Shown here piece by piece: positions 1 to 64,000 of a stretch of 64,000 bases of DNA (position 1 is its first letter; each line of letters begins with the position of its first letter). The stretch is taken from the NCBI RefSeq assembly GCF_015533855.1, contig NZ_AP024154.1, positions 65,001 to 129,000 of the forward strand. Reading direction: 5' to 3'. The notes under the pieces were generated by a model. It worked only from the letters and a program-made list of their open reading frames with translations. It searched no databases and was not told the DNA's origin. Both the position numbers and the translations under genes were made by a program. The stretch is from Echinicola sp. 20G (GTDB lineage: Bacteria > Bacteroidota > Bacteroidia > Cytophagales > Cyclobacteriaceae).

Positions 1-321
1 CCGGTCGAAATACGTTACCATTTTAATAAAAGCGACTACAATGAAGGGTTCCGTATTGCTTTAGGAGGTAAAGTAGGTATGCTGTACGAAGCGCATACTA
101 AAATCAAATTGACTGATTCGGATGGTGTAAACAGAAAAATAAAAGACTCCCAAGAGTTCGGGCTTAATAAATTCAGGTATGGCGTGTATACTCGAGTAGG
201 ACTATCAGGCTTTAACCTTTGGGCTTATTACGGACTGAACGATGTCTTCAAATCAGGACAAGGCCCTTACGAAACAGAATCTACCCAATTTAATTTCGGG
301 ATGTCTGTAGCTCTATTCTAA
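1..321 (+). CDS. C-terminal part of an outer-membrane beta-barrel protein
   Basis: The frame is open from the first base, so the gene begins outside the window and about 106 residues are visible. The visible part alternates hydrophobic/aromatic and polar residues in strand-sized blocks (for example FRIALGGKVGML, GVYTRVGLSGFNLWAYYGL, FNFGMSVALF). It ends on a terminal Phe, the usual signature of a strand recognised by the BAM machinery. This fits a small barrel of the PorT/OMP_b-brl type common in Bacteroidota. The ligand or role cannot be told from this fragment. A palindromic terminator follows closely and is shared with the convergent gene. Confidence 0.7.
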   Translation, partial: PVEIRYHFNKSDYNEGFRIALGGKVGMLYEAHTKIKLTDSDGVNRKIKDSQEFGLNKFRYGVYTRVGLSGFNLWAYYGLNDVFKSGQGPYETESTQFNFGMSVALF

Positions 322-346
322 TGATATATTGTTAAAGACTTAAGCT

Positions 347-380
347 TAAAAAGCCTTCCAACTAGTTGGAAGGCTTTTTA
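347..380. terminator. bidirectional intrinsic terminator
   Basis: AAGCCTTCCAA and its exact complement flank a CTAG centre, with an A-run on one side and a T-run on the other. It lies between two convergent genes and its right end overlaps the stop codon of the minus-strand hydratase, so it can serve both. Confidence 0.85.
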
Positions 381-1157
381 TTTGAACTTTGGTTTCCTTT
401 TTTCCAAAAATGCCATTACTCCTTCCTTAAAGTCAGAAGACTTGCCTGCTTTCTCCTGAAAGTCCGCCTCCATGGAAAGAACATCTTTAAGGTTCATTTT
501 TTGGGCTTTGTTTAACATCTCCTTAATTAGTGCCACCGCATTAGCAGATGAGTTTGCATAAATCTCCACAAACTGTAGTACGACATCATCCAAATCCATA
601 ACCTCAACGGATTTATTGATCAAACCAAGCTTTTCTGCTTCATCTGCATAAACCTTTCTCCCCGTAGTGGCCAATTCAAATGCCAAGGGATATCCCAGTC
701 TTTCAAGTAGAAAATAGTTGGATCCTGCATCCATGATCAATCCAATGTGAGCAAAAATCTCCGCGAGGTAAGCCTCTTTATTGGCTATGATTATATCTGT
801 AGCCAAGGCCAAAGAGCAACCTGCACCAGCAGCCACTCCATTCAGTTTACAAATGATGGGCTTTTTACTATTTCTCATTTTCAGGATCAAAGGATTGTAA
901 AGATCCTCTATAACCTTTCTGAAAGGGATATTCTCCAAATCTCCACCTACCGATTTCAAGTCTTGACCACTGCAAAACGCCTTTCCCTGACCTGTCAGCA
1001 CCACACTTCTGATGCCATTATCCTTTCCTACTTCATCAAAAGCCCAGCTAAGCTCAAGTAATAATTCTTTGTTTAAGGCATTAAAAACGTCAGGACGATC
1101 CAACACCAGTTCTACCCAAGTTCCTTTATGATGATATTGAAGGTGTCGTAATTCCAT
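378..1157 (-). CDS. enoyl-CoA hydratase/isomerase family protein (PaaG-like)
   Basis: Crotonase-fold enzyme of about 259 residues. The N-terminal half has the oxyanion-hole segments of the family (GQGKAFCSGQDLK and LNGVAAGAGCSLALATD). These are followed by FAHIGLIMDAGSNYFLLERLG, the stretch that in PaaG-type isomerases carries the Asp of the active site. The family acts on acyl-CoA thioesters in beta-oxidation or in phenylacetyl/ring-cleavage pathways, and the actual substrate cannot be fixed here. I chose the ATG at 1157 because it lies 2 nt after the stop of the upstream gene; a longer frame would run into that gene. It is the last gene of an rpoN-led operon, an unexpected partner for sigma-54. 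Confidence 0.85.
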   Translation of the reverse strand: MELRHLQYHHKGTWVELVLDRPDVFNALNKELLLELSWAFDEVGKDNGIRSVVLTGQGKAFCSGQDLKSVGGDLENIPFRKVIEDLYNPLILKMRNSKKPIICKLNGVAAGAGCSLALATDIIIANKEAYLAEIFAHIGLIMDAGSNYFLLERLGYPLAFELATTGRKVYADEAEKLGLINKSVEVMDLDDVVLQFVEIYANSSANAVALIKEMLNKAQKMNLKDVLSMEADFQEKAGKSSDFKEGVMAFLEKRKPKFK

Positions 1158-1159
1158 AT

Positions 1160-1783
1160 TCAACTTAACAAATAATAGTAAAAAGAAACAAAACAGGTTC
1201 CGAAGCCTAAACAAAAGCCTGCCAATAACTCTCCTGGTTTATGGGCATTGAGGTAAAGCCTACTGGAAGCTACTGCACCACATAACATAATCGTTACGAT
1301 CATCGGATACAACAACGAAGCACTTGGGTATTTCCAGCTAAGTACAACCATTATAGCCAATAATCCTGAAAGGCCTGTTAAGTGTGCACTGATCTTCCAA
1401 AAAAAAGTAACCAGCGTCAACAAAACAATTGAGCCTGTCATAGTAACCAGACTAAAAACAATTAAATCATCATAATTAAGCCTGAGATAAAAAAAATAGG
1501 TTACGATAACATAAAAGATGCTCACCATGGTAAATGGCAAATACCTTTCCCTTTTACTTGCCATATGCAAGCTTGGGATGGACTCCATATATTTCATACC
1601 TATTACACTAAGCATAGGAATTAATAAAGTACTCACTACAACCATCAATAACATCGACCCTTTTATTTCATGAGGTACCTGAGTAGCTTGTGGTACAAGG
1701 TATAAAATCAGTGTAAACACCAAAGTAGGCACTAATAAGGGTTGAAATACTATAGAAAGGGTCAGGGCAATATTTCTGTTCAC
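1160..1783 (-). CDS. PAP2-like integral membrane phosphatase family protein
   Basis: About 207 residues with five or six hydrophobic segments. The pieces of the PAP2 catalytic signature are recognisable though relaxed: a KRERYLPF block, a SAHLTG block standing for the usual SGH, and SRLYLNAHKPGE fitting SR-x5-H-x3-(D/E). The family dephosphorylates lipid phosphates such as undecaprenyl or phosphatidyl phosphate. Because the first motif is degenerate, activity is uncertain. It appears to start at GTG, with the upstream rpoN stop codon overlapping it (TAGTG), so translation is probably coupled. Confidence 0.65.
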   Translation of the reverse strand: MNRNIALTLSIVFQPLLVPTLVFTLILYLVPQATQVPHEIKGSMLLMVVVSTLLIPMLSVIGMKYMESIPSLHMASKRERYLPFTMVSIFYVIVTYFFYLRLNYDDLIVFSLVTMTGSIVLLTLVTFFWKISAHLTGLSGLLAIMVVLSWKYPSASLLYPMIVTIMLCGAVASSRLYLNAHKPGELLAGFCLGFGTCFVSFYYYLLS

Positions 1784-3234
1784 TACAGTTCTTTTCTTAG
1801 TCTAGCGACAGGAATCTGAAGTTGCTCTCGGTATTTGGCCACAGTTCTCCTCGCAATATTGTATCCTTTCTCATTTAATAGCTTTACTAACTTATCATCC
1901 GAAAGTGGCTTTCTTTTATCTTCATTATCTACCATCTTTTGTAACACACTTTTTACTTCCCTGTTACTCACATCTTCTCCACCATCTGTAGAGATCCCTT
2001 CAGAGAAGAAATATTTTAATGGGTAAACACCGAATTCTGTTTGAATCGCTTTACTATTGGCCACCCTGGAAACAGTGGAGATATCCATATCTATTTTCTC
2101 TGCAATATCCTTTAGAATCATTGGCTTCAACTTGGTTTCATCCCCTTCCACAAAAAATTCCGACTGATAATCCAGTATTGCATGCATGGTTTTTAAGAGT
2201 GTCTGTTGCCGCTGCTTAATCGCATCAATAAACCACTTTGCAGCATCTAACTTCTGCTTCACAAAACTTACTGTATCTTTCAGCTTTTTATCCTTCTTAT
2301 CACTCTTCTCGTAAGCCTCGAACATTTCGGAATAAGATCTACTCACTCTAAGTTCAGGAGCATTCCTTGAGTTAAGGCTTATTTCAAATTTTCCATTTAC
2401 AGTATTTAAAATGAAGTCAGGAATTATATACTGTGTTCTCATCAATCCATCTGAACCTCCTCCCGGCTTTGGATTCAACTTGGTGATCATATTAATCACT
2501 TCTTTCAAGTCCTCTTCTTCAAGGCTACACCGCTTTAAGATTTTCTCGTAATGCTTTTTGGTAAATTCCTCAAAACAATCACTCAAAACTTGCAGTGCTT
2601 TTTGAACGATTTCATCTTCCTGATGCTCTTTTCGCTCCAACTGAATAATAAGACATTCCTGAAGGCTTCTGGCTGCTATCCCGGCCGGATCAAAATTCTG
2701 GATCTTTCTAAGAACTTCCTCGACTTCGTCCAAGTCAGTTTCTATATTTTGACTAAAAGCAAGGTCATTAATAATTGCTTCCAAATCACGCCTGATATAT
2801 CCATCACTTTCAATGCTGCCTATCAATTGTCTACCAATTACTTTCTGATGCTCATCCATCCTTAAAAAGCTCAATTGGGAAAGTAACTGCTCATGTAAAG
2901 AGGTACCACTAGAAAGAGGCATTTCACGATCTTCATCATCCGGAGAATAATTTCCATCCCCCTGCATTTTATACCCCCCGTAATCATCTGTCAAATAATC
3001 ATCCAGATTGATATCCTTATCATCTTTATTATCTTCCTCATAGTTGTCCTGCAACACCTCCTCTTGCTGTTCGCCGTTCTCTTCTTTTCCTTCCTCTAAG
3101 GCTGGGTTGATTTCAAGTTCTTCTTCTACCCTAGCCTCCAGCTCCGCAGTTGGTACTTGTAACAACTTGATAAATTGAATCTGTTGGGGACTCAATTTTT
3201 GTGAAAGTACCTGATTTAAATTAAGTTTTTGCAT
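1783..3234 (-). CDS. rpoN: RNA polymerase sigma-54 factor
   Basis: Alternative sigma factor that directs core polymerase to -24/-12 promoters and needs an AAA+ enhancer-binding activator. Region I is the Gln/Leu-rich start (LNQVLSQKLSPQQIQFIKLL). An acidic region II follows at about residues 45-100. The core-binding and HTH regions lie in the middle, and the RpoN box ARRTVAKYR begins at about residue 461 of 483. Length is normal for the family. It is the first gene of a three-gene operon with a PAP2-like protein and an enoyl-CoA hydratase. No enhancer-binding activator is present in this window. Confidence 0.97.
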   Translation of the reverse strand: MQKLNLNQVLSQKLSPQQIQFIKLLQVPTAELEARVEEELEINPALEEGKEENGEQQEEVLQDNYEEDNKDDKDINLDDYLTDDYGGYKMQGDGNYSPDDEDREMPLSSGTSLHEQLLSQLSFLRMDEHQKVIGRQLIGSIESDGYIRRDLEAIINDLAFSQNIETDLDEVEEVLRKIQNFDPAGIAARSLQECLIIQLERKEHQEDEIVQKALQVLSDCFEEFTKKHYEKILKRCSLEEEDLKEVINMITKLNPKPGGGSDGLMRTQYIIPDFILNTVNGKFEISLNSRNAPELRVSRSYSEMFEAYEKSDKKDKKLKDTVSFVKQKLDAAKWFIDAIKQRQQTLLKTMHAILDYQSEFFVEGDETKLKPMILKDIAEKIDMDISTVSRVANSKAIQTEFGVYPLKYFFSEGISTDGGEDVSNREVKSVLQKMVDNEDKRKPLSDDKLVKLLNEKGYNIARRTVAKYREQLQIPVARLRKEL

Positions 3235-3439
3235 ATATAGCGTACTCTAAAATATTTCTTTTCTTAAAAATAATTGGCTTTTTAAAAGGAACCTACTCCT
3301 TGCTCAAATTGCCTATTCAAATTTAGGAAATTACAGCAAAATTTTGACAAAAAGCTTATTATATCGTTTTTTTGCATTCCATTTTAAAACATTGATTAGC
3401 TTTACTTGTCAATTGTATAGCAGATAACATTCAACTCTT

Positions 3440-4891
3440 ATGGCATTCAACAAACGATCAAAGATTAAATTATTGCTGGAAAGTGATAAAATCGGAGAAC
3501 AGGCTACTATCATGGGCTGGGTCAGAACAAAAAGAAGCAATAAAAGCGTCTCTTTTATTGCGGTTAATGACGGCTCTATTATTAACAATTACCAAGTAGT
3601 TGCAGACCCGAATGTCATTAATGAGGACACTTTAAGGAGAATTAACACAGGCGCTTGTATTAAAGTAACTGGAAAAGTAGTCGCTTCTCAAGGATCTGGT
3701 CAAGACTCTGAACTGGTAGCGGAAAGTATTGAGGTGTTGGGTGAGGCTGACGCTGAAAAATACCCTTTGCAGCCCAAAAAGCACTCCATGGAATTCCTTC
3801 GCGACATTGCCCACTTGAGGATGAGAACCAATACTTTTGGTGCTGTATTCAGAGTAAGGCATGCTTTGGCTTTCGCTGTGCACCAATATTTCAACAACAA
3901 AGGTTTCTTTTACATTCACACACCCATTATCACAGCTTCTGATGCTGAGGGAGCAGGTGAAACTTTTAAGGTTACCACTCTAGATATTAAAAACCCTCCT
4001 CTAACTGAAGAAGGTAACATCAACTATACGGAGGATTTCTTTGAAAGAGAAACCAACCTAACCGTATCTGGTCAATTGGAAGGTGAGTTGGCTGCCATGG
4101 CCCTATCAGAGATTTACACTTTCGGCCCAACATTCAGAGCTGAAAACTCAAACACGACAAGGCATTTGGCTGAATTTTGGATGATCGAACCAGAAATGGC
4201 TTTCTATGATGCTGAAGATAATCAAGATTTAGCTGAGGATTTCCTGAAGTCCATCATCTCTTATGCGATGGAAAATTGTAAGGAAGACCTCCTATTCTTA
4301 GATAAAAGAGCTGCTGAAGAAAATGCTAAGAAGCCGGTAAACGAACGCAGTGAAATGGGATTGTTAGAAAGGCTTCAATTTGTGGTAGAACATGATTTTG
4401 AAAGATTGACCTATACTGAGGCCATTGAAATCCTTCGAAACTCTAAACCGAACAAAAAGAAAAAGTTCAAATACCTAATTGAGGAATGGGGAGCTGATCT
4501 TCAATCTGAACATGAAAGGTTCTTGGTGGAAAAACACTTCAAAAAGCCAGTAATCCTGACAGACTACCCTAAGGAAATCAAAGCTTTCTATATGAAGCAA
4601 AACGAGGATGGGAAAACTGTTGCAGCGATGGATATTCTGTTCCCGGGTATTGGTGAGATTGTTGGGGGATCCCAAAGAGAAGAAAGCCTTGAAAAACTTA
4701 CGGCCAGGATGGATGAGTTGGAAATTAGCCAAGAAGAACTTTACTGGTATTTAGATACCCGAAGATTCGGAACCACCCCACATGCTGGTTTTGGGCTCGG
4801 ATTTGAAAGAATGGTCCAATTTGTCACTGGAATGGGTAATATCAGGGACGTGATAGCCTTTCCAAGAACACCTGGAAACGCAGAATTTTAA
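3440..4891 (+). CDS. asnS: asparaginyl-tRNA synthetase
   Basis: Class II aminoacyl-tRNA synthetase of 483 residues that charges tRNA-Asn. An N-terminal OB-fold anticodon-binding domain ([24 protein letters not shown]) is followed by the catalytic core. The core has motif 2 around [21 protein letters not shown] and motif 3 at [17 protein letters not shown], ending in the AsnRS-typical [16 protein letters not shown]. It is transcribed divergently from rpoN across a 205-nt gap and closed by a strong terminator. A free-standing AsnRS means Asn-tRNA need not be made by transamidation. Confidence 0.98.
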
Positions 4892-4907
4892 GAAAGATCA
4901 AGTTAAA

Positions 4908-4940
4908 AAAGAAAGCCCGATAATATCGGGCTTTCTTTCT
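4908..4940. terminator. bidirectional intrinsic terminator
   Basis: GAAAGCCCGA pairs with TCGGGCTTTC around a TAATA loop, with flanking A and T runs. It lies between the convergent asnS and NAD(P)HX repair genes and nearly touches the latter's stop codon. Confidence 0.85.
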
Positions 4941-6450
4941 AGTCTATTTTCAGTAAAACATATGTCCTTGGGATCGCCTCAACAATATCAGAAGCTATTG
5001 TCCCCCTTAATCTATTTTTTGAAGCTATCTGTCCTGCCAATCCATGTTGATAAACTCCACAAACGGCTGCATTTTCAACAGAATAACCCTGACCAAGAAA
5101 AGAGGTAATCATTCCTGTAAGCACATCGCCAGAACCTCCAGTTGCCATATGCTTATTTCCTGTTGAATTAAAATATTGTTTTCCATTAGGAAGTGAAATT
5201 GCAGTATGCGCCCCTTTAAGGATTAATATGCATCCATGTGTCTGAGAAAATTCCAGAGCCTTGTCAAGCCTTTCCTTATGATTTTGGCAAGGGCCTACCA
5301 GTCTTTCAAATTCCTTTACATGCGGGGTAAGGATTACATTCTCATTCAAATAACTCAGAAGACCTGGTTGTTTGGCTAGGATATTTATACCATCCGCATC
5401 AATTACCAAAGGGCCTTTATAATTTTCAAGAAATTTTCCTAGAAAACAGCTAGAGGCTTGGCTTGTCCCCATTCCAGGTCCTATACCAATTGCATCAAAT
5501 CGGGATAAACTTTCCCAGTCCATTGAACCTGCCAATTCATTTTCACCTTTTCCAGTTAAAACTTGTGCTTCAGGCAAACTGTTTTGTAATACGCCCATGC
5601 CACACTTAGGAGCTAAGCAAGTCACTAGGCCACTTCCTGTCCTCAATGCTGCTTTGGATGCCATTTTCAAAGCCCCCATAGAACCATAACTTCCACCACA
5701 AACTAAAACTTTTCCAAAATCCCCCTTATGGCTAAACCTTCCAAATCTTAAATGCCGCTTAGCCACGTCTTTGTACTGCAAATAATACTTACCTTCAGAA
5801 AACTGTCCAAAGAATGGCTGACTAATACCAATATTTGCTACCTTCAAATGACCAACAAATCCTGCATGTTCTGGAAATAGCAAGGAGTATTTCGGAAATT
5901 GAAAACTTATAGTAATATCTGCAATAAAGGCATCCCCTTGAACACAATCATCCGATGGTAAACCGGAAGGAATATCTACTGCTATTTTATTTACATTAAT
6001 CAGCTTGTTTAACCTCTTAACCAAAGACAAAAAATCACCGGACAATGGCCTATTAACACCAATACCCAACAAGGCATCTATGATTATATCAAAATCAAAT
6101 TCGATGTGTTGGATATCCTCGTCTATTAAACTAACTGCAGGAAGTTTGTCTGGCAGTAATTCCTTATTTAATCTACAATCGGCTGATGCATTCTCATGAT
6201 CTCCTACCAAAAAAACAACTACATCAAAGCCTTTTCTCCATAATAACCTGGCAATTGCTAGACCATCACCTCCGTTATTACCGTGCCCACAGCAAATACC
6301 AACTCGATCATTTCTATGATATTTCTTTTCAAACCAATCACAAAATGCCTGGGCAGCATTTTCCATAAGTCGGTGCGACGTAATTCCTCTATCACTAATA
6401 AAGTCGGCATCCAATTTCTTTACAGACCTTCCAGAAATTATCTCAAGCAT
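4939..6450 (-). CDS. nnr: bifunctional NAD(P)H-hydrate epimerase / ADP-dependent NAD(P)H-hydrate dehydratase
   Basis: Repairs NADHX and NADPHX, the hydrated forms of the nicotinamide cofactors. The N-terminal epimerase domain (roughly 1-215) contains the GHGNNGGDG loop. The C-terminal ribokinase-like dehydratase domain (roughly 225-503) contains GIGPGMG, a VIDADGIN block, an ILTPHVKEF block and the nucleotide-binding ATGGSGDVLTG motif. The 503-residue fusion matches the usual bacterial two-domain enzyme (E. coli YjeF/Nnr). It starts 11 nt downstream of the end of the MFS gene, so the two are probably co-transcribed. Confidence 0.95.
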   Translation of the reverse strand: MLEIISGRSVKKLDADFISDRGITSHRLMENAAQAFCDWFEKKYHRNDRVGICCGHGNNGGDGLAIARLLWRKGFDVVVFLVGDHENASADCRLNKELLPDKLPAVSLIDEDIQHIEFDFDIIIDALLGIGVNRPLSGDFLSLVKRLNKLINVNKIAVDIPSGLPSDDCVQGDAFIADITISFQFPKYSLLFPEHAGFVGHLKVANIGISQPFFGQFSEGKYYLQYKDVAKRHLRFGRFSHKGDFGKVLVCGGSYGSMGALKMASKAALRTGSGLVTCLAPKCGMGVLQNSLPEAQVLTGKGENELAGSMDWESLSRFDAIGIGPGMGTSQASSCFLGKFLENYKGPLVIDADGINILAKQPGLLSYLNENVILTPHVKEFERLVGPCQNHKERLDKALEFSQTHGCILILKGAHTAISLPNGKQYFNSTGNKHMATGGSGDVLTGMITSFLGQGYSVENAAVCGVYQHGLAGQIASKNRLRGTIASDIVEAIPRTYVLLKID

Positions 6451-6461
6451 CTTTCTTTTCG

Positions 6462-7784
6462 TTAAGTATTTACCAATTTATACCCTGGGAACCTAACTCG
6501 CAACAAAAACATCATACCCAATACAAAAAATATTCCAAGTACTAAAGAGCTCACTCTCATACTTCCAGTAAATTGCTCAATAAACCCGTATGAAAAAGTA
6601 CCAAATACAATTCCCAATTTTTCAGTCACATCATAAAAACTAAAGTAGGAAGCAGTGTCATTTGTCCCTACTGGAATCAGTTTGGAATATGATGATCGGG
6701 AAATAGCTTGAATTCCTCCCATAACCAAACCAACAACAAATGCTAGAGCATAGAACTCCATTTCTGTGGTCACAAAATAAGCTGCAAGACAAATTCCCAC
6801 CCAAATGATAACCATGCTCATAAGAGAAACTTTATTTCCCCTAAGCTTAGAAACCCAAGCAAAGAAGTAGCTTCCCAAAATAGCAACTACCTGAATGATC
6901 AAAATTGTTATGATCAGTTTATCACCTTCCAAAGCCAATTCTTTATCTCCAAATGAAGCAGCCATATACATTACTGTCTGTACACCCATGCTATAAAACA
7001 AAAAAGAGAGTAAAAACCGCTTCATATCAGGCTTCCTTCTTAATTCTTTAAAGACAGTATTAATTTCCTTGTACCCAGCCCATAGTAAAGAAACTTCTTT
7101 ATCGTTTTTCTTAGATTTTCTAGGTAGAACATTAAACGGAATCAATGCAAAGCCGGCCCACCAAACGCCTGTCATCAAAAAAGACCATCTAGCAGCAACG
7201 CCTCCATCTTCAATCCCAAAGAACTCCGGCTTTTGAATCATCACAAGGTTAATAATAAGTAAAATGACACTTCCAATATAACCTAAAGCGAAACCTTTCG
7301 CACTAAGCATGTCATATTCATCACTATTGCTTATCTCAGGTAAGAAAGCATTATAAAACACAATACTCCCAGCATAACCTACACTGGCCAATACGCTACA
7401 GATTATACCAAATTCAAGATTGGTTCCATCAAAGAAAAATAAACCAATACACGATATAGAACCTAATAGAGCAAATATCTCCATGAAAAGTAATTTTTTA
7501 CCTCCATAATCTGCCATACCGGACAAAAGTGGGGAAAGAATAGCTATAACTAAGAAAGAAAAGGAAATCGACCAGGAATACAATACGGTATTCACGATAT
7601 CAAATCCAAAAAAAGATACAATATCACTTCCCGAAACAGACTTGGTGACACTATTATAATATACTGGAAATATAGTAGAAGTAATTACTAAACTATAGAC
7701 TGAATTGGCCCAATCATACATAGCCCATGCAAAATGCACTTTTTTACGGTCAAGATTCATCCATGTGGATTTATTTGATATCAA
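6462..7784 (-). CDS. MFS transporter, UMF1 (Atg22-like) family
   Basis: Polytopic protein of 440 residues. The opening WAMYDWANSVYSLVITSTIFPVYY is characteristic of the UMF1 family, related to the yeast vacuolar amino-acid effluxer Atg22. About twelve hydrophobic segments are visible, split by a charged loop near the middle (LPRKSKKNDKEVSLLWAGYKE). A probable amino-acid or small-metabolite exporter by family; the substrate is unknown. It follows the exbD terminator and so should have its own promoter, and it is paired with nnr downstream. Confidence 0.85.
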   Translation of the reverse strand: MISNKSTWMNLDRKKVHFAWAMYDWANSVYSLVITSTIFPVYYNSVTKSVSGSDIVSFFGFDIVNTVLYSWSISFSFLVIAILSPLLSGMADYGGKKLLFMEIFALLGSISCIGLFFFDGTNLEFGIICSVLASVGYAGSIVFYNAFLPEISNSDEYDMLSAKGFALGYIGSVILLIINLVMIQKPEFFGIEDGGVAARWSFLMTGVWWAGFALIPFNVLPRKSKKNDKEVSLLWAGYKEINTVFKELRRKPDMKRFLLSFLFYSMGVQTVMYMAASFGDKELALEGDKLIITILIIQVVAILGSYFFAWVSKLRGNKVSLMSMVIIWVGICLAAYFVTTEMEFYALAFVVGLVMGGIQAISRSSYSKLIPVGTNDTASYFSFYDVTEKLGIVFGTFSYGFIEQFTGSMRVSSLVLGIFFVLGMMFLLRVRFPGYKLVNT

Positions 7785-7787
7785 AAT

Positions 7788-7822
7788 AAAAAAGCTACCT
7801 TATTGTATAAGGTAGCTTTTAT
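7788..7822 (-). terminator. intrinsic terminator of the ExbB/ExbD operon
   Basis: AAAGCTACCTTA pairs perfectly with TAAGGTAGCTTT around a TTGTA loop, with A/T runs on both sides. It lies directly downstream of the second exbD on the minus strand and just upstream of the MFS gene. Confidence 0.8.
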
Positions 7823-7841
7823 TTTCTTAAACTATTTCCAG

Positions 7842-8306
7842 TTACTCAGTTGTTGTTTTACCAACGGAAGCATATAGAATTTTTCTAGCATCCGCTTCTC
7901 TAAGTTCAAGCTGTATATCAGCTATCGGCCCCATTTTCACATCACGGTCGGCCTTTAGGGAAATATAAATTTGATCTCTTTCAGCTTCTGATAAATTGTC
8001 TTTTTCTTGGTTAACCCAGAGCAAAATATCATTGGTAGTAATCAAAGCATCATTAGCTTGAATTCTTGGTTCACTACCGTACATATTTGGATTCTTAGGC
8101 TTTCCTACGAAAAGATAAGATATCAGAGACTTTTTCTCAAGCTTTTGAAGCTGAGAAGCCTGAGGCAACTTTTGCTCTACCAATAACTCTTGTTCCCTTA
8201 GTACAGTGGTCACCATAAAGAAGAACAACAGCATAAAGATAATATCTGGCAAGGCTGACGTAGGAATATTTTCTTCGGTCTTGGTCTTTTTCTTAAACTT
8301 AGCCAT
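7842..8306 (-). CDS. ExbD/TolR-family protein (second copy)
   Basis: 154 residues: a short Lys-rich cytoplasmic tail, one transmembrane helix (about residues 18-38: PTSALPDIIFMLLFFFMV) and a periplasmic domain. The Asp of LPDIIFMLLFFF matches the conserved intramembrane Asp that ExbD uses for proton coupling. Together with ExbB it should form a proton-driven stator that energises TonB or another envelope machine. It begins 2 nt after the stop of the other exbD. The two ExbDs differ in their periplasmic parts, so a heteromeric or dual-use complex is possible. Confidence 0.88.
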   Translation of the reverse strand: MAKFKKKTKTEENIPTSALPDIIFMLLFFFMVTTVLREQELLVEQKLPQASQLQKLEKKSLISYLFVGKPKNPNMYGSEPRIQANDALITTNDILLWVNQEKDNLSEAERDQIYISLKADRDVKMGPIADIQLELREADARKILYASVGKTTTE

Positions 8307-8308
8307 AA

Positions 8309-8941
8309 TTATTCTCCTGTTTTATCTGGTTCTGCGATCGATATTGCCATTGGGATATTCTCCTTACCTCTTTCCATCAACTCTTTCTCGGCTGCACTTC
8401 TACTGGACAATGCCCTGTATTCGTCAGCAGTCAATCCCACTCTTTCAGCATAGATCTCAAAATACGCTTTCTTAACTAAATCAAGTACCTCTAGGTATAG
8501 CTCATAGCTGGTGCCACGATTGGTCTTGATAGATACTACTGCTTCATTAGGGTGATCAGAAGATTCAGGGCTTCTACCTGCCTCTCCTTTTAATGAAGGA
8601 GGAAGGCTATTGAAAAGATCCAAATTCTCTTGATTAGGATTTCCAAAGTTTAAAACAAACTCTTTAACTTCCTGATCCAATCCCTCAGTGTTGTCCCTGA
8701 AATCATCTTCAACCAATAACTGGTCGTTTGAGTTGATCAATATTTTAAAAATATTTCTCTCGTTCTTTTTAATATCAGGTGGTGGTACATTCGGATCTTG
8801 CTTAGGAGGCAAGATGGTCGTAATACCCTTGTCAGAAGCAATTGTTGTTGTTACAAGAAAGAAGATAAGTAGCAAGAAGGCGATATCCGCCATGGAACCT
8901 GCATTTACCTCCTGACTCATTCGGTTTTTCTTTCTTGCCAT
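8309..8941 (-). CDS. ExbD/TolR-family protein (first copy)
   Basis: 210 residues, longer than a typical ExbD. An N-terminal segment MARKKNRMSQEVNAGSMADI leads into one membrane helix (AFLLLIFFLVTTTIA) with the conserved Asp just before the hydrophobic stretch. A periplasmic region of about 170 residues follows, including a low-complexity loop around residues 100-130 and a Glu/Arg-rich end. It functions with ExbB in proton-motive-force coupling. Spacing is 6 nt from the upstream small membrane gene and 2 nt to the second exbD. Confidence 0.88.
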   Translation of the reverse strand: MARKKNRMSQEVNAGSMADIAFLLLIFFLVTTTIASDKGITTILPPKQDPNVPPPDIKKNERNIFKILINSNDQLLVEDDFRDNTEGLDQEVKEFVLNFGNPNQENLDLFNSLPPSLKGEAGRSPESSDHPNEAVVSIKTNRGTSYELYLEVLDLVKKAYFEIYAERVGLTADEYRALSSRSAAEKELMERGKENIPMAISIAEPDKTGE

Positions 8942-8947
8942 CTTAAA

Positions 8948-9277
8948 TTACTTTATGATTTTACTTATTTCAGTAAATACAATTCCTACTAATGAAAGGA
9001 AGAATAGTATGTAAGTAGTTAGCAATACTCCTCCAACAGCCTTAGAAGCTCCTGGGGTTAAGTTGAACGGTTCAACGGCGAATTTTGGTAATACCTCATC
9101 TCCAGACACAGAGTAGGCAATGAAGAACAATACCGCAACACCAATGACACCGACACCTATCTTAAGCAAACTTTTCGGGTTATCGATTGACTTGATCAAA
9201 GGCATTACTATTGCAAATAATATCCCCAATCCAATCAACAAATAACTCACATATAGCATGATATCGTAAGAATCCAT
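8948..9277 (-). CDS. small conserved membrane protein of the ExbB/ExbD operon
   Basis: 109 residues with three hydrophobic stretches: YDIMLYVSYLLIGLGILFAIV, LLKIGVGVIGVAVLFFIAYSV and VLLTTYILFFLSLVGIVF. I do not recognise a named domain. Its place between exbB and the tandem exbD pair, with 6-nt spacing to exbD, suggests an accessory membrane subunit of the same proton-channel complex. That role is inferred from position only. Confidence 0.7.
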   Translation of the reverse strand: MDSYDIMLYVSYLLIGLGILFAIVMPLIKSIDNPKSLLKIGVGVIGVAVLFFIAYSVSGDEVLPKFAVEPFNLTPGASKAVGGVLLTTYILFFLSLVGIVFTEISKIIK

Positions 9278-9335
9278 ATCGTTTAGTTCTTTGGTTGATA
9301 AATTTTATTTAATAAAAGCGACAAACAGGAGACTA

Positions 9336-10151
9336 TTACTTAGTCAACTTGTGCTTAACTAGGATATCTACCAAAGTGATAGAAGCATCCTCCATATCGT
9401 TTACCAAAGAGTCGATTTTCGCCACACAATAGTTATAGAACAACTGTAGGATAATCGCTACGATCAAACCTGCTACAGTAGTCAAAAGGGCAATTTTAAT
9501 ACCACCTGCTACAAGAGATGGAGAGATATCACCAGCTGCTTCGATAGAGTCAAAGGCACCGATCATACCAATTACCGTACCCATGAAACCAAGCATTGGA
9601 GCAAGGGAGATAAATAGGGAAATCCAAACCAATCCTTTTTCCAAACGGCCCATTTCAACAGAACCATAAGCAATGATTGATTTTTCAACCATCTCAATAC
9701 CTTCAGAATATCTCATCAAACCTTGAGTAAAGATAGAAGCTACAGGACCTTTAGTGCTTTTAGTAACATCTTTAGCAGCTTCAATACCGCCTTGGTCAAG
9801 AGCATCTTCTACTTTAGCAAGAAGTTTTTTGGTGTTAGTAGTGGAAAGGTTAAGGGTAATGATTCTTTCCAGAGCTACTGCAAGACCCAAAATCAAACAG
9901 ATCAATACCGGAGTCATAAAGGTTGGGTCACCTTCGATGAACTTATCCTTGATTATTTGGTGGAATGGTTGGTCTTCTACCACGATCTCATCATCAGCCA
10001 TCACTGGCGCAGGATCTGGAGCGACTTCTTCCTCCATCATCATTTCAGTAGTGTCTCCAGCAGAAGCCTCTTCTGCGGTGTCTTGTGCTTTTGTGATAAC
10101 CGGAGATAAAAGCAGTCCGGTAAGCATGAACAAAGCGATTAACTTTTTCAT
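9336..10151 (-). CDS. exbB: MotA/TolQ/ExbB-family proton channel protein
   Basis: 271 residues. It starts with a signal-like hydrophobic segment (KKLIALFMLTGLLLSPVITKAQ). An unusual acidic, Met- and Pro-containing linker follows (about residues 25-60), then three membrane helices of the ExbB fold. The core stretch SLFISLAPMLGFMGTVIGMIGAFDSI and the following IKIALLTTVAGLIVAIILQL hold the conserved residues of the channel. With the two ExbDs it forms a stator for TonB-dependent transport or gliding-type machinery. No tonB gene is in the operon. The N-terminal extension is a Bacteroidota-type variation. Confidence 0.92.
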   Translation of the reverse strand: MKKLIALFMLTGLLLSPVITKAQDTAEEASAGDTTEMMMEEEVAPDPAPVMADDEIVVEDQPFHQIIKDKFIEGDPTFMTPVLICLILGLAVALERIITLNLSTTNTKKLLAKVEDALDQGGIEAAKDVTKSTKGPVASIFTQGLMRYSEGIEMVEKSIIAYGSVEMGRLEKGLVWISLFISLAPMLGFMGTVIGMIGAFDSIEAAGDISPSLVAGGIKIALLTTVAGLIVAIILQLFYNYCVAKIDSLVNDMEDASITLVDILVKHKLTK

Positions 10152-10214
10152 AATTTAGTTTTTAATAGACTTTAAATAAAGGTTAAACGGTTTCTAATTT
10201 TAATATTGAGCTTT

Positions 10215-10246
10215 TAAAGATATAATTTTTTCAATTCAAATGACAA
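10215..10246 (-). promoter_or_regulatory. candidate promoter for the exbB operon
   Basis: On the minus strand a TTG lies 21 nt before TATCTTTA, close to the Bacteroidota consensus TTG-N19/21-TAnnTTTG but with the final G replaced. It is about 65 nt upstream of the exbB ATG. The rest of the 299-nt gap 10152-10450 shows no open frame or structured RNA that I can support. Confidence 0.35.
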
Positions 10247-10450
10247 GGGATGATGTTATAATTTTTTCCTTATATCTATTACTACTCCCCATTTTCAATA
10301 CTTCCTTACAAGGTAACCATCTTTTTATGAACTAAAAAAGCTTTACTTATAAGAATGACAAACGGTAAAATAATTATGAATTAGAGCAGTAGTTTGAAAG
10401 AACATTATTGGCCATCCCTTATCCAAATGGCATTGACAGGGTGTAAAGTG

Positions 10451-10538
10451 CAGAGAGGAAGGGATTCGAACCCTCGATACCCTTTAGGGGTATACACGCT
10501 TTCCAGGCGTGCTCCTTCGACCGCTCGGACACCTCTCT
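10451..10538 (-). tRNA. tRNA-Ser (anticodon GGA)
   Basis: The minus strand folds into a class II tRNA of 88 nt. The acceptor stem is AGAGAGG/CCTCTCT with discriminator G. The D arm begins TGTCCGAGCGG. The anticodon stem is CACGC/GCGTG with loop CTGGAAA, giving GGA at positions 34-36. There is a long variable arm (ATACCC/GGGTAT) and a T arm with TTCGAAT. No CCA is encoded. It reads the serine codons UCC and UCU. Confidence 0.97.
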
Positions 10539-10745
10539 GTATTTCTCGCTAACAATCGAAGCGACAAATAAATATATAATATTTAGTTCCTGCAAATAAA
10601 CGAAAGCTTATTTAAGCAAAAATACGCGATTTCAGGCTGTATTCAAACATTATCTACTAGTACCAACCTGATTATCAACCTATTGTTTTATTGAAAAATT
10701 TTACATTTCTTTTGGCAATTTACAAGAAAATTCAACGAAGCTCTA

Positions 10746-11822
10746 TCAATTGCTGGTCAATGACATCTCTCCTGCAATAGGAGTTATCAGCTTCCTTCTA
10801 ATTTCATCCTCATCCGTCTCATTGGCAAGCAGGAACATCATCTTACATATGGCTGCTTCTGAAGTAATGTCCCCTCCACTAAGCACCCCAAGTCGCTTCA
10901 GTTCTTTACTTGTTTCATACCTACCTTGGATTACCCTACCGCCATTACATTGGGAAACATTTAAAATAATTATTCCTTTTTCTACTGCCTTCTGAACACT
11001 TTCTATAAACCAAGGCTCAGTAGGACTATTTCCCGAACCATAGGTTTCCATTACCACTCCCCTTAAACCTTCAATTCTGAAACAACTGTCAATTACTTCT
11101 GACGTAATCCCCGGAAACAGCTTTAGGATCATCACCCGTTTATCCAGCTTGTTGAGGTATTTTAACTGCACCCCTTCCTTAAATGGCTTAATGGCAGAGT
11201 AATTATAATCGATCACGATGCCCGACTCAGCCAAGGGAGGATAATTTTCAGACTCAAATGCATCAAAATGCACGCTCTGCATCTTCTTGGCCCTATTACC
11301 TCTCAGTAATAAGTGGTTAAAAAAGATACAAACTTCAGGTACGATAGGTTTGCCATTGGCTTTGGAAATAGCTATTTCCAAAGAAGTCATCAGGTTCTCC
11401 CTAGCATCTGAGCGCATTGCACTGATGGGAAGTTGAGCTCCAGTAAAGATCACGGGCTTACTCAGTCCTTTCAGCATAAAACTCAGCATCGAAGCTGAAT
11501 AGGCCATAGTATCTGTCCCGTGAAGTACCACAAAACCATCATAAGTATCATAATTTTCATATATGATATAAGCCATATCCACCCAATGCTGCATATTGAC
11601 ATTAGAAGAATCTATCGGCTCGGGAAATGATATCACCGTAATGGCAATATTCATATTGGTCAAGTTGGGTATCTTCTCCAGGATTTGACCAAAGTTAAAA
11701 GGCACCAAGGAACCTGACTCATCATAAGCCATTCCCAAAGTCCCCCCTGTATAAATGATCAAAACTGAGGATTTGATTTCGCTTTTTGCAGCGGTATTTA
11801 ATCTTACGATCTTATAATTCAT
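10746..11822 (-). CDS. ansA: type I L-asparaginase
   Basis: Cytoplasmic asparaginase of 358 residues, hydrolysing Asn to Asp and ammonia. The first threonine motif is VLIIYTGGTLGMAYDESG and the second is VVLHGTDTMAYSASMLSFML. No signal peptide is present, consistent with the low-affinity type I enzyme (E. coli AnsA). Its start overlaps the tatD stop by 4 nt (ATGA), so it is translationally coupled at the end of a seven-gene minus-strand run. Confidence 0.95.
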   Translation of the reverse strand: MNYKIVRLNTAAKSEIKSSVLIIYTGGTLGMAYDESGSLVPFNFGQILEKIPNLTNMNIAITVISFPEPIDSSNVNMQHWVDMAYIIYENYDTYDGFVVLHGTDTMAYSASMLSFMLKGLSKPVIFTGAQLPISAMRSDARENLMTSLEIAISKANGKPIVPEVCIFFNHLLLRGNRAKKMQSVHFDAFESENYPPLAESGIVIDYNYSAIKPFKEGVQLKYLNKLDKRVMILKLFPGITSEVIDSCFRIEGLRGVVMETYGSGNSPTEPWFIESVQKAVEKGIIILNVSQCNGGRVIQGRYETSKELKRLGVLSGGDITSEAAICKMMFLLANETDEDEIRRKLITPIAGEMSLTSN

Positions 11823-12595
11823 ACATTAGATCGGTTAAAAACTTTGTTGGCATTCAAATTAGTAATTTCAGCGACCTTATCAATCGTACTTTCTGTCAAA
11901 TCACCTACTCTTTCTGCTATTATTGGAATATACTCTGGAGAATTTCTTTTCCCTCGGTGTGGCACAGGTGCCAAATATGGCCCGTCCGTTTCTAAAACAA
12001 GATTTTCAAGACCTATCTCAGGCAAAACTTTATCCAAACCTCCATTTTTGAAAGTTGAGACACCGCCTATGCCCAACAAAAATCCCATATCAATAATTTC
12101 TTTGGCTTGGCTAATGGAACCAGTAAAACAATGGAAAATCCCAGTTAAACGGTCATCTTTCTCTTGCTTTATAATTTCAATGGTCTCATCAATGGATTCC
12201 CTACAATGAAGTATGATAGGAAGATGCTTTTCTTTTGCCCAGGCAACCTGAATCTTCAAAGCTTCCTTTTGCAATTCAAAAAGGCTTTTGTCCCAATAAA
12301 GGTCTGTACCTATCTCCCCGATGGCAACAAACTCACGCTTGGCCAACCAGTCCTCCATAATGTAAAGCTCTTTTTCAAAACCCTTCTTCACATCACAGGG
12401 ATGCAGCCCCATCATGGGGATGCACATGTCCGGGTATTTTTGCTCGGCTTCCAACATGGAGTCAATGGATTCCACATCCACATTGGGCATATATATCTTA
12501 TCCACACCATTCTCCCTACACCGTTGAATCACCTCATCTCTATCACTATCGTACTTTTTGGAATAAATATGGGCGTGGGTATCAATAAAATGCAT
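11819..12595 (-). CDS. tatD: TatD-family metal-dependent DNase
   Basis: TIM-barrel hydrolase of about 258 residues. The metal-binding motifs are in order: IDTHAHIY at the N-terminus, GEIGTDLYW, HCRES, FHCFTGS, and ETDGPYLAPVPHRGKRN near the C-terminus. TatD proteins are 3'-5' exonucleases linked to DNA repair and quality control. I chose the ATG at 12595 because it shares its A with the upstream stop (TGATG) and is preceded by a clear AGAGGAG ribosome-binding site inside the upstream gene. The alternative start 21 nt earlier is a TTG. Confidence 0.95.
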   Translation of the reverse strand: MHFIDTHAHIYSKKYDSDRDEVIQRCRENGVDKIYMPNVDVESIDSMLEAEQKYPDMCIPMMGLHPCDVKKGFEKELYIMEDWLAKREFVAIGEIGTDLYWDKSLFELQKEALKIQVAWAKEKHLPIILHCRESIDETIEIIKQEKDDRLTGIFHCFTGSISQAKEIIDMGFLLGIGGVSTFKNGGLDKVLPEIGLENLVLETDGPYLAPVPHRGKRNSPEYIPIIAERVGDLTESTIDKVAEITNLNANKVFNRSNV

Positions 12596-13689
12596 CAGTA
12601 TCTCCTCTCTTTCCAATTAATTTTCGAAGGCCAAAAATAATACACTATTGTTGACCATGAAATTACTAGATGATAAACTTCAAAAATAAATAATTCTCCC
12701 CAATTCACTTTACCCTTACAATTATGGGCTAACTTCTTAATAAATGCAGCTTGAACCCATATTTTCCCAAACCATATTGCTCCTCCAAGCCATACGTTAA
12801 AAACAAGCACTGTAATGATGGCAGGAAAAAACAAAGCCTGCAGTACCAGCAAAAGTTTCCATCGAAAGGGTAGGCTCAAAGCTCCACGCATCCACCGCTT
12901 TCTTTGGCGCATCAACTGAAAAAAGCTTTTTTCACCCTTAGTATATACCAAACTTTTAGAAGTCATTTGATGAATAGGATCATACCCTTTTTCCATCACG
13001 GCTTGTCCAAGCGCAAAATCTTCTGTCACTGAAAATCCAAGTGACTCATAACCTCCTATAGCTTCATAAGCCTCCCTGCTTACCAGCATATTGTTCCCGA
13101 CAGCAGTTAAGAGCTTTCCTAAATCTGCGGTAACTTTAATCATTCCAAGGGTAATCCACCAATCCATTCCTTGAAGCCTCTCAAAGATATTTTCACCAGC
13201 CACCTCTGTCACTCCAACTATTAGCCCATATCGGGGTTCAAAAGCGCTAACCATTTCCTTTACCCAAAACTCATTAGTCCTGCAATCCGCATCTGTAAAC
13301 AGCAAAAGCTCTCCAGTGGCTACTTGTGCCATTTGCGCCAAAGCATTAGCCTTACCATTAAGATGGGAATAACGCGTTTTTATTTCCACATAAGTACGAT
13401 TGGAAAATTCATTGGACCAATCTCTTAAAATCTGTCCTGTATGATCTTCACTTTGGTCATTACCTACTATAAATTCAATCTTTTCAGGTGGGTAATTAAT
13501 AGACTCAAAAGACTTAAGGCATGCTTTTACAGTACTCGCCTCATTTCGAGCAGGTAAAAGAACCGACACCATAGGTAAATCAACATCCCTTTTACTGTAA
13601 TCTTTAAAATTGAAAAAAATAAAAAAACACAACAAGAAGTCCTGGACCAGTAACAAACCAACCAATACCAATGCGACAAAGAACATCAT
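12595..13689 (-). CDS. membrane-anchored family 2 glycosyltransferase
   Basis: 364 residues: one N-terminal membrane helix, a GT-A domain and C-terminal hydrophobic segments. The catalytic features are VSVLLPARNE at the start of the fold, FTDADC (the DxD-type metal motif), TEDFALG (catalytic-base region) and QRKRWMRG, the Q/RxxRW motif of processive enzymes such as cellulose, hyaluronan and poly-GlcNAc synthases. Its partner gene, a NodB deacetylase overlapping by 4 nt, suggests synthesis of an N-acetylhexosamine-containing polymer or glycolipid. That product is an inference. Confidence 0.88.
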   Translation of the reverse strand: MMFFVALVLVGLLLVQDFLLCFFIFFNFKDYSKRDVDLPMVSVLLPARNEASTVKACLKSFESINYPPEKIEFIVGNDQSEDHTGQILRDWSNEFSNRTYVEIKTRYSHLNGKANALAQMAQVATGELLLFTDADCRTNEFWVKEMVSAFEPRYGLIVGVTEVAGENIFERLQGMDWWITLGMIKVTADLGKLLTAVGNNMLVSREAYEAIGGYESLGFSVTEDFALGQAVMEKGYDPIHQMTSKSLVYTKGEKSFFQLMRQRKRWMRGALSLPFRWKLLLVLQALFFPAIITVLVFNVWLGGAIWFGKIWVQAAFIKKLAHNCKGKVNWGELFIFEVYHLVISWSTIVYYFWPSKINWKERRY

Positions 13690-14312
13690 AACACTTCTGT
13701 TTGATATTTTTGGTCTTGTAGATAGTCTAGGTATGATGGTAAAACTTTCTTGATAATAGAGACCGTTTTTAGCTGATCATGAAACAATATGATTGAACCA
13801 TTTTGGGTATATTTTATTGTTTTGGACAAACATTGCATTGGTGGTTGTCGCGGATCATAGTCTCCGGAAAGCACATCCCACATAATGATTTGGTATTGAC
13901 CTGAAAGTACTTTTAACTGGCTCCGCTTTAATCTCCCATAAGGAGGTCTAAACAACCCCGTCACATTACCAGTCACTTCTTGGATAATATCATTGCAATG
14001 AGACACATTATTAATATAAGCTGTTGTATTTACTCTATTCCCTTGTAAATGGTTAAAAGTATGGTTGCCAATTTGGTGACCTTCCTCCACTACCCTCTGA
14101 GCAATTTCCGGGTACTTTTTAACATTATCTCCTACCATGAAAAATGTTGCCTTCATTCCTCTTTCAGATAGCTGATCCAATATATAAGGTGTGATTTCCG
14201 GAACAGGCCCATCATCAAAAGTCAAATAGACCTTAGCCTCTTCCCTGGATTTATTCCAGATATATCTTGGAAAAAGGCGCTTGATAAGTCCAGGCACATA
14301 ATGAATGATCAT
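13686..14312 (-). CDS. polysaccharide deacetylase (NodB homology domain, CE4)
   Basis: 208 residues. TFDDGP holds the catalytic-base and metal Asp pair, HTFNH supplies the two metal His residues, and FRPPYG is motif 3. The family removes N-acetyl groups from chitin-like oligomers, peptidoglycan or poly-GlcNAc. No clear signal peptide is seen, so it may act on a cytoplasmic or inner-face substrate. The ATGA overlap with the following GT2 gene argues for a shared pathway. Confidence 0.9.
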   Translation of the reverse strand: MIIHYVPGLIKRLFPRYIWNKSREEAKVYLTFDDGPVPEITPYILDQLSERGMKATFFMVGDNVKKYPEIAQRVVEEGHQIGNHTFNHLQGNRVNTTAYINNVSHCNDIIQEVTGNVTGLFRPPYGRLKRSQLKVLSGQYQIIMWDVLSGDYDPRQPPMQCLSKTIKYTQNGSIILFHDQLKTVSIIKKVLPSYLDYLQDQKYQTEVL

Positions 14313-14318
14313 AAGCCA

Positions 14319-15530
14319 TTATTTGAAGCGAATACTCAACAAGGTGATGTCATCCCTACGAGCTATCTCTCCAGAAAATTCATTCCATTCCTCAAAAAAA
14401 ACTTCATGGAAATACTCAGGAGAAATGCAATTGTTCCTATTGACAAAAGACATAAACCGTTCCTCTCCATATTCTTCATCATTTGCATTAAAAGCTTCTG
14501 TCAAGCCATCTGTATACATGTGCAGGGTAAAGTCACTTAATCCAGAGCGCTCACCTTCTTCCAAAAACGGCAGCTGCTTAAAGGCACCCAAAATGGTAGT
14601 GCCTGCTTCCAAAAGCTCACTTTTACCTTCTTTCTCCCAACAAAGCACAGGCGGATTATGACCTGCATTGATAAATTTTAGCGTCTTGGTTTTGTAATTA
14701 TAATACCCTAAAAAGAAAGTAATGAACCTTTCCCCATTCGTATTTTCAAATATGGTAAAGTTTAACTGCTCAGCAACCATCTTCAAATCAGATGAGCTTC
14801 TGAGCAAAGTTCTCAATGCCGCCTGAAAGTTGGACATTAACAAAGCCGCAGGCATGCCTTTGCCTGATACATCAGCAATACAAAAGAAAACTTCATCTTC
14901 CGATTTCTCTATCAAATCATAATAGTCCCCACCAACAGTGCTATGGGGATAGTAAGTTACTTTCGCATCAATTTTATCCTTGACAGGTAAGGTTGCCGGA
15001 AACAACATCCGCTGCACATTGCTGGCGATTTCCACTTCACGCTTCAGCCTTTCTTGCTCCAATTGCCTTCTAGCAAACCGTTTGTTTTCTAGTGCCACTA
15101 CCAGGATATTGGTCAACGCCTGTGTAAAGTCGAGATCTAACTCCTGTTCAGTATCTTTTATTTTTAACAGTAAAATAGCGAGCATCTTATCCTTATGATA
15201 AACCGGAACATATATATCAAGTTCATTAAAAGAATAATCCTCCGGCATCACCAAATTCAGCTTCCCAATTTCCCGATTATCATCCACATCAGTGTGAGGG
15301 ATAAGCTTGGGAATATTTTGCTTCACACCATGCTTTACTCTTTCTTCAAACCCTTCTGAATTGGCCACATACAACACCAAGGACCTAATATTAAGATGCA
15401 CCAAACAGGTAAACTTAAATATGTTGAGTAGAACAGATTCTGTTTTGTTCTCGTTAATGGCCTGCGTGATTTCCAGCAAAGCCTTGAGCTCAAGTTCTTT
15501 TCTTTGATATTTTACTGTTTCTGCAGTCAA
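14319..15530 (-). CDS. SpoIIE-type PP2C serine/threonine phosphatase with GAF-like sensor region
   Basis: About 403 residues. The N-terminal half (to about 150) looks like a GAF-type sensor, followed by a coiled segment (RRQLEQERLKREVEIASNVQRML). The RsbU/SpoIIE phosphatase domain contains STVGGDYYDL, ADVSGKGMPAALLMS, INAGHNPP and YTDGLTEAFN, with the metal-binding Asp residues. Such enzymes dephosphorylate anti-sigma antagonists or regulate envelope programmes. No partner kinase or STAS protein is nearby. The only start in frame at this position is a TTG at 15530, so the exact N-terminus is uncertain. Confidence 0.88.
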   Translation of the reverse strand: MTAETVKYQRKELELKALLEITQAINENKTESVLLNIFKFTCLVHLNIRSLVLYVANSEGFEERVKHGVKQNIPKLIPHTDVDDNREIGKLNLVMPEDYSFNELDIYVPVYHKDKMLAILLLKIKDTEQELDLDFTQALTNILVVALENKRFARRQLEQERLKREVEIASNVQRMLFPATLPVKDKIDAKVTYYPHSTVGGDYYDLIEKSEDEVFFCIADVSGKGMPAALLMSNFQAALRTLLRSSSDLKMVAEQLNFTIFENTNGERFITFFLGYYNYKTKTLKFINAGHNPPVLCWEKEGKSELLEAGTTILGAFKQLPFLEEGERSGLSDFTLHMYTDGLTEAFNANDEEYGEERFMSFVNRNNCISPEYFHEVFFEEWNEFSGEIARRDDITLLSIRFK

Positions 15531-15541
15531 AACCTTGTCAT

Positions 15542-15793
15542 TTACATTGTATTGTGTTCCATGAGGCCTTTCTTGGTAGCCAGATAATAATAAGCCCTTC
15601 CTTCTTTCACTACCTCCACTTCATCAAAAATCTCTCTATCAGGCTCCTTTAAGCATTTGATCAATTCCCTTTCATAAAGCCCTTGTAAGACCAACAATAG
15701 CCGCTCTTCTTCCCAACCAAGCGTCTCCTTAAGGTAACCAAAAGGCTGTACAAAATACAATTCGTCCATTAATTCATACTCTTCCTCTGACAT
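15542..15793 (-). CDS. small conserved protein, function unknown
   Basis: 83 residues, acidic at the start (MSEEEYELMDELYFVQPFG). A helix-rich middle (LKETLGWEEERLLLVLQGLYERELIKCL) and a beta-like end (VEVVKEGRAYYYLATKKGLMEHN) together look like a winged-helix fold. I do not recognise the family. It precedes the phosphatase gene by 12 nt and is very likely co-transcribed with it, so a regulatory role with the phosphatase is possible but unproven. Confidence 0.6.
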   Translation of the reverse strand: MSEEEYELMDELYFVQPFGYLKETLGWEEERLLLVLQGLYERELIKCLKEPDREIFDEVEVVKEGRAYYYLATKKGLMEHNTM

Positions 15794-15835
15794 CCTAATC
15801 TAATGTTTAAGTAAATTTAGGTCTATTCAAACACA

Positions 15836-16957
15836 TTACCTTCCTTTCCACTTAAATTTCCCGAAAAATGAAGACAAAGCCACAACAATCACAAAACAAG
15901 GATGACAGAAACTCGCGTAAATAAAACTTAAAAAAGGTGCTTTTATTTCATATCCTTCCAAAACTTTATTCATTACAACATACTCCACACCTAATTTAAG
16001 TACCCAATAAAGTAAAAAAAGAAGCGGCATCAAGCCAGACCCCAACAGTAGCAGCGGACTTAACAAACTAGCCAAGGAAAACCCAGCGGTCACCACTGCT
16101 CCGAATGCATTTTCCATGGATTGATGCTTGTTCCATTTACTGACCCATCGCGCCCTTTGTGCAATGAATAAGCTCCAGTTTTTTTCTGCTTTGGTCTTAA
16201 CCAATACTTTTTCATCCGTGAAATAATGAATTGCATGATATCCAAATGCCCTTACCACTTTCTCCAACAGAAAAGAATCATCCCCAGAGCTTTGTTCACG
16301 ATTGCCTTGATAACCACCCAAATGTTGAAAAGCTTCTTTTCTGTAGCCCATATTGGCAGCACTACACATAATGGGTTTGTTGATCTGAAAAAAGAAATTG
16401 GTCATCAACAAAATACTGGACCATTCTATTTGTTGGAATTGATTGAAGTTACTTTTTCTGCCTTCTGACATTACAGGCCCAGCCACCATTTGAACCTTGG
16501 GGTCGTTAAAAGGCTGAAGCATATTTTCGACCCAATCTGAAGGCAAAACACAATCAGCATCCGTTGTCAGAATAATGTAGCCGTTGGAAAGAACCACTCC
16601 TTGTTCTATCGCTCCTTTTTTTCCTTGCGCCTGACTTTGGACCATCAAAAAATGGCTATAACTTTTTCCTTTAATCCATGAGTCTACGTATTCTGCTCCC
16701 CCGTCTTCACTTGAATCATCAATCAAAATAACCTGCAAACTTGGATAAGTCAATTTCTCCAAGCTTTCCAACAACTTGGGTAATTGGCTCTTTTCATTCC
16801 TAAAGGGAACCAATAAGGTAACTGGATAATCGAAAACATTTATTTTCTCTGAAGTCTTACCCTTTGACTTACGCCAAAAAACGGCCAGCATCACCAATAT
16901 GGCCAAATAAATAACCAAGGCTTCAAAAAAGAAAAATGCCAAAAGATTCATGCCCAT
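15836..16957 (-). CDS. membrane family 2 glycosyltransferase
   Basis: 373 residues with one N-terminal and about three C-terminal membrane helices around a GT-A domain. Motifs: VTLLVPFRNE, VILIDDSSEDG, TTDADC (DxD type), SGDDSFLLEK (acceptor/base region) and QRARWVSKW (QxxRW). It is a second, divergent relative of the GT2 gene at 12595-13689 and leads the seven-gene minus-strand series. It probably takes part in exopolysaccharide or glycolipid synthesis. It is divergent from ruvC with only 26 nt between the starts. Confidence 0.87.
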   Translation of the reverse strand: MGMNLLAFFFFEALVIYLAILVMLAVFWRKSKGKTSEKINVFDYPVTLLVPFRNEKSQLPKLLESLEKLTYPSLQVILIDDSSEDGGAEYVDSWIKGKSYSHFLMVQSQAQGKKGAIEQGVVLSNGYIILTTDADCVLPSDWVENMLQPFNDPKVQMVAGPVMSEGRKSNFNQFQQIEWSSILLMTNFFFQINKPIMCSAANMGYRKEAFQHLGGYQGNREQSSGDDSFLLEKVVRAFGYHAIHYFTDEKVLVKTKAEKNWSLFIAQRARWVSKWNKHQSMENAFGAVVTAGFSLASLLSPLLLLGSGLMPLLFLLYWVLKLGVEYVVMNKVLEGYEIKAPFLSFIYASFCHPCFVIVVALSSFFGKFKWKGR

Positions 16958-16983
16958 GGGAGTATTTCTACTAAATTGCGCTA

Positions 16984-17556
16984 ATGGGCAAAATAGCGAA
17001 AAAGGAGGTGAAAGAACAAATCATTTTAGGAATTGATCCCGGTACCAATGTGATGGGCTATGGATTGATTTTGGTAAAAGGAAATAAATATGAGACCATA
17101 CAATATGGTGTTATCCACCTCAAGAAATATGGCTCTCATGAACTGAAACTGAAAAAGATTTTTGAACGGGTTACCGGTATCATAGATGAATTCCTGCCAG
17201 ACAAAGTAGCCTTGGAAGCTCCCTTTTATGGACAAAACGTCCAATCCATGCTGAAGTTAGGGCGTGCTCAGGGAGTGGCTATGGCTGCAGCGCTGGCCAG
17301 GGATATTCCCATTGCCGAATATTCTCCCAAAAAAGTAAAACAATCGGTCACTGGAAATGGCAATGCCTCCAAAGAACAAGTGGCTGAAATGCTCAAAACA
17401 CTTTTAAAAATTGAATCAATTCCCAAGCTATTGGATGCTACTGATGCATTGGCTGTAGCAATATGCCACCATTTCCATGATGGACGATTACAAACACGAG
17501 GAAGAACCGCAGGATGGAAAGCCTTTTTAGAAGAAAATCCTGATAGGGTCAAATAA
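16984..17556 (+). CDS. ruvC: crossover junction endodeoxyribonuclease RuvC
   Basis: Holliday junction resolvase of 190 residues, working with RuvAB in recombinational repair. The four catalytic acidic residues are visible: Asp18 in ILGIDPGT, Glu78 in ALEAPF, and Asp151 and Asp154 in [13 protein letters not shown]. The N-terminus is about ten residues longer and more basic than E. coli RuvC. It stands alone on the plus strand, divergent from a glycosyltransferase and convergent with thiL. Confidence 0.96.
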
Positions 17557-17616
17557 AAAAACCACAGCTGGTAGCAAAAAAGAATCAATTTTCTCTTTTT
17601 ATCTAACCAACTGTGG
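17555..17616. terminator. imperfect long-loop hairpin, probable terminator of thiL (minus) and ruvC
   Basis: CCACAGCTGGT at 17562-17572 pairs with ACCAACTGTGG at 17606-17616 with one mismatch. The inner loop contains complementary A- and T-rich pieces that can extend the helix. On the minus strand the hairpin runs straight into a T-tract, which is the better terminator orientation. Confidence 0.6.
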
Positions 17617-17645
17617 CTAATAATATATTCAACACCTTTATGCTT

Positions 17646-18674
17646 TTAAAAATGCACCCAGCCTTGTGCTTTAAGCTGAACGGCCGTTTCACTTTTCGTC
17701 ACCATAAACTTACCTTCATCTGCTTTGGTCACATGACCAATAAAATGAATGTCCGGGTGTTTTTCCAACTTATGAAAATCATCTTGGCTGATCGTAAATA
17801 ACAATTCATAATCCTCCCCTCCGTTCAAAACACAAGTAATTGGATCTAAGTTAAACTCTACCGCAGTATCAAAAGTTTGCTTATCAATTGGTAATTTATC
17901 CTCATAAATCATGACCCCGACATTGGATTCTTTACAGATATGAAAAAGTTCAGAGGCAAGTCCATCTGACACATCCATCATGGCTGTGGGAACCACTTCC
18001 AACTCTTTTAGCTCATGGATGATATCCATTCTTGCGTCAGGTTTAAGTTGCCGGCCTGTCACATAAGAGTACTTATCCAACTGAGGTTTCATATTAGGGT
18101 CAGCCATAAATACCTCTTTTTCTCTCTCTAAAACCTGAAGACCGATTAAAGCTGCTCCTAGATCTCCAGTAACACAGATAATATCATTTACTTTGGCACC
18201 AGAACGGTAGACCTCCTTACCTTTTTCTACTTCTCCAATGGCAGTCACTGAAATAACCAAACCGGACCTTGAGCTAGTGGTGTCCCCTCCGATTACATCA
18301 ACATTATAATGTTCTGCTGCTGCATTTATTCCTGCATACAAAGCCTCCACTGCCTCTACTGAAAATCTATTGCTCAGGGCAATACTTACAGTTATCTGCT
18401 TGGGAATGGCATTCATGGCTGCTACATCTGAAATATTGACAGCAACTGCTTTGAAACCCAAATGATGAAGTGGCGCATAGGAAAGATCAAAATGAACCCC
18501 TTCAAGCAAAAGGTCAGTAGTGATTACCTTTACCTTATCTCCTGCATCCAATACCGCTGCATCATCACCGATTCCTTTTAAAGTTTCCTGATGTCGTATT
18601 TGTATTTTGCTATTCAACTGATCAATCAGACCAAACTCTCCCAGTTCTCCTATTTCTGTTCTCTTTTCACTCAT
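17646..18674 (-). CDS. thiL: thiamine-monophosphate kinase
   Basis: Phosphorylates thiamine monophosphate to the active cofactor thiamine diphosphate. The 342-residue PurM/AIR-synthase-like fold shows GIGDDAAVLD near residue 35, a DLLLEGVHFDL metal-binding segment, the DVIGGDTTSS loop and a C-terminal GGEDYELLFT motif. Length and motif order are normal. It is followed downstream on its strand by a hairpin terminator. The gap to the epimerase gene upstream is short (38 nt), so the two may be co-transcribed. Confidence 0.95.
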   Translation of the reverse strand: MSEKRTEIGELGEFGLIDQLNSKIQIRHQETLKGIGDDAAVLDAGDKVKVITTDLLLEGVHFDLSYAPLHHLGFKAVAVNISDVAAMNAIPKQITVSIALSNRFSVEAVEALYAGINAAAEHYNVDVIGGDTTSSRSGLVISVTAIGEVEKGKEVYRSGAKVNDIICVTGDLGAALIGLQVLEREKEVFMADPNMKPQLDKYSYVTGRQLKPDARMDIIHELKELEVVPTAMMDVSDGLASELFHICKESNVGVMIYEDKLPIDKQTFDTAVEFNLDPITCVLNGGEDYELLFTISQDDFHKLEKHPDIHFIGHVTKADEGKFMVTKSETAVQLKAQGWVHF

Positions 18675-18712
18675 GGTTTACTTTTCTTAAGCTTTTCTGT
18701 TCTTTCAAGAAT

Positions 18713-19126
18713 TTATTCTGAACTTGAATCTATGTCCTGACACAATTCCACCAAAACACCATTGGTGGAGCGAGGGTGCAAAAATACAATTAATTTATGA
18801 TCCGCACCTCTTTTTGGCACATCATTGAGCACTTCGAAACCTGCTTCTTGGAGTCTTTCCATTTCTGCATAAATATCATCAACTGCAAATGCAATATGGT
18901 GCAATCCTTCATTTCTTTTTTCGATAAACTTACGAATAGGACCTTGACCATCGCTTGACTGAAGCAGTTCTATCTTGGTTTCTCCCACTTGAAAAAAAGA
19001 GGTAACAACTTCCTCACTTTTTACCGCTTCTTCTTTATAAGATGGCGTACCAAGGAGCTTTTCAAACAATTCTGTGGATTTTTTTAGGTCTTTTACAGCT
19101 ATTCCTAAGTGCTCGATTTTTCTCAT
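18713..19126 (-). CDS. mce: methylmalonyl-CoA epimerase
   Basis: Vicinal-oxygen-chelate fold protein of 137 residues that interconverts the (R) and (S) forms of methylmalonyl-CoA. Two beta-alpha-beta-beta-beta modules are visible. Metal ligands are expected at His in the opening IEHLGIAV, Gln or Glu in TKIELLQ, His in GLHHIAFAVDD and Glu in GVLVELCQ. It links propionyl-CoA to succinyl-CoA. The carboxylase and mutase partners are not adjacent; the carboxyltransferase at 36659-38284 looks more like the methylcrotonyl-CoA type. Confidence 0.92.
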   Translation of the reverse strand: MRKIEHLGIAVKDLKKSTELFEKLLGTPSYKEEAVKSEEVVTSFFQVGETKIELLQSSDGQGPIRKFIEKRNEGLHHIAFAVDDIYAEMERLQEAGFEVLNDVPKRGADHKLIVFLHPRSTNGVLVELCQDIDSSSE

Positions 19127-19221
19127 GCGCTAAATTTGTATATTTGTATTAGGAATTATTTCTAAGTTAAGCATGTTTATAACTTAATCTAAATTCACTT
19201 GAACATTAATCTACAGAAAAT

Positions 19222-19548
19222 ATGATCATCGTTTCAGACAAAGCAAAAGAGCGGATCCTAGAATTGAAACAGGAAGAGGGCAGAAAGGACAATGAGAATA
19301 TCCGAGTATCGGTAAAAGGCGGTGGCTGCTCAGGCTTGATGTACGACTTGGGCTTTGACGAGAACATTGCCGATAGTGACAAAATATTTGAAGACAATGG
19401 AATCAAAATCCTGGTAGATAAAAAAAGCTTACTTTATTTGGCCGGTACCACCTTGGAATTCACCGATGGCCTGAACGGCAAAGGCTTTCAATTTGTCAAC
19501 CCTAATGCTTCCCGGACTTGCGGATGTGGAGAAAGCTTCGCGATCTAA
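19222..19548 (+). CDS. A-type iron-sulfur cluster carrier (IscA/SufA/ErpA family)
   Basis: 108 residues with the three conserved cysteines of the family: Cys36 in VKGGGCSG, and Cys100 and Cys102 in the C-terminal RTCGCGESF. Such proteins carry or assemble Fe-S clusters for delivery to client enzymes. It stands alone, followed by its own terminator. A second family member at 31015-31335 lacks the two C-terminal cysteines. Confidence 0.93.
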   Translation: MIIVSDKAKERILELKQEEGRKDNENIRVSVKGGGCSGLMYDLGFDENIADSDKIFEDNGIKILVDKKSLLYLAGTTLEFTDGLNGKGFQFVNPNASRTCGCGESFAI

Positions 19549-19576
19549 TAAGTAAATTGAACAAACTCATTTTATA

Positions 19577-19606
19577 AGACCGGCCTAAATAGTCGGTCTT
19601 TTTTGT
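19577..19606 (+). terminator. intrinsic terminator
   Basis: AAGACCGGC pairs with GTCGGTCTT (one G-T pair) around CTAAATA and is followed by six Ts. It closes the Fe-S carrier transcript. Confidence 0.8.
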
Positions 19607-19670
19607 TTCCTTTCTCGTTTTTTAGGGCTCATTTATTACCTTTGCCGAAAAGGAAATAAGACCCAAGTAT

Positions 19671-20765
19671 ATGGAAAATACAATCAAAAAAGTCGCGCTT
19701 AACGACAAGCACATTGAATTAGGAGGAAAAATGGTGCCTTTTGCAGGATATAATATGCCTGTCAGGTATTCCTCAGACAAAGAAGAGCACAATACTGTTA
19801 GAAATGGCGTAGGCGTTTTTGATGTTTCCCACATGGGCGAATTTATGGTTAAAGGCCCCAATGCTTTAGCCTTAATCCAAAAGGTCACTTCCAATGATGC
19901 TTCCAAGCTGGTCATTGATCAAGCACAATATTCTTGCTTTCCCAATGAAAAAGGAGGAATCGTGGATGACCTGATCGTCTACAAGATGGACGAAGAAGAA
20001 TATATGCTGGTAGTCAATGCTTCCAACATCGATAAAGATTGGGATTGGGTAAATCAACATAACACCGTTGGAGCCGAGTTGGAAAACATTTCTGATGAAA
20101 TCTCTCTATTTGCGGTTCAAGGTCCAAAAGCAACTGCAGCATTACAAAAGTTGACATCAGTGAAATTGGATGAAATCAAATTCTATCATTTCGCTATTGG
20201 TGAATTTGCAGGTAAACAAGATGTCATTATTTCTGGAACGGGATACACTGGAGCTGGTGGTTTTGAGATATATGTAAAAAATGAAGATGCCCTTGCTGTT
20301 TGGGATGCCATATTTGAAGCGGGTGCTGAATTTGACATCAAGCCTATTGGCCTTGGTGCTAGAGACACATTGAGATTGGAGATGGGGTATTGTCTTTATG
20401 GCAACGATATTGATGACACCACCTCACCTCTTGAGGCAGGTCTTGGCTGGATCACCAAATTCACCAAAGATTTTATCAACAGTGAAAATTTAAAGCAGCA
20501 AAAAGAGGAAGGTATTTCCAAAAAATTGGTAGGTTTTAAATTTAAAGACAAAGGTATTCCAAGAGCCCACTATCCAATCCTTAATGAATCAGGTGAACAA
20601 ATAGGGGAAGTTACTTCCGGAACCATGTCACCAAGTATGGGGATTGGCATTGGTTTGGGGTATGTGGATATCGCTTATGCAAAGCCTGGTACAGAAATCG
20701 CCGTTAGTGTGCGAAACAAAAACTTGGCTGCTGTAGTGGAAAAACTACCTTTACTAAAGAAATAA
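19671..20765 (+). CDS. gcvT: aminomethyltransferase (glycine cleavage system T protein)
   Basis: Tetrahydrofolate-dependent T protein that releases ammonia from the aminomethyl-lipoyl H protein and forms methylene-THF. At 364 residues it has the full-length architecture: N-terminal [22 protein letters not shown] with the conserved Asp, a [13 protein letters not shown] block, [16 protein letters not shown], and the C-terminal beta-barrel domain ending [17 protein letters not shown] -7-like TACCTTTG lies 27 nt before the ATG. gcvH and gcvP are not in this window. Confidence 0.96.
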
Positions 20766-20783
20766 AAACATCATTTAAATATA

Positions 20784-20810
20784 GAGTTCCTGTGCGGTGT
20801 ACAGGAACTC
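20784..20810 (+). other. perfect 10-bp hairpin between gcvT and comB
   Basis: GAGTTCCTGT and ACAGGAACTC are exact complements around a GCGGTGT loop. No T-tract follows on the plus strand, so it is a poor terminator. It may attenuate read-through or stabilise the 3' end of the gcvT RNA. comB starts 13 nt later. Confidence 0.5.
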
Positions 20811-20822
20811 ATTGCTTTTATT

Positions 20823-21548
20823 ATGCCTAAAATCGAAGTCTGTCTAAGCCCTGAACTGGTACATCTGCACGATTTAAAAAACAAAATCGTAGTAGTTGTT
20901 GATATTTTCCGCGCCACCTCTACTATGATCACAGGATTGGCCAATAAGGTAACTTCAATTACTCCTGTAGCGGGTTTGGAAGCTTGCAGAAACATGAAAT
21001 CCCTAGGCTACATTATAGCTGGAGAAAGGAATGGCCAAACTGCAGAAGGCTTCGAACTGGGAAACTCTCCACTAAGCTACCTGAACAATGCTTATGCCGG
21101 AAAGAAGATTGCCGTTACTACCACCAACGGAACACTGACTATTGAGAAATCAAAAAAAGATGCCGCTGAAGTTTTGATAGGGGCATTCTTAAATTTGCAG
21201 GCTACAGCAGATTACCTTGTTCAGCAGGGCAAAGATGTGGTGATCCACTGTGCCGGATGGAAGGGAATGTTCAACTTGGAAGATTCTTTGTATGCTGGAG
21301 CTTTGGTAAGTGTTTTGGCCAATGAGTTTGACTTCGATTGTGATGGCGCCATTGGAATGAAAGCCCTTTATGAACAAAACCAAGGGAACCTTAAAAGCTT
21401 TCTAGGTCAGGCTTCCCACGCCAAAAGATTGCAAAACCACAATATTGAAGCGGACATTGACTTCTGCCTGACTCTGGACAAATACAACTTCGTCGGAAAA
21501 CTCGAAGGAGAGGAATTAGTAAAAGTAGTGCTTAATAAAGTAGGGTAG
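20823..21548 (+). CDS. comB: 2-phosphosulfolactate phosphatase family protein (ComB-like)
   Basis: 241 residues. The start VCLSPELVHLHDLKNKIVVVVDIFRATSTMITGLANK, IAGERNG and GNSPLSY blocks, and TTNGTLTIEKSK are characteristic of the ComB family. In methanogens this enzyme dephosphorylates phosphosulfolactate on the way to coenzyme M. Bacteria with ComB homologues do not usually make coenzyme M, so here it may act in sulfolactate metabolism or on another phosphate ester. No other comA/comC-like gene is adjacent. Confidence 0.85.
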   Translation: MPKIEVCLSPELVHLHDLKNKIVVVVDIFRATSTMITGLANKVTSITPVAGLEACRNMKSLGYIIAGERNGQTAEGFELGNSPLSYLNNAYAGKKIAVTTTNGTLTIEKSKKDAAEVLIGAFLNLQATADYLVQQGKDVVIHCAGWKGMFNLEDSLYAGALVSVLANEFDFDCDGAIGMKALYEQNQGNLKSFLGQASHAKRLQNHNIEADIDFCLTLDKYNFVGKLEGEELVKVVLNKVG

Positions 21549-21560
21549 CAACCTATTTTT

Positions 21561-21590
21561 ACCACAAAGAACACAGAGGTCACAAAGAAA
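21561..21590 (+). repeat. GxxExxY-associated repeat, copy 1
   Basis: A purine-rich ACCACAAAGAACACAGAGGT-type sequence. Its imperfect inverted copies lie on the other side of the decayed GxxExxY gene (21947-21976 and 21982-22009). Together they bracket the relic. Confidence 0.65.
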
Positions 21591-21607
21591 CAATTTGATT
21601 CTATTGA

Positions 21608-21931
21608 TCATTTATCACTCTCTTTATTCCATTCTTTAAAAGTAACACATTAAAATTCATCAAAAGTCCCAATTAATAATACTCTAATTTAAGATAGGTT
21701 AATGTTTGGGCTAAATGAATATCATTTAGAGTTTCTACGCTTTTTAACCCTAGCAATAACCTTATTTTCGACCAGCAAACCCAGTCTATAACTGCACTCA
21801 ATCTTTACCACTTCAAAAACCAGAGGCAACCCCACCTCTTTTTCCACTAACATTCCTGTACTTTTTAATTTATAAAAAATACACTCTTAATAGACATGCT
21901 CTAATAAACCCTTTCCTTCATCCTTCTTCAA
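21608..21931 (-). pseudogene. decayed GxxExxY-family gene
   Basis: Reading the minus strand and repairing three lesions gives a protein that follows the GxxExxY family. It carries the name motif GLLEHVY (21890-21910), then ECIFYKLKSTGMLVEKE, a block ending YRLGLLVENKVIA, SVETLNDIHLAQTLTYLKLE and LGLLMNFNVLLFKEWN. Lesions: a stop (TAA, 21887-21889) directly after the motif, an extra A in a run of five at 21741-21745 that shifts the frame, and a second stop at 21673-21675. The N-terminal part before the motif is missing and replaced by repeat sequence. The biochemical function of this family is not established. The gene is clearly dead. Confidence 0.85.
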
Positions 21932-21946
21932 CTAAACCTCTGAGCC

Positions 21947-21976
21947 CTTTGTAACCTCTCTGTGTCCTCCGCGGTT
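21947..21976 (-). repeat. GxxExxY-associated repeat, copy 2 (inverted)
   Basis: On the minus strand this reads AACCGCGGAGGACACAGAGA followed by GGTTACAAAG, an imperfect match to copy 1 at 21561-21590 in the opposite orientation. It sits where the relic's missing N-terminal coding part would be. Confidence 0.6.
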
Positions 21977-21981
21977 AATAT

Positions 21982-22009
21982 CCTTTGTTCTCCTTGTCCT
22001 TTGCGGTTT
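21982..22009 (-). repeat. GxxExxY-associated repeat, copy 3 (inverted)
   Basis: On the minus strand this reads AAACCGCAAAGGACAAGGAG then AACAAAGG, a more diverged relative of copies 1 and 2. It abuts the -33 element of the bioF promoter. Confidence 0.5.
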
Positions 22010-22014
22010 ATTCT

Positions 22015-22044
22015 TTGCAATTCGGTCAATAGGATTTACCTTTG
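22015..22044 (+). promoter_or_regulatory. bioF promoter, Bacteroidota -33/-7 type
   Basis: TTG at 22015-22017, a 19-nt spacer and TACCTTTG at 22037-22044 match TTG-N19/21-TAnnTTTG. The ATG at 22051 is only 6 nt downstream, so the transcript should be leaderless or nearly so. Confidence 0.7.
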
Positions 22045-22050
22045 TGCTCC

Positions 22051-23172
22051 ATGGAAAAGCACCACCAATTTATCCAGTCCAAATTGGAGCAAGCGGCCTC
22101 TTCCAATAGATTGAGGACGCTTAAAAAAACCTCCCCTGACAAAGTGGATTTCTTTTCCAACGATTACCTTGGTTACTCCACAAAAGGACTGCTTAACCAA
22201 GCAATACCCCAAACTTCACCTCCACAATGGAGCGGAGCTACTGGCTCAAGATTAATCAGCGGAAACCATCCAGAGATAGAACTTTTGGAGCAGGATTTTG
22301 CTAATTTTATGGACAGCCCGGCAGCGCTACTTTATAATTCCGGCTATATGGCCAATGTGGGCCTGCTTTCTGCATTGGGAGATAAGGACAGCTGTTTTGT
22401 CTTTGATGAACATGTCCATGCCAGTATTAAGGAAGGGATGCGTCTGAGCTTCGGGCAAAAAACATCATTCAAGCACAATGACCTTGATGATTTAGAAAGA
22501 AAACTCAAGCAGCAATCTAGCAATAACAAAAGGCTATTGGTGCTCACAGAAGGATTGTTTTCCATGCACGGAGATATCCCTGATATCAAAGAAATGCTTG
22601 CTCTTTGCCAAAAGTACCAAGCAGCCTTGATCATTGACGAAGCTCATTCCCTTGGAACCTTGGGACAGAATAAAAAAGGAATTTCAGCTTCATTCCACAA
22701 TCATCCTAATCTTTTTGCCAGGGTTATTACCTTTGGCAAAGCTGCCGGAGGACATGGAGCAATGGTATTGGGGTCTAACAAACTCAGGGATTTCCTGATT
22801 AACTTTAGTAGGGCATTTATTTATACCACTGCACCATCTATCGACCAGGTAAACAGCATTAAGGCTGCTTTAGACCTCTTTAAAAAGAAAAGCAATTTCG
22901 ACCAACTGGATCAGACCATCGAGACCTATTTGGACATGGTCAAAGAATTACCTGACAACTTTTCCCGAAACCCAAGTCCAATCCAGTATTGGCAATGTGC
23001 TGATATCCCCAGACTAAAGGGGAAAGTAAAATTATTACAACAATCAGGTGTGAATTGCTATGCTATTCTTTCTCCCACAGTAAAATCTGGAGAGGAAAGA
23101 ATTCGACTGGTGCTACACTCATTTAACACAAAAAAAGAAATACAAGAGCTTATCAGCTTGTTGAATAAATAA
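22051..23172 (+). CDS. bioF: 8-amino-7-oxononanoate synthase-like PLP enzyme
   Basis: Alpha-oxoamine synthase of 373 residues. In biotin synthesis it condenses pimeloyl-thioester with alanine to KAPA. Seen: NDYLGYS near the N-terminus, the GATGSRLISGNHPEIELLE block, a LYNSGYMANVG region, the DEAHSLGTLG block with the PLP-binding Asp/His, and the lysine motif TFGKAAGGHGAM. I chose the ATG at 22051 since the only earlier in-frame start is a TTG lying inside the promoter -7 element. bioD follows after one base, which supports the biotin assignment over other oxoamine synthases. Confidence 0.9.
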   Translation: MEKHHQFIQSKLEQAASSNRLRTLKKTSPDKVDFFSNDYLGYSTKGLLNQAIPQTSPPQWSGATGSRLISGNHPEIELLEQDFANFMDSPAALLYNSGYMANVGLLSALGDKDSCFVFDEHVHASIKEGMRLSFGQKTSFKHNDLDDLERKLKQQSSNNKRLLVLTEGLFSMHGDIPDIKEMLALCQKYQAALIIDEAHSLGTLGQNKKGISASFHNHPNLFARVITFGKAAGGHGAMVLGSNKLRDFLINFSRAFIYTTAPSIDQVNSIKAALDLFKKKSNFDQLDQTIETYLDMVKELPDNFSRNPSPIQYWQCADIPRLKGKVKLLQQSGVNCYAILSPTVKSGEERIRLVLHSFNTKKEIQELISLLNK

Positions 23173-23173
23173 A

Positions 23174-23770
23174 ATGAACAATAAGGTATTTGTTACGGGA
23201 ATAGGAACAGGAATAGGCAAAACAGTTTGTTCAGCTGCCCTGTGCAAGACATTTGGACATGCTTACTGGAAACCAGTACAATGTGGTGATTTGGACCAAT
23301 CTGATACTATTTTTATTTCTAAACATTCGCTAGGAACCCATATTCATCAGGAAGCTTACAGGTTAAAAACACCTCAATCTCCACACTTGGCTGCAAAACT
23401 GGAGGGTATTGAAGTTTCTCTTCCTGAATCGCTTATCCCAAGGAACTCAGAAAAACTCTGCGTAGAAGGAGCTGGAGGCCTAATGGTTCCTTTCAATGAG
23501 AGCCAAACCTATCTGGATTTTCTTTTGGAATCAAAACTACATCCTGTAATTGTCATTAGGCATTATTTGGGCAGCATCAACCATAGTTTACTGACACTGC
23601 AGGCATTGGCCTCGGCAGGAATTAAGGATTTCACCATAATCTGGAACGGTGAAGAAAATGCTTCTTCAGAAAGTGCTATTTTGAAGCGCTTCTCACCTAT
23701 CGAGCAATATAGGATGGAGGAATGGGACATGGAGAAAAATGAATTGCCGCATCTTAAACAAATCGGCTGA
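23174..23770 (+). CDS. bioD: dethiobiotin synthase
   Basis: ATP-dependent carboxylase that closes the ureido ring of dethiobiotin from DAPA and CO2. The P-loop is FVTGIGTGIGKTVCSAALC at the N-terminus, followed by YWKPVQCGD and VEGAGGLMVPFNE, the family's conserved blocks. At 198 residues it is slightly short but complete. It is packed between bioF (1-nt gap) and the ketoacyl synthase-like gene (1-nt gap). bioA and bioB are not in this cluster and must lie elsewhere. Confidence 0.93.
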   Translation: MNNKVFVTGIGTGIGKTVCSAALCKTFGHAYWKPVQCGDLDQSDTIFISKHSLGTHIHQEAYRLKTPQSPHLAAKLEGIEVSLPESLIPRNSEKLCVEGAGGLMVPFNESQTYLDFLLESKLHPVIVIRHYLGSINHSLLTLQALASAGIKDFTIIWNGEENASSESAILKRFSPIEQYRMEEWDMEKNELPHLKQIG

Positions 23771-23771
23771 G

Positions 23772-24932
23772 ATGAATTATAGTGAAGAGATGAGATCGGA
23801 GAAGAATAAAATTGGCATCACTAAAGCCATGGCTATAAACCCTTTGGGGCTATATGAATCCACAGAAGACCAAAGATACACTACGAAGGAACATTCTTTT
23901 GACCAAAACACGAATGGAGATTGGAAAGCAAGTGTTTCTACCAGCTTGTGGAATAAAATAAACGGATATATCCAAGACCTAGGTCACAAACCAGAACGTT
24001 TTCCAGAGGAAGCCAAATTACTTTCTTATCTGATCCACAAAATGGATTTACAGCCTTCGGAAGGTCAAATGATCAATGCGGCCACTTCAAGAGGAAGCAT
24101 TGATTTCCTATCCAGAATGCAGCAAGAAAACCCAAACCTGCCTGTTTGGACCTCTCCTCATTCTACCTTAGGTTTTGCCAGCAGTTGGCCCAGCTTACTG
24201 CATGAATCGGATAGTTCCCTTTTCTTTCAATCTTCCACTTGCAGTAGCTTTGGACTGACTTTACAAAATGCCTTTGCCTGGCTGAATAGTGGTATGGCGG
24301 ATAGTTTTATCGCATCAGCTGTGGAATGCCCCACAGGTCAATTGACCATAGACCAAATGAAGGCGATTCGAATTTATGCCAATGGAGCAAACAATAACTA
24401 CCCTTGCAGGTCCATGGATTTTGAAAAGGAACAAAATACCATGGTACTAGGTGAAGGGGCTTATGCTTTCGAACTAAAGAAAAACAATAACAATGTACTC
24501 GCCTACTTGGATGGAGTGGGATCTGCTGTAGAAAAAATCCACCATTCCACTGAATTATCCTCCCAAGGAAATTGCATAGTAACTGCAGCAAAAAGAGCCT
24601 TTAATACTGAATCAGTCCCAAAGATAGATTTAATAATCGGACACTTCCCCGGCACCAAACTGGGAGATATAGCTGAAAAAAATGCTTACCAAACCGTCTT
24701 TGGTGATAAAGTTCCTTATACTATTTCCAACAAGTGGAAGATTGGGCACTCACTAGGCTCCAGCTTAGCGGCCAATTTAGATCTAGCCATTTCCATCTTG
24801 CAAAATCAGGAACTTCCAACATTACCAGATTACATCAAAAATGAAGTTGATCCGCCTAAATCGATCAATAAAATCCTGATCACAGCATTAGGGTTTGGGG
24901 GACAAGCTATCTGCGCGGTGGTTGGAAAATAG
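23772..24932 (+). CDS. divergent beta-ketoacyl-ACP synthase-like protein of the biotin operon
   Basis: 386 residues with thiolase-fold condensing-enzyme features: a nucleophile-type Cys157 in QSSTCSSFGLTL, His291 in IIGHFPGTKLGD where FabF-type enzymes have HGTGT, and Lys323/His326 in KWKIGHSLGSS, equal to the usual GHxxGA block. The complete Cys-His-His set suggests it is catalytic, but the second motif is unusual. It sits 1 nt after bioD, so I infer a role in making the pimeloyl moiety or another acyl precursor for biotin. I start at the ATG at 23772; an in-frame ATG at 23739 would overlap bioD. Confidence 0.78.
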   Translation: MNYSEEMRSEKNKIGITKAMAINPLGLYESTEDQRYTTKEHSFDQNTNGDWKASVSTSLWNKINGYIQDLGHKPERFPEEAKLLSYLIHKMDLQPSEGQMINAATSRGSIDFLSRMQQENPNLPVWTSPHSTLGFASSWPSLLHESDSSLFFQSSTCSSFGLTLQNAFAWLNSGMADSFIASAVECPTGQLTIDQMKAIRIYANGANNNYPCRSMDFEKEQNTMVLGEGAYAFELKKNNNNVLAYLDGVGSAVEKIHHSTELSSQGNCIVTAAKRAFNTESVPKIDLIIGHFPGTKLGDIAEKNAYQTVFGDKVPYTISNKWKIGHSLGSSLAANLDLAISILQNQELPTLPDYIKNEVDPPKSINKILITALGFGGQAICAVVGK

Positions 24933-24938
24933 ATTTAA

Positions 24939-24990
24939 GACAATAGAAAGTAGACATGAGACAAAAACCTCATATCTACTATCTATTGTC
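24939..24990. repeat. long imperfect inverted repeat between convergent genes
   Basis: Two 22-nt arms (24939-24960 and 24969-24990; left arm begins GACAATAGAAAG) match at 20 positions around an 8-nt loop. It has no strong T-tract. It may be a small palindromic repeat element that also limits read-through between the biotin operon and the mazG-like gene. Confidence 0.6.
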
Positions 24991-25023
24991 TCAAGACTAC
25001 ATACTCAATACTCTCGACTATTT

Positions 25024-25350
25024 TCACTTCAGCTTATCATTGTTTTTGTGCCGATCAATATCCCGGATATTTTTCTTCTCAAAATTTTTCTCCAAGGCCT
25101 TGGTAAGGTCAACACCTGTTTGATTGGCCAAGCAGATCAACACCCATAGCACATCTGCCATTTCATCTCCTAGGTCCTTGCCCTTGTCACTTTCCTTAAA
25201 GGACTGTTCACCATATTTCCTGGCCATGATCCGCGCCAACTCTCCCACTTCTTCCGTCAAGATGGTCATATTGGTCAGTTCATTGAAATACCTTACCCCA
25301 ACCGTCTTGATCCAATGATCTACCTTTTCTTGTGCTTCTTCTATTGTCAT
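25024..25350 (-). CDS. MazG-like nucleotide pyrophosphohydrolase
   Basis: 108 residues, all-alpha NTP-PPase fold. The metal-binding signature is present as EEVGEL in the first helix pair and LGDEMADVLWVL in the second (ExxE and ExxD type). These small proteins hydrolyse (d)NTPs to monophosphates for pool sanitation. Length matches the single-domain MazG-like family and not full MazG. It is the last gene of a dtd / ABC / mazG-like operon with a 9-nt gap. Confidence 0.88.
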   Translation of the reverse strand: MTIEEAQEKVDHWIKTVGVRYFNELTNMTILTEEVGELARIMARKYGEQSFKESDKGKDLGDEMADVLWVLICLANQTGVDLTKALEKNFEKKNIRDIDRHKNNDKLK

Positions 25351-25359
25351 TTTATTTCA

Positions 25360-26865
25360 TTAAATACTTCTTATAACCTTCCCATCTTCCAATACCAACT
25401 CTCTATCAACTACTTTCGGAATATCTTCTTCATAATGGCTTACATAGATCATCGAAACATCAGGATGCCTTCCGATATGGTCAATCGTCTCACGGAACAA
25501 AATCCTTTGCTCATCATCCATTCCCTGAGCAGCCTCATCAAGGATCAGTAAGGCTGGCGATTTTATCAAAGCCCTGGCCAAAAGACAAAAGCGCTGGTTC
25601 TCCAAAGGGATCTGGTGCAAAAGCATTTGGGCCACATGTTCTATTCTGAACAACTTCAACCATTCCATGGCAAGCTGCTCTTGCTCCTCACTGACTTTTT
25701 TGAACAAGCCAATGGAATCAAATAAACCAGAAAGCACCACCTTCAAACAGGTCTGGTTTCTGGGAAAATACCTTGCCAGTTCTGGTGACACAAAACCAAT
25801 GGGACGCTTGATATCCCAAATCGTTTCTCCGGTTCCCCGCTTTCTACCAAAAAGAACAATATCATTGGCATAAGCCTGAGGATTCTCTCCATTGATCAAA
25901 CTGAGCAAAGTAGATTTTCCAGCTCCATTATGCCCTCTCAACACCCAACATTCTCCCTGTTTGACTTCCCAATTGATCCGGTCCAAAATCACCTTGCTAT
26001 TATACTGGATATGGATTTGATTCATCTTGACCAGCGTATCAAATCGCATAACAGGATTATTCTGAATCAATTCATCCAACTTTTTATGATCAAATTGCGA
26101 AAGGGCTTCATGATTGACCAAATCTCTTTCGTGAAAATCTTCCCTTTTCTCCAACTGCACAATTTTACCTCCATCCAATATCGCTACGTGTGTAATGGCA
26201 TTGGGAATTTCCTCTGGAGAAGTCGTCATGATCACCTGAATTCCGGATGCTACCATGGCCTCCAATACTTCTCCAAAATGCTTTCTGGTATCTACATCCA
26301 AACCGGTCATGGGTTGGTCCATCAAAAAGAGTTTTGGATTCCTTAGCAGCGCTCCTGCAATGGTCAACCTCCTGCTTTCTCCATTGGACAGCTTAATCAG
26401 AGACTTATCCTTTAACACCTCCAAATCCAGCAATTCCATTACCTTTTCAACAGTCCATTGCCCCTCCTGCTTGATCTCCACTTCCTGCAGATGCTCTATT
26501 ACTGTGGCAGCCTCTTCAGATTCTGAAGAATTAAAGCGTTGCTGGTAATAAAAGTTTTGAAGGTTGGACTTATTGGTAAAAGTGTATTTCTGGGAAACTA
26601 CGGCAATCAAATCCCTAAAGCTATTAATCCTACCCTGTGCAGTCATTTCCTTTTGATAATCCACCGCAAAATCCCTAGTCACCCTCCCCTCTGAAAGTAC
26701 AGTCTTACCCAAAATGGTATCCAAAAATGCAGTTTTTTCCGAACCAGAAGCACTCAAGATGGCCCAGTTCTCCCCTTCCTGCATATGGAAGTTCAAGTCC
26801 TGAAAGATATTCCTGTCAAAATACCTGACATGAGCATTTTCGATCGATAGAAACAATGACCCCAT
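25360..26865 (-). CDS. tandem ATP-binding cassette protein (ModF-like)
   Basis: About 501 residues with two fused ABC domains and no membrane segment, as in E. coli ModF. The second Walker A is canonical (LRGHNGAGKSTLLSL) and the first signature is good (LSNGESRRLTIAGALL). The first Walker A is degenerate (SASGSEKT at residues 38-45, two of three glycines lost), the first Walker B ends MDQ where Glu is expected, and the second signature is degraded (IPLENQRFCLLARAL). One composite site therefore looks competent and the other dead. No permease is nearby, so export or import is not implied. I use the ATG at 26865; the longer frame begins with TTG and overlaps dtd. Confidence 0.85.
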   Translation of the reverse strand: MGSLFLSIENAHVRYFDRNIFQDLNFHMQEGENWAILSASGSEKTAFLDTILGKTVLSEGRVTRDFAVDYQKEMTAQGRINSFRDLIAVVSQKYTFTNKSNLQNFYYQQRFNSSESEEAATVIEHLQEVEIKQEGQWTVEKVMELLDLEVLKDKSLIKLSNGESRRLTIAGALLRNPKLFLMDQPMTGLDVDTRKHFGEVLEAMVASGIQVIMTTSPEEIPNAITHVAILDGGKIVQLEKREDFHERDLVNHEALSQFDHKKLDELIQNNPVMRFDTLVKMNQIHIQYNSKVILDRINWEVKQGECWVLRGHNGAGKSTLLSLINGENPQAYANDIVLFGRKRGTGETIWDIKRPIGFVSPELARYFPRNQTCLKVVLSGLFDSIGLFKKVSEEQEQLAMEWLKLFRIEHVAQMLLHQIPLENQRFCLLARALIKSPALLILDEAAQGMDDEQRILFRETIDHIGRHPDVSMIYVSHYEEDIPKVVDRELVLEDGKVIRSI

Positions 26866-26869
26866 CCTT

Positions 26870-27322
26870 TTATATTTTATTTTTTGAATCAATACAGATG
26901 GTTACAGGTCCATCGTTCACCAAAGCCACTTTCATATCTGCTCCAAACTCTCCTGTTTCAATGGTTTTGCCCAAGTCATTCTCTACTTGTTGGATAAATG
27001 ATTCATATAATGGAATCGCAATATCCGGTTTGGCTGCCTTAATATAAGATGGCCTGTTTCCCTTTTTTGTACTGGCATGCAGGGTAAACTGGCTGATCAA
27101 AAGTATCTCCCCGCCCACATCCAACAGGCTTTTGTTCATCACCCCATTCTCATCACCAAAAATCCTCAAATTGACAATTTTCTTACTTAGCCACGTGATA
27201 TCCTCAGCATTGTCTGCCTCCTCAATCCCCAACAAAACCATTAAGCCTTGTCCTATCTCACCTTTGATTGTACCATCAATTTTCACCGAAGATTCCGAAA
27301 CCCGCTGAATAACTGCTATCAT
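26870..27322 (-). CDS. dtd: D-aminoacyl-tRNA deacylase
   Basis: 150 residues. Removes D-amino acids (and glycine misacylated on tRNA-Ala) from tRNA. The catalytic and specificity motifs are visible: SQFTLHASTKKGNRPSY and the C-terminal NDGPVTICID, with the Gly-Pro pair of the cross-subunit motif in GPV. I chose the ATG at 27322, giving the standard MIAVIQRV start; an upstream TTG would add six residues. It is followed 4 nt later by the ABC gene. Confidence 0.96.
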   Translation of the reverse strand: MIAVIQRVSESSVKIDGTIKGEIGQGLMVLLGIEEADNAEDITWLSKKIVNLRIFGDENGVMNKSLLDVGGEILLISQFTLHASTKKGNRPSYIKAAKPDIAIPLYESFIQQVENDLGKTIETGEFGADMKVALVNDGPVTICIDSKNKI

Positions 27323-27358
27323 TGTAATCGTATTTTTCAAATAAAAACTTGAAGATAA

Positions 27359-28546
27359 TTGAATTCAGCTAAGATATATAGTTTTAAAGATGTCATTTTG
27401 GCTATAGCAATCAGCCTTATGGGCTTTTTGGTATTCAACTGGTTTCAGTCACCTTTACAGCATCAACTCAACCCTCTTTTTGATGCCAATCAATATCAAA
27501 AAGCTTATGAATACTTCAAAGGTATAACAGACCATTACACAGTCAACTACCCTTTTAGTGTCCGCATTTTAGTTCCTTGGTTAGCCGCCCAATTTCCATT
27601 TGATGACATTTACACAAATTTCAAAATTATAAACCTTCTTTTTGGAATAGCCTGGATACCTGTTTGGTTTATTGTTGCTCCTACTGTGGGATTGGATCGG
27701 TTCAAAACCTGGCTCGGATGGTTTTGGATAACTTTCCATTGGGTGGACATTTGGAAAGCCAATCTCTCCGACCCTATTACGGTAGACTTACCACTTTACC
27801 TATTCCAACTTTTGCTACTTTTGGCTTTGATCAAAAAGAAGTGGTGGCTTTTGATATTAATCGCGCCCATTGCTACCATTCAAAAAGAATCTTTTTTGCC
27901 TATCCTTGTAGTGCTCTGCCTTTATCCCGGTATTCCATGGCTTCAAAAAGGTAAAAGAATACAGTTTATCTATTTGTTAGTGGCACTGGCATTGAGTTTT
28001 ATTACCTTAAAAACTACCAGTCTTTATTTCCCTGGAGCAAATACTGGGAAAAATGCCATTATCAACCTTTTTAATAATACACTTGGTTTGATTGGTCATC
28101 CCGACCTGTTGCTTAGATGGGTGCTTTCACTATCCTTGGCTTATGGAGCTTTTATATGGATCATGATTTGGAATAGAAAACTTTTGATCAATTCAGAAAA
28201 TGAATTCCAAAAAGTATTGTTTCCATTGGTTGGTGTTTACCTATTCTTCAGCCTTTTTGCTGGAGGAGATTTTACAAGAATCGCGTTTCTAGGAGCTCCA
28301 TTTATGATGGTCCTATTTTTGCAGAGATTAGCCCTTTCTTACCGTCAATGGATCATATTATTCGTGATCAGTATTCCTGTTCAGCGTTTGTTCGAATTTA
28401 TTCCTGATGGAGGAAGTGATTTTGAAAATTGGAAGACTTGGTATCCTGAATATGCACCTTGGGCTTGGGTAGTGATCTACTTGGTCTACACATTGCTTTT
28501 GGCTTTGATTAGCAAAAAATACTTACAGGTAAATCATAGTCACTGA
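27359..28546 (+). CDS. polytopic membrane protein, possible GT-C-type enzyme
   Basis: 395 residues with about nine to eleven hydrophobic segments and a first lumenal-type loop (SPLQHQLNPLFDANQYQKAYEYFKG). The conserved-looking pieces are RILVPWLAAQFP after the first loop and AGGDFTRIAFLGAPFMM near the end. The layout resembles integral-membrane glycosyltransferases or EpsG-like proteins, but I cannot name a family with confidence. The start is a TTG at 27359; the next in-frame ATG lies 63 nt later, within the first helix. It is divergent from dtd with a 36-nt gap. Confidence 0.65.
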   Translation: MNSAKIYSFKDVILAIAISLMGFLVFNWFQSPLQHQLNPLFDANQYQKAYEYFKGITDHYTVNYPFSVRILVPWLAAQFPFDDIYTNFKIINLLFGIAWIPVWFIVAPTVGLDRFKTWLGWFWITFHWVDIWKANLSDPITVDLPLYLFQLLLLLALIKKKWWLLILIAPIATIQKESFLPILVVLCLYPGIPWLQKGKRIQFIYLLVALALSFITLKTTSLYFPGANTGKNAIINLFNNTLGLIGHPDLLLRWVLSLSLAYGAFIWIMIWNRKLLINSENEFQKVLFPLVGVYLFFSLFAGGDFTRIAFLGAPFMMVLFLQRLALSYRQWIILFVISIPVQRLFEFIPDGGSDFENWKTWYPEYAPWAWVVIYLVYTLLLALISKKYLQVNHSH

Positions 28547-28571
28547 GAAAGTATCTCTTCTCAATTTACCT

Positions 28572-29291
28572 TCATTCAAAAACCTGCATTTGCTTGGATT
28601 CTATAATTTTTACCACTTCCAGTTCATCATTGAGCGCTTGGTGAATCATGGCCTTTGCCACCTGATGATCATAGATGGGTTTGTACTTTTTGAACAGGCC
28701 AAATGAAGTAAAGGCTTTCATCACAGCTTTACCGACTGATTCCCCAATCCTCGTCTCCTTTCGATCTCCCAATAAAATTGAGGGCCTGAAAATACCTAAG
28801 TATTTGAAAGGAATTACCTTCAAGTCCTCTTCCACTTCTCCCTTTACTTTATTGTAAAAAATAGATGACTGTTGATCTGCCCCAAGCGAACTAACATACA
28901 AAAATTTACTGGCTCCCCACTGGTGTGCCCACCTTGCAAAGTTGATCACAAAATCATGGTCAATTTTATAGAAATTCTCTTGTGACTTGGCCTTTTTGAT
29001 CGTTGTTCCCAAAGCACAAAAAGCATGCATGGTAAATTCTTTGTTTTCAATAGCTTTGATCAATTCCTGATTATCTCCGCCAAGATCAAACTCTCTCAAA
29101 CTATCCAGAAGGCTGGTTTGACCAATATGCTCAAAGTCCACCACTACCTGCACCAGTTTGGCATGCTTAAAAGCTAATTCCCTTCTCGAAACGGATAGGA
29201 CATAATCATAGGCCTTTTCCTTGAACAGTTGATGAAGCAACTGTACACCTATTAAACCAGAAGCTCCCGAAACTAATGCGATGGTCTTCAT
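28572..29291 (-). CDS. NAD(P)-binding atypical SDR (HTATIP2/TIP30-like)
   Basis: 239 residues. The Rossmann motif VSGASGLIGVQLLHQL is at the N-terminus, a CALGTTIKKAKSQENFYKIDHDF block at about 90-115 and YVSSLGADQQSSIFYNKVKGEVEE at about 135, giving the S-Y-K arrangement of extended or atypical short-chain dehydrogenases. RPSILLGDRKETRIGE follows. This matches small bacterial relatives of human TIP30 with unknown substrate. It ends a minus-strand cluster of four small genes. Confidence 0.85.
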   Translation of the reverse strand: MKTIALVSGASGLIGVQLLHQLFKEKAYDYVLSVSRRELAFKHAKLVQVVVDFEHIGQTSLLDSLREFDLGGDNQELIKAIENKEFTMHAFCALGTTIKKAKSQENFYKIDHDFVINFARWAHQWGASKFLYVSSLGADQQSSIFYNKVKGEVEEDLKVIPFKYLGIFRPSILLGDRKETRIGESVGKAVMKAFTSFGLFKKYKPIYDHQVAKAMIHQALNDELEVVKIIESKQMQVFE

Positions 29292-29310
29292 AATTGAAAT
29301 TGGTATATTT

Positions 29311-29922
29311 CTACCTACTTAATAAAGTAACAAAATCACGCTCAAGCGTTTGATTTTTATCCTTTGCGTACCATAAATGGACACGATTATTGAAATCTGG
29401 TTGGGATACACCTTGTGGATCTGCTTTGTAATCCATCACCATTTTTTGTAATTCACTGGGTCTAGGCCCCCAAGTAAACAACTCTTCTAAAGTTTCCTTG
29501 TCCAAAGCAATCAATTTTGGGATGGAACGACCTCCATTGGTAAGGTAATCGTCCATTACTTCCAAGTTTTCATCTCTTAGAATATACTTAACTTCAACAA
29601 GATCAGAAAAAGCTGCTAACTTTTCAATATAGGGCATATTTTGTGCACCATCTCCACACCATCCTTCCGTCAAAACCAACCACACTTGTTTTCTGTCTAA
29701 TTTCTTAACCAGCTCAACTGCTTCCTCACCTACTTTAGAAGTTTTGTCCCAACGTTTCATTCTTTGGATATTGATCCGGGTATATTCGATCATAGCCTCG
29801 GAATGATTGTTGCCTGTGGTCCTACTTTCAGAAAACAGCTGATCAATCAACTCTTTGTATTGTGTATAGCTCATCGCTTGGTCAATCAGCTCATGGCTAA
29901 TCGAAGAAGTAATGGTAGTCAT
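29311..29922 (-). CDS. thioredoxin-fold family protein with single-Cys WCGDG motif
   Basis: 203 residues. The TEGWCGDGAQNMPYIEKL segment (Cys89) occupies the place of the thioredoxin CxxC, but the second Cys is replaced and no other Cys is present in the protein. The downstream strand pattern (VKYILRDENLEVMDDYLTNGGRSIPKLIALD, with the cis-Pro Ile-Pro) supports the fold. Disulfide exchange by a CxxC mechanism is therefore unlikely; a monothiol role or a binding role is possible. The ATG at 29922 has a good AAGGAA ribosome site; an earlier TTG is less likely. Confidence 0.8.
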   Translation of the reverse strand: MTTITSSISHELIDQAMSYTQYKELIDQLFSESRTTGNNHSEAMIEYTRINIQRMKRWDKTSKVGEEAVELVKKLDRKQVWLVLTEGWCGDGAQNMPYIEKLAAFSDLVEVKYILRDENLEVMDDYLTNGGRSIPKLIALDKETLEELFTWGPRPSELQKMVMDYKADPQGVSQPDFNNRVHLWYAKDKNQTLERDFVTLLSR

Positions 29923-29958
29923 ATAGTTTCCTTGTTTTTCAGCCTTTAACAAGACTGA

Positions 29959-30375
29959 CTATACCTTAGTTCTTTCCCATTCTAAAAAATCATAAATATC
30001 ACTTTGGACACTTTTGGTAATGGCCAACAAAACGGATAGATCATCGACAAACCCAAGTCCAACGATAAAATCAGGAATAAGGTCAAAAGGCATAACAAAG
30101 TATAGCAAACCCAAAACCAAAAGCACCAATGTTTTGGTAGAAAAACTGCGGTACTCATTTTTATAATAGGCTTTCACCATTCTGAGCACCACATCAATAT
30201 AGAATTTAGATTCCTTGACAGTGGGGTTTTCAGCTAACTGGTGGAGTTTATCAGTGACTTTTTGAATAAGTTGCTGCACTTTCTCTTTGCTCTCCACTAT
30301 CTTTTCAGCTTTGGCCTGATAAAGCCCTTTTGCTCTATCCAGTAAATTCCCTTGTTCACTCTTCCAGTTTGCCAT
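29959..30375 (-). CDS. YkvA/DUF1232-family membrane protein
   Basis: 138 residues. The charged helical N-terminal half precedes a hydrophobic segment and the hallmark MPFDLIPDFIVGLGFVDDLSVLL of the DUF1232 family. Members are small membrane-associated proteins of unknown function. It is preceded by a DUF-type single-span protein (13-nt gap) and followed by the thioredoxin-like gene, probably in one transcript. Confidence 0.85.
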   Translation of the reverse strand: MANWKSEQGNLLDRAKGLYQAKAEKIVESKEKVQQLIQKVTDKLHQLAENPTVKESKFYIDVVLRMVKAYYKNEYRSFSTKTLVLLVLGLLYFVMPFDLIPDFIVGLGFVDDLSVLLAITKSVQSDIYDFLEWERTKV

Positions 30376-30388
30376 AATGTCTTTTTCC

Positions 30389-30910
30389 TTAGAAGTATAC
30401 CCTAATTTCAGATTTCACCTTTTGTAACGCAAAAGAAATGCCATCGTTTTTCTGTTCTAAAGATAACTGGAATATCTTCTTGGCCAAATCCATTCCCTTG
30501 GCTTCAGGATTTACTTCTTGCATGGCCCTATTGACCAAGGTAATGACTCCCTCTACAGCATTGCGAACACTCTCCCAAGCCTCATCAGAAAAGTAAACTT
30601 GCTGCGCCAAGTTGTGGTTGAACTCTTCCCTGATTTCACTCAGCAAGAGACTATGAAGTTCCTTAGCGGAATAAGCTTGATCATTCACCCTTCTTACCAA
30701 ATTATTGGGTGTGAGCCTTTCAAGCAATAAACACAAGCGTTCTGCAGCCTGAAGACGAATAGGTAATACAGTGTCAGAATTTCGGGTTTTCAAAGTAATC
30801 AATTTGGCTTCCCTTTCTTTGGACAAAAAGGACACAATAACCAAATACATCCCATAAATTACCAGCCCGGCTGGCACAATGATCTTTAACAATTCAATAA
30901 AATACGCCAT
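30389..30910 (-). CDS. single-span membrane protein, unknown function
   Basis: 173 residues with one N-terminal helix (ELLKIIVPAGLVIYGMYLVIVSFL) and a cytoplasmic alpha-helical domain rich in charged residues (RLQAAERLCLLLERLTPNNLV and SLLLSEIREEFNHNLAQQVY). I do not recognise a named domain. It leads the minus-strand cluster with the YkvA-family, thioredoxin-like and SDR genes. Confidence 0.65.
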   Translation of the reverse strand: MAYFIELLKIIVPAGLVIYGMYLVIVSFLSKEREAKLITLKTRNSDTVLPIRLQAAERLCLLLERLTPNNLVRRVNDQAYSAKELHSLLLSEIREEFNHNLAQQVYFSDEAWESVRNAVEGVITLVNRAMQEVNPEAKGMDLAKKIFQLSLEQKNDGISFALQKVKSEIRVYF

Positions 30911-31014
30911 TCACTATTTTCGATTAATACCCGAATATCTAAAATATTTCAAAGAGAAGTTGATTATTTGTCATTATTTTTGAACTAACAAATCAATCAG
31001 AACATTTACTAGGC

Positions 31015-31335
31015 ATGCTGATACCGATTACCATTACAGAGAAGGCCCAAGAAGAAATTAAAAGTATCATGGAGCACAAGAACATCCCCTCAGACTACTC
31101 CTTGCGGGTAGGTGTTAAAGGAGGAGGTTGTGGCGGCATGTCCTATGCTTTGGGCTTCGACAAATCAAAGGATGGAGATGAGCAATTTGAATTGGAGGGA
31201 ATCCCTGTGCTGATTGAGAAAAAACATGTGATGTTCTTGATGGGCATGCAAGTAGATTTCTATGAGGGTAATGATGCACGCGGATTTACCTTTGTCAACC
31301 CTGACATTCCTAAAAGACATGATGTACAAGAGTAA
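31015..31335 (+). CDS. A-type Fe-S carrier paralogue lacking the C-terminal CxC
   Basis: 106 residues, clearly related in fold and sequence to the carrier at 19222-19548 (VGVKGGGCGGMSYALGFD, GFTFVNPDIP). Only the first conserved cysteine (Cys39) remains. The C-terminus ends FVNPDIPKRHDVQE where the family has Cys-Gly-Cys, and there is no other Cys. It cannot bind a cluster in the usual three-Cys way and may be a structural partner of the other paralogue or use a different ligand. It is followed 17 nt later by a secreted DUF6265 protein. Confidence 0.88.
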   Translation: MLIPITITEKAQEEIKSIMEHKNIPSDYSLRVGVKGGGCGGMSYALGFDKSKDGDEQFELEGIPVLIEKKHVMFLMGMQVDFYEGNDARGFTFVNPDIPKRHDVQE

Positions 31336-31352
31336 AACCTAACCCCACTGCT

Positions 31353-31853
31353 ATGAAAAAGATTTTTCTATTCCTTCTTCTTTGTTTTGCAACTTATAGC
31401 CTTTCTTTTGGACAAGAAGTCCTTAAGCTAAAAGAAGGTGAAAAAGCGGCACCTGGTAACCTTTCAGATTTGAGCTGGATGGTTGGATTTTGGAAAGGAA
31501 ATGGTTTTGGTGGTGAATGCGAAGAACTTTGGTTGCCACAACAAGGAAACAGTATGGTGGGTATTTTTAGGTTTATAGAAAATGGGAAGTTGGTCTTTTC
31601 AGAGTATATGGCTATTCTGGAGGAAGAAGGAAAACTTCAACTAAAAGTCAAGCATTTCTGGGCCGATTTCACTGGATGGGAAGAAAAAGAAAAATGGGTC
31701 AATTTTCGCTTTATCAAAACTGAAGGGCAAACGGCATATTTTAGTGGACTTACCATTCGTCGTGAAGGAGAAAAAATGATCCTTAAGCTGGCTATGGAAC
31801 ATAATGGAGAATCCTCCATTGAAACATTTGAGTATATTAAAGAGGATCTATAA
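31353..31853 (+). CDS. secreted DUF6265-family protein
   Basis: 166 residues. A signal peptide (KKIFLFLLLCFATYSLSFGQ) is followed by a lipocalin-like beta domain with DLSWMVGFWKGNGFGGECEELWLP, the recognisable start of the DUF6265 fold, and FTGWEEKEKWVNFRF. Likely periplasmic. Function unknown. It is convergent with the DUF4268 gene, and the two reading frames overlap by 6 nt. Confidence 0.8.
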   Translation: MKKIFLFLLLCFATYSLSFGQEVLKLKEGEKAAPGNLSDLSWMVGFWKGNGFGGECEELWLPQQGNSMVGIFRFIENGKLVFSEYMAILEEEGKLQLKVKHFWADFTGWEEKEKWVNFRFIKTEGQTAYFSGLTIRREGEKMILKLAMEHNGESSIETFEYIKEDL

Positions 31854-32309
31854 GAAGTCTTCAAAAGCTGGTTTCACATTCGACCAAAACTCATCAAGGG
31901 CAATGATTCGAGGCTTGAGGAAAGAAATGATTTCAGGCCAGGTGTCCCGTTCCATAACATTGACACCGCCAATTCTTTTTTCTATTTTCGAAACCACCTT
32001 GCCATATTCATCTTGGGCATGAAGCTGCCAATCCCACTCTTCTCCCAAAGTTCCGTGCAATATCTTCTTGAAAGTCTCGAACTGCTCAAATACCAATTCC
32101 TGTATTTCTGTATCCTTGTGGTTGATCTCTATTCCAATAGAGGCATAGCCTCTTTCGGCTTTCATCCTAAAAAACACTTGACCAACATGGGTTTTGTAGT
32201 TTTGCCAGTTGACCCGACCTCCTTCTGCTGAAGGTACCGGTTTCATATATTGCCCAAAGGCTGTCCAAAAATCCTTTTTGGTTTTGGTGATTTCCGCTCG
32301 TTTGTACAC
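31848..32309 (-). CDS. DUF4268-family protein
   Basis: 153 residues. FWTAFGQYMKPVPSAEGGRVNWQNYKT and IGIEINHKDTEIQELVFEQFETFKKIL match the DUF4268 family, a small alpha/beta domain found alone or fused to restriction-like nuclease domains. Here it is stand-alone. The start is a GTG placed directly after the folB stop codon (TAAGTG). Function unknown; the housekeeping neighbours argue against a defence role here. Confidence 0.78.
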   Translation of the reverse strand: MYKRAEITKTKKDFWTAFGQYMKPVPSAEGGRVNWQNYKTHVGQVFFRMKAERGYASIGIEINHKDTEIQELVFEQFETFKKILHGTLGEEWDWQLHAQDEYGKVVSKIEKRIGGVNVMERDTWPEIISFLKPRIIALDEFWSNVKPAFEDFL

Positions 32310-32675
32310 TTATTGATAATCTTCTGGATAGGATACTTTTACCACTGAGTAATTGACCACTCCTCCCAATGCAGGGTTATGCTTTTTGATAATGATGTCG
32401 ATAGATTTCAACTGAGGATAAGCTTTTAGAATATCCTGAACCATCAAATGTCCCAAATGCTCCAAAAGCTTTACAGGCTCTTCCATATGAGATTTGGCGA
32501 TTTGGTAAAGACGTGCATAATCCACCGTTTCATTCAAATCATCCTCCAGCATTGCCTTTTTGAAATCAGTATCCACATGAATATCTACCGTAAATCGGTT
32601 TCCCAATTTCTTTTCTTCAGTAAATACTCCATGAAATGCATGAAACTCTATCCCTTCTAAAGCTACCTTTCCCAT
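32310..32675 (-). CDS. folB: dihydroneopterin aldolase
   Basis: 121 residues. Converts dihydroneopterin to hydroxymethyl-dihydropterin in folate synthesis, as a homo-octamer. Signature pieces: IEFHAFHGVFTEEKKLGNRF, NETVDYARLYQIA, and the C-terminal IDIIIKKHNPALGG with the Lys/Pro active-site segment. The ATG at 32675 shares its A with the upstream stop (TGATG). It sits between a DivIVA-domain gene and DUF4268 in one operon. Confidence 0.94.
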   Translation of the reverse strand: MGKVALEGIEFHAFHGVFTEEKKLGNRFTVDIHVDTDFKKAMLEDDLNETVDYARLYQIAKSHMEEPVKLLEHLGHLMVQDILKAYPQLKSIDIIIKKHNPALGGVVNYSVVKVSYPEDYQ

Positions 32676-33514
32676 CAATCAAACTGGTCAAAAAACGAAC
32701 CTGACTCTTTTTTCCTACTAATATTTTCTGAAGGTTCTTCAATCTTACTTGGGGCCTCAACTTTTATTTCAGGTACTTCAGTTTTTTCTGGTATTACTTC
32801 TTCCTTCTTGCTTTCCAAGGGAAGTTCTACCTGTTGGGAAATTGGAGGCTTTTCTTCAGGTGCTTCACTTTTCTTTTCAATTACAAAAGTATGGGACTTT
32901 TCCTTTGTTTGGCCGGGAGCACTTTCATGACTAAAAGAAGGTGATTGTCTGCTCAAATCTTTGACAGCTTTGGTATGGGTAGCCATATCCAAGCGTTTGA
33001 TATCATCTTGGGACTGCTTGATGTTTTCTAAACTATCAGTAGCCAAGTTTTTCAAGTTCCGTATTATTATCTCCCTCTGTGCCAATAAATCTTCATAACT
33101 CTCCACCAAGGTTCCAACATCAGCTTTAAGGTCTTCAATAATCCTCTTGGCTCTACTTTCAGCCTCTTCTATGATGCTGCGGGATTTGTTCTTAGCCTCA
33201 GAAATCATCGCATCTGAATTCATCTGGGCTTCCTTTAAGATCAGTTCTGCCGTCTTGTTCGCCTGCTCTATCATGCTGGCTCCTGTATCCTCAGCCGCTT
33301 TGAGTGTTTTAAAAAGTGAATCTTCCACTTCCCTGAGCTTAGCTGATTCCTTTTCCACCTGCTCCAGCTTGATTTGAAGTTCCCTTTTTTCATCCATTTC
33401 CCTTTCCCATTCCTGAGAAAGAGACACTAAAAAGGAACTCACTTCATCTTTATCAAATCCTCTGAAGTTTTTCTCAAATGTTTTTTGGCGGATTTCTAAC
33501 GGCGTTATTTTCAT
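32675..33514 (-). CDS. DivIVA-domain coiled-coil protein
   Basis: 279 residues. The N-terminal KITPLEIRQKTFEKNFRGFDKDEVSSFLV is the DivIVA/GpsB membrane-curvature domain. A coiled coil follows (about 35-165) with repeated ISEAKNKSRSIIEEAESRAKRI heptads, and then a disordered Pro/Glu/Lys-rich tail ending SGSFFDQFD. In Gram-positive bacteria such proteins mark poles and septa; in Bacteroidota the role is unclear. I prefer the ATG at 33514, 5 nt after the WD40 gene, over an upstream TTG that overlaps it. Confidence 0.88.
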   Translation of the reverse strand: MKITPLEIRQKTFEKNFRGFDKDEVSSFLVSLSQEWEREMDEKRELQIKLEQVEKESAKLREVEDSLFKTLKAAEDTGASMIEQANKTAELILKEAQMNSDAMISEAKNKSRSIIEEAESRAKRIIEDLKADVGTLVESYEDLLAQREIIIRNLKNLATDSLENIKQSQDDIKRLDMATHTKAVKDLSRQSPSFSHESAPGQTKEKSHTFVIEKKSEAPEEKPPISQQVELPLESKKEEVIPEKTEVPEIKVEAPSKIEEPSENISRKKESGSFFDQFD

Positions 33515-33519
33515 ATGTT

Positions 33520-34440
33520 TTATTGAAGTTCTATTTCCCAAATGGAAATGGTCCGGTCATCACTCACTGCTATAATTTGATGGGTATATTTACTCCAAAT
33601 CACCTTGTTGACCGAAGTTCCATGCCCTGCATGTCTGGATTTATCAATTACCTTTTTAAGCTGCAAAGTAGCAGTTTCCCACAGCTTAATGGATTTATCC
33701 ATACTACAAGTTACAAAATATTTACCATCTTCTCGAAAGGCAAGATAGTTGATCGCATACATATGCGCAACGATATTTTCCTGCAGCTTATATGCTTTCG
33801 TCTCCCATATTTTTAGATGCGCATCCCGACCTCCACTGATCAGTAATTTCCCATCAGGAGAATAACGAAGTGCAAAAACGGAATTAGTATGTTCGTCCAG
33901 TTTTTTTACCGGAGAAAAACCATTTAGATCAAACACCTTCACAGTATTATCACTGGATCCAATGGCCAAATGCTCTTTTTGGACATCCAGGGCCATTACT
34001 CTAATATTCTTTTCCCCTAGCTTGATGTGCTTCAAAATAGAACGCTCCTCAATATCCAGAACTGTGACAACACCATCCCCTGTTCCTACAAAAGCTTGGT
34101 TCTTATAGATCTTAATATCAAAAATTGCATGATCCGTAATTTTCAGAGACCAAATTTCCTTATTTGTGTTTAAATCGATGACATGTACGCCTTCAAAATT
34201 GTGTCCAATAAACAACAAATCGCGCTGATCATCTATGGCCAAAGCATAGACGGAGTGAGGTAATTTAGCGATCAGTTTTCCATCTTTGGGAGCATCCAAA
34301 TCCCACTTCACTACCATCCCATCTCCTGCACCAGTATAAAAATAACGAGGATCATTTCCCTCTACCAAAGCAAAAATACTATCATTATGTCCAGTAAGTG
34401 TATAAAGTTTATTTACTTGAATTTTTGGCATATATTGCAT
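33520..34440 (-). CDS. WD40-repeat beta-propeller protein
   Basis: 306 residues made of about seven WD40 blades. Examples are LTGHNDSIFALVEGNDPRYFYTG, SSDNTVKVFDL, LRYSPDGKLLISGGRDAHLKIWE, FREDGKYFVTCSMDKSIKLWE and KYTHQIIAVSDDRTISIWEIE. No signal peptide, so a cytoplasmic scaffold is likely. It is the first gene of the WD40 / DivIVA-domain / folB / DUF4268 operon. Both ATGs at 34440 and 34431 are possible starts. Confidence 0.9.
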   Translation of the reverse strand: MQYMPKIQVNKLYTLTGHNDSIFALVEGNDPRYFYTGAGDGMVVKWDLDAPKDGKLIAKLPHSVYALAIDDQRDLLFIGHNFEGVHVIDLNTNKEIWSLKITDHAIFDIKIYKNQAFVGTGDGVVTVLDIEERSILKHIKLGEKNIRVMALDVQKEHLAIGSSDNTVKVFDLNGFSPVKKLDEHTNSVFALRYSPDGKLLISGGRDAHLKIWETKAYKLQENIVAHMYAINYLAFREDGKYFVTCSMDKSIKLWETATLQLKKVIDKSRHAGHGTSVNKVIWSKYTHQIIAVSDDRTISIWEIELQ

Positions 34441-34470
34441 TTTGAATCACGTAACCTTCTCCTCGGCTGT

Positions 34471-35100
34471 ATGCAAGCAAAAATAGAAAAAATAAGTCCT
34501 TTATCTGCTTTAGCCATTAAGAATATTGAAGAGCAGGAAAATAAAACTGTGGATTTTTTGAGTTTCAGGGAGAAGCTTTCTTTTGCCAACATCAGTCATC
34601 CAGAGAAGCGTAAAGAATGGAAAGGGGCACGACTGGCCATCAAGTCAGCTCTGGATGCGATCAACATGGCCTATCCTGGTTTCTACAAAGATGAACATGG
34701 AAAATCCTACCCAATGGATGGATATGGCAATGTTTCCTTGACACATACCCAGGGATTAGCTGCCGCTATTTTTCATAAGGAAATGCCGGTGGGAATAGAC
34801 ATCGACTACATTAAAGAAAAAGTGGTTAGGCTTGGCCCCAAATTTCTTGACCCAACGGAAATCGCATTCCTAAACAATGACCCAGTATTGTACACCATTG
34901 CCTGGTCTGCGAAAGAATCTATTTTCAAGTGCCAAGGTCGAAAAGGGATCAGCTTGAGACAACATATCCTTTTATCCCCCTTTGATATCAATGATAGAGT
35001 TATAAAAGGAAAAATTTATGATACCGACTTTGCCGACCATTATTACTCGGTAAAGGTAGAAAGGCAGCATGATTTGATAATGACCTACACCATTTGGTAA
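34471..35100 (+). CDS. 4'-phosphopantetheinyl transferase superfamily protein (Sfp type)
   Basis: 209 residues. Transfers phosphopantetheine from CoA to carrier proteins. The paired motifs are VGIDIDYI (Asp110, Asp112) and WSAKESIFKCQG (Trp145 to Glu149 region), spaced as in the Sfp/AcpT superfamily. The start ATG at 34471 gives a normal length; the frame is open further upstream but that part overlaps the WD40 gene. No polyketide or peptide synthetase is near, so a fatty-acid ACP or a distant cluster is the likely client. Confidence 0.88.
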   Translation: MQAKIEKISPLSALAIKNIEEQENKTVDFLSFREKLSFANISHPEKRKEWKGARLAIKSALDAINMAYPGFYKDEHGKSYPMDGYGNVSLTHTQGLAAAIFHKEMPVGIDIDYIKEKVVRLGPKFLDPTEIAFLNNDPVLYTIAWSAKESIFKCQGRKGISLRQHILLSPFDINDRVIKGKIYDTDFADHYYSVKVERQHDLIMTYTIW

Positions 35101-35159
35101 ATCAACAACATCATTAGCCTGATTTTTGTAATACAAGAAAACAATCAACCACACTCCAA

Positions 35160-35744
35160 ATGAAAAAACTTGTATTATTGATATTAACCGTACTAATCAT
35201 TAACGTGACCTCTAATGCAAGGCAAGTAGCCTCTTTTGAGTTGGAGGATATTGTTAGCAATACCACTTTTAAACTTCAAGATTACAATAAATATCCAGCT
35301 GTTATTTTGATTTTCACATCCAACAATTGTCCTTTTGCTAAGCTATATGAAGATCGTTTGATCAATCTGCAGAAATCATATATGGATAAAAGCGTAATCT
35401 TTGCCTTTATTAACCCTCACCATGGGCAAAGTGAGGAAGAGTCTACCAATGCCATCAAATCCAAAATTGCTCAGAAAGGAATTAAATTTGCCTATTTGAT
35501 TGACTCTAATCAATCGGTGACCAAAAGCCTAAAAGCATCAAAACTACCAGAGGCCTATGTCCTTACACCAAGCCCAACTGGGTTTTCTATTGCCTATCAT
35601 GGTGCGATTGATAATAATGCTCAACTACCCAATCAGGTTACCAAGCAATACCTAAAAACAGCCATCGACCAAGTACTGGCCGATCAACATCCCATTCCAA
35701 ACAGCTTACGAGCAGTAGGGTGTAATATCGTTCCCCTTAATTGA
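35160..35744 (+). CDS. secreted peroxiredoxin/thioredoxin-like (AhpC/TSA) protein
   Basis: 194 residues. A signal peptide (KKLVLLILTVLIINVTSNA) is followed by a redoxin fold. Cys57 in FTSNNCPFAKLYEDR occupies the nucleophile position, with P-F-A-K following as in the CPxxK variety. Cys188 near the C-terminus (AVGCNI) could form a disulfide with it. Likely a periplasmic thiol peroxidase or reductase-like protein. Its last 8 nt overlap the convergent SirB1-like gene. Confidence 0.8.
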   Translation: MKKLVLLILTVLIINVTSNARQVASFELEDIVSNTTFKLQDYNKYPAVILIFTSNNCPFAKLYEDRLINLQKSYMDKSVIFAFINPHHGQSEEESTNAIKSKIAQKGIKFAYLIDSNQSVTKSLKASKLPEAYVLTPSPTGFSIAYHGAIDNNAQLPNQVTKQYLKTAIDQVLADQHPIPNSLRAVGCNIVPLN

Positions 35745-36585
35745 TTGCCCCAAGGATTTCCAAAAGCTGTCGAATTTCCTCGATCTTTTCCGGTTCTCCC
35801 AGTTTTTCGAAAGAAACAGTCAGGTTCCTTAGAGTTCTTCGGAGAATATCTATATGGGCACAAGGCTCAAAAAACTCCTCTTTCGGCTCAATCTTCAGAT
35901 GCTCCAAATAATTATTGATATCCTGCTTGCTAAAAATCAGCCCTTTATTGAAAGCATTGATATAAAACGTAGTAGCTTCTGACTTGTAAGTCAACACAAA
36001 CAAATTCGGCAAATTGACACCAAAAACCGGCAAACCTAATTTTTGAGCTACCAAATAATAAACAGCACACAAACTAATGGGATTCCCTTTTCGAGTATCC
36101 AACACATTGCTGATCATGCTATTCCCAGGAGAATGGAAATTTTTAGTATTAGCTGAAAACTTCAGTTGATTGAACAATACATTATTGATCAATCGAATTT
36201 GATCGTATGGAGAAATATCTGTTTTGAAAGCTGTCCAAACTTCAAAATAAATCTGGTGCATATCCGCATTCATGGACTCAAAGTCCAAATCAGGATATTG
36301 GTATGTATTCAATATCCAAAGTCCTTTCAACAAATCCTGCTCTTCAGACAGTTTCCATTGCTCCAACCTTTCTTTGAGGAGTGAAAACTGAAGCTCATGC
36401 ACCAGCTCCTCTATTTCTTTTTGCAATTCAGGATTAAAGCTACTTTCCCACTTCTTCTCCAAAAAAGGAATTACGGCATTTCCCAAGGAGATGATTTTAT
36501 CTTTCACATGATCTTTTACTTCACGATCTGAATCATCCAACAAAGAAACCAATGCATGCAATTCTTTTTCTGTAAGCTCTCCCAT
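35737..36585 (-). CDS. SirB1/transglutaminase-like core-2 family protein
   Basis: 282 residues. The N-terminal 90 residues are HEAT-like helices. The central segment HSPGNSMISNVLDTRKGNPISLCAVYYLVAQKLGLPVFGVNLP matches the Transglut_core2 (SirB1) domain, with a Cys in SLCAVYY at the position of the family's nucleophile region, and LTYKSEATTFYINAFNKG follows. Function in bacteria is not settled. It ends the local minus-strand block before the carboxylase. Confidence 0.8.
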   Translation of the reverse strand: MGELTEKELHALVSLLDDSDREVKDHVKDKIISLGNAVIPFLEKKWESSFNPELQKEIEELVHELQFSLLKERLEQWKLSEEQDLLKGLWILNTYQYPDLDFESMNADMHQIYFEVWTAFKTDISPYDQIRLINNVLFNQLKFSANTKNFHSPGNSMISNVLDTRKGNPISLCAVYYLVAQKLGLPVFGVNLPNLFVLTYKSEATTFYINAFNKGLIFSKQDINNYLEHLKIEPKEEFFEPCAHIDILRRTLRNLTVSFEKLGEPEKIEEIRQLLEILGAIN

Positions 36586-36658
36586 ATAGTATTGCCCCGA
36601 TAACAGGGTTTGAAAACATCTAGATTAACGTCAAATTTTACTAAGCTCAAATTTACGA

Positions 36659-38284
36659 TCAAGTTTGAATAACTCCTACATTAAAGCGTTCAATAATGGG
36701 CGCATGATTGGCTGCCGTTATGCCCATTGAAATCACTTTTCTGGTTTCTTGAGGGGCTATCACCCCATCAACCCACAATCTTGCAGCCGCATAGTAAGGA
36801 CTCAATTCCTCTTCATATTTGTCCGAAATATCCTTTAATAGTTTCGCCTCATCATCAGGACTTATCTCCTTGCCAGTCTTCTTAAGTGAAGCCACCTTAA
36901 TCTGTAGTAAGGTCTTTGCCGCAGATGCACCAGACATCACTGCCATCTGAGCTGTAGGCCAGCTGTAAATCAATCGAGGGTCATAGGCTTTGCCGCACAT
37001 GGCGTAGTTTCCTGCCCCATAAGAATTGCCAATGATAATGGTAAACTTGGGAACCACAGAGTTGGCCATTGCATTGACCATTTTGGCCCCATCCTTAATG
37101 ATCCCTCCATGTTCCGCCCTACTACCGACCATAAAGCCACTTACATCCTGAAGAAACAATAAAGGTATTTTACGTTGATTGCAGTTCATGATGAATCGTG
37201 CCGCTTTATCCGCAGAGTCTGAGTAAATCACTCCTCCCATCTGCATTTCTCCCTTCTTGGTTTTTACCATTTTCCTTTGATTCGCTACAATGCCTACAGC
37301 CCATCCATCTACCCTTGCCGTACCACAAACCAAGGTCTGGCCGTAGTCGGGTTTGTATTCGTCAAAGGAACCTTGATCTACGAGGCCTTTCAACAGTTCA
37401 TGCATATCATAAGGTTTGGCCCTATCGATAGGAAAAAGGGATAATAATTCTTCGTAAGATTTCTCTGGCTCTATTGATTTCACCCTATCAAAACCGGCAT
37501 CCTCTCTCGCCCCAAGTGTATTGAAAATACGCTTGATCGCATCTAAACAAGCTTGGTCATTATCATATTTATTATCAGTGACCCCTGAGATTTCACAGTG
37601 TGTGGTAGCTCCACCTAAGGTTTCATTGTCCACGGACTCACCAATCGCAGCTTTTACCAAATAAGACCCTGCCAAAAATATAGAACCTGTCTTATCCACG
37701 ATCAAAGCTTCATCGGACATAATTGGCAAATATGCTCCTCCTGCCACACAGCTTCCCATGATGGCAGCTACCTGAACAATCCCCATAGCCGACATCTTCG
37801 CATTATTTCTAAACTGCCTACCAAAATGTTCTTTATCTGGAAATATTTCATTTTGCTTTGGAAGAAACACACCGGCACTATCTACCAAATAAATAATGGG
37901 GAGTCTATTTTCCATGGCCACTTCTTGTGCTCTGAGGTTCTTCTTGGCGGTCATGGGAAACCAGGCGCCAGCTTTCACAGTGGCATCATTGGCTACTACC
38001 ACACACATGCGGCCACTAACCTGACCTATGCCCGTTACTACACCAGCGGACGGACAGCCTCCCTCTTCCAAATACATTTGATCTGCGGCCAAAGCACCAA
38101 TTTCTAAAAATTCATCCCCCTCATCCAATAAATAGTCAATCCTCTCTCTTGCTGTCAATTTGCCCTTTTCATGTTCTTTGGCGATTCGCTTCTCTCCTCC
38201 CCCCTGTTTGACTTTGGCGATCTTTTCCTTTAAAAACCGAAGTAATTCTTCGTGCTGTTCTTTGTTTGTTTTGACTTCACTCAT
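36659..38284 (-). CDS. acyl-CoA carboxylase carboxyltransferase (beta) subunit, methylcrotonyl-CoA type
   Basis: About 541 residues with the two crotonase-like halves of a carboxyltransferase. N-half: GKLTARERIDYLLDEGDEF, AGVVTGIGQVSGR, VDSAGVFLPKQNEIFPD. C-half: LFLQDVSGFMVGSRAEHGGIIKDGAKM, GNSYGAGNYAMCGKAYDPR, WPTAQMAVMSGASAAKTL. The VDSAGVFLPKQ stretch and length favour the methylcrotonyl-CoA (leucine degradation) branch over propionyl-CoA. The biotin-carrying alpha subunit is not in this window. An alternative ATG 36 nt upstream (38320) exists. Confidence 0.87.
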   Translation of the reverse strand: MSEVKTNKEQHEELLRFLKEKIAKVKQGGGEKRIAKEHEKGKLTARERIDYLLDEGDEFLEIGALAADQMYLEEGGCPSAGVVTGIGQVSGRMCVVVANDATVKAGAWFPMTAKKNLRAQEVAMENRLPIIYLVDSAGVFLPKQNEIFPDKEHFGRQFRNNAKMSAMGIVQVAAIMGSCVAGGAYLPIMSDEALIVDKTGSIFLAGSYLVKAAIGESVDNETLGGATTHCEISGVTDNKYDNDQACLDAIKRIFNTLGAREDAGFDRVKSIEPEKSYEELLSLFPIDRAKPYDMHELLKGLVDQGSFDEYKPDYGQTLVCGTARVDGWAVGIVANQRKMVKTKKGEMQMGGVIYSDSADKAARFIMNCNQRKIPLLFLQDVSGFMVGSRAEHGGIIKDGAKMVNAMANSVVPKFTIIIGNSYGAGNYAMCGKAYDPRLIYSWPTAQMAVMSGASAAKTLLQIKVASLKKTGKEISPDDEAKLLKDISDKYEEELSPYYAAARLWVDGVIAPQETRKVISMGITAANHAPIIERFNVGVIQT

Positions 38285-38411
38285 GGGTTTATAAACTTGA
38301 TTACATTTGGCAATCGCCATTTGTCGATTTAATGGATGGCGAAAAATTGACTTATTCCAATATATAAAAATTCAAATGATATTGGTCTTGATTTCTTAAA
38401 AACTCACCCAT

Positions 38412-38441
38412 AAAAAAAGCCAGCTGGTCAGCTGGCTTTTT
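38412..38441 (-). terminator. intrinsic terminator of the amidase gene
   Basis: AAAAAGCCAGCT and AGCTGGCTTTTT pair perfectly around GGTC with T/A runs. It lies 17 nt downstream of the amidase stop and upstream of the carboxylase start, both on the minus strand. Confidence 0.85.
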
Positions 38442-38457
38442 AAATTAGTAGGGCTTT

Positions 38458-39255
38458 TCAATATGCCTCAATCTCTTCCTTATAGGCTTTAATGGATCGG
38501 TATATGGCCGATGCCAAATAAGCTTGGCCATTCTCACTGTTTAGGTACCTTTCTTCATTGGAGTTGGAAAGAAAACCAGTCTCCACCAACACGCTGGCCA
38601 TGCTGGATCTCCAAAGTACCATCAGAGGCAGCTGCTTCACACCACGACTTCTTCTGTTCAGTTTGTTCTTGAAATCATTCTCTATCTTTTGTGCTAAGGA
38701 AAGGCTGCTTGCAAAATAAGCCTTTTGCATCAGGTTGAACATCATATAGGATTCTGGTGATTTAGGATCAAACCCTTCATAATTTTCTTTGTAGCCATCT
38801 TCCATCAGAATTACAGAGTTCTCCCTTTTTACAATTTCGAAGTTTCTCTTCAAATCATAGGAACCCATCACATAGGTCTCTGTGCCATAGGCAGCCGAAG
38901 GTCCCGCATTGCAATGAATGGACACAAATAAATCTGCCTTGTTTCTATTGGCAATATTGGCTCTTTCTTCCAGCTCAATAAAAACGTCTGTTTTCCGTGT
39001 GTAGATCACCTCTACATCAGGAATATACTTCTCTATATAATTCCCCACTTGTAGGGCAATAGATAATGCCACATCCTTTTCCATTGACCTTCCGCCAAGT
39101 GTACCAGAATCTTTTCCTCCATGTCCAGCGTCTATAACAACCCTTCTCAATTTGAACTCCCTGGTCTTCTCTCCAGCAGGAACAAAAGCTGAGAGCAATG
39201 CAAAGCAGGTCAGAAAAGAAATTATTATAACATTTTTGATACTGGTTCGTTTCAT
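38458..39255 (-). CDS. N-acetylmuramoyl-L-alanine amidase (Amidase_3)
   Basis: 265 residues. Zinc hydrolase that cuts the amide between N-acetylmuramic acid and the stem peptide during cell separation. A signal peptide (KNVIIISFLTCFALLSAFV) precedes VVIDAGHGGKDSGTLGG (first Zn His), a RANIANRNKADLFVSIHCNA block (His) and VLVETGFLSNSNEERYL with the catalytic Glu. No LysM or SPOR domain is fused. An ATG 6 nt further upstream is also possible. It is divergent from lptD, an arrangement that places two envelope-biogenesis genes under one intergenic region. Confidence 0.93.
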   Translation of the reverse strand: MKRTSIKNVIIISFLTCFALLSAFVPAGEKTREFKLRRVVIDAGHGGKDSGTLGGRSMEKDVALSIALQVGNYIEKYIPDVEVIYTRKTDVFIELEERANIANRNKADLFVSIHCNAGPSAAYGTETYVMGSYDLKRNFEIVKRENSVILMEDGYKENYEGFDPKSPESYMMFNLMQKAYFASSLSLAQKIENDFKNKLNRRSRGVKQLPLMVLWRSSMASVLVETGFLSNSNEERYLNSENGQAYLASAIYRSIKAYKEEIEAY

Positions 39256-39319
39256 AAACATTATTAACGTTAACTTTACGCGAAATTTAAAAATTTTTGA
39301 AGCAAATAGAAGTAAATCT

Positions 39320-42082
39320 GTGCAGAATATTAAGGTAGCTTATCTTTCCTTTATCTTACTCATAATTTCCCTTGGAGCCTCCATGGCTCAGAAAACTTTC
39401 AGGAACCCTGCTGAGAAAGAGATCATTGCACCAGAGTTACCCTCACCAATCGATTCTATCCCCCCTACGCTGCCAGATAGTTTAATTTTGAATGACTCCA
39501 TTCCTTCGATTGACTCAGCAAAGGTTGTGCCCAAAGGAGACATTGAGACCACTATTAAGTATGCTGCTCAAGACAGCATTCTCTCCAACTTTAAAGAGAA
39601 GAAAGTTTACCTTTATAATAAAGCGTGGTTTGAGTATGGAAACATCCGATTGGATGCTGATTACATAGAAATCAACTGGGAGAAAAATGAACTTTATGCC
39701 TCTGGTGTCAAAGACTCTACGGGCACGGTACAGGGAAGCCCCATCTTTAAGGAAGGAAGTAGTACTTATGAAATCCGAAAGGACATGCGCTACAACTTCA
39801 AAACCAGCAAAGCCATTATCTCCGACGTGGTTACCGAACAGCAAGAAGGGCTCCTACGCGGTGAAACAGTGAAAAAAGATAACGAAGGGAATGTATATTT
39901 AAGCCATGGCTTTTACACCACTTGTAATCTGGCAGAGCCGCATTGGCACATTTCTTCCAGTAAAATAAAATCCGTAGAGGGCAAACAAACCATTTCCGGT
40001 CCCTTTAACCTTTACTTCAATGGTATCCCTACACCAGTAGGTTTGCCTTTTGGATTTATTCCTGATCAGAAAGAAGAACAAGTTTCCGGAATTATTATTC
40101 CTTCTTATGGAGAGGAAAGAAGAAGAGGTTTTTATCTGAGGGATTTTGGCTATTACTTCGCCTTTAACGACTATATCCATAGTAGATTGACTGGTGAGAT
40201 CTACTCAAAAGGTGGCTATGGCGTAAAAGCTGCTACAGCTTACAAAAAGCGATATCGCTACAGTGGTGGATTCAATGTGGATTATCAACAATTCCGAAGT
40301 CCAGAAACAGAAGCAAACCCACTGGACTACACTACTGTATGGGTCAATTGGAGTCACAGTCCAGAATCCAGAGGTAATTCCAGGTTTTCGGCCTCCGTCA
40401 ATGCAGGTACCACCAATTACAATAACTTAGTGGTGAACCCCACCAACTATATGCGAAATACCAATTCGGAGTTTACTTCAAATATTTCGTATAGCAAAAC
40501 CTTTACTGGAACCCCATTTAGTATGTCTGCTAATCTAAGGCATTCACAAAATGTTCAGACAGATGAAGTTTCTTTGGTTTTGCCTAATGTTTCGGTGAAT
40601 ATGAACCGTCAAACGCCTTTTAAAAACTCCAAGTTCGAACCTTTGAAAACCTTGAACTTTGCATGGAATTTTGAGTTACAGAACTCCATCAATAATAAGG
40701 TGGTTCAGGAGCTGGGCATTGAAAACGAATATTTGCAAAATGATGCTTTCGAGGATGATTATGAGGCACCTGATGTGATCCCATTTACTTGGGCTAACCT
40801 ACCAAAACTCTTCAAACAAGCAGAAAATGGTTTCAGACAATCCATTCCGGTTTCCTCTAATTTCACTCTTTTTAAGTACTTCACAGGAACTGCGGGCTTC
40901 CAATACACAGAGCTTTGGTACTTGGACAGGATCAATTATTTCTACAATGCACCAGAAGAGCGTGTGGATAGAATCTTAGAAAATGGCTTTAGCAGAGTAG
41001 GTTATTATAACACCTCCTTTAACATGGCCACCAATATCTATGGTTTTTACACGTTTGGCAAGAATTCTAAAATCGAAGCCATCAGACACCATGTGCAACC
41101 GACTATAGGTATGTCATTTACGCCTGATTTTTCTGACCCAAAGTATGGTTATTATCAAACTGTTCAGGTAGATGAAGAAGGAAATACGCAAATGTACAGT
41201 AGGTTCCAAGGTTTTCTTTATGGAGGAGCACCAAGAGGAGAATCAAGGTCACTGAATATTTCAATTAGAAACACGTTAGAGGCCAAAAAGAGAATTGAAA
41301 GTGATACCACAGAAGCCTCAACGAAAAAGTTTCCATTATTACAGTCATTCAATATTTCGACCAATTACAACTTTGTAGCTGACTCCTTTAACCTTGCTCC
41401 CATCAGTATGAGCACAAGGACTACTTTCTTTGACAATAAAATCTCGGTTGCTCTTTCCGCCACCTTAAACCCCTATGCTACCCAAGCCTATTACAATGAG
41501 TCTACAGAAGAATACTACACCCGTAGAACGAGTGAATACGCATGGAAAAACGGTCAAGGCGTAGGAAGTTTCAGCAGGGCCAACTTAAACATCAATGGTA
41601 GTTATAACCCAAGAGGCGCCGAAAAAACTCCAGCAGATACCCGAGAGGAACTTACCAATGAATTCCTCCAGCAAGGTGGGCAGATGAATGATTTCGTCGA
41701 AAATGAAATTGAAAGAATAGCCAATGATCCCAGTCAATACATCGATTGGAGTATCCCTTGGAACATCAACTATGGTTACAACCTGAGCTACAGTAAGAGT
41801 GACAATACTGGGAAAACCAATATCACCCAAGCCATCAATTTATCAGGAGATATCAGTTTCTCAGAAAAATGGAAAGTCAACTTCAATACCGGCTTGGACT
41901 TGTCTACTCAAAAGATCACCCAATCCATGATCGGCATCGCCAGAGACCTTCACTGTTGGCAAATGAATGTCAGCTGGATTCCATTTGGCTCATTCACCAG
42001 TTATAACATTGACATTAGGGTAAAAGCTAGTATCCTACAAGACCTCAAGGTATCCAGAAGAAGGTCCTTCTTCGATTATTAA
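39320..42082 (+). CDS. lptD: LPS-assembly outer membrane protein LptD-like
   Basis: About 920 residues from a GTG at 39320. This start gives a clean signal peptide (QNIKVAYLSFILLIISLGASMAQ); the frame is open earlier but would overlap the divergent amidase gene. An OstA-like N-terminal jellyroll follows (KKVYLYNKAWFEYGNIRLDADYIEINW and the YNFKTSKAIISDVVTEQQEG repeats), then a very long beta-barrel rich in Tyr/Phe/Asn strands ending in SRRRSFFDY. It should insert LPS into the outer leaflet. No LptE is recognisable next to it. The Pro/Asp-rich linker after the signal is typical of Bacteroidota versions. Confidence 0.88.
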   Translation: MQNIKVAYLSFILLIISLGASMAQKTFRNPAEKEIIAPELPSPIDSIPPTLPDSLILNDSIPSIDSAKVVPKGDIETTIKYAAQDSILSNFKEKKVYLYNKAWFEYGNIRLDADYIEINWEKNELYASGVKDSTGTVQGSPIFKEGSSTYEIRKDMRYNFKTSKAIISDVVTEQQEGLLRGETVKKDNEGNVYLSHGFYTTCNLAEPHWHISSSKIKSVEGKQTISGPFNLYFNGIPTPVGLPFGFIPDQKEEQVSGIIIPSYGEERRRGFYLRDFGYYFAFNDYIHSRLTGEIYSKGGYGVKAATAYKKRYRYSGGFNVDYQQFRSPETEANPLDYTTVWVNWSHSPESRGNSRFSASVNAGTTNYNNLVVNPTNYMRNTNSEFTSNISYSKTFTGTPFSMSANLRHSQNVQTDEVSLVLPNVSVNMNRQTPFKNSKFEPLKTLNFAWNFELQNSINNKVVQELGIENEYLQNDAFEDDYEAPDVIPFTWANLPKLFKQAENGFRQSIPVSSNFTLFKYFTGTAGFQYTELWYLDRINYFYNAPEERVDRILENGFSRVGYYNTSFNMATNIYGFYTFGKNSKIEAIRHHVQPTIGMSFTPDFSDPKYGYYQTVQVDEEGNTQMYSRFQGFLYGGAPRGESRSLNISIRNTLEAKKRIESDTTEASTKKFPLLQSFNISTNYNFVADSFNLAPISMSTRTTFFDNKISVALSATLNPYATQAYYNESTEEYYTRRTSEYAWKNGQGVGSFSRANLNINGSYNPRGAEKTPADTREELTNEFLQQGGQMNDFVENEIERIANDPSQYIDWSIPWNINYGYNLSYSKSDNTGKTNITQAINLSGDISFSEKWKVNFNTGLDLSTQKITQSMIGIARDLHCWQMNVSWIPFGSFTSYNIDIRVKASILQDLKVSRRRSFFDY

Positions 42083-42094
42083 TGAAACAGTAAA

Positions 42095-43315
42095 TTAAAT
42101 TTTAGCTCGGCTCAACGGCATGGTCATACATCTTGGACCGCCTAAGCCTCTACTCAGTTCTGAAGAAGGAATATCGAGCACTTCCACCCCCATATCCCGC
42201 AATGCCCTGTTGGTATGTTTGTTTCTTCTATAGGAAATTACTTTTCTAGGACCGATCGCAAAAACATTAGCACCATCAAACCATTGTTCGCGCAAAGCAA
42301 TATCTTTATTGCCGTTGCCTCCCAGATGAATCACTTCCAAATACGGAATTTCCTTCTCTAAAACAGTCAGCAGCGACTCTTTCAGTACAGTTCTCTTAAT
42401 GTGCACCTGATCTCCATCATTGCTTTTCAGGGTGTAAAGAGAGGTTTGTAAAACAGACTCCAAAGCATCAGGATAGGTCAAAACCAAATTCTCATCCAAT
42501 ACTGTGAACACTGTATCCAAATGCATAAAATTTCTTTGCTTGGGCATATGCACTTCATAAACCCGTTCCACAGTTCCCTCTGCCAGCAAGGCCTTGGCCA
42601 CATGGTAGATGGCTTTCTCATCTGTTCGCTCAGAATTACCGATAGCTACTGCTTTTTCTGAAAGCACTATCACATCACCTCCTTCTATACAAGCAGGGTT
42701 GTTGTGCCCATCTACCGGGTAAATTTTATTTACACTGCCTTTAAAATCCGGATGGTTTTCAAATATTGCCCTGATAACGTTGGCTTCTCTTTGTCGACCT
42801 TCCATCTTCATACTTGAAAAAATCATTCCCCCTGGAGTGAGGGCGGCAGGATCTCGTTGAAAATACAAATTGGGACAAGGTGGAATAATAAAAGCATAAT
42901 CCATAAGATCCACCAAGGGTAGCTTACTAATCTTTTTTTTAAGTTCATGTACCTTGATTCCTGCAATTAGTGCAGTAGCGCATTCTGAGGTAGACAACCT
43001 CCCCAAAATACTTTCCGTGAAATGGGACAGCCTAGAAAATGAAAGCGCCTCTTCCATCATTTTAAAAAGTATTTTGTCATCTGCCATGGTTTCCATCAAA
43101 AGCTCATGAAGACTTAAAACCTTAGCACCTGTGGTCTGTTTGATGATATTGGTAAAGTAATCATGCTCCACCTGCATGGCCTCTAAATAAGGAACATCCT
43201 CAAAAAGCAACAACTCTTTATTATAAGGTGTAAGACGATCTATTTCCTTTCCAGGACGATGCATTAGCACTGTCTTAAGTGTTCCAAATTCAGAGTTAAT
43301 TCTCAGGTCAATCAT
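42095..43315 (-). CDS. arcA: arginine deiminase
   Basis: 406 residues. Hydrolyses arginine to citrulline and ammonia. Family markers: FGTLKTVLMHRPGKE at the start, YFQRDPAALTPGGMIFSSM, CIEGGDVIVLSEK, MHLDTVFTVLDENLVLTYPDA, and SRGLGGPRCMTMPLSR with the nucleophile Cys396. No arcB or arcC lies beside it, so an ATP-yielding ADI pathway is not supported locally. The enzyme may feed arginine/ornithine metabolism or pH homeostasis. Confidence 0.95.
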   Translation of the reverse strand: MIDLRINSEFGTLKTVLMHRPGKEIDRLTPYNKELLLFEDVPYLEAMQVEHDYFTNIIKQTTGAKVLSLHELLMETMADDKILFKMMEEALSFSRLSHFTESILGRLSTSECATALIAGIKVHELKKKISKLPLVDLMDYAFIIPPCPNLYFQRDPAALTPGGMIFSSMKMEGRQREANVIRAIFENHPDFKGSVNKIYPVDGHNNPACIEGGDVIVLSEKAVAIGNSERTDEKAIYHVAKALLAEGTVERVYEVHMPKQRNFMHLDTVFTVLDENLVLTYPDALESVLQTSLYTLKSNDGDQVHIKRTVLKESLLTVLEKEIPYLEVIHLGGNGNKDIALREQWFDGANVFAIGPRKVISYRRNKHTNRALRDMGVEVLDIPSSELSRGLGGPRCMTMPLSRAKI

Positions 43316-43411
43316 ATTTTTACTTACCTAAATTTATTTCATATTTAACAACAATGTACAATAAATACTACCAATTACGAAACAAATTACACCTATCATT
43401 ATCATTGACAT

Positions 43412-43450
43412 AAAAAAAGGGTTGTACTGTCCGGTACAACCCTTTTTTTA
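43412..43450. terminator. strong intrinsic terminator downstream of lysS
   Basis: GGGTTGTAC and GTACAACCC pair around TGTCCG with seven-base A and T tracts on either side. Located between lysS (ends 43511, minus) and arcA (starts 43315, minus), so it mainly ends lysS. Confidence 0.88.
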
Positions 43451-43510
43451 TAATGTATTTTCAATGAACCACAAAATCACAACTCACTGACAAGAAGCCT
43501 AATACAAATG

Positions 43511-45229
43511 TTAAGCCAACCAACTGGCTACTTCATCCTTGCTAGGATTCTTTGCGTCCAGCTTAAGCTTTTTCCTCCTTCCACAAACATCATTAAAGAG
43601 CTTATTGGCATCTTGCTCCTTTAATTGCTCGATGGTATGAATATTCAAATCCCTAATGGCAGGCACCAAGGCAGGATCAACACCCAAAGCTATAAAGTCC
43701 TCATCGGTAGCAATTTTCACTTTTTTCTCTGGTCTCATTTGAGGAAAGAAAAGCACCTCCTGGATAGTAGAATTGTCCGTCAAAAGCATCGTTAACCTAT
43801 CTATTCCTATTCCAAGTCCAGAAGTTGGAGGCATTCCATATTCCAAAGCTCTTAAGAAATCTTCGTCCATGGCCATTGCTTCATCATCCCCTCTTTCTGC
43901 CAACTTCAATTGGTCCTCAAAACGTTCACGCTGATCAATTGGGTCATTCAGCTCTGTATAGGCATTGGCTATTTCCTTACCATTCACAAACAGCTCAAAA
44001 CGCTCCACCAAACCTTTCTCCGTTCTGTGCTTTTTGGCCAAAGGTGTCATTTCGATTGGGTAATCGGTAATGTAAGTTGGTTGAACTAAATTGGCTTCTA
44101 CTTTTTCACCAAAAATCTCATCAATCAACTTGCCCTTACCCATGGTCTCATCCACTTCAATACCAAAGTCAGCACATACACCTCTCAACTCTGCCTCATT
44201 CATTTTACTCACATCGACACCTGCATATTCCATGATGGAATCAAACATGGTCAATCTTCTGTAAGGACCAGCAAAATCAATTTCTTTATCCCCTACTTTA
44301 ACTTTAGAAGTGCCGTGGACAGAAACAGTAACCTTTTCCAATAGGTCTTCCACCATTTCCATCATCCAGATATAGTCCTTATAGGCCACATAAATTTCCA
44401 TAGAAGTAAACTCTGGATTATGAGTCCGATCCATTCCTTCATTTCGGAACATTTTCCCAAACTCATACACTCCATCAAAGCCTCCTACGATCAATCTTTT
44501 TAGATAAAGCTCATTGGCGATACGCAGATAAAGTGGCATGTCCAATGAATTATGGTGAGTACCAAATGGCCTGGCAGCAGCACCACCATGAACAGCCTGT
44601 AAGATTGGAGTCTCTACTTCCAACCAACCATGATCATCAAAATACCTTCTCATGTTTGAGATGATTCTTGACCTGGTAATGAAGACATTTTTCACTTCTG
44701 GATTAACAGTAAGATCAACATATCGCTGTCTATACCTTAATTCCGGATCAGTAAATCCATCAAACACATTTCCTTCTTCATCTCTTTTCACTACAGGAAG
44801 TGGCTTCACGGACTTTGCCAAAACCGTCAATTCAGTAACATGAAGCGAAATTTCTCCAGTTTGTGTCGTGAAAATATATCCCTTAACACCAATATAGTCA
44901 CCTATTCCAAGCAACTTTTTGAAAACTGTATTATAGAGCGTCTTATCCTCTCCCGGACAAATATCATCCCTCCTTACATATATCTGCAATCTACCTGAGG
45001 AATCCTGGATTTCACCAAAAGAGGCAGACCCCATGATCCTTCTACTCATCAAACGTCCAGCTATAGAAACATCCTTATAGTCCGTTTTATGGTTTTCATA
45101 GTTCTTATGGATGTCTTCCGAAGTGACATTGATAGGAAACTGAACAGCAGGATAAGGATCTATCCCCAGTTTCATCAAGGCTTCCCTGTCTTTTCTTCGC
45201 TCTATCTCTTGTTCGCTCAGTAATTGCAT
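43511..45229 (-). CDS. lysS: lysyl-tRNA synthetase (class II)
   Basis: 572 residues. An N-terminal OB-fold ([27 protein letters not shown]) is followed by the catalytic core with motif 2 ([20 protein letters not shown]) and motif 3 ([14 protein letters not shown]). The C-terminus extends about 70 residues past the normal end ([21 protein letters not shown] and on to [10 protein letters not shown]), forming what looks like a helix-hairpin-helix-type appendage. This extension is common in Bacteroidota LysRS; its purpose is not clear. The PRODH gene ends 19 nt upstream. Confidence 0.97.
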
Positions 45230-45247
45230 GTGCTTAGATATATTTAT

Positions 45248-46435
45248 TTATTTTTTGATAGCTGCTCTTCGTGCTATCTCATTTTTAATCAACTCAAACT
45301 CCCTACTGCTTTGACCAGCCACACTGGTATTTTCCGCAGCCCTTCTATACAAATAAGGCATCACAGACTCCACAGGCCCATAAGGCACGTATTTCGCTAC
45401 ATTATAGCCTGCAAAGGCCAAATTGTAAGAAATGTTATCACTCATCCCATAAAGTTGAGCAAAAAACACTCTCTTATCCTCTGGTTTCAAACCATGAAGG
45501 TTCATCAATTCAGTAAGGATAATATTACTCAGTTCGTTGTGCGAGCCACTGACCAGATAAATACGGTCTTTGTTCTCAATACTGAACTTCAGAGCTGCAT
45601 TATAATCTTTATCAGAATCCTCTTTTGTATCCTGAATAGGGCTTTGATAACCCATATCTTCCGCTCTATCTCTTTCCTTTTCCATATATGCTCCTCTCAC
45701 CAACTTGGCACCAACATGATAACCTTTGATTTCAGCTTCTTGATGGGCCGCCTTCAACAAACCTAGCATATCTTTTCGGTACATTTGATAGGTATTGTAA
45801 ACAATGGCTTTTTCCTTATTATACTTCTCCATTGCTTCATAAGCCAGATCGTCAATTACATCCTGGAACCAGCTTTCCTCTCCATCTATCATAATGCGCA
45901 CATCGTGCTCATAAGCCGATTTGCACAATGCATCCACACGATCTTTCAGCCTCTCAAAAGCCTCTTGTTCTTTGGCATTGAGCTTTTGACCAGCTTGTAC
46001 CTTTGTCATGATCTTGTAGCTTCCCAGACCTGTAACTTTAAATACAGTAAAAGGAATCTCCGTTGCTCCGGCTGATCTTTCAATGGTTCGAAGGATCTCA
46101 TCGCGGGTAAAATCATAACTTTTTTCTGTTCCCTTCCCCTCAACGGAATAATCCAATATGGTACCAATACCATACTGTTTTAATTCCCCAATGGACTTGG
46201 AGCAGTCTTCAATGCTCTCTCCTCCACAAAAGTGGCCGAACATGGTTTTCTTCATGATCCCTTTTATTGGCAATTTCAATTTAAAAGCTACATCAGCCAG
46301 ACCAGTGCCCAACTTTACAGCCAGATTACTATCCATCACCGCAAAAATGAGATACATTTTTTTCAACTCTACATCCGTCCTGGATGCAAAGGCAATCTCT
46401 GTATTCTCAAAAGAAATATTGGGTTTTGTATTCAT
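45248..46435 (-). CDS. proline dehydrogenase
   Basis: 395 residues. FAD-dependent oxidation of proline to pyrroline-5-carboxylate. The TIM-barrel motifs KLVRGAYMEKERDRAEDMGY, a block ending ISYNLAFAGYNVAKYVPYGP, and VMPYLYRRAAENTS are typical of the monofunctional PRODH family, which pairs with a separate P5C dehydrogenase. The N-terminal half (FCGGESIEDCSKSIGELKQYGIGTILDYSVEG) also fits. It lies just upstream of lysS in the same direction; co-transcription is possible given the 19-nt gap. Confidence 0.94.
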   Translation of the reverse strand: MNTKPNISFENTEIAFASRTDVELKKMYLIFAVMDSNLAVKLGTGLADVAFKLKLPIKGIMKKTMFGHFCGGESIEDCSKSIGELKQYGIGTILDYSVEGKGTEKSYDFTRDEILRTIERSAGATEIPFTVFKVTGLGSYKIMTKVQAGQKLNAKEQEAFERLKDRVDALCKSAYEHDVRIMIDGEESWFQDVIDDLAYEAMEKYNKEKAIVYNTYQMYRKDMLGLLKAAHQEAEIKGYHVGAKLVRGAYMEKERDRAEDMGYQSPIQDTKEDSDKDYNAALKFSIENKDRIYLVSGSHNELSNIILTELMNLHGLKPEDKRVFFAQLYGMSDNISYNLAFAGYNVAKYVPYGPVESVMPYLYRRAAENTSVAGQSSREFELIKNEIARRAAIKK

Positions 46436-46779
46436 CGTTTTGAATCAAGGTGCAAATATATAAAAAAACGTCTTCAGACGCTGTTTTTAATCCTTATTTA
46501 TATTGGACAAGAAGCCTGCCAAGCTCAATGATCGACAAGCCACCAACTCTCTAATTTCCACTGAGTAATCTCAGTCCGCGAATGTAATATTGAATCAGAG
46601 AATTTTATGCATATTTTTCCGAAAAAAAACGTACAAAATTTGTTTCTGCATTTTTGAAAAAAACACCTTTTCTCACCAAATAAAATACCGTAAATAAGCA
46701 CCACACTTTCTTATTATATCACTCTGAACAGAACCCAATTAAGAAATATTGAATTCACAAAAAAATAATTTAGTTTTTA
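46436..46779. other. AT-rich intergenic region between PRODH and the aromatic operon
   Basis: No supported gene. On the minus strand a TATATTTG at 46460-46453 is a fair -7 element for PRODH, and a short hairpin (46465-46487) sits upstream of it. On the plus strand the region is AT-rich and leads into the aromatic-operon promoter. Confidence 0.4.
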
Positions 46780-46810
46780 TTGTTTTTTAAATTTCCACCC
46801 CCTAATTTTG
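46780..46810 (+). promoter_or_regulatory. promoter of the aromatic amino acid operon
   Basis: TTG at 46780-46782, a 20-nt spacer and TAATTTTG at 46803-46810 match the Bacteroidota consensus TTG-N19/21-TAnnTTTG exactly. The expected start site, a few bases after the -7 element, falls at about 46814-46816, on or next to the leader ATG at 46816. Confidence 0.75.
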
Positions 46811-46815
46811 AAGCC

Positions 46816-46911
46816 ATGATTAAACAAGCAGCTACATATTTTATCTTTTTCTTTTTTTACTTTCGTCCTCAAGGCCGAATCGGAGCTGCTTATTGTCTGG
46901 ATAAAAAATAA
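46816..46911 (+). CDS. Phe/Tyr-rich attenuator leader peptide
   Basis: A 31-codon frame beginning MIKQAAT. Codons 8 to 16 read Tyr-Phe-Ile-Phe-Phe-Phe-Phe-Tyr-Phe: six Phe and two Tyr among nine residues. The remaining codons run through RPQGRIGAAYCLDKK to a TAA. It lies between a promoter and an intrinsic terminator, directly before an operon making Phe and Tyr. This is the same logic as E. coli pheL, although the sequence is unrelated. No Shine-Dalgarno sequence precedes it; translation may start on a leaderless RNA. The peptide itself probably has no function. Confidence 0.85.
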   Translation: MIKQAATYFIFFFFYFRPQGRIGAAYCLDKK

Positions 46912-46961
46912 AATTCATACATAAACTTAAAAAGCCCGATTCGAAAGAGTCGGGCTTTTTT
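46826..46961 (+). promoter_or_regulatory. ribosome-dependent transcription attenuator (protector, antiterminator, terminator)
   Basis: Three mutually competing helices can be drawn. Protector: AAGCAGCT (46826-46833) with AGCTGCTT (46884-46891), perfect 8 bp. Antiterminator: CGAATCGG (46876-46883) with CCGATTCG (46936-46943), 8 bp, extended by GCT (46885-46887) with AGC (46933-46935) across a bulged A. Terminator: AAGCCCGATTC (46932-46942) with GAGTCGGGCTT (46947-46957) around GAAA. Stalling at the Phe/Tyr codons (46837-46863) would cover the protector's 5' strand and free the antiterminator. Fast translation or none would allow the terminator. The leader stop lies about 20 nt past the antiterminator strand, so the shut-off would rely on ribosome timing. 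Confidence 0.78.
46929..46961 (+). terminator. attenuator terminator before aroG-type gene
   Basis: An 11-bp stem (one G-T pair) with a GAAA tetraloop, extended by A-T pairs and followed by a T-tract. It ends 19 nt before the DAHP synthase ATG. Confidence 0.88.
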
Positions 46962-46980
46962 ATTTCAATCAAACAACAAA

Positions 46981-48084
46981 ATGAAAGATCACTTAAAAAC
47001 GTCAGAATGGGGCTTGGGCCTAAAAGGCCACACTATCATCGCAGGACCTTGTAGTGCTGAGACTCCAGAGCAGGTAGAAAAAGTTTGCCTAGAAATGAAA
47101 AAGGAAAATATCATTCCTTCAATTTTCCGTGCTGGAATCTGGAAACCAAGAACTAGACCAGGAAGCTTCGAAGGCATTGGTGAAGACGGACTTAAATGGA
47201 TGGAGATTGTTAGACATCATCTAAATATCCCTATCACTACTGAAGTTGGTAACACTGCTCACGTTGAATTGGCCTTAAAACACAAAGTTGATGTGCTTTG
47301 GATCGGTGCCAGAACAACTGTCAACCCTTTTGCTGTTCAGGAAATTGCTGAAGCACTAAGAGGAACGGACATCCCTGTAATGGTCAAAAACCCAATGAAC
47401 CCTGACCTTCAATTGTGGATCGGAGCACTCGAAAGACTTCACGCTGTGGGAATCGACAAGCTTGCAGCCATTCACAGAGGTTTCAGTGATGCATATGATA
47501 AGCGATTCAGAAACAAACCTAACTGGTCCATGCCTATCCACCTTAAGAGAGAATGGAAAGGAATGGAAGTGATCAATGACCCAAGTCACATTGTAGGGAA
47601 AAGAGATGGTATCCTAGAAGTTTCTCAACGAGCCATCAACTTTGGCTTGGATGGCTTGATGATTGAAACCCACCATGATCCTGATAATGCATGGAGTGAT
47701 GCCAAGCAGCAAGTTACACCTGCTCAACTAAAAGATATTCTTTCTAAAATTGATTTCAAAAGCACTTTGGGTGCCGAAAAACCAAGCGAAAGACTTAGCG
47801 ACCTAAGAACAGCTGTTGACCATTTGGACGACCAGTTAATCGATCTTTTGGTTGAAAGATTCTCTGTTATTGACCAAATCGGTTCGCACAAGAGAGAGCA
47901 CAAATTGACGGTATTTCAGTCTGACAGATGGAAACAAGTGATGGACTCCAGAACTGACAAAGGTGTGGCGAAAGGACTAAGCGAAAAATTCATGAAAGAG
48001 TTGCTTTTCACTATTCATGAGGAGTCTGTAAAAAGACAAGAAAAACAGCTTAGATCAGGCGACACCGTAAAAAAAGATGCCTAA
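46981..48084 (+). CDS. bifunctional DAHP synthase / chorismate mutase
   Basis: 367 residues, first structural gene of the operon. The N-terminal domain (to about 260) is a type I-beta/KDO8P-like DAHP synthase (IIAGPCSAETPEQV, AGIWKPRTRPGSFEGIG, GARTTVNPFAVQEIA, KNPMNPDLQLWIGA, HRGFS, DPSHIVGKRDG, MIETHHDPDNAWSDAKQQVTP). The C-terminal domain (about 265-355) is an AroQ-type chorismate mutase (LSDLRTAVDHLDDQLIDLLVERFSVIDQIG). It thus joins the first shikimate step to the branch toward prephenate; such fusions usually allow allosteric inhibition of DAHP synthesis by prephenate or chorismate. Expression is predicted to be under the upstream attenuator. Confidence 0.95.
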   Translation: MKDHLKTSEWGLGLKGHTIIAGPCSAETPEQVEKVCLEMKKENIIPSIFRAGIWKPRTRPGSFEGIGEDGLKWMEIVRHHLNIPITTEVGNTAHVELALKHKVDVLWIGARTTVNPFAVQEIAEALRGTDIPVMVKNPMNPDLQLWIGALERLHAVGIDKLAAIHRGFSDAYDKRFRNKPNWSMPIHLKREWKGMEVINDPSHIVGKRDGILEVSQRAINFGLDGLMIETHHDPDNAWSDAKQQVTPAQLKDILSKIDFKSTLGAEKPSERLSDLRTAVDHLDDQLIDLLVERFSVIDQIGSHKREHKLTVFQSDRWKQVMDSRTDKGVAKGLSEKFMKELLFTIHEESVKRQEKQLRSGDTVKKDA

Positions 48085-48115
48085 GTAATTTATATTTGTA
48101 AATAAATAAAATCCC

Positions 48116-49153
48116 TTGGAATCAATCATTTTCTCATCGCAAATAGCAACCGATTTGGAAAGGTATCTTAAAAGCAAGAGCTTTTCCAAATTAGGTCTTA
48201 TAGCAGATAGCAATACCTATCAAGCTTGTTATCCATTAGTTCAGGAAACACTTCCTCCCCACGAACATTTTCAGTTTGAAGCAGGAGAGATCAATAAAAA
48301 CCTGGACACCTGCAAGGACATTTGGCAATGGATGACAGATTGCGGATTTGACAGAAAATCACTGATCATCAATCTAGGAGGTGGAGTTACTGGAGATATG
48401 GGTGGATTTTGTGCCAGCACCTACAAGCGTGGCGTAAAATTCATCAATATCCCCACCTCTCTCCTTTCACAAGTAGATGCCAGTGTGGGCGGTAAGCTTG
48501 GCATTGATTTCAACGGGTTCAAAAACCACATTGGAGTATTCAATGAACCGGAAACTGTAATTATCTCTGATGCTTTTTTGAAGACTTTACCCCTGCCAGA
48601 ACTTAGATCTGGTTACGCGGAAGTCATTAAACATGGCCTGATCAAAAACGAGAATTACTTCAGAAGTCTAAAGCTACATCATTGGGAAACCCAAGTTTGG
48701 AAGGACATTATTGAAAAATCGGTTTACATCAAAAAAGATGTGGTCAGCAAAGACCCAAAAGAAGAAGGACTAAGAAAAATCCTCAACTTTGGCCACACTG
48801 TTGGTCATGCGGTGGAATCCTTTTATCTTGATACTGAGAGGCACCTCCTCCACGGGGAAGCAATTGCTATTGGAATGATTGCTGAAGCCTATTTATCCCA
48901 TCAGCATATCAGACTTCCCAAAGATGAACTTGATACCATCACCGAAACCCTTTTGGGAATATTTGGTAAAGTTGAAATCCCTACAGAAGACCTAGATGCC
49001 ATTGCTCAATTGTGCTTCCAAGACAAGAAAAATGATGGAAAAACCATCAATTGTTCTCTCTTGAAAAAAATCGGAGAGTGCGATTATAATATTGCCGTTA
49101 GCCTTGATGACATCATTGAATCCCTAAATTTTTACAACGCTCAACATCCATGA
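48116..49153 (+). CDS. aroB: 3-dehydroquinate synthase
   Basis: 345 residues, NAD- and metal-dependent closure of DAHP to dehydroquinate. Motifs: LGGGVTGDMGGFCASTYKRG (NAD-binding), PTSLLSQVDASVGGKLGID, SGYAEVIKHGLI, LNFGHTVGHAVES and LHGEAIAIGM with metal-ligand His and Glu residues. The start appears to be a TTG (48116); the next ATG in frame is far inside the domain. It follows the DAHP synthase by 31 nt and overlaps aroA by 4 nt (ATGA), so aroA is translationally coupled to it. Confidence 0.94.
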   Translation: MESIIFSSQIATDLERYLKSKSFSKLGLIADSNTYQACYPLVQETLPPHEHFQFEAGEINKNLDTCKDIWQWMTDCGFDRKSLIINLGGGVTGDMGGFCASTYKRGVKFINIPTSLLSQVDASVGGKLGIDFNGFKNHIGVFNEPETVIISDAFLKTLPLPELRSGYAEVIKHGLIKNENYFRSLKLHHWETQVWKDIIEKSVYIKKDVVSKDPKEEGLRKILNFGHTVGHAVESFYLDTERHLLHGEAIAIGMIAEAYLSHQHIRLPKDELDTITETLLGIFGKVEIPTEDLDAIAQLCFQDKKNDGKTINCSLLKKIGECDYNIAVSLDDIIESLNFYNAQHP

Positions 49154-50361
49154 ACAATATAACATTAGCACCTAAACCCAGTTTTGGTGAGGTCACTATC
49201 CCATTGCCTTCCTCAAAAAGCGAAAGTAACAGGGTATTGATCATTGATGCGCTTACAGAGGGAGAAAACGACATCTCCAATTTGGCAGAAGCAAGGGATA
49301 CCCAAACCATGATCAGACTTCTTCGAGAAGATCCAGAGATTCTGGATGTCTTGGACGCTGGTACCACCATGCGCTTTTTGACCGCTTATGCTGCTTTGTC
49401 AAACAGAAAAAAAACTCTAACAGGCACTCCTAGAATGTGTGAAAGGCCAATTGGCATTTTGGTGGACGCTCTCAGAAGTATTGGCGCTAAAATCAATTAC
49501 AAAGGAAAAGAGGGATACCCTCCAATGGAAACCCAAGGTTTTTCTGAGCAACTCACCGATCATGTCAAAATCCGTGGAGACGTAAGCAGTCAGTATATTT
49601 CTGCTTTATTGATGAACGCTCCCCTACTTCCCAAAGGGTTAACGTTGGAGCTAACCGGGAAAATTGGATCGAGAACTTATATTGAAATGACACTGGAGCT
49701 GATGAAACAGTTTGGCATCCAATATACTTTCCAAGATAATATCATTAATGTACCTCACCAGTCTTATAAAAACACAGCCTTTGCAGTGGAAAGTGATTGG
49801 TCAGGAGCCAGCTATTGGTTCAGCCTCTTGGCCTGTGCTGAAAAAGGTTCATTGTTCCTTAAAGGTCTCAAAAAAGACAGCCTTCAAGGAGACTCAAAAG
49901 TTGTAGACATCATGGATAAATTGGGAGTTCAAAGTGAATTCACCAATAAAGGAATACAGCTTACAAAAAAGCCGGTTACCGGTCTTCAGGAGTTTGACTT
50001 TACACATTGCCCAGACCTGGCCCAAACAGTTGCGGTGACCTGTGCTCTCATTGGTCAAAAAAGTAAATTCACAGGACTGGAAAGCCTAAGAATCAAAGAG
50101 ACGGACAGGATTTATGCCCTTCAGCAAGAGCTGGCCAAATTCAATGCCCAATTGGTGGAAGAAGAAAACGAAGTGTTTACGCTTATTCCATCCACAGGTA
50201 TTCCTGAAACAGTAACCATTCACACTTATGATGACCACAGGATGGCCATGGCATTTATGCCTTTAGCCACCAAAACGAAAGTCATCATTGAAGACAAAGA
50301 AGTAGTCAACAAATCCTATCCGAGCTTTTGGAAACATTGCGAACTGGTGGGCATTTTGTAA
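49150..50361 (+). CDS. aroA: 5-enolpyruvylshikimate-3-phosphate synthase
   Basis: 403 residues, penultimate step to chorismate. Conserved pieces: PSSKSESNRVLIIDAL (PEP/S3P site Lys), LDAGTTMRFLTAYAAL, the DVSSQYISALLMNAPLL block, DWSGASYWFSLLA, RIKETDRI and TYDDHRMAMAF. The N-terminal loop and the shorter overall length differ from E. coli AroA in the manner of Bacteroidota enzymes. A terminator follows immediately, ending this transcriptional block. Confidence 0.94.
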   Translation: MNNITLAPKPSFGEVTIPLPSSKSESNRVLIIDALTEGENDISNLAEARDTQTMIRLLREDPEILDVLDAGTTMRFLTAYAALSNRKKTLTGTPRMCERPIGILVDALRSIGAKINYKGKEGYPPMETQGFSEQLTDHVKIRGDVSSQYISALLMNAPLLPKGLTLELTGKIGSRTYIEMTLELMKQFGIQYTFQDNIINVPHQSYKNTAFAVESDWSGASYWFSLLACAEKGSLFLKGLKKDSLQGDSKVVDIMDKLGVQSEFTNKGIQLTKKPVTGLQEFDFTHCPDLAQTVAVTCALIGQKSKFTGLESLRIKETDRIYALQQELAKFNAQLVEEENEVFTLIPSTGIPETVTIHTYDDHRMAMAFMPLATKTKVIIEDKEVVNKSYPSFWKHCELVGIL

Positions 50362-50367
50362 ATACTT

Positions 50368-50402
50368 AAAAGCTGTCTATCAAATGTGGACAGCTTTTAT
50401 TT
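50368..50402 (+). terminator. intrinsic terminator between aroA and pheA
   Basis: AAAAGCTGTC and GACAGCTTTT pair perfectly (10 bp) around an 11-nt loop, followed by TTTTATTTT. It separates the attenuated block from pheA-tyrA; the latter then needs a promoter in 50403-50512 or depends on read-through. Confidence 0.8.
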
Positions 50403-50512
50403 TCTCTACAGGAACCATTTTAGTGAAAAGTCAATCAATTGATATTGATATTTTGCATGGACTGATCTAATTTCACTGGACAATTCTAACACTTGACCTA
50501 ACCTCCACAAAA

Positions 50513-51346
50513 TTGAAATCTCCACAACAACGAGTAGCCATTCAAGGCATCAAAGGCTCCTACCACTATCAAGTAGCTCTAAATAAATTTGGTTCTGAAA
50601 TCAATGTCGTAGAATGCCTGAGCTTTTCCGAATTGGTGCGAAAAATCATCAATGAGGAAGCTGATATTGGGGTATTGGCCTTGGAAAACTCCATTGCTGG
50701 AGCCATCCTCCCCAATTATGATTTGATGGACAGAAACAACCTCAGCATCATTGGGGAATTTTATCTTCCCATCGCCCACCAACTGATGGCATTGAAGGGT
50801 CAAAGCATTGAAGACATCAAAGAAGTACGCTCCCACCCAATGGCTTTATTGCAATGCAAAGCTTTCTTTGAACATTATCCCCACATCAAATTGATTGAGG
50901 ATCTTGACACTGCTGCGGTAGCCAAAACCATTAGTGATAAAAAACTAAAAGGCGTCGGCGCAATAGCCGGAAAATCAGCTGCTGAATTCTACCAATTGGA
51001 CATTCTGGCTTCTGACATACAGACGATCAAAAATAACTTTACGAGGTTTTGTATTGTCCAAAAGGAAAACAAGGCTCGTGAAAAAGACTCTTTCGACAAA
51101 GCCTCAATCAAATTGATCATTAAAAATGAACCTGGAAGCCTAGCCAAAGTATTGACCACAATGAGTGAGCACAACCTTGACCTCTCCAAAATCCAGTCAC
51201 TTCCTGTTATAGATGAGCCTTGGAATTATGCTTTTTTCATTGACATGATATTCAACAATGTCAACGACTATCATGAAACAATCGAGATCCTCACCAATAG
51301 AGGCCATAAAATCAAAGTTTTGGGAGAGTATAAAAACACTAAATAA
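50513..51346 (+). CDS. pheA: prephenate dehydratase with ACT domain
   Basis: 277 residues, converts prephenate to phenylpyruvate. The catalytic domain (1 to about 185) contains GIKGSYHYQVALNKFG, VLALENSIAGAI and the NNFTRFCIV block with Thr177-Arg178-Phe179. The C-terminal ACT domain (about 197-277) normally binds Phe for feedback inhibition; it keeps GSLAKVL at 208-214 but reads KIQSLP (226-231) where the sensing motif is ESRP. The start is a TTG (50513). No chorismate mutase domain is fused; that activity sits on the DAHP synthase. Confidence 0.93.
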   Translation: MKSPQQRVAIQGIKGSYHYQVALNKFGSEINVVECLSFSELVRKIINEEADIGVLALENSIAGAILPNYDLMDRNNLSIIGEFYLPIAHQLMALKGQSIEDIKEVRSHPMALLQCKAFFEHYPHIKLIEDLDTAAVAKTISDKKLKGVGAIAGKSAAEFYQLDILASDIQTIKNNFTRFCIVQKENKAREKDSFDKASIKLIIKNEPGSLAKVLTTMSEHNLDLSKIQSLPVIDEPWNYAFFIDMIFNNVNDYHETIEILTNRGHKIKVLGEYKNTK

Positions 51347-51352
51347 CCTACT

Positions 51353-52513
51353 ATGATCAAGCCTGCTGAAAGACTAAACCAAGTTAAAGAATATTATTTT
51401 TCTAAAAAGCTCCGGGAAGTTGCCAAACTAAAGGCAGAAGGTCACCCAATTATCAATATGGGAATTGGCAGCCCAGACTTGCCCCCCCACCCAAGTGTAA
51501 TTGAGGCATTAAATAGCACTAGCCAAATGGAAACTTCCCATGGCTATCAAAGCTACCAAGGCAGCCCTGCACTCCGGGAGTCCATTGCTGCTTTTTATCA
51601 AAAATATTATAACACCTCTTTATCTCCTGTGGATGAAATACTTCCCATGATGGGATCCAAGGAAGCCATCATGCATATTTCTATGGCTTACTTAAACCCG
51701 GGTGATAAGGTCTTGATCCCAAATCCTGGTTATCCGACATATTCTTCTGTCACTGAATTAGTAGGCGCTAGAGCTATTTATTACGATTTAAAGGGTGAGA
51801 GTCGTTGGCTCCCTGACTTTGATCAGTTAAATAAACTGGCAGAGGAAGGAATCAAACTGATGTGGGTCAACTACCCCCATATGCCCACTGGGGCGACGGC
51901 TGATATTGAAACCTTAATGAAACTAGTAGATTTTGCTAAAGACAACCAAATCCTATTGGTCAATGACAACCCTTACAGCTTTATCCTCACAGAAAAACCA
52001 ATTAGCATCCTTTCCATAGAAGGAGCTAGAGAGATTGCTTTGGAGCTTAATTCCCTGAGCAAAACTTTCAATATGCCCGGTTGGCGCGTAGGAATGCTCT
52101 GCGGCCAAGCCAATTACCTTAAGGAAGTGTTAAAAGTAAAAAGCAACATGGACTCAGGCATGTTTTTGGGCATTCAAGCAGGAGCTATTGCCGCCCTAAA
52201 TTTGGAAAGTAGCTGGTTTGACCAAATGGACAGTATTTATCAAAAACGCAGAGAACTTGTCTGGAAATTAGCTGAAAGAGTAGGTGCTATTTGCGAAAAA
52301 GAAAGTGCAGGCATGTTTGTTTGGGCCAAATTAGCTGATAAAACCGACCCAATGGCCTTGGTGGACAAACTGCTTTATGAAAACCATATCTTCATTACTC
52401 CAGGTGATATTTTTGGGAGTAATGGCCATGGTTACATTAGATTTTCCTTGTGTGTGCCTGAGGACACCATACAGGAGGCTTTGGATCGAATAAATGCATC
52501 TTGGAACAAATAG
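51353..52513 (+). CDS. class I/II PLP aminotransferase (aromatic/aspartate type)
   Basis: 386 residues, fold type I. INMGIGSPDLPPHPSV at the N-terminus, NPGYPTYSSV, a YPHMPTGATADIETL loop, VNDNPYSFIL and the PLP-lysine segment LNSLSKTFNMPGWRVGM. Its place between pheA and tyrA (6-nt and 19-nt gaps) supports a role in transaminating phenylpyruvate and hydroxyphenylpyruvate. LL-DAP-aminotransferase-like activity is an alternative, since sequences of this group are close. A specific symbol is not justified. Confidence 0.88.
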   Translation: MIKPAERLNQVKEYYFSKKLREVAKLKAEGHPIINMGIGSPDLPPHPSVIEALNSTSQMETSHGYQSYQGSPALRESIAAFYQKYYNTSLSPVDEILPMMGSKEAIMHISMAYLNPGDKVLIPNPGYPTYSSVTELVGARAIYYDLKGESRWLPDFDQLNKLAEEGIKLMWVNYPHMPTGATADIETLMKLVDFAKDNQILLVNDNPYSFILTEKPISILSIEGAREIALELNSLSKTFNMPGWRVGMLCGQANYLKEVLKVKSNMDSGMFLGIQAGAIAALNLESSWFDQMDSIYQKRRELVWKLAERVGAICEKESAGMFVWAKLADKTDPMALVDKLLYENHIFITPGDIFGSNGHGYIRFSLCVPEDTIQEALDRINASWNK

Positions 52514-52532
52514 CCTGTAAAACCAAAACAAT

Positions 52533-53387
52533 ATGGAGCTAAGAAAAATACACATTATTGGATTAGGACTTTTAGGTGGCTCATTTGCTTTAGGGATTAA
52601 AAAAGCCTTTCCATCCGTTAAAATCAGCGGAACAGACAGAAACCCTACACACCTGGATGAAGCGATTTCCTTGGGAATTATTGATAAAAAATCTGACAAT
52701 CCCCCGCAGGACACGGACATAATCATCATCGCAACACCGGTACATACCATCAGTGCTCTCCTTCAAAAAACCCTGGATGAAATCCAACCTGAGACTTTAG
52801 TCATGGATTTTGGCTCAACCAAAGAGGAAATTTGCAAAGCGATTAGCCAACACCCCAAAAGACAAAACTACTTGGCTGCTCATCCAATTGCTGGAACGGA
52901 ATACTCTGGACCTGCAGCCGCTCTTCCGGACTTGCTTCTCAACAAGATCATGATTTTGTGTGAGCTTGAAAAAACTGACCTTAACCTGAAAGCCAAAGCC
53001 TACGAAGCTTTTGAAGCGCTTAACATGAAAATCAGGTTTATGGAACCTCACGACCATGACAATCAACTGGCCTTTGTTTCACATCTTTCCCACATCAGCT
53101 CTTTTATGCTGGGCAAAACAGTTTTGGACAAGATGGAAAATGACAAAAACATTTTCAATATGGCTGGAAGTGGCTTCGCGTCCACTGTTCGATTGGCAAA
53201 AAGCTCCCCCGATATGTGGACACCGATCATGCAGGAGAACAAAACAAATATTCTAGAAGCCCTAAACGGCTACATAAAAAACCTGATCGATTTCCGTGAT
53301 AATTTAGTCAATGATGAATACGAAGAGCTTTTCGATAAAATGAAAAACACCAATCAAATTGGAAACATACTGGATTTGAAAAAATAA
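52533..53387 (+). CDS. tyrA: prephenate dehydrogenase
   Basis: 284 residues, NAD(P)-dependent oxidative decarboxylation of prephenate to hydroxyphenylpyruvate. The Rossmann motif IIGLGLLGGSFALGIKKAF is at the N-terminus, followed by the DFGSTKEEICKAI and AAHPIAGTEYSGPAAA active-site segments and FVSHLSHISSFML. No ACT domain is present, so direct Tyr feedback is not evident. It is the last gene of the second aromatic block and is convergent with the next gene without a clear terminator. Confidence 0.94.
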   Translation: MELRKIHIIGLGLLGGSFALGIKKAFPSVKISGTDRNPTHLDEAISLGIIDKKSDNPPQDTDIIIIATPVHTISALLQKTLDEIQPETLVMDFGSTKEEICKAISQHPKRQNYLAAHPIAGTEYSGPAAALPDLLLNKIMILCELEKTDLNLKAKAYEAFEALNMKIRFMEPHDHDNQLAFVSHLSHISSFMLGKTVLDKMENDKNIFNMAGSGFASTVRLAKSSPDMWTPIMQENKTNILEALNGYIKNLIDFRDNLVNDEYEELFDKMKNTNQIGNILDLKK

Positions 53388-53397
53388 TGGATGACTC

Positions 53398-54156
53398 TTA
53401 GATTGATTTGAAATACTCTGGAGCCTGTAACAGCCTTGTTCCGTACCAAGAAAACATTTCTCCATCCACCAGTTTCACTCTTGCCCTTGGTATAGCTTTC
53501 TTAAAAAAGTCCATGTGTTTTTCCTTAAAAGGAAAAGGTTCGGAGCTTAGTAAAACATAATCAGGATCTAGTAAAATGATCTCTTCCAATGAAATAGAAG
53601 GATAACGTTCTTCTTCAATTAGGTTTTTAAAACCCGCTTTCCTCATCATATTGTTGATAAACGTATTCTTCCCTGCCACCATAATAGGCTCTTGCCAAAT
53701 CAAATACACCGCTGTGCCTCTTTGAGGGAAAGTCTGCTTAAACTTTTCAGCTAAAGATTTGGCGATATTGTAAGCTTCCTGTTCTTTTCCTGTTATCAGC
53801 CCGACTTCTCTTATCATTTCTAAAGCATCCTCGAGTTTGAAAACATCACTCATCCAAACCGGATAATCTTTAGCCAATCTCTCAATTCCTTCTTTGTAAT
53901 TCTCTTCTTTATTCCCAATAATCAAATCTGGACGAAGTTCTTTAATTACATCAAAACGAAACTGCTTAGTACCACCTATTATCGTTTTCTCTTTCTTTAT
54001 GCGAGAAGGATGAACACAAAACTTAGTCACTCCTACCTGCCTATCTTCCAGCCCAAGATCCAATAAAAGCTCCGTTTGAGATGGCACCAATGAAACAATC
54101 CTTTTTGGGATTTTCTCTATCCAAACTTTCCTATCCATTTGATCCCTATAATACAT
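53398..54156 (-). CDS. helical-backbone metal-receptor (BtuF-like) protein without signal peptide
   Basis: 252 residues with the fold of ABC-type class III binding proteins: RIVSLVPSQTELLLDLGLEDRQVGVTKFC, a block ending IKELRPDLIIGNKEEN, and SLEEIILLDPDYVLLSSEPFPF. Such proteins bind cobalamin, haem or siderophores in the periplasm. Here the N-terminus (MYYRDQMDRKVWIEKIPKR) has no export signal and no permease or ATPase is adjacent. It may be cytoplasmic and used as a metal or cofactor sensor or carrier, or its export signal may be non-standard. Confidence 0.8.
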   Translation of the reverse strand: MYYRDQMDRKVWIEKIPKRIVSLVPSQTELLLDLGLEDRQVGVTKFCVHPSRIKKEKTIIGGTKQFRFDVIKELRPDLIIGNKEENYKEGIERLAKDYPVWMSDVFKLEDALEMIREVGLITGKEQEAYNIAKSLAEKFKQTFPQRGTAVYLIWQEPIMVAGKNTFINNMMRKAGFKNLIEEERYPSISLEEIILLDPDYVLLSSEPFPFKEKHMDFFKKAIPRARVKLVDGEMFSWYGTRLLQAPEYFKSI

Positions 54157-54207
54157 GCTGCTAAATTTTCTTCAATCCACTAAAAACGGAGCTATTGTAG
54201 TAATAGC

Positions 54208-54239
54208 AAAAAAATCCCCGAAAATTTCGGGGATTTTTT
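54208..54239. terminator. intrinsic terminator with no obvious adjacent gene
   Basis: AATCCCCGAAA and TTTCGGGGATT pair around a single A with A/T runs. On the minus strand the nearest upstream coding end is at 54671, more than 430 nt away; on the plus strand no gene reads into it. Confidence 0.8.
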
Positions 54240-54670
54240 CACCTATTAAACCGTATAAAGAAAGTTCTACTGTTTCACTTAATCAAATAAGCTTCTTTTA
54301 AAATTCTATTGGAGAGTTGACAAATTGGAATTCCTCAACCCCTATTCAATAATCTTAGGGTTTATACCTGAAAGGTCTTGATCTTATCAAAATTATAAAA
54401 AGTTTTTGAAATTAAAAACTTTCATTATCTTTTTAAAATAAATATAAAAACTTATGATTAATGTTTGTTTATGTGTAACGTCCACTTTCTCGATTTAGCA
54501 GCCTAAAAATTAAGCATGGCTATTATTTAAATTTTATGGCAAGCCATGAGTTTAGACTCTACACATAGTTCATTATCAATCAACACATTAATTGCTCAAC
54601 TAGATATACAGAAAATAGGATTTTACTTTATTAAATAAATGGGACCAAAAAACGCCCACAGCTCTCCACC
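54240..54670. other. 431-nt gene-free AT-rich region
   Basis: No open frame with plausible composition. Visible structures: an AT-only hairpin around 54396-54420, a 7-bp inverted repeat CATGGCT/AGCCATG at about 54514-54549, and the terminator at its left edge. A minus-strand small RNA or a long 3' untranslated region of the HSDR_N gene would explain the terminator. I recognise no known RNA family. Confidence 0.4.
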
Positions 54671-55138
54671 TTAAAACTGAGGAAAAGTTTGTATTTGTCG
54701 ATAAGAATTTGTGCTTTCCACATACTCTAGACATATATGCTGGACTCCATTGCTAATCGCCATAAACCGAGCATTGATGGTTTTGTTATAGACACAAACT
54801 TGTTCCACCACTTTCTGATCCAGTTTCACTTCAGGAGCTTTACATTCCACCAATAAAAAAGGTAGACCTTCCCTATCGAGCACCAAAATATCAAAACGTT
54901 TGCTCAGTCGATTGTACTTCAGCCCTCTTTCCAATGCAAAAAGACTCTTGGGGTATTTCTTGTACTCTACCAAATAATAGATAAGATGCTGCCTAACCCA
55001 TTCTTCAGGAGTCAAAACCAAAAACTTCTTTCTTAAAGCATCGAAAATACTTAATTTCCCATTTTCAGTCGTAATCTTAAAATCTGTAGTTGGCAAGTTA
55101 AGTGGCGCCTCTAGAAAAGGAAAGTCTGCTGCTGTCAT
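54671..55138 (-). CDS. stand-alone type I restriction HSDR_N-like nuclease-fold protein
   Basis: 155 residues. The RFDILVLDREGLPFLLVECKAP segment holds a PD-(D/E)xK-type site (Asp83, Glu98, Lys100), with Glu70 possibly the first acidic residue. VRQHLIYYLVEYKKYPKSLFALERGLKYN upstream is typical of the HsdR N-terminal domain. There is no helicase, methylase or specificity subunit here, so it is not a restriction system. Such single-domain proteins are frequent in Bacteroidota and their role is unknown. The ATG at 55138 is used; the longer frame starts with TTG. Confidence 0.82.
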   Translation of the reverse strand: MTAADFPFLEAPLNLPTTDFKITTENGKLSIFDALRKKFLVLTPEEWVRQHLIYYLVEYKKYPKSLFALERGLKYNRLSKRFDILVLDREGLPFLLVECKAPEVKLDQKVVEQVCVYNKTINARFMAISNGVQHICLEYVESTNSYRQIQTFPQF

Positions 55139-55188
55139 GCTACAAATATCCAAGCTTAATACTTTAAATAAAACTAAGCACTAGAAAA

Positions 55189-56826
55189 ATGAAATCGACT
55201 CAACTAAAATATCTATTAAGCGCACTTCTTCTCTCCTTCTTCTCTTGCCAAGAAAAAGAAACCGTAGATCTAATCGTGCACAATGGAATCGTGTACACTG
55301 TAGACCGTAGTTTCTCCCAGACGGAAGCTTTTGCTATTACGGACGGTAAATTTATTGCCATTGGTTCCAATGATGAAATTTTAAACTCATTCAATGCACC
55401 AGAAATCATCGACCTAAAAGGCAAATTTGTTTATCCAGGGCTAATAGACGCTCACTCTCATTTTTACAGATATGGCCTTAGCCTGAAAGTAGCCGACCTC
55501 ACTGGAATTGATTCTTTCGAAAAAATAATCGAGGCTGTTAAGTCCCACAGAGAGCAACACCCCAACCAAGCATGGGTTCTCGGTAGAGGATGGGACCAAA
55601 ATCTGTGGGAGGAAAAAGTTTTCCCAAACAAAAAACTTCTGGATGAAGCTTTTCCAAACACCCCAGTTTTGCTTACAAGGATCGATGGTCATGCTGCTGT
55701 TGCCAACCAAAAAGCCTTAGAGATGGGAGGTATCACCAGCAACACCAATGTTAGTGGAGGAAAAATCGTTTTGGAAGAAGGTGAAGTCTCCGGTGTTTTG
55801 GTAGACAATGCAATAGATCTAGTATCTTCCAAAATCCCTCCAGTTAGCAATAATCAAGCAAGAGAAGCTCTTCTTGAAGCCCAGAAAAATTGCTTTGAAG
55901 TAGGATTAACGACCGTCGTAGACGCTGGACTGGACAAAGAAACCATTGAATTGATGGAAGCCATGCAAAAGGAAGGCAGTTTAAAAATGAGAATTTATGC
56001 CATGATCACCCCTTCCGAAAGCAATCTGGAATATTACTTTGATAAGGGTCCGTTCCAAAACGAGTCATTGACCGTCAGAAGCTTCAAGGTCTATGGTGAC
56101 GGGGCTTTAGGTAGCAGAGGAGCAAGCCTACTCGCCCCTTACCATGATGCCCCAGAAGAAATTGGCTTTTTACTCGATACCCAAGAAAACTTCCTTAAAC
56201 TTGCCGAGCAGTTCGACGAACACGGGTTCCAGATGAATACACATTGCATCGGTGATTCGGCTAATAGGGTTTTATTGAACATTTATGCGAAAGTACTCAA
56301 AGGAGAAAATGACAAAAGGTGGAGAATAGAGCACGCCCAAGTAGTCAATCCTTTAGATATCGAGAAATTTTCCACATACAATATCATTCCATCTGTACAA
56401 CCGACCCACGCTACCTCAGACATGTACTGGGCCGAAGACAGGCTTGGCCCTGAAAGGATCAAACATGCTTATATTTTCAAAGATTTGATGAATCAGAATG
56501 ATATGGTCGCATTGGGAAGTGACTTTCCAGTAGAGAGCATAAACCCTTTACTCGGATTTCATGCTGCTATAGCCAGAAAGGACGCCAATAATTGGCCCGA
56601 AGAAGGCTTCCAATCCGAGAATAAACTGAATAGGGAACAAGCTTTGAAAGGGATGACAGTTTGGGCTGCTTATGCTAATTTTGAAGAAAACTTAAAGGGA
56701 AGCATCGAAAAAGGTAAGCTGGCTGACTTCGTTATTACTGAAAGAGACATCATGACCGCTCCTGAAGAAAACCTGCGAGATATCAAAATAAGCTCCACTT
56801 ATTTGGGAGGTGAGAAAGTTTACTAA
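55189..56826 (+). CDS. amidohydrolase (YtcJ-like) lipoprotein
   Basis: 545 residues. A lipoprotein signal (STQLKYLLSALLLSFFSC, lipid Cys20) is followed by a composite TIM-barrel amidohydrolase of the amidohydro_3 group: PGLIDAHSHFYRYG (metal His pair), WVLGRGWDQNLW, RIDGHAAVAN, GDGALGSRGASLLAPY, the NTHCIGDSANRVLL block, RIEHAQVV and GSDFPVESINP (catalytic Asp). The substrate is unknown; relatives act on cyclic amides. Its end overlaps the convergent ComEA-like gene by 4 nt. Confidence 0.9.
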   Translation: MKSTQLKYLLSALLLSFFSCQEKETVDLIVHNGIVYTVDRSFSQTEAFAITDGKFIAIGSNDEILNSFNAPEIIDLKGKFVYPGLIDAHSHFYRYGLSLKVADLTGIDSFEKIIEAVKSHREQHPNQAWVLGRGWDQNLWEEKVFPNKKLLDEAFPNTPVLLTRIDGHAAVANQKALEMGGITSNTNVSGGKIVLEEGEVSGVLVDNAIDLVSSKIPPVSNNQAREALLEAQKNCFEVGLTTVVDAGLDKETIELMEAMQKEGSLKMRIYAMITPSESNLEYYFDKGPFQNESLTVRSFKVYGDGALGSRGASLLAPYHDAPEEIGFLLDTQENFLKLAEQFDEHGFQMNTHCIGDSANRVLLNIYAKVLKGENDKRWRIEHAQVVNPLDIEKFSTYNIIPSVQPTHATSDMYWAEDRLGPERIKHAYIFKDLMNQNDMVALGSDFPVESINPLLGFHAAIARKDANNWPEEGFQSENKLNREQALKGMTVWAAYANFEENLKGSIEKGKLADFVITERDIMTAPEENLRDIKISSTYLGGEKVY

Positions 56827-57539
56827 AAGCTTAAATAAGGCTTAAGTCTATTGACCCATTCCTCGGAAAATATTTTAATGGACAAAATATCTTCTAGAGA
56901 TTGGTATTTCCCATGCTGCTCCCGGTATGCCACAAGAACCTTGGCTTCCCCGTATTTTATGTAGGGATGGGCGGAAAGCTCTTTTGCGCTAGCTATATTT
57001 ATATCCAATTTGTGTGAGATGGAAGGCTCAAAGGTGAAATAATCAAAAACCCGCTTAGCCACTTCTTCATCAAGACCATAAACCTCCATTATCTGCTCTG
57101 GGTAATATAGACCTCCTAGACTTTCCCTGAATTTAACAATCCTGCCAGCAAGCTTCTCTCCAATCCCGGGTACAATTTGCAATACCGAAGAATCTGCCTC
57201 AGCAAAGCTTATCTTGTTTATTACAGGCTTTTTTGTCGGAGCCTTTCTCCACCGATTGGTATCTTTTTGCTCTTTGGAAGGTGCAGAAACTAAAGTAAAG
57301 GAGTTTTTCTTCACCAAGCTGTCTTCCTCCTGTATTTCCATATCCGCCAACAATAAACTATCCGCCAAGGCTAAATAGGTTTTATAGTCAGCCTCCAATT
57401 TTTGACGTTGATAGGCTTCCCAAATGACAGGCAAAAAAGCCATAAATAAGATGAAAGGAACCACTAACACAAACCCCTTGGCTTCCCGTTGGCTAAAACC
57501 AAAGTAACTCTTCAAAAAGTAAAAAAATGATCTTTTCAT
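56823..57539 (-). CDS. helix-hairpin-helix (ComEA-like) membrane protein
   Basis: 238 residues. One N-terminal membrane helix (GFVLVVPFILFMAFLPVIW) and a low-complexity linker precede helix-hairpin-helix units: VPGIGEKLAGRIVKFRESLGG, EQIMEVYGLDEEVAKRVF, INIASAKELSAHPYIKYGEAKVLVAYREQHG and LEDILSIKIFSEEWVNRLKPYL. Multi-HhH proteins of this kind bind DNA; ComEA of competence systems has a similar layout. Uptake competence is not shown by any other gene here. Confidence 0.85.
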   Translation of the reverse strand: MKRSFFYFLKSYFGFSQREAKGFVLVVPFILFMAFLPVIWEAYQRQKLEADYKTYLALADSLLLADMEIQEEDSLVKKNSFTLVSAPSKEQKDTNRWRKAPTKKPVINKISFAEADSSVLQIVPGIGEKLAGRIVKFRESLGGLYYPEQIMEVYGLDEEVAKRVFDYFTFEPSISHKLDINIASAKELSAHPYIKYGEAKVLVAYREQHGKYQSLEDILSIKIFSEEWVNRLKPYLSF

Positions 57540-57783
57540 AACAACCGAGCTTAAACAATCCGAAACAAATCAGTATCAAACAATTACTCTCAATAGATTT
57601 CATCTATCACTCATAAATTAATCATATTGGAATTAATTTCAAATATTTAGCATTATTGCAGTGAAATAGAACAGAAAGAAAGCCTTGAATTATTTAGACA
57701 GATTTTAAATTACCAACAGCAATTGCGAAATAATTCATTTCGTGCGCTTTCTGTGATAAATTTGTAGTCTAAAATTACTGATA

Positions 57784-59055
57784 ATGCAGCATAAGTTTAA
57801 AGCCATTAGTCTTTCCTATAAAAATGCCCCTGTAGAAATCAGGGAAATTATAGCGCTGGACGACAAGGCTATTCACTCACTTCTTGTAAAATTAAAGGAA
57901 TTCTTCAATGTTAAGGATACTTTAATTTTATCAACCTGCAACAGGACAGAAGTGTACTATGCGCATGAGCTTGACTTAAGTGTTGAGATCATCAAGCTTA
58001 TCGGAACTGAAAAGGGGCTTCATAATGTCGTTTCTTATCTTGAGTATTTTGATATTATCCAGGATGACAAAGAAGCTATCCAACACCTTTTCAAAGTCTC
58101 TATGGGCTTGGAAGCCCAGGTAGTTGGTGACATGCAAATCTCTAATCAAGTCAAAAGAGCCTATCAGGCAGCCTCTGACATGGAAATGGCCGGACCTTTC
58201 CTTCACAGGCTGATGCATACCATCTTTTTCACCAACAAAAGAGTCGTTCAGGAAACGGCTTTCAGGGATGGAGCAGCCTCTGTTTCCTATGCGGCTGTAG
58301 AACTAATTGAAGAACTTACTTCCAATACTATCAATCCACGAATTCTTTTGGTAGGATTGGGCGAAATTGGAGAAGATGTGGCCAAGAACATGGTTTACAT
58401 CCCAAATGCCGAAGTAACCCTAACCAATAGAACCCATGAAAAAGCGGTTCGTATGGGCGCTGAACTTGGCCATAATGTCATTCCATTTGAAGAAGTTTAT
58501 GATGCCATGGACAAAGCAGATGTAGTCGTATCTTCCATTGCAGCATCAGACCCTTTTATCACTAAAGAGCTGACCAAAAAGTTCAACATACAAAGCTATA
58601 AATTGTTTGTTGACTTATCTGTACCAAGAAGCATAGAAACTACCGTGGAAGATGTTCCCGGAGTTCTTCTCTATAACGTGGACAACATCCAAAGCAAAGC
58701 CACCGAAGCTTTGGAAAGAAGGCTTGCATCAGTGCCACAAGTAGAAGGAATCATTGAAGAAAGCATTGAGGAATTTTACGATTGGAAAAAAGAAATGATG
58801 GTATCCCCTACCATCAACAAACTGAAGAATGCCTTGGAGCAAATCAGAAAAGAGGAGCTGGAGCGCTATTTAAAAAATGCCAGTGAACAGGAATACGCTG
58901 TAATAGATAAGATCACCAAGAGCATGATGCAGAAGATCATCAAAGTTCCGGTAGTACAACTCCGAGCTGCCTGCAAAAAAGACCAAGCTGAAGGAATGAT
59001 CGATATCATATCGGACCTTTTTGATCTGGAAAAGGAAAACACCAAGCACGCATAA
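57784..59055 (+). CDS. hemA: glutamyl-tRNA reductase
   Basis: 423 residues, first committed step of C5-pathway haem synthesis (Glu-tRNA to glutamate semialdehyde). The catalytic Cys52 lies in LILSTCNRTEVYY, and other family blocks are GLEAQVVGDMQISNQVKRAY, FRDGAASVSYAAVELIE, the Rossmann ILLVGLGEIGEDVAKNM and DLSVPRSIE. A TAAATTTG -7-like element (57757-57764) precedes the ATG by 19 nt, but no matching -33 TTG is placed correctly. Confidence 0.96.
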   Translation: MQHKFKAISLSYKNAPVEIREIIALDDKAIHSLLVKLKEFFNVKDTLILSTCNRTEVYYAHELDLSVEIIKLIGTEKGLHNVVSYLEYFDIIQDDKEAIQHLFKVSMGLEAQVVGDMQISNQVKRAYQAASDMEMAGPFLHRLMHTIFFTNKRVVQETAFRDGAASVSYAAVELIEELTSNTINPRILLVGLGEIGEDVAKNMVYIPNAEVTLTNRTHEKAVRMGAELGHNVIPFEEVYDAMDKADVVVSSIAASDPFITKELTKKFNIQSYKLFVDLSVPRSIETTVEDVPGVLLYNVDNIQSKATEALERRLASVPQVEGIIEESIEEFYDWKKEMMVSPTINKLKNALEQIRKEELERYLKNASEQEYAVIDKITKSMMQKIIKVPVVQLRAACKKDQAEGMIDIISDLFDLEKENTKHA

Positions 59056-59149
59056 ATAATATTTATTTTACCAAAATGCTTTTCAAACCTGCTTAAGCAA
59101 TGCTTTTAGTAGTATTTTTTACTTAGCCTGTTTTTGTTTTTTACATTTT

Positions 59150-59180
59150 TTGAAAAACACCAACATTCCTCTTACTTTAG
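59150..59180 (+). promoter_or_regulatory. candidate promoter of the WG-repeat gene
   Basis: TTG at 59150-59152, a 20-nt spacer and TACTTTAG at 59173-59180, one base off TAnnTTTG. The ATG lies 27 nt downstream. Confidence 0.4.
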
Positions 59181-59207
59181 AGTCCAAATTTAAACTGCAT
59201 CTTTTCA

Positions 59208-60779
59208 ATGACAAGTAATTTAAAGAAGTGGATCATCACAATATCCATGTCACTGATTGCTTTTAGCGTCTGCCAAGCCCAGGTATATGAGGTCTATGAC
59301 ACCCAACTTAATCTGGTACAAAAAATCAACAATGATCACATCTTCTTATTGAGTGAATCCATCCGTGTAAGTGATAAAGATCAAAAGTTAAAGCTACTCA
59401 ATAATAATTACGAACCTTTTCTTGACCTAGAAGGATCAGAAATATATCAATACCTAAGTCCTTGGATACTGGTAAAAGGCAATGACAAATATGGCGCCTA
59501 CCATGAATATGGCGAGCAAATCTTGAAGCCAGAGTATGATCATATTGACACGCATTATAACCAGCTATTAGGAAGAAAGGGAACCACCTATTTCCACTAT
59601 GATATCGGGACCAAGGTGCTGAAGCCGATTGGATCTTTTGAGTCAGCCTATATTGCTCAAAATGGACAGGTTATTGCAAAAACTCCTGCGGGATATATGC
59701 TGCCTCTATCGGATAACCCCAACCAAATTTATCAAGACCTTCAACCAGTTTCAGACGGGGCTATTATCTCCCATGAGCCAAGTGGTTATGGCCTGATCAA
59801 TCGGAAAGGCGATTACATTTTAGACCCAATTCTTGATACCTTAAAGTACTTGGAAGGCGATTTTTTTTATGGTTATAATGAAAACCAGTACATGCTACTA
59901 AAAGCGACAGAGGATGATGCAGACATCAGGTACAGCAGTTACCATAAAATCACATTGGAAAATGATGTAATCCTTGAGTACATTCATGGAAGACTGCGAA
60001 GGATAATGAAGAATGATGGAATTCTTCTGGATATCATGGGTATGGATCATGTAACCCGGATCGACAAAGACCACTATAATGTTTACTTCAAAAACGGCAG
60101 GGTTGGTCTTTTGGATAGCAAAGGTGTATGGAGAGTAGTGCCGTGCGACAGTGTCACTTCGATACTTCCTGGGCAAGAAGAGCTTTACGGTGCCTTAAAA
60201 GAGAGGCATTTTGGCTTTGTAAATAGAGCTGGAAAATTGGTTATCCCTAACAAGTTCGAAGCTGTCAATAAGTTCTCAGAGGGCTTAGCTGGTGTAAAGT
60301 TGGGGAACCTTTGGGGCTACACTGACAGGAATGGAACAACGGTCATTTCGCCACAATACGATGAAGTAGGAGAATTCCATCGCGGTATCTCTATTGTAAA
60401 AAAGGATGGTCGGGCAAACCTGGTAGATAAAAGCGGCAAGGAACTGCTGTCCCAATATTATGAGCAGATTTCCCTCTCAGATGACCAATATTATATCACT
60501 GAACAAGAAGGCCTCTATGGCATTATAGATCCATTGGGAAAAGAAATAACCGCACCAATTTTTGAATCTCTCCGCAGGGAAGGATATGATAAAATAATAG
60601 TTCAAAAAAATAATAAGTTCGGTATCCTTAATGAATCAGGAGAACTTTCTTTACCAGTTTATTATCAAAATATACTGATCGATAATGGAACTCAAAAAAT
60701 ACTGGCAGAAGACATTTATACTCCTCCTGTTTTAGATGAAGCCAAAGGAGGAAGAAAGAAAAAGAAGAAAAGTAAATGA
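59208..60779 (+). CDS. secreted WG-repeat protein
   Basis: 523 residues. A signal peptide (WIITISMSLIAFSVCQAQ) is followed by multiple WG beta-hairpin repeats, clearest in the second half: HFGFVNRAGKLVIPNKFEAV, LWGYTDRNGTTVISPQYDEV, GLYGIIDPLGKEITAPIFESL and KFGILNESGELSLPVYY. The C-terminus ends in a run of lysines (GGRKKKKKSK). WG-repeat proteins are widespread in Bacteroidota and of unknown function. A very long terminator closes the gene. Confidence 0.88.
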   Translation: MTSNLKKWIITISMSLIAFSVCQAQVYEVYDTQLNLVQKINNDHIFLLSESIRVSDKDQKLKLLNNNYEPFLDLEGSEIYQYLSPWILVKGNDKYGAYHEYGEQILKPEYDHIDTHYNQLLGRKGTTYFHYDIGTKVLKPIGSFESAYIAQNGQVIAKTPAGYMLPLSDNPNQIYQDLQPVSDGAIISHEPSGYGLINRKGDYILDPILDTLKYLEGDFFYGYNENQYMLLKATEDDADIRYSSYHKITLENDVILEYIHGRLRRIMKNDGILLDIMGMDHVTRIDKDHYNVYFKNGRVGLLDSKGVWRVVPCDSVTSILPGQEELYGALKERHFGFVNRAGKLVIPNKFEAVNKFSEGLAGVKLGNLWGYTDRNGTTVISPQYDEVGEFHRGISIVKKDGRANLVDKSGKELLSQYYEQISLSDDQYYITEQEGLYGIIDPLGKEITAPIFESLRREGYDKIIVQKNNKFGILNESGELSLPVYYQNILIDNGTQKILAEDIYTPPVLDEAKGGRKKKKKSK

Positions 60780-60783
60780 GTAC

Positions 60784-60828
60784 AAAAAGTAAAGGGCAAG
60801 GTTAGTTTAACCTTGCCCTTTACTTTTT
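60784..60828. terminator. very stable bidirectional terminator
   Basis: Two perfectly complementary 21-nt arms (60784-60804 and 60808-60828; left arm begins AAAAAGTAAAGGGC) around a GTT loop, with A and T runs at the ends. It separates the convergent WG-repeat gene and floA. Confidence 0.9.
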
Positions 60829-60845
60829 TATTTCCTAGAGTAGCA

Positions 60846-61853
60846 TTATTTGTCTCCTTTGGATTTGTTATCTCCTTTTTTACCTTCATCGGGCTTCGCA
60901 ATGGAATCCCGCATTTCTGTATCGGACTTAATGTTTTCCATTTTATAATAGTCCATAATCCCGAGATTTCCAGAACGGAAAGCCTCAGAAATTGCTTTAG
61001 GCACTTCGGCCTCTGCTTCTACCACCTTAGCTCTCATCTCCACATTACGCGCTTTCATTTCTTGTTCCAAAGCCACAGCCATCGCCCTTCTTTCTTCCGC
61101 CTTAGCCTCAGCAACCTTTAAATCCGCAGAAGCTTGGTCAATCTGCAGTTTGGCTCCAATATTGGTACCTACATCAATGTCCGCAATATCAATGGACAAT
61201 ATCTCAAATGCAGTTCCCGCATCCAAGCCTCTTTCCAGTACCAACTTAGAAATCTTATCAGGATTTTCCAACACACTCTTGTGGGTTTTGGCAGAACCAA
61301 TAGAGGTTACAATCCCTTCCCCTACCCTTGCCAAAATGGTATCTTCTCCAGAGCCACCAACCAACTGAGCGATATTGGCCCTCACTGTTACCCTTGCCTT
61401 GGCGATCAGCTGGATACCATCGGCAGCCACAGCGGCTACACTTGGTGTATTGATCACCTTAGGGTTAACGGAAATCTGAACCGCTTCAAACACATCTCTA
61501 CCTGCCAAGTCTATTGCTGTAGCTTGCTTAAAAGACAAGTTAATATTGGCCTTATCTGCCGAAATCAATGCCCGGATCACATTTGGGACATTCCCTCCTG
61601 CCAGATAATGTGTTTCCAATTCATTGGTGGTCAAATTCAAACCAGCTTTGGTGGCAGTAATCAGTGAATTGACGATAATACTTGGTGGAACTTTTCGAAT
61701 TCGCATCCCAATCAGCTCCCCAATGCCTACTTTGACATTGGCAAAAATCGCAGTGATCCACAGGTTGACAGGGACAAAATAAAGAAAGATAAATAGCAAT
61801 ATCAGCCCACCAAAGGCTGCAATTAAAATTATTGCCGAATTAGACATTTCCAT
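60846..61853 (-). CDS. floA: flotillin-like protein FloA
   Basis: 335 residues. One N-terminal membrane hairpin ([21 protein letters not shown]) is followed by a long SPFH-type and coiled-coil region: [93 protein letters not shown]. This is the FloA/YqfA family, which organises membrane microdomains. It lies 3 nt after an NfeD gene, the standard partner. Confidence 0.94.
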
Positions 61854-61856
61854 AGT

Positions 61857-62318
61857 TTATTGTTTAATGATAATTCTGTTGTTTTCAAGTTGTTGAATTT
61901 CTACTTCTTGACCTGATGAGATAAAACCAGTGTTAGACTTCACCTCATAAATCTTGTCTCCAAATTCAGCTTTACCGTAAGGTTTAATATCAGAAAGTGT
62001 CCTTCCTCTTTGCCCCACTTCCAGGCCTACCAAGCGGTCATCGTATGTCCTTCCACTGATCGTATCCTTAAGGGAAAATCGCTTCCACAAACCAGACTTA
62101 AAACCATAAAAAATCACCAGGACATTAGCCAAAACAGCCCCTCCAAGCACATACATTGCTATCTGAAAGTCATAATGCTGAAAACTGTAGTAAACACCAA
62201 GCCCGCTAAAGATCACTCCTAAGACACCTACCAACGTAGTTCCTGGCACGAAAATCACCTCTAGCATTACCAGAAGAAGACCGATCAGCAGCAGCCCTAT
62301 TATAATAGCCCAAGTCAT
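61857..62318 (-). CDS. NfeD-like protein
   Basis: 153 residues with about four hydrophobic segments (IIIGLLLIGLLLVMLEVIFVPG, LVGVLGVIFSGLGVYYSF, IAMYVLGGAVLANVLVIFYGF) and a C-terminal OB-fold soluble domain (VGQRGRTLSDIKPYGKAEFGDKIYEVKSNTGFISSGQEVEI). This is the short NfeD type that travels with flotillins. The gene is the first of the nfeD-floA pair. Confidence 0.92.
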   Translation of the reverse strand: MTWAIIIGLLLIGLLLVMLEVIFVPGTTLVGVLGVIFSGLGVYYSFQHYDFQIAMYVLGGAVLANVLVIFYGFKSGLWKRFSLKDTISGRTYDDRLVGLEVGQRGRTLSDIKPYGKAEFGDKIYEVKSNTGFISSGQEVEIQQLENNRIIIKQ

Positions 62319-62420
62319 AAAAATTTTAATTGATTAGCTGAAAATAGAGAGTTTTTCTGGGATTATAAAACGAAACTAAAAGTTTGGCCTTTACACCTCA
62401 TTACGCTTTCTTTCCCTTAA

Positions 62421-62486
62421 AAAACTAAACCGCATCAAACGAGCCTCCTATGGTTTATAACCACTGCCAGCTAGTTGATGCGGTTT
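62421..62486 (-). terminator. long-loop terminator of proS
   Basis: AAACCGCATCAA (62427-62438) and TTGATGCGGTTT (62475-62486) are exact complements. The 36-nt loop can fold a small inner TGGTT/AACCA hairpin. On the minus strand a TTTTTT run follows within two bases. It begins 20 nt after the proS stop codon. Confidence 0.7.
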
Positions 62487-62505
62487 GCATGAACAGAAAA
62501 AATTA

Positions 62506-63987
62506 TCAGTATGCCTTAGCAAAAAGCACCCTTCCCTTTGAAGGTTTTCCAGAAAGCACACAAGCCCCTTCTTCTTTTACTTGATCCAGTGGGATGCACC
62601 TGATTGTAGCCTTGGTCAGTTCTTTGATCTTATCTTCCGTTTCAGAAGTACCATCCCAATGCGCGGACACAAATCCACCTTTCTCTTCAATGACTTCCTG
62701 GAATTCTTCCCAGCTATTCACTTCGGTCGTATTCTCTTCTCTGAATTGAAGTGCCTTTTGATAAATGTTCTCCTGGATCTCATCAAGCTTTCCAGAAATA
62801 TATTGATCTATTTCAACCTCATTCAAGTTGATCATTTCTTTCGTCAAAGTATCCCTTCTAGCTACTTCCACAGTATTGTTGGCCAAATCTCTCGGACCTA
62901 GAGCAATCCTCAAAGGAACTCCTTTGAGTTCATATTCAGCAAACTTCCAGCCTGGCTTTTGTGTATCTCTATGGTCAAATTTCACAGATATCCCCAAAGG
63001 CTTGAGCTTATCCATGATTTCATGAGCCTTCTCTTCTATTGCTTGCAGCTCTTCTTCACTCCTAAAAATCGGAACAATCACCACTTGAATTGGCGCCAGT
63101 TTTGGAGGCAGCACCAAGCCGTTATCATCAGAATGCGCCATAATCAATGCCCCCATCAGACGGGTACTTACACCCCAAGAAGTCCCCCAAACCAGATCAA
63201 GCCCTCCTTCTTTGGTTGCAAACTTCACATCGAAAGCTTTGGCAAAATTTTGACCGAGAAAATGGGAAGTCCCAGCTTGTAAAGCCTTTCCATCCTGCAT
63301 CATTGCCTCAATACAATAAGTCTCCTCTGCTCCTGCAAAACGCTCATTCTCTGTTTTTACTCCTTTCACTACTGGCACACCCATGAACTCTTCCGCAAAC
63401 TGTGCATAGACATTCATCATTTGCACGGTCTCCTCAACAGCCTCTTCTCTTGTGGCGTGAGCCGTGTGACCTTCTTGCCACAGAAATTCAGCTGTCCTTA
63501 AGAAAAGCCTTGTTCTCATTTCCCATCTGACCACATTTGCCCATTGATTTACTTTTAAAGGCAAATCCCTATAAGATTGAATCCAGTTTTTATACGTGCT
63601 CCAGATAACCGTTTCAGAAGTTGGGCGTACAATCAATTCTTCCTCCAATTTCGCTTCCGGATCCACAATTACCGATTTTCCATCTTCAGAATTCTTTAAT
63701 CGGTAATGGGTCACCACTGCACACTCCTTGGCAAAACCCTCTACATGGCTTGCCTCTTTGGATAAATAGGACTTGGGAATAAATAAAGGAAAGTAGGCAT
63801 TGCTATGCCCTGTATCCTTAAACATCTGATCGAGCTGCTGCTGCATTTTTTCCCAGATAGAATAGCCATATGGCTTAATAACCATACAGCCTCTTACTGC
63901 CGAATTCTCTGCAAGGTCAGCCTTTTTTACTAGTTCGTTGTACCACAGTGAGTAGTCCTCACTTCTCTTGGGCAGTCCTTTGCTCAT
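62506..63987 (-). CDS. proS: prolyl-tRNA synthetase, eukaryote/archaea-like type
   Basis: 493 residues. Class II synthetase with motif 1 region ([29 protein letters not shown]), motif 2 ([29 protein letters not shown]) and motif 3 ([18 protein letters not shown]). It lacks the inserted editing domain of E. coli ProS and has the C-terminal zinc-like domain ending [10 protein letters not shown] with a terminal Tyr, as in the ProS type 3 group. The whole coding region is present; only its promoter lies outside the window. Confidence 0.96.
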
Positions 63988-64000
63988 GAGTATAATTTGT

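Follow-up and report, generated by a model that had tools for sequence, protein, structure and literature searches.

A predicted leaderless phenylalanine/tyrosine attenuator, widely conserved among Cyclobacteriaceae, in front of an aromatic amino acid operon

The pheL and trpL attenuators of E. coli combine a leader peptide in which the regulated amino acid abounds with a logic of protector, antiterminator and terminator helices. Comparative surveys, possibly including Bacteroidetes, are reportedly those of Vitreschak 2004 and Lopatovskaya 2010, and leaderless polycysteine uORFs of mycobacteria are said to be the subject of Canestrari 2020. Within the phylum, passages of a 2021 paper on Flavobacterium psychrophilum (PMC9723704) present clues of leader-peptide attenuation upstream of amino acid operons, together with a structured 5' element that precedes pheA and is also conserved in other Flavobacteriaceae; a section of PMC7366714 mentions sORFs in long 5' UTRs that are reminiscent of leader peptides. 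An earlier note on the DNA analyzed here had supposed that a Bacteroidota version of such control may be undescribed; at the level of the phylum the idea was already in the 2021 paper, and the novelty lies in the leaderless element, as a search of the open-access literature (most subscription papers being outside it) returned neither a description of this element nor one of any leaderless Bacteroidota attenuator. The element is very likely a ribosome-mediated transcription attenuator with a leaderless start, sensing charged tRNA-Phe/tRNA-Tyr and controlling a DAHP synthase-aroB-aroA-pheA-aminotransferase-tyrA operon.

The window, i.e. the whole analyzed stretch of 64,000 nt (positions 65,001 to 129,000 of NZ_AP024154.1), lies inside the genome of Echinicola sp. 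20G, a single contig of 5.79 Mb whose nearest named relatives are Echinicola; the DAHP synthase-chorismate mutase (DAHPS-CM) of E. arenosa is 99% identical to that of the window. A gap of 545 nt, bounded by a minus-strand proline dehydrogenase-like gene (45248-46435) and by plus-strand genes from 46981 onward, contains a 31-codon ORF, an intrinsic terminator and two more strand-sharing helices. The first gene of the operon encodes DAHPS-CM (46981..48084, plus strand), both domains of which were matched, under the NCBIfam curated cut-offs. The rest of the operon (48116..53387, plus strand) comprises aroB (48116), aroA (49150), prephenate dehydratase (50513), an aminotransferase (51353) and prephenate dehydrogenase (52533). 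The curated cut-offs were passed by aroB, aroA and prephenate dehydrogenase, while prephenate dehydratase was just under its own (207.2 vs 219 bits) and the aminotransferase was also below. Together the six genes represent part of the common aromatic pathway and the branches leading to Phe and to Tyr, and their spacing and shared strand suggest a single transcript.

As in leader-peptide attenuators, a short ORF with a run of end-product codons precedes the operon. This leader ORF (46816..46911, plus strand; 31 codons, translation MIKQAATYFIFFFFYFRPQGRIGAAYCLDKK) contains at codons 8-16 (46837..46863) the stretch Tyr Phe Ile Phe Phe Phe Phe Tyr Phe, hence six Phe and two Tyr codons with a single Ile, as the earlier note had read it. 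Between the leader and the first gene lies an intrinsic terminator hairpin (46929..46960, plus strand) with a stem of 46929-46942 and 46947-46960, a GAAA loop (46943-46946) and U's after it; a part of it, 46933-46943, doubles as the 3' strand of an antiterminator. The antiterminator 5' strand, composed of CGAATCGG, a bulged A and GCT (46876..46887, plus strand), starts 12 nt past the last aromatic codon. Its core 46876-46883 pairs with 46936-46943, and past the bulged A at 46884 the GCU of 46885-46887 pairs with 46933-46935. A third helix, the protector, is formed by a 5' strand AAGCAGCT (46826..46833, plus strand) and a 3' strand AGCTGCTT (46884..46891, plus strand), both supported by strand-swap tests and folding energy. 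The energies calculated in the window are -12.9 kcal/mol for the protector, -17.9 kcal/mol for the extended antiterminator and -21.6 kcal/mol for the terminator hairpin, and the 191-nt region folds better than 200/200 of its dinucleotide shuffles (z -4.15). A generic scan made no terminator call here on the plus strand; the promoter consensus that it uses is sigma-70, which does not cover Bacteroidota promoters.

The coordinates proposed earlier for the terminator, antiterminator and protector proved correct in the window. Both of the alternative helices are present, but the 8-bp segments listed for them adjoin without overlap, and the two can compete because the 3-bp extension of the antiterminator past the bulged A creates an overlap. 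Since these two 8-bp segments are non-overlapping, a protector-antiterminator pseudoknot is topologically possible.

For the comparative analysis we assembled three sets of loci. The close group consists of 88 loci (8 + 80) of Cyclobacteriaceae (e.g. Echinicola, Algoriphagus, Belliella, Cyclobacterium), in each of which DAHPS-CM shows at least 80% identity; its tally was made without L002, L005, L009, L010 and L012-L015 (duplicate genomes of named loci) and without the more distant L017-L030. The alignment A1 comprises 85 loci, with L046 and L078 removed as duplicates. The element (leader, CGAATCGG strand, terminator) is complete in 87/88 close-group loci, and the contig of the sole locus without the element (L102) has just 195 nt upstream. 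A model, R1, was derived from close-group sequences and contains a single helix, the terminator; selection by it therefore favours similar sequence and not the helices under test. R1 matched in 100/196 genomes of the family with an E of 1e-3 or better, of which 53 reach 1e-26 with one place each (many of these 53 also supplied R1); the source genome has a single copy, and in the weak tail many matches cover the terminator end alone. Twenty of the 24 R1 places with E between 2.1e-12 and 2.5e-6 constitute the second tier. The third, class-wide set derives from prephenate dehydratase genes, found in 43/148 class genomes. No relative of the element was found among phage records.

Some local rearrangements were observed along the way. 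Certain family members have two DAHPS-CM genes (G011, G031, G036 as L012-L014, and G030), which in G011, G031 and G036 are same-strand neighbours separated by the attenuator. In Algoriphagus yeomjeoni (L086, ~1905-2000) about 90 nt extra separate the terminator from the gene, a stretch that shares letters with the pre-gene stretch of A. faecimaris (L102 1-195) and looks like a small inserted repeat.

The promoter directly before the leader AUG is new here and was absent from the earlier account. A -7 box TAATTTTG (46803..46810, plus strand) agrees with the consensus TAnnTTTG at 6/6 positions and ends 5 nt ahead of the leader ATG; a 20-nt spacer separates it from a -33 element ATTG (46779..46782, plus strand; consensus TTTG), both consensuses being as given in passages of PMC6847099 and PMC7366714. 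The box precedes the leader ATG in 87/87 close relatives, at a gap of 4 nt in 76 and 5 nt in 11, with 6/6 positions in 71 and 5/6 in 16, and 86/87 have a TTG-type -33 element 19-21 nt upstream of it. An automatic test detected the box in 84/87 close, 15/20 second-tier and 1/30 class-wide loci vs 79/2740 shuffles, its three misses in the close group (L066, L068, L100) being due to the script's use of a second ATG two codons in. Among crude ORF starts in the window, a box of at least 5/6 positions occurs at the same place in 1/61 and a 6/6 box in 0/61. Mapped start sites of Flavobacterium johnsoniae fall 4-5 nt past the box, with its G at -5, according to the part of PMC6847099 consulted; combined with the position of the box, this spacing predicts a transcription start at, or one nt from, the A of the leader AUG. 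For B. thetaiotaomicron the element is described, in an excerpt of PMC7366714, as centred at -7, which by arithmetic gives a 5' UTR of 1-3 nt, so that the leader would still be leaderless or nearly so. Judged by promoter position, the transcript should therefore begin at the leader AUG, which would make this a leaderless attenuator.

It appears unlikely that the same attenuator starts further upstream and has an ordinary short 5' UTR, with the -7 box serving as another element or a secondary promoter. Such a start would agree with the minority status of leaderless mRNAs among those of Bacteroidota (5.5% in F. psychrophilum and ~3.7% with 5' UTRs <10 nt in B. thetaiotaomicron, as stated in portions of PMC9723704 and PMC7366714, respectively), and for most class-wide leaders the best box match does lie further upstream. 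It is at odds, however, with a box whose position is fixed throughout the close group and in 15/20 second-tier loci while the letters flanking it vary, and whose distance from the AUG equals the start-site spacing mapped in F. johnsoniae.

With regard to the helices, the earlier note had proposed to look in relatives for covariation and for conservation of the aromatic run. The helices turned out to be kept or covarying, with the antiterminator covarying in the wider sets only. Across 83 distinct close-group sequences, pairing of the terminator amounts to 98.1% and 4 pairs show two-sided changes, neither value being reached by any of 500 shuffles; further pair types occur in unexceptional number (reached by 180/500 shuffles). 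The antiterminator is 99.8% paired and near-invariant; within the close group the pair count revealed no covariation for it, and swapping partners left the energy equal, at -18.18 kcal/mol both ways. As the register of the protector shifts by 3 nt between genera, a column-wise covariation count is unsuitable for this helix, and it was assessed by partner swaps. Its pairing score (65 unique sequences) was 14.78, a value attained by 0/200 partner swaps (13.86, sd 0.21); shuffled strands scored 10.58. Its folding energy (75 unique sequences) was -12.24 vs -11.45 kcal/mol (sd 0.18), with 0/200 as low. The protector is poor or absent in at least six close relatives (L038, L058, L061, L066, L068, L083). 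The spacing from the ATG to CGAATCGG is 60 nt in 85/87 loci, the other two having 59 (L006) and 57 (L081).

In the second tier an aromatic leader was found in 20/20 loci (one of them starting with GTG), and the helices have letters different from those of the close group. The next gene encodes DAHPS-CM (55-66% identity) in 15/20, an aminotransferase in L210 and L216, and prephenate dehydratase in L214; that of L209 and L215 is not among these assignments. Partner swaps in these 20 loci gave -10.32 vs -7.10 kcal/mol (sd 0.52) for the protector and -13.77 vs -10.58 kcal/mol (sd 0.53) for the antiterminator, 0/200 swaps being as low in either case. A protector that competes with the antiterminator, a hallmark of leader-peptide attenuators, is present here and covaries in both the close group and the second tier.

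Class-wide, an upstream ORF with at least six F/Y in 10 residues precedes 28/42 prephenate dehydratase genes (the window's own excluded), compared with 0.8% of 2100 shuffles, 0/42 on the reverse strand and 0/17 hisG upstreams (17 of 23 hisG loci). This at-least-6-in-10 test found no F/Y-rich leader at 14/42 class-wide pheA genes; in two of these 14 (L113, L114), both from family members, an apparent aroA precedes the gene, as in the window. A leader and a terminator were jointly detected by a simple scan in 22/42 class-wide loci, in 17/22 of which the antiterminator beats at least 95% of shuffles. In partner swaps of 30 class-wide loci the antiterminator scored -15.36 vs -10.55 kcal/mol (sd 0.46; 0/200 as low), and the protector was marginal at -7.85 vs -6.90 (sd 0.41), the best swap reaching -7.93. 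At one of these loci (L166) the swap script picked a different leader than the earlier scan, and similar errors are possible among class-wide loci.

The sensing codons are conserved as well. Eight of the nine codons 8-16 are aromatic in 82/85 aligned close-group leaders, seven in 2 and five in 1, in line with the conservation that the earlier note had proposed to test. Across these leaders TTT alternates with TTC and TAT with TAC, and Phe interchanges with Tyr; such synonymous changes and exchanges indicate selection on the amino acid. In a Nitritalea halalkaliphila locus (L106, 1831-2000) two indels turn part of the run into Leu codons, codons 13-16 being non-aromatic, and the leader ORF extends beyond the terminator; the protector (AGGGA/TCCCT) and the terminator show changes on both strands.

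A very improbable reading sees in the leader a small hydrophobic protein with a function of its own, or an arrest peptide of the TnaC kind sensing a free amino acid, to which the helices would be secondary. What speaks for it is the C-terminus RIGAAYCL, which recurs as such or in near variants in most close relatives; yet these letters overlie the antiterminator and protector strands. Moreover, a 1-nt deletion after the aromatic run of L006 scrambles the end of the peptide and leaves the helices intact, and at several close-group loci the leader stops a few codons earlier with the pairing retained, which indicates that it is the RNA rather than the end of the peptide that is conserved. Beyond the close group, the order of the peptide and its C-terminus differ while the pairing covaries. 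Scarcely credible is control by a metabolite riboswitch, a T-box or a protein-dependent terminator next to a fortuitous ORF, as the good fold and the terminator/antiterminator pair (of a type that such systems use too) are countered by an aromatic reading frame conserved far above chance and by Rfam, with no match at gathering score in the region, T-boxes included, and no T-box among the 41 sub-threshold matches to E 5, which lie mostly over the terminator. One of the Rfam candidates, the Bacteroides sRNA BTnc231 (RF04180) over 46843-46960, was rejected as a chance similarity at 27 bits vs a gathering score of 80.4. Of 149 class genomes 10 matched BTnc231 at E 1e-3, and one of them, G120, was over the cut-off; its match (C1:260591) lies away from the pheA of that genome (C1:508928) and lacks a leader ORF of comparable type. 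At gathering score it was found at 0/16 pheA loci.

The geometry of the preferred attenuator can be judged from the distance between the end of the run and the first paired base of the antiterminator, which is 10-13 nt in 98/137 loci (76/87 close, 10/20 second-tier and 12/30 class-wide) and 8-14 nt in 118/137, with a range of 3-23. A ribosome covers ~12 nt downstream of its codon (PMC4833913), hence one stalled in the run would leave the antiterminator strand free, the fit being most exact in the close group. As in known attenuators, the antiterminator uses the 5' arm of the terminator, and its exposure on stalling would follow from this spacing. The stop codon precedes the terminator by a median of 16, 23 and 31 nt (close, second-tier and class-wide loci, respectively), a distance at which the terminator can still form while a ribosome sits on the stop codon, with L106 as the one exception.

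The features described above are compatible with the following scenario. RNA polymerase would start at, or ~1 nt from, the A of the leader AUG, and a ribosome would load on the bare 5' end of the leaderless message. With Phe or Tyr in short supply, the ribosome would stall in codons 8-16 and, if early in the run, cover the protector 5' strand; the antiterminator strand, 12 nt past the run, would then be free to pair with the 5' arm of the terminator, and the polymerase would enter the operon. With Phe and Tyr plentiful, the ribosome would cross the antiterminator strand and reach the stop codon, 17 nt ahead of the terminator, which would then form and end transcription. In equilibrium folding, the antiterminator dominates (0.994) before the 3' arm of the terminator is made, even with the protector strand free, and the terminator dominates once this arm is made. 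Because the antiterminator outcompetes the protector at equilibrium, control must be kinetic, and in this model the effect of the protector without a ribosome may be small.

Leader ORFs were also seen upstream of other amino acid genes in Echinicola. Before an anthranilate synthase component I-type gene (L218; G000:C1, match 2897265), a leader ORF MKQNHTQYWWWHTELLDREEQLAIA with three Trp codons is followed by a terminator-like hairpin, and a YWWW leader occupies the same place in 11/11 Echinicola genomes. An Ile/Val/Leu-rich leader ORF MSRIVSVINLVIILIFNCK, then a terminator-like hairpin, precedes an ilvD-type gene (L232; G000:C1, match 2286248); similar ORFs are present at 11 loci in 11/11 Echinicola genomes and absent from the 5 second ilvD-type copies inspected. 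Upstream of hisG, an ORF ends in TVHHFHHSS (L151; G000:C1, match 2834566), and His-rich ORFs (HHFHH or HHLHH) occur at hisG in 11/11 Echinicola genomes; no clear U-tailed terminator was seen by eye at the hisG leader, so its mode of control may differ. A 41-codon ORF with a Thr/Ile-rich end (e.g. TIITTTIFTTTITG in L267) lies before the aspartokinase-homoserine dehydrogenase gene (G000:C1 ~2222744) in 6/6 Echinicola genomes (L266-L271). We take this ORF to be reminiscent of thrL; in L266, inspection by eye gave no clear U-tailed terminator.

Overall, anatomy and evolution argue for a real, widely conserved Phe/Tyr attenuator, whose regulatory response would be the one outlined above. We consider it probable that the Phe/Tyr attenuator of Cyclobacteriaceae became leaderless, class-wide pheA leaders keeping ordinary 5' UTRs, and that leader-peptide attenuation is general for Phe/Tyr, Trp, Ile/Val/Leu, His and Thr operons. 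To our knowledge, Bacteroidota mRNAs are without Shine-Dalgarno sites, and the leaderless and leadered versions offer a natural experiment on the loading and timing of the first ribosome without such a site. The element would imply tight transcription-translation coupling in Bacteroidota; for this phylum, in which the searched literature only hints at codon-based attenuation, it lends support to such control, and it supplies an element model missing from Rfam.

Among the described systems, a leaderless precedent is trpL-trpE(G) of Sinorhizobium meliloti, whose attenuator RNA begins with the leader ATG according to a passage of PMC7298713; this is a Trp attenuator of an Alphaproteobacterium, and the likeness is drawn from its description rather than from a sequence comparison. 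The leaderless uORFs with polycysteine of mycobacteria are likewise short ORFs proposed or shown to be amino-acid responsive (part of PMC4633059), but they differ in amino acid (cysteine) and phylum. The pheA element of F. psychrophilum comes from the same phylum and another family and is likened by its description in sections of PMC9723704; by analogy, it may be the same type of element as the leadered pheA leaders seen class-wide. Phe/Tyr uORFs before shikimate-metabolism genes figure likewise in the Fig. 6b legend of PMC6429828, and aroF of C. glutamicum, in a different phylum, has a leader peptide too, as described in an excerpt of PMC3890552. The leader-peptide logic is shared with E. coli trpL and with pheL/pheA (RF01859 Phe_leader), the latter serving the same pathway, although the element is not a member of RF01859 (23.6 bits vs a gathering score of 55). 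Unlike pheL, it has Phe and Tyr codons mixed, a leader ORF that traverses the antiterminator strand, a predicted leaderless start, and six genes downstream with DAHP synthase-chorismate mutase first. On sequence grounds, it looks like pheL and trpL in every structural feature testable here.
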